Positions 1 to 6,755 of a stretch of DNA of 6,755 bases are shown here, in pieces. This stretch comes from Spirochaetaceae bacterium (GTDB lineage Bacteria; Spirochaetota; Spirochaetia; Treponematales; Breznakiellaceae). A model generated the notes under the pieces. It was given only the letters and a program-made list of their open reading frames with translations. It had not been told where the DNA came from and ran no database searches. Position numbers and translations under genes: made by a program. Positions within the stretch are counted from its first letter, which is position 1. Each line of letters opens with the position of its first letter. The stretch lies in the NCBI GenBank assembly GCA_031255315.1, contig JAIRSS010000273.1, positions 1-6,755 on the forward strand. The letters are read 5' to 3'.

Positions 1-1
1 T

Positions 2-598
2 CACGATACGGACGACCCGGTGGAACGGCTTGGTATGGAACGGAGCCGGAAGCTCCTTGCGGGCGCGGATCTGGCGCTGTACCTCATCGACGGCGGCGCG
101 GGATTTACCGAAGAGGATCAGGCTTTTTTCAGCGATTACCCTCGCGGGAGCGAAAACCAGGGGGAAAGCCCGGTTCCGCTTATCCCGGTCTGGAACAAGG
201 CGGATATCGCGGCGCTGCCGGCGGCCTTACCGGCGGCTTTGCCCGACGCGTTATCGGTATTGGGAACGGCGGCTTACCCCATCGCAATCAGCGCCCGGAC
301 CGGGGAGGGCATACCCGCCCTTACCGCCGCCATTGCCGCCGAACTGAAAGCGGCCTCCGGCGGGACGGATGCCGGGGGCGGAGCGGCGGGGATTGCCACA
401 GAACGGCAGAAGGAACGCATAAGCGCCGCCGTCACTGCGGTGGAAGAAGCCCTGGCCCTGGAAGATCGGGACCGGAACCTGGACCTGGCCGCCCCGCTGA
501 TCCGGGAAGCGGTGAACGCCCTGGGGGAGATCACCGGGGAGGTTTCCACCGCGGAAATCCTCGAAACCATGTTCAGCCGTTTCTGCGTGGGAAAGTAG
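2..598 (+). CDS. mnmE: tRNA modification GTPase MnmE, C-terminal part (5' end outside window)
   Basis: MnmE (TrmE) is a cytoplasmic GTPase that works with MnmG to modify C5 of wobble uridine (U34) in tRNAs reading NNA/NNG codons. The first in-frame codon is at position 2 and no start belongs here: the visible 198 residues are roughly the last 45% of a family protein of about 450. They begin in the switch II stretch ([11 protein letters not shown]) just after the missing DTAG motif. The G4 motif NKAD is at 194-205 and the G5 motif SARTGEG starts at 290. The helical domain follows, and the protein ends in FCVGK (581-595), the family's C-terminal CxGK signature whose cysteine is functionally important. 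Three AALP tetrapeptides in a row (209-244) form a small low-complexity insert between G4 and G5. The TAG stop is one base from the mnmG ATG, indicating an operon. Identity is secure from motifs and context; only the 5' half is unseen. Confidence 0.95.
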
Positions 599-599
599 C

Positions 600-2498
600 A
601 TGACCGACTACGACTGCATTGTGATTGGCGGCGGCCACGCCGGGATTGAGGCGTCCCTGGCCGCGGCGCGCCTGGGTTTCCAGGTTTTGCTCATCACCCA
701 GAACCCCGACCGTATCGGCGCGCTCTCGTGCAACCCTGCGGTGGGCGGCCTTGCCAAGGGCAACCTGGTCCGGGAAGTGGACGCGTTGGGCGGGGAAATG
801 GGCAGGCTCATCGATAAAACCATGATTCAGTACCGGGTGCTGAACCGGTCACGGGGCCCCGCGGTTCAGGCGCCCCGGGCGCAGGCCGATAAAGCGGCGT
901 ACCAGGCGGAGGCCCGTCTATCGGTGGAAAACCAGCCAGGGCTGACGATCTTCATGGATACGGTGATCGACCTTATCGCGTCCGGTGACGGCGGCGTTTC
1001 CGGAACCGGCGCGCCGGGGGGGAACCGGATTCTGGGGGTTGTTACCCGGCGGGGCCGCAGCATACGCGCTTCCACAGTGATCTTGGCGGCGGGCACTTTT
1101 ATAGAAGGGAAGATCTTCATCGGCGATTACGACGCTCCTGAAGGACGGCTGGGGGAAAGCGCGGCCCTGGGTTTGGGGGCGAACCTGAGAAAACGGGGCT
1201 TCCCCCTGGGGCGGCTCAAAACCGGGACCCCCGCCCGGCTTGACGGGAACTCTGTGGACTACTCCCGGATGGAGAGACAGGACGGGGAGCCCCCCGCCCC
1301 CTTTTCCTTCAACGCGGACGGCGATCTCCGGGACCGGCCCCGGGTCCCCTGCTGGATCACCTACACGACCCCCCAAACCCACGAGATCATCCGGTCGAAC
1401 ATCCACCGGTCGCCCTTGTACGGCGGCAAAATCCACGGGGCGGGCCCCCGGTACTGCCCCTCTATCGAAGATAAGGTGGTCCGCTTCCCGGAACGGGACT
1501 GTCATCATATTTTCATAGAACCCGAAGGGCTGCTCACCAATGAAGTGTATATGAACGGCGCGTCCAGTTCCCTGCCGGAAGATGTGCAGGAAGCCTTTAT
1601 TCACTCCATCCCCGGCCTTGAGGAGGCCCGAATCGTCCGGCCCGCCTATGCGGTGGAATATGATTACCTGGACCCCCTGGACCTCTACCCAACCCTGGAA
1701 TCCAAACGTCTGGCTGGTTTTTTCGTTGCGGGCCAGACCAACGGCAGTTCCGGGTATGAAGAGGCCGCCGCCCAGGGCGTCGTTGCCGGGATTAACGCCG
1801 CTTTACGCATGAGGGGGGACCCGCCGCTGGTGCTGGGCCGGGCTGAGGCGTACATCGGCGTACTGGTGGACGATCTTACCACGGTGGGCACGAAAGAGCC
1901 GTACCGTATGTTCACCAGCCGGGCCGAACATCGGCTGGTCCTTCGCCACGATACGGCCGACGCCCGTCTTACTCCCCGCGGACGGGAAATCGGCCTGGCG
2001 GACGACCGCCGGTGGGAACGGTTTCAGCGGAAAACCCTGGCGCTGGAGGCTATACGGGAACTCCTCCGCAACCGGAAGGTTCCCGGCGCGGTGGAACTGG
2101 ACGCCTCCGGATCCGCCGCCGCGCTCCGCCCTCACGGGGGTTTTCCCCTGGAACGGGCTCTGACGGATTCCGCCGTCAGCCTTCAAGACCTCCTGCCCTA
2201 TGCGCCCGAACTGGCCGGGTATCCCCCCGTATGGGTTGAGCGGGCGGCCCTAGACATCAAGTACGCGGGATATATCGAAAAGGAAAACCGCGCCGCCGGA
2301 CGGGGCGCGAAGATGGACGCCGTTAAGCTGGAACATGATCTGGATTACGACGCGGTCCCCGGCCTTTCCGCCGAATCCAGGGAAAAGCTCCGCCGGGTCA
2401 GGCCCCTTACGGTTGGCCAGGCGGCGCGTATCCCCGGCGTGCGCCAGGGGGATGTCGCCCTCCTCATGGTGCTGGCGAAAAAGAAGCGCGGCCGGTAA
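600..2498 (+). CDS. mnmG: tRNA uridine-5-carboxymethylaminomethyl modification enzyme MnmG (GidA), complete
   Basis: MnmG is the FAD/NADH-dependent partner of MnmE and uses methylene-tetrahydrofolate carbon to build the cmnm5/nm5 group on tRNA wobble uridine. The 632-residue length is normal. The N-terminal FAD-binding loop GGGHAG is at residues 10-15. SCNPAVGG places a conserved cysteine at residue 44, followed by the family block [13 protein letters not shown] and [17 protein letters not shown]. The GidA signature [11 protein letters not shown] (residues 282-292) carries the second conserved cysteine, C286. The second signature [17 protein letters not shown] starts at residue 377. The C-terminal YAGYIEKE motif, typical of the helical domain that contacts MnmE, is present. 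The ATG at 600 has a modest GGGA ribosome-binding site at 589-592, seven bases upstream and inside the end of mnmE, so translation is probably coupled to it. I see no separate promoter. Nothing is missing or broken. Confidence 0.97.
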
Positions 2499-2504
2499 AC
2501 CCGG

Positions 2505-2529
2505 CGCGGAGGAGCCCGGAACTCCCGCG
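2505..2529. terminator. Weak hairpin between convergent mnmG and hinT
   Basis: In the 46-base gap between the two convergent stop codons, CGCGGAG (2505-2511) can pair with CTCCCGCG (2522-2529) if one C bulges out, giving a GC stem of seven pairs with a ten-base loop. There is no U-tract on either side, so this is at best a poor intrinsic terminator. It is listed because it is the only structure found in the gap. Confidence 0.25.
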
Positions 2530-2544
2530 GATTAGCCTGCTGGA

Positions 2545-2889
2545 TCAGCCCGGAGGCCAGCCCAGGGCGCGTCCGCCCAGTACGTGCACATGGAGATGAT
2601 CCACCGTCTGCCCCCCGTCGGACTTACAGTTAATCACAAAGCGGGCGCCTTTTTCGCCGCACCCCAGCCGCGCCGCCAGTTCTTGAGCCTTGTCGATCAG
2701 TTTTCCAGCCAGCGCCGCGTCTTCCGCCGGTATTTCCATGATATTCCTGATGTGTTTCCTGGGAACCACCAGAAAGTGAACCGGCGCCTGGGGAGCCGCG
2801 TCATGAAACGCGAGGATTTCGTCGTCCTCAAAGAGCTTCCGGGCCGGTATTTCGCCCGCCGCGATTTTACAAAAAATACAGTCCTTCAT
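2545..2889 (-). CDS. hinT: HIT-family (HinT-like) purine nucleotide phosphoramidase/hydrolase
   Basis: Proteins of this family are small cytoplasmic dimers that hydrolyse AMP-linked substrates such as adenosine phosphoramidates; the physiological substrate is often unclear. Read from the ATG at 2889 down to TGA at 2545-2547, the product has 114 residues, normal for HinT. The N-terminus MKDCIFCKIAAGEIPA is the standard family opening. HFLVVPRKHI (residues 38-47) is the usual core strand. The histidine triad is H98-L-H100-V-H102, followed by LGGRALGWPPG, a typical HinT tail. The frame stays open upstream to 2979, but those 30 extra residues do not match the family and would run into alr, so I reject the longer start. 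Position 97 just before the triad is Asp, where I would expect an aromatic or similar residue. No good Shine-Dalgarno sequence precedes the ATG. The gene converges on mnmG and diverges from alr. Confidence 0.92.
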   Translation of the reverse strand: MKDCIFCKIAAGEIPARKLFEDDEILAFHDAAPQAPVHFLVVPRKHIRNIMEIPAEDAALAGKLIDKAQELAARLGCGEKGARFVINCKSDGGQTVDHLHVHVLGGRALGWPPG

Positions 2890-2898
2890 AATGGCGTC

Positions 2899-2928
2899 AT
2901 TGTACCACAGCCGGATGCGTATTGTCCC
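2899..2928 (-). promoter_or_regulatory. Candidate extended -10 promoter for hinT
   Basis: On the minus strand TGGTACAAT gives a -10 element TACAAT (2899-2904) preceded by the extended TGn. With an 18-base spacer, GGGACA (2923-2928) matches four of six -35 positions. Transcription would start only about two to four bases before the hinT ATG, so the message would be leaderless or nearly so, which fits the absence of a Shine-Dalgarno sequence. Inferred from consensus only. Confidence 0.45.
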
Positions 2929-2950
2929 GCCGCTTTGAAGGCAATACACT
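2922..2950 (+). promoter_or_regulatory. Candidate promoter for alr, overlapping the hinT promoter
   Basis: TTGTCC (2922-2927) and TACACT (2945-2950) are separated by 17 bases and each match four of six consensus positions. The predicted start point falls at or next to the alr ATG at 2957. The -35 overlaps the proposed minus-strand -35 of hinT, so polymerase binding for the two genes would compete. Both boxes are weak, so the call is tentative. Confidence 0.35.
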
Positions 2951-2956
2951 CTTTCC

Positions 2957-4060
2957 ATGAGATCAACCCAGGCAATCATTCATCTTGACCGGCTTGGCCG
3001 GAATATCGCGGCGGTACGGACAAAAATCGGACCGAAACCTTTAATCTGTATGCCTATAAAGGCCAACGCCTACGGTCATGGAGCGGTCCCCGCGGCCAGG
3101 GCGGCCTTAAAGGCGGGGGCCGCATATCTGGCGGCGGCGGCGGTGGGCGAAGGAATTGAGCTGCGGGAAGCGGGCGTTGAGGCCCCTGTCCTGCTGCTGT
3201 CCATCCCCCTTCCGGAAGAACTGTCTGATATGGCCGCGTGGGATCTCAGCCCGCTCATCGGCGACCGGGAATACGCGGAAGCCGCGGCCCTGGCGGCAAA
3301 ACAGGCGGGGAAGCGGCTTCCGGTACACCTCAAGATTGATACCGGCATGGGCAGAATCGGCTGTCCCCCGGAGGCCGCGGCGGAACTCGCCGTCTTTATC
3401 GCCGCCCAGCCTTCCCTCGTCCTCGCGGGAACCGCCACCCACCTGGCCGTAGCGGATTCTCAGGCGGCGGCGGACATGGCTTACACTACGGAACAGCTTG
3501 CCCGGTTCCGTTCCGCCGTTGGGGAGATACGCCGGGCGGGAATCGATCCGGGAATCCTCCACGCCGCCAATTCCGGGGCGGTTATGTTCCACGAAGACGC
3601 CTGGTTTGACATGGTACGGCCGGGGATTCTTCTGTACGGGTACGGCGCGCCGGGAAGGACGCCGGAGGTAGAACCGGTCATGGAGCTGGTTACGCGGATA
3701 ACCTTCATCAAAATGGTAAAGGCCGGCGAAACGGTTTCTTACGGCAGAACCTGGACCGCTCCCCAGGATACCCGGATCGCCGTCCTTCCGGTGGGCTACG
3801 GCGACGGACTGCCCCGGCGCTTGAGCGGGAACTGGCGGGTTCGCATCCGGGACGCTCTGTATCCCCTGGTTGGACGTATCTGCATGGACCAGTGTATGGT
3901 GGACCTGGGGCCGGACGCGGATGTCCGGCGCTGGGAGCCGGTAACGGTTTTCGGAGGCGGCGCTCCAAGCGCCGCGGACCTGGCGTCCCGGGCGGAGACC
4001 ATCTCGTACGAAATTACGTGCGGCATTACTACGCGGGTACCCAGAGTATACCGGTCCTAG
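2957..4060 (+). CDS. alr: Alanine racemase, PLP-dependent
   Basis: Alr interconverts L- and D-alanine in the cytoplasm, supplying D-alanine for peptidoglycan. The 367-residue length is normal. The N-terminal TIM barrel carries the PLP lysine K35 in MPIKANAYGHG. HLKIDTGMGRIG contains K126 and R133, at the spacing of the carbamylated lysine and active-site arginine known from Geobacillus Alr. MVRPGILLYG gives R221, expected to contact the PLP pyridine nitrogen. The C-terminal beta domain contains the second catalytic base Y262 (VSYGRTW), PVGYGDG, and the substrate-site motif MDQCM from M310. All catalytic residues are therefore present. The ATG at 2957 is the first start after an in-frame TGA at 2936-2938, and MRSTQAIIHLDRLGRNI aligns with the usual N-terminus. 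The nearest purine run (GAAGG near 2937) lies too far upstream to be a normal ribosome-binding site. It is the last GC-rich housekeeping gene before the composition changes. Confidence 0.96.
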   Translation: MRSTQAIIHLDRLGRNIAAVRTKIGPKPLICMPIKANAYGHGAVPAARAALKAGAAYLAAAAVGEGIELREAGVEAPVLLLSIPLPEELSDMAAWDLSPLIGDREYAEAAALAAKQAGKRLPVHLKIDTGMGRIGCPPEAAAELAVFIAAQPSLVLAGTATHLAVADSQAAADMAYTTEQLARFRSAVGEIRRAGIDPGILHAANSGAVMFHEDAWFDMVRPGILLYGYGAPGRTPEVEPVMELVTRITFIKMVKAGETVSYGRTWTAPQDTRIAVLPVGYGDGLPRRLSGNWRVRIRDALYPLVGRICMDQCMVDLGPDADVRRWEPVTVFGGGAPSAADLASRAETISYEITCGITTRVPRVYRS

Positions 4061-4087
4061 GAGATTGCTGCGCTTCACGCTTAAAAT

Positions 4088-4120
4088 GGTATAAATATTC
4101 ATTTTATGAATATTTATACC
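4088..4120. repeat. Perfect 15-bp inverted repeat with TTT loop, downstream of alr
   Basis: The arm GGTATAAATATTCAT (4088-4102) is the exact reverse complement of 4106-4120, with TTT between. The stem is almost all A-T apart from the GG/CC ends and one C-G pair. It starts 28 bases past the alr stop, where a terminator would sit, but no T-run follows on either strand and the AT-rich stem is unlike a classical intrinsic terminator. It could instead be a protein-binding operator, a cruciform, or the mark of an element end. It occurs once in this window. Confidence 0.8.
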
Positions 4121-4139
4121 GTACAAACTCCAAAAGTAT

Positions 4140-4215
4140 GCCCGTCATTGTGAGGCGCGGCGGTTGTTGCGATCCCGCAGAGCGAAGCACGGCGGCGTGG
4201 TTGGAATCACCCCAG
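4140..4215. repeat. Probable dispersed GC-rich intergenic repeat ('GTCATTGYGAGG' type)
   Basis: The block opens with CCCGTCATTGTGAGGCG and continues through GCGATCCCGCAGAGCGAAGC to GGAATCACCCC. This arrangement resembles the non-coding GTCATTGCGAG...GCGAAGC...GCAATCC repeats scattered between genes in many bacterial genomes. It is far richer in GC than the AT-rich DNA on either side. Two degenerate halves can be seen: AGGCGCGGCGG...GCGATCCC and AGCACGGCGGCG...GGAATCACCCC. It is a single copy in this window, so its repeat nature rests on resemblance, not on a second copy. Confidence 0.5.
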
Positions 4216-4226
4216 GAACGGCGGGC

Positions 4227-4256
4227 TTGTCTTCTGACCTCATAGGCGGGTAAAAT
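4227..4256 (+). promoter_or_regulatory. Candidate promoter for the alpha-CTD/sigma4-like gene
   Basis: TTGTCT (4227-4232, four of six) is followed after 18 bases by TAAAAT (4251-4256, five of six). It lies just after the GC-rich repeat block and would give a leader of about 140 bases before the ATG at 4405. This is a consensus match only. Confidence 0.35.
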
Positions 4257-4302
4257 TTTTTATACGGCAATGTGCAATATAGCATAAAAATCAAATTCGG
4301 AG

Positions 4303-4308
4303 TATAAT
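4303..4308 (+). promoter_or_regulatory. Alternative -10 box (TATAAT) upstream of the accessory gene
   Basis: A perfect TATAAT lies about 97 bases before the ATG at 4405, in AT-rich DNA. The -35 region at the proper distance is poor (ATAGCA or TAGCAT). The same bases overlap a GGAG...ATGATG that looks like a translation start in another frame, so the box may be chance. Confidence 0.3.
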
Positions 4309-4404
4309 GATGGAATGTATAAGAAGCGTACAGCGTCCTTGCGTTCTATGTTGTTGCATTTTGCTAAGTTTCTTGTTTAAAGAGAGGCATTCTGACTATC
4401 ATTT

Positions 4405-6755
4405 ATGGAAGAAATCCCTACTGTCCACCAGGACATCCCGCCCGCCGTTGCTGGTTTTTCGCTCGAAACCCCCATATCCAGACTGGGTTTCTCCCAACGC
4501 TCCTTTAAGGCGCTCACAAAAAGCGGCTACAGTACGGTCGCGCAGCTTCTCACCCTTGATGAAGAAGCGTTATGGGCCATCAAGAACCTGGGCAAGAAAA
4601 GCATACGAGAAATCCGTATCGTTCAGGCGCAGTTACAGCGGCAACTCAAACCGGCGGCGGTTGGCCGCTTCAAACACGTTAGCGTTCCGGACTGCCGCTT
4701 TATCTATACCAGAGAAACCATTTATCCGACTGACTATATAGGCGTACTCGACATATCCATCGAAGCCCACACCATCCTCTACAACGCCGGAATTTTTTCC
4801 GCCGGCACACTGTTCAATCTGGAAAAAGAAGCCGTTTATAACCTTGCAAAAACCACTAAAAAAATTTCCGAAGAACTCCTCGCGTTTATCGCCCGGGAAA
4901 AGCCGCTCGCCGGCAAAATATTCGGTGATGAAGACCTTGCACCCTGCCTTCAAAAAAGGACGGAAGAACGCCGGGCGTACCGAATGGCCGTTCTTGAAGA
5001 ATCATACAGCAAGATACCCCGGAACCGCCTCAGTAAACCCCTAAGCCTTTTTCTGCACGGTAAGGGCGCAAAGACAATTCGGCGAGCGGCGGCCCGCCTC
5101 TCGCCGTTGCTTACAAAAGTTAAAACCCCGGGGGATCTTAAAACGATTTTCCCTCTAGTCGCCGAAACCAGCCTCTCCGGCGATGTAATCCGTCTACAGG
5201 AAGCGCTGGCTTTCAATTTGATTGACGCGCTTAACAAAACTTTTACGCCGTTTTTTATCGACCCCCGAAACGCCGCCTCCCTTGATATTTTATACCAGCG
5301 GGCAAGCGGCTTTACCTTGCAGGACATTGCGAGGAAGCGAAATCTGACACGGGAACGCATCAGGCAGATAGAAATAAAGAGCGCCGATAAACTAGTTGAC
5401 ATCATAAAAGACTTTCCGGTCAATATACTGGCCTTTATCTGTACCGAAACGGAAAGCAGCGATTACATCAGCGCCGGTTCCATCCGCGAATACCTTGGCG
5501 AATTTCGATACAACTCACAGATTGTTTATCTTTTGGAGAACGAAAATATTTACAAAGAATACCGGTACGACAGGCGGCATGACGTATTCTATCGTGCCGG
5601 CGTTGATCTTGATCTTTTCGCCCTCGATACTACGCGGTCCGTCAAAGAACAGGCGTTAAATGAAAAGGAAGTGGAAATAGGCAAAAAGATAGAAAATCTT
5701 CTTGTTGCAAAGAACCGTGCGCCATGCGCCTATGATGATATTTGCCAATTTACTGACAGCGAAGCATGCTGCGTCCGGGTTGGCAAGATTATACAGCGTT
5801 CAAACAATATCGTGGAAATCGAAAGACGCCGGTATGTACACCGTTCGCGCATCACCGGCATTGATGAAGCCGCCGTGAAACTGCTTGCGATATTGCAGAA
5901 CCAGTTCCGGCGGTTTCACGGCTATTCAAGCAGCCGCATTTTATTTGACGCCGCGCGTAGAGACCTCGCGCTGTTTATGCACGGCAACGGTCTGGAGACT
6001 GAAGCGCATATCTATATGCTGGCGAAGCATCTTTTTTCCAAGGAAAAAATTAACGGCCGCCATTTCTATTTTACCGAAGGATTGCATATTTGGGAAAATC
6101 AAACAGGCGTCCCTCTGAACAACAAAGGTATACTAATCAATCTCGCGAATGTTTCCGGCGGCATTATTATCAGAGAGGAAGTCGAAAAATACCTGGAGAA
6201 CTTGAAAATTTCAAAAAACATAATAATCACCAAGATACACGACACATCAGACCCGACATTTTATTTTTATACCGAGACAAGCTATGTTCTTTCCAAGTAC
6301 CTTCAAATAGACGGTGTGTTTATCGCCAACGTAAAAAAAGCCCTGGACATATTTTTTGAAGGCCGGGATTACATAATACCCGAACATATAGATGAAGGTT
6401 GGTTTGAAAAGCTGCCTCAATTACCGCTGGGGCTTTCATGGAACGTGCTCTTGTTGCAGGAAGTTATCAGATATAACGAGGCTATTGGCTATAAACCGCT
6501 GTTTTCATGCGTGGAGCAGTCGCCGTATAGATTATCCGGCGCTTTTGTTAAAAAAGATTCAGCGGCTACCCTGATTGACATAATATACGCCTATACCCAT
6601 AAAAACTTTGGACTCCCCTACAGGACTTCAACGGATAAATATAGGGTACTGTTGCGGCAAGCCGGATTTATTCACGGCGCGGAATGGTTTACCAGCATGC
6701 ACAAAGTTTTTAACGACCCTCGTTTTGCCTTTTCAAACGGGAACAAGAATATCCT
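4405..6755 (+). CDS. Large accessory protein: alpha-CTD-like repeat + sigma-70 region 4-like HTH + possible winged-helix-like tail (3' end outside window)
   Basis: An open frame of 783 codons without a stop runs past the right edge. Residues 22-72 closely resemble the RNA polymerase alpha C-terminal domain, including FSQRSFKAL and IKNLGKKSIREI. Residues 111-160 (LDISIEAHTILYNAGIFSAGTL) look like a second, degenerate copy. Residues 293-330 are sigma-70 region 4-like, with FTLQDIARKRNLTRERIRQIE matching the -35-reading helix-turn-helix. From about 350 on I see helical stretches ending in beta-wing-like pieces (RRRYVHRSRI, HFYFTEGLHIW, FYFYTETSYVL), possibly repeated winged helices. There is no alpha assembly domain, no sigma region 1-3, no signal peptide and no obvious enzymatic motif. 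The ATG at 4405 is the first start after an in-frame TGA at 4393; its ribosome-binding site is weak (AGAGAGG ends 17 bases upstream). The gene is more AT-rich than its neighbours, suggesting acquisition. DNA binding and an effect on transcription are inferred; the biological role is unknown to me. Confidence 0.85.
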   Translation, partial: MEEIPTVHQDIPPAVAGFSLETPISRLGFSQRSFKALTKSGYSTVAQLLTLDEEALWAIKNLGKKSIREIRIVQAQLQRQLKPAAVGRFKHVSVPDCRFIYTRETIYPTDYIGVLDISIEAHTILYNAGIFSAGTLFNLEKEAVYNLAKTTKKISEELLAFIAREKPLAGKIFGDEDLAPCLQKRTEERRAYRMAVLEESYSKIPRNRLSKPLSLFLHGKGAKTIRRAAARLSPLLTKVKTPGDLKTIFPLVAETSLSGDVIRLQEALAFNLIDALNKTFTPFFIDPRNAASLDILYQRASGFTLQDIARKRNLTRERIRQIEIKSADKLVDIIKDFPVNILAFICTETESSDYISAGSIREYLGEFRYNSQIVYLLENENIYKEYRYDRRHDVFYRAGVDLDLFALDTTRSVKEQALNEKEVEIGKKIENLLVAKNRAPCAYDDICQFTDSEACCVRVGKIIQRSNNIVEIERRRYVHRSRITGIDEAAVKLLAILQNQFRRFHGYSSSRILFDAARRDLALFMHGNGLETEAHIYMLAKHLFSKEKINGRHFYFTEGLHIWENQTGVPLNNKGILINLANVSGGIIIREEVEKYLENLKISKNIIITKIHDTSDPTFYFYTETSYVLSKYLQIDGVFIANVKKALDIFFEGRDYIIPEHIDEGWFEKLPQLPLGLSWNVLLLQEVIRYNEAIGYKPLFSCVEQSPYRLSGAFVKKDSAATLIDIIYAYTHKNFGLPYRTSTDKYRVLLRQAGFIHGAEWFTSMHKVFNDPRFAFSNGNKNI

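Follow-up and report, generated by a model that had tools for sequence, protein, structure and literature searches.

A spirochete protein joining two RNA polymerase alpha-CTDs to a sigma region 4 probably controls or guides BREX type 4

We analyzed a 6,755-nucleotide stretch of Spirochaetaceae DNA (the window), whose last gene encodes a protein with two RNA polymerase alpha C-terminal domains (alpha-CTDs) and one sigma region 4 that probably controls or guides the phage-defense system BREX type 4. In our preferred, still tentative reading, it binds DNA as a transcription regulator specific to the operon whose first gene encodes it, BREX type 4 in its closest relatives, and grips its own promoter through its polymerase-derived modules. 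A stand-alone protein with two alpha-CTDs and one sigma region 4 in front of phage-defense genes would be a testable case of polymerase parts being reused, here to control or aim immunity. Table 1 lists the features on which the analysis rests.

Table 1. Features of the window, and loci with a strong P0152 match in front of brxP
Feature	Position	Strand	Basis
Conserved promoter-like block, 33 bp, with a TATAAT hexamer at 4303-4308	4278..4310	+	5/5 close orthologues
Conserved leader end with a likely ribosome-binding site, AGAGAGG	4382..4404	+	16/23 columns invariant
Full gene: two alpha-CTDs, sigma region 4, winged-helix array	4405..6755	+	Open reading frame; relatives
Alpha-CTD 1, residues 22-79	4468..4641	+	PF03118, Pfam
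Alpha-CTD 2 (cryptic, missed by Pfam), residues 104-167	4714..4905	+	
Sigma region 4, residues 271-338; 4.2 helix NLTRERIRQIE at 313-323	5215..5418	+	
Tandem winged-helix array and helical tail, residues ~341-753	5425..6663	+	Predicted secondary structure
Strong P0152-slot loci: L083 and L163-L167 (genomes G001, G204, G267, G416, G548, G508)			

The forward-strand frame at 4405-6753 comprises 783 full codons and runs off the 3' end of the contig; judged by the ends of its relatives, about 3 to 7 residues and the stop codon lie past the contig end. Upstream, the window holds what we take, from their sequences, to be the 3' end of mnmE, mnmG (600-2498), an opposite-strand HIT-family gene, and the alanine racemase gene alr (2957-4060). 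At the start of the gene, GC content falls from 0.60-0.67 to 0.41-0.51, a drop compatible with an island. The interval between alr and the gene also contains a GC-rich stretch (4135-4215, GTCATTGTGAGGCGCGGCGG...) that resembles a dispersed intergenic repeat.

An earlier note on this DNA had described one frame of at least 783 codons that joins an alpha-CTD-like N terminus to a sigma 4.2 motif at residues 313-323. This observation is real and was confirmed, as profile searches found both an alpha-CTD and a sigma region 4. Of the two Pfam families that the note had expected, PF03118 (RNA polymerase alpha C-terminal domain) was present, while PF04545 stayed below its curated cutoff (22.5 versus 24.1 bits); the sigma region 4 fold is nonetheless there, and PF04545 is annotated in a precomputed column for 3 of 25 close relatives. 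In alpha-CTD 1, R32, L62, G63, K65, S66, and E69 are kept in 20 to 23 of the 22 to 23 covering rows, and most of T315-E323 in sigma region 4 is nearly invariant. At position 35, where alpha presumably has a contact asparagine, K and N occur in 10 rows each. At E ≤ 1, Pfam matched neither the N-terminal dimerization and insert domains of the alpha subunit in the 783 residues nor Sigma70_r2, the region that binds core and reads the −10 element. The RpoA equivalogs listed scored 18 to 47 against cutoffs of 228 to 523. The limits of the winged-helix array were read by eye off the predicted secondary structure. In a normal RNA polymerase, alpha-CTD and sigma region 4 belong to separate subunits. 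Structure 3n97, according to its title, has the two together on UP/−35 DNA, so they are able to share one promoter.

Our searches found 31 proteins: the window protein itself, 25 relatives at 56 to 77% identity, and 5 distant ones. Thirteen of the 25 cover 100% of the query at 787 to 796 amino acids with both modules in one frame, and the fusion is therefore not an assembly artifact; the label "giant" in the earlier note does not hold up. The distant relatives (892 to 1,024 amino acids) have only the alpha-CTD/sigma part in common with the window protein. Where organisms are named (4 of the 25 close relatives), they are Spirochaetia, Spirochaetaceae, or Treponema, and our guess from isolate codes is that the relatives come from insect guts. 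Distribution is patchy: 19 of 195 same-family genomes contain any match, namely, 7 with long homologues, 1 (G036) with a fragment, and 11 in which the match is limited to the alpha-CTD/sigma part. Long homologues are present at eight loci (L001 to L004 and L036 to L039), and the L003 and L004 contigs, from metagenome-assembled genomes (MAGs) G003 and G004 with 71 to 72% homologues, stop inside the gene. Two orthologues look broken, that at L001 456-2834 by an in-frame stop mid-gene and that at L036 15964-18147 (56% identity) by a shortened C terminus.

The window contig ends at the gene, and adjacency to brxP is seen in relatives L001 (72%) and L002 (71%) only; no other relative that is at least 70% identical has its 3' end in view (2/2). 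In both, the next gene begins 6 bp past the stop. In L002 the product of this gene types as BrxP from end to end (E = 6e-219), and after it come a BrxC-type ATPase (E = 2.5e-62) and a 584-amino-acid open frame that weakly matches the C-terminal half of BrxC models; this contig ends before pglZ and brxL, with brxC and its likely second half visible. In L001, the start of the downstream gene is 96% identical to L002 brxP over 260 amino acids, and the window-type gene of G001, a MAG titled Spirochaetaceae, precedes the start of a brxP (contig C340). L002 sits in a MAG titled Tannerellaceae and may be misbinned. The earlier note's suggestion that a defense or mobile system lies beyond position 6755 fits these two close relatives, and the window's own genome may carry BREX-4 as well.

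The link between this gene and BREX is not universal, since the 38 to 39% relatives lie elsewhere and two MAGs with close homologues show no brxP. In a BrxP search of 13 genomes, G003, G004, G085, G057, G039, and G571 gave no match, and a partial one at 27% was all that G038 gave. For G003 and G004, this result either counts against the link or reflects missing contigs. Likewise, no brxP follows the gene in L036 (56%) or in L037 to L039 (38 to 39%). The L037 copy adjoins a Gfo/Idh/MocA oxidoreductase and a DnaJ-domain protein, and the L038 copy an ABC transporter solute-binding protein and a GH10 xylanase. The L039 copy has as neighbors an AAA protein and a DUF2357/PD-(D/E)XK_7 protein (L039 7713-12272), which we take to be perhaps an McrBC-like pair, so that this copy may also lie in a defense island.

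Upstream of the gene lies the conserved block. In every close orthologue whose upstream region is visible (5/5), 20 of its 33 columns are invariant, compared with 32% of third codon positions (P = 8e-4) and 25% of fourfold sites (P = 1e-5) in the same genes, the block borders having been picked after viewing the alignment. The next two stretches have 4 of 23 and 12 of 48 invariant columns, and of the 300 bp before the start codon only the last 130 bp align among orthologues. Conservation extends beyond the hexamer to the spacer upstream of it, for which a bare promoter has no need, and this hints at a protein reading the block. A pattern built from these same sites and allowed up to 3 mismatches occurred once each, in front of the window-type gene, in G001, G003, G004, and G085, the 4 tested genomes with the 5' end of the gene. 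G008 had one site with 3 mismatches, and the pattern was absent from the other 11 of the 16 genomes searched, including three with 38 to 39% relatives. In a standard promoter scan, the block did not stand out.

We infer that the protein binds this block. As at UP elements, the two alpha-CTDs would read the AT-rich minor groove, while sigma region 4 next to them would read a −35-like element, so that the protein would lie on the upstream half of the promoter without belonging to RNA polymerase. At its own promoter it might repress by blocking the access of sigma and alpha until something, such as invading DNA, titrates or displaces it; alternatively, it might present itself to the polymerase. 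The winged-helix array could add DNA contacts or sense a trigger. The domain order, the conservation of most DNA contact positions, the tight junction with brxP in two relatives, and a block found once, before the window-type gene, in each of four genomes all argue for a regulator, and the 38 to 39% relatives live without BREX as a stand-alone regulator could. Furthermore, a dedicated regulator, BrxR, is described for another BREX type (PMC9122589 and PMC9122601); it is likewise tied to BREX and defense loci, although it is a WYL-domain protein and its domains differ from those of the window protein. Against a regulator, only two loci have the brxP link, one possibly misbinned and the other with the in-frame stop, and G003, G004 (71 to 72%, contigs ending inside the gene), and G085 (56%) have no brxP anywhere. 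Moreover, a conserved promoter is possible for any gene, the 38 to 39% relatives lack the block, which the standard scan missed, and position 35 is split between K and N. Finally, a widespread, tightly coupled slot protein with varying N termini, described below, would also suit a working subunit.

That slot protein came from L083, the second brxP-bearing locus in the genome of L001 (contig C276). Here, a 614-amino-acid protein, P0152, ends 2 bp before the brxP of a complete BREX-4 (BrxP, BrxC, PglZ, and BrxL, each E < 1e-200). P0152 has 200 homologues at E ≤ 0.001; among the 120 listed, many have only about 75% of the query, its C-terminal part, in common, and single members listed carry HARE-HTH (PF05066), HTH_17 (PF12728), or AP2 (PF00847). 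In the phylum of G001, 7 of 392 sampled genomes match P0152 at E ≤ 0.001. All six strong matches (E ≤ 3e-44), which include the query's own locus, immediately precede brxP, either overlapping it or at most 5 bp away; G571 has a weak match (E = 9.5e-6) and no brxP. The slot protein of L165 contains a stretch like the end of ZorC (E = 5.5e-8), and a protein of L086 is 26% identical to P0152. In other BREX-4 loci, L084, L085, and L143 to L145, the last three from the phylum of G002, a gene of 380 to 481 amino acids precedes brxP, overlapping it or up to about 290 bp off, with no detectable relation. An archaeal plasmid and a T. saccharophilum plasmid are exceptions. BrxC appears as two consecutive frames (ATPase and C-terminal) in L002 4471-8617 and L083 10959-15177, through either a gene split or a frameshift, and as a single frame of about 1,387 to 1,402 amino acids in L084, L085, and L164 to L167.

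BREX-4 is described as the four genes brxPCZL in the part of PMC11931770 available to us. The accessible text of PMC12839542 gives as its parts BrxC, PAPS reductase, DUF4007, PglZ, BrxL, cysteine desulfurase, and a small zinc-finger protein, a list without the slot protein. Given the conserved slot before brxP, the four-gene description may be one gene short, and the P0152 family, which is large and mostly unnamed, may be an unlisted BREX-4 component with varying N termini.

The main rival, ranked behind the regulator, builds on this family: the window protein would be a DNA recognition or sensing subunit of the BREX-4 machine, in which the conserved side facing BREX is formed by the winged-helix array, and the alpha-CTD/sigma 4 portion is one of several interchangeable target-reading heads, directing modification or attack toward DNA that is promoter-like or AT-rich. 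We consider this possible but less likely. The six of six strong matches before brxP, the complete BREX-4 at the source of P0152, and the shared C-terminal three-quarters with varying heads (HARE-HTH, HTH_17, AP2, ZorC-like) all speak for it, as does G001, which has a P0152-type gene on C276 and a window-type gene on C340, each before brxP. In addition, between L001 and L002 (one pair) the slot gene is 55 to 90% identical per 120-bp window, against 92 to 97% for brxP in six full 120-bp windows (85% in the last 41 bp); such fast change is compatible with selection on a recognition part as well as with gene exchange. The occurrence of the 38 to 39% relatives without BREX stands against a subunit. 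So does the comparison of the window C terminus with the P0152 core, for which homology is not claimed, the similarity being only suggestive. AlphaFold models of both proteins are chains of winged helices, the top Foldseek rows overlap (UFL1, SelB), and the predicted helix/strand order of window residues 420-753, read by eye, runs like that of P0152 292-588. The best hhalign score was 35.1, compared with shuffle maxima of 28.0 (40 column shuffles) and 23.1 (60 within-structure shuffles); however, the probability was 6 to 19%, and the two matched pieces are colinear only if the window protein has some 160 extra residues between them. The broader proposal is that BREX-4 has an unrecognized winged-helix slot component before brxP whose head is exchanged between lineages, RNA polymerase parts here aiming or triggering phosphorothioation-based defense at promoter-like (e.g., phage) DNA. 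This we regard as rather doubtful.

Comparison with known systems bears on both readings. PglW of type 2 BREX, as far as its description in PMC12839542 was seen, resembles the window protein in that three winged helices come after an alpha-CTD-like domain, which favors a subunit, and weak PglW-model matches occur at window residues 14-87. In contrast, a NERD nuclease and kinases precede this part of PglW and an inactive STAND domain follows it, with no sigma region 4 in that description. The window protein starts its alpha-CTD 1 at residue 22, has no kinase or nuclease Pfam match at E ≤ 1, and scores 25.5 bits against the PglW equivalog cutoff of 990. The P0152 family shares with the window protein's relatives the same slot, the tight spacing, and, in one modeled member, winged helices, whereas its L083 member has no alpha-CTD or sigma region 4 by Pfam. 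MzaA of the MZA system is a defense protein with sigma 4 similarity; its model NF041931 matches window residues 301-330 (E = 5.7e-5), but helix-turn-helix alone is in common (score of 22 versus a cutoff of 800). A literature search, with most subscription journals and bioRxiv outside its scope, found nothing relevant on such a domain combination.

In a further, unlikely reading, the protein has no partner genes in the window's genome or regulates an unrelated neighbor there, and the BREX link seen in L001 and L002 arose recently and does not hold generally. The non-BREX settings of L037 to L039, the missing brxP in G003, G004, and G085, and the HAD hydrolases, ABC transporter, and WD40 protein beside sister proteins are what such a reading would predict, yet the BREX-linked copies (72 and 71%) resemble the window protein far more than the non-BREX ones do, and the window has the upstream block in common with L001. 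Least probable is the earlier note's idea of a decoy or anti-activator that competes for many promoters of host or phage with RNA polymerase: the UP element and the −35 box are indeed what the two modules contact, but a patchy gene with a block that is single copy in the 4 tested genomes with its 5' end (host and phage promoters being outside that scan) suggests a local rather than genome-wide role. The note's overall interpretation is thus partly supported, in its defense link but not in this part.

Sister proteins with the same arrangement, an alpha-CTD, sigma region 4, and a long C-terminal part, occur in 11 genomes of the same family. Most have two alpha-CTDs, and their frames span 636 to 1,155 amino acids, some of them cut. 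Nine gave a profile match over residues 5-412 (E = 1e-55), and P0027 to P0031 (sources ena and lgn) with two Enterococcus proteins gave one of 99.4% probability (E = 5e-22); unlike these shared parts, the C termini of both groups match the window protein weakly or not at all. Where examined, the sister neighbors are HAD hydrolases, an ABC transporter, a WD40 protein, recJ, and sua5, a mixture from which it follows that the architecture is not confined to defense. At L046 9385-12834 (1,149 amino acids), a HAD hydrolase is fused before two alpha-CTDs and sigma region 4, adjoining an ABC transporter, and L042 and L043 have frames about as long.

The Enterococcus plasmid proteins annotated "Sigma factor-like helix-turn-helix DNA-binding protein" (WP_171918273.1 and WP_002362439.1) are likewise large, with sigma region 4 before a long C-terminal part, although the L119 protein has no alpha-CTD by Pfam and only its sigma 4 stretch aligns significantly with the window family. 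Of 53 plasmid records matching the distant relative P0030, 49 are from Enterococcus, two of which were examined in detail. In both (L118 7380-13075 and L119 7299-12974), the sigma 4 protein is followed by a hypothetical protein of about 405 amino acids and a DEAD/DEAH helicase, which in L119 matches ZorD and DpdE models (best E = 5.8e-18), and this three-gene cluster is a possible defense system.
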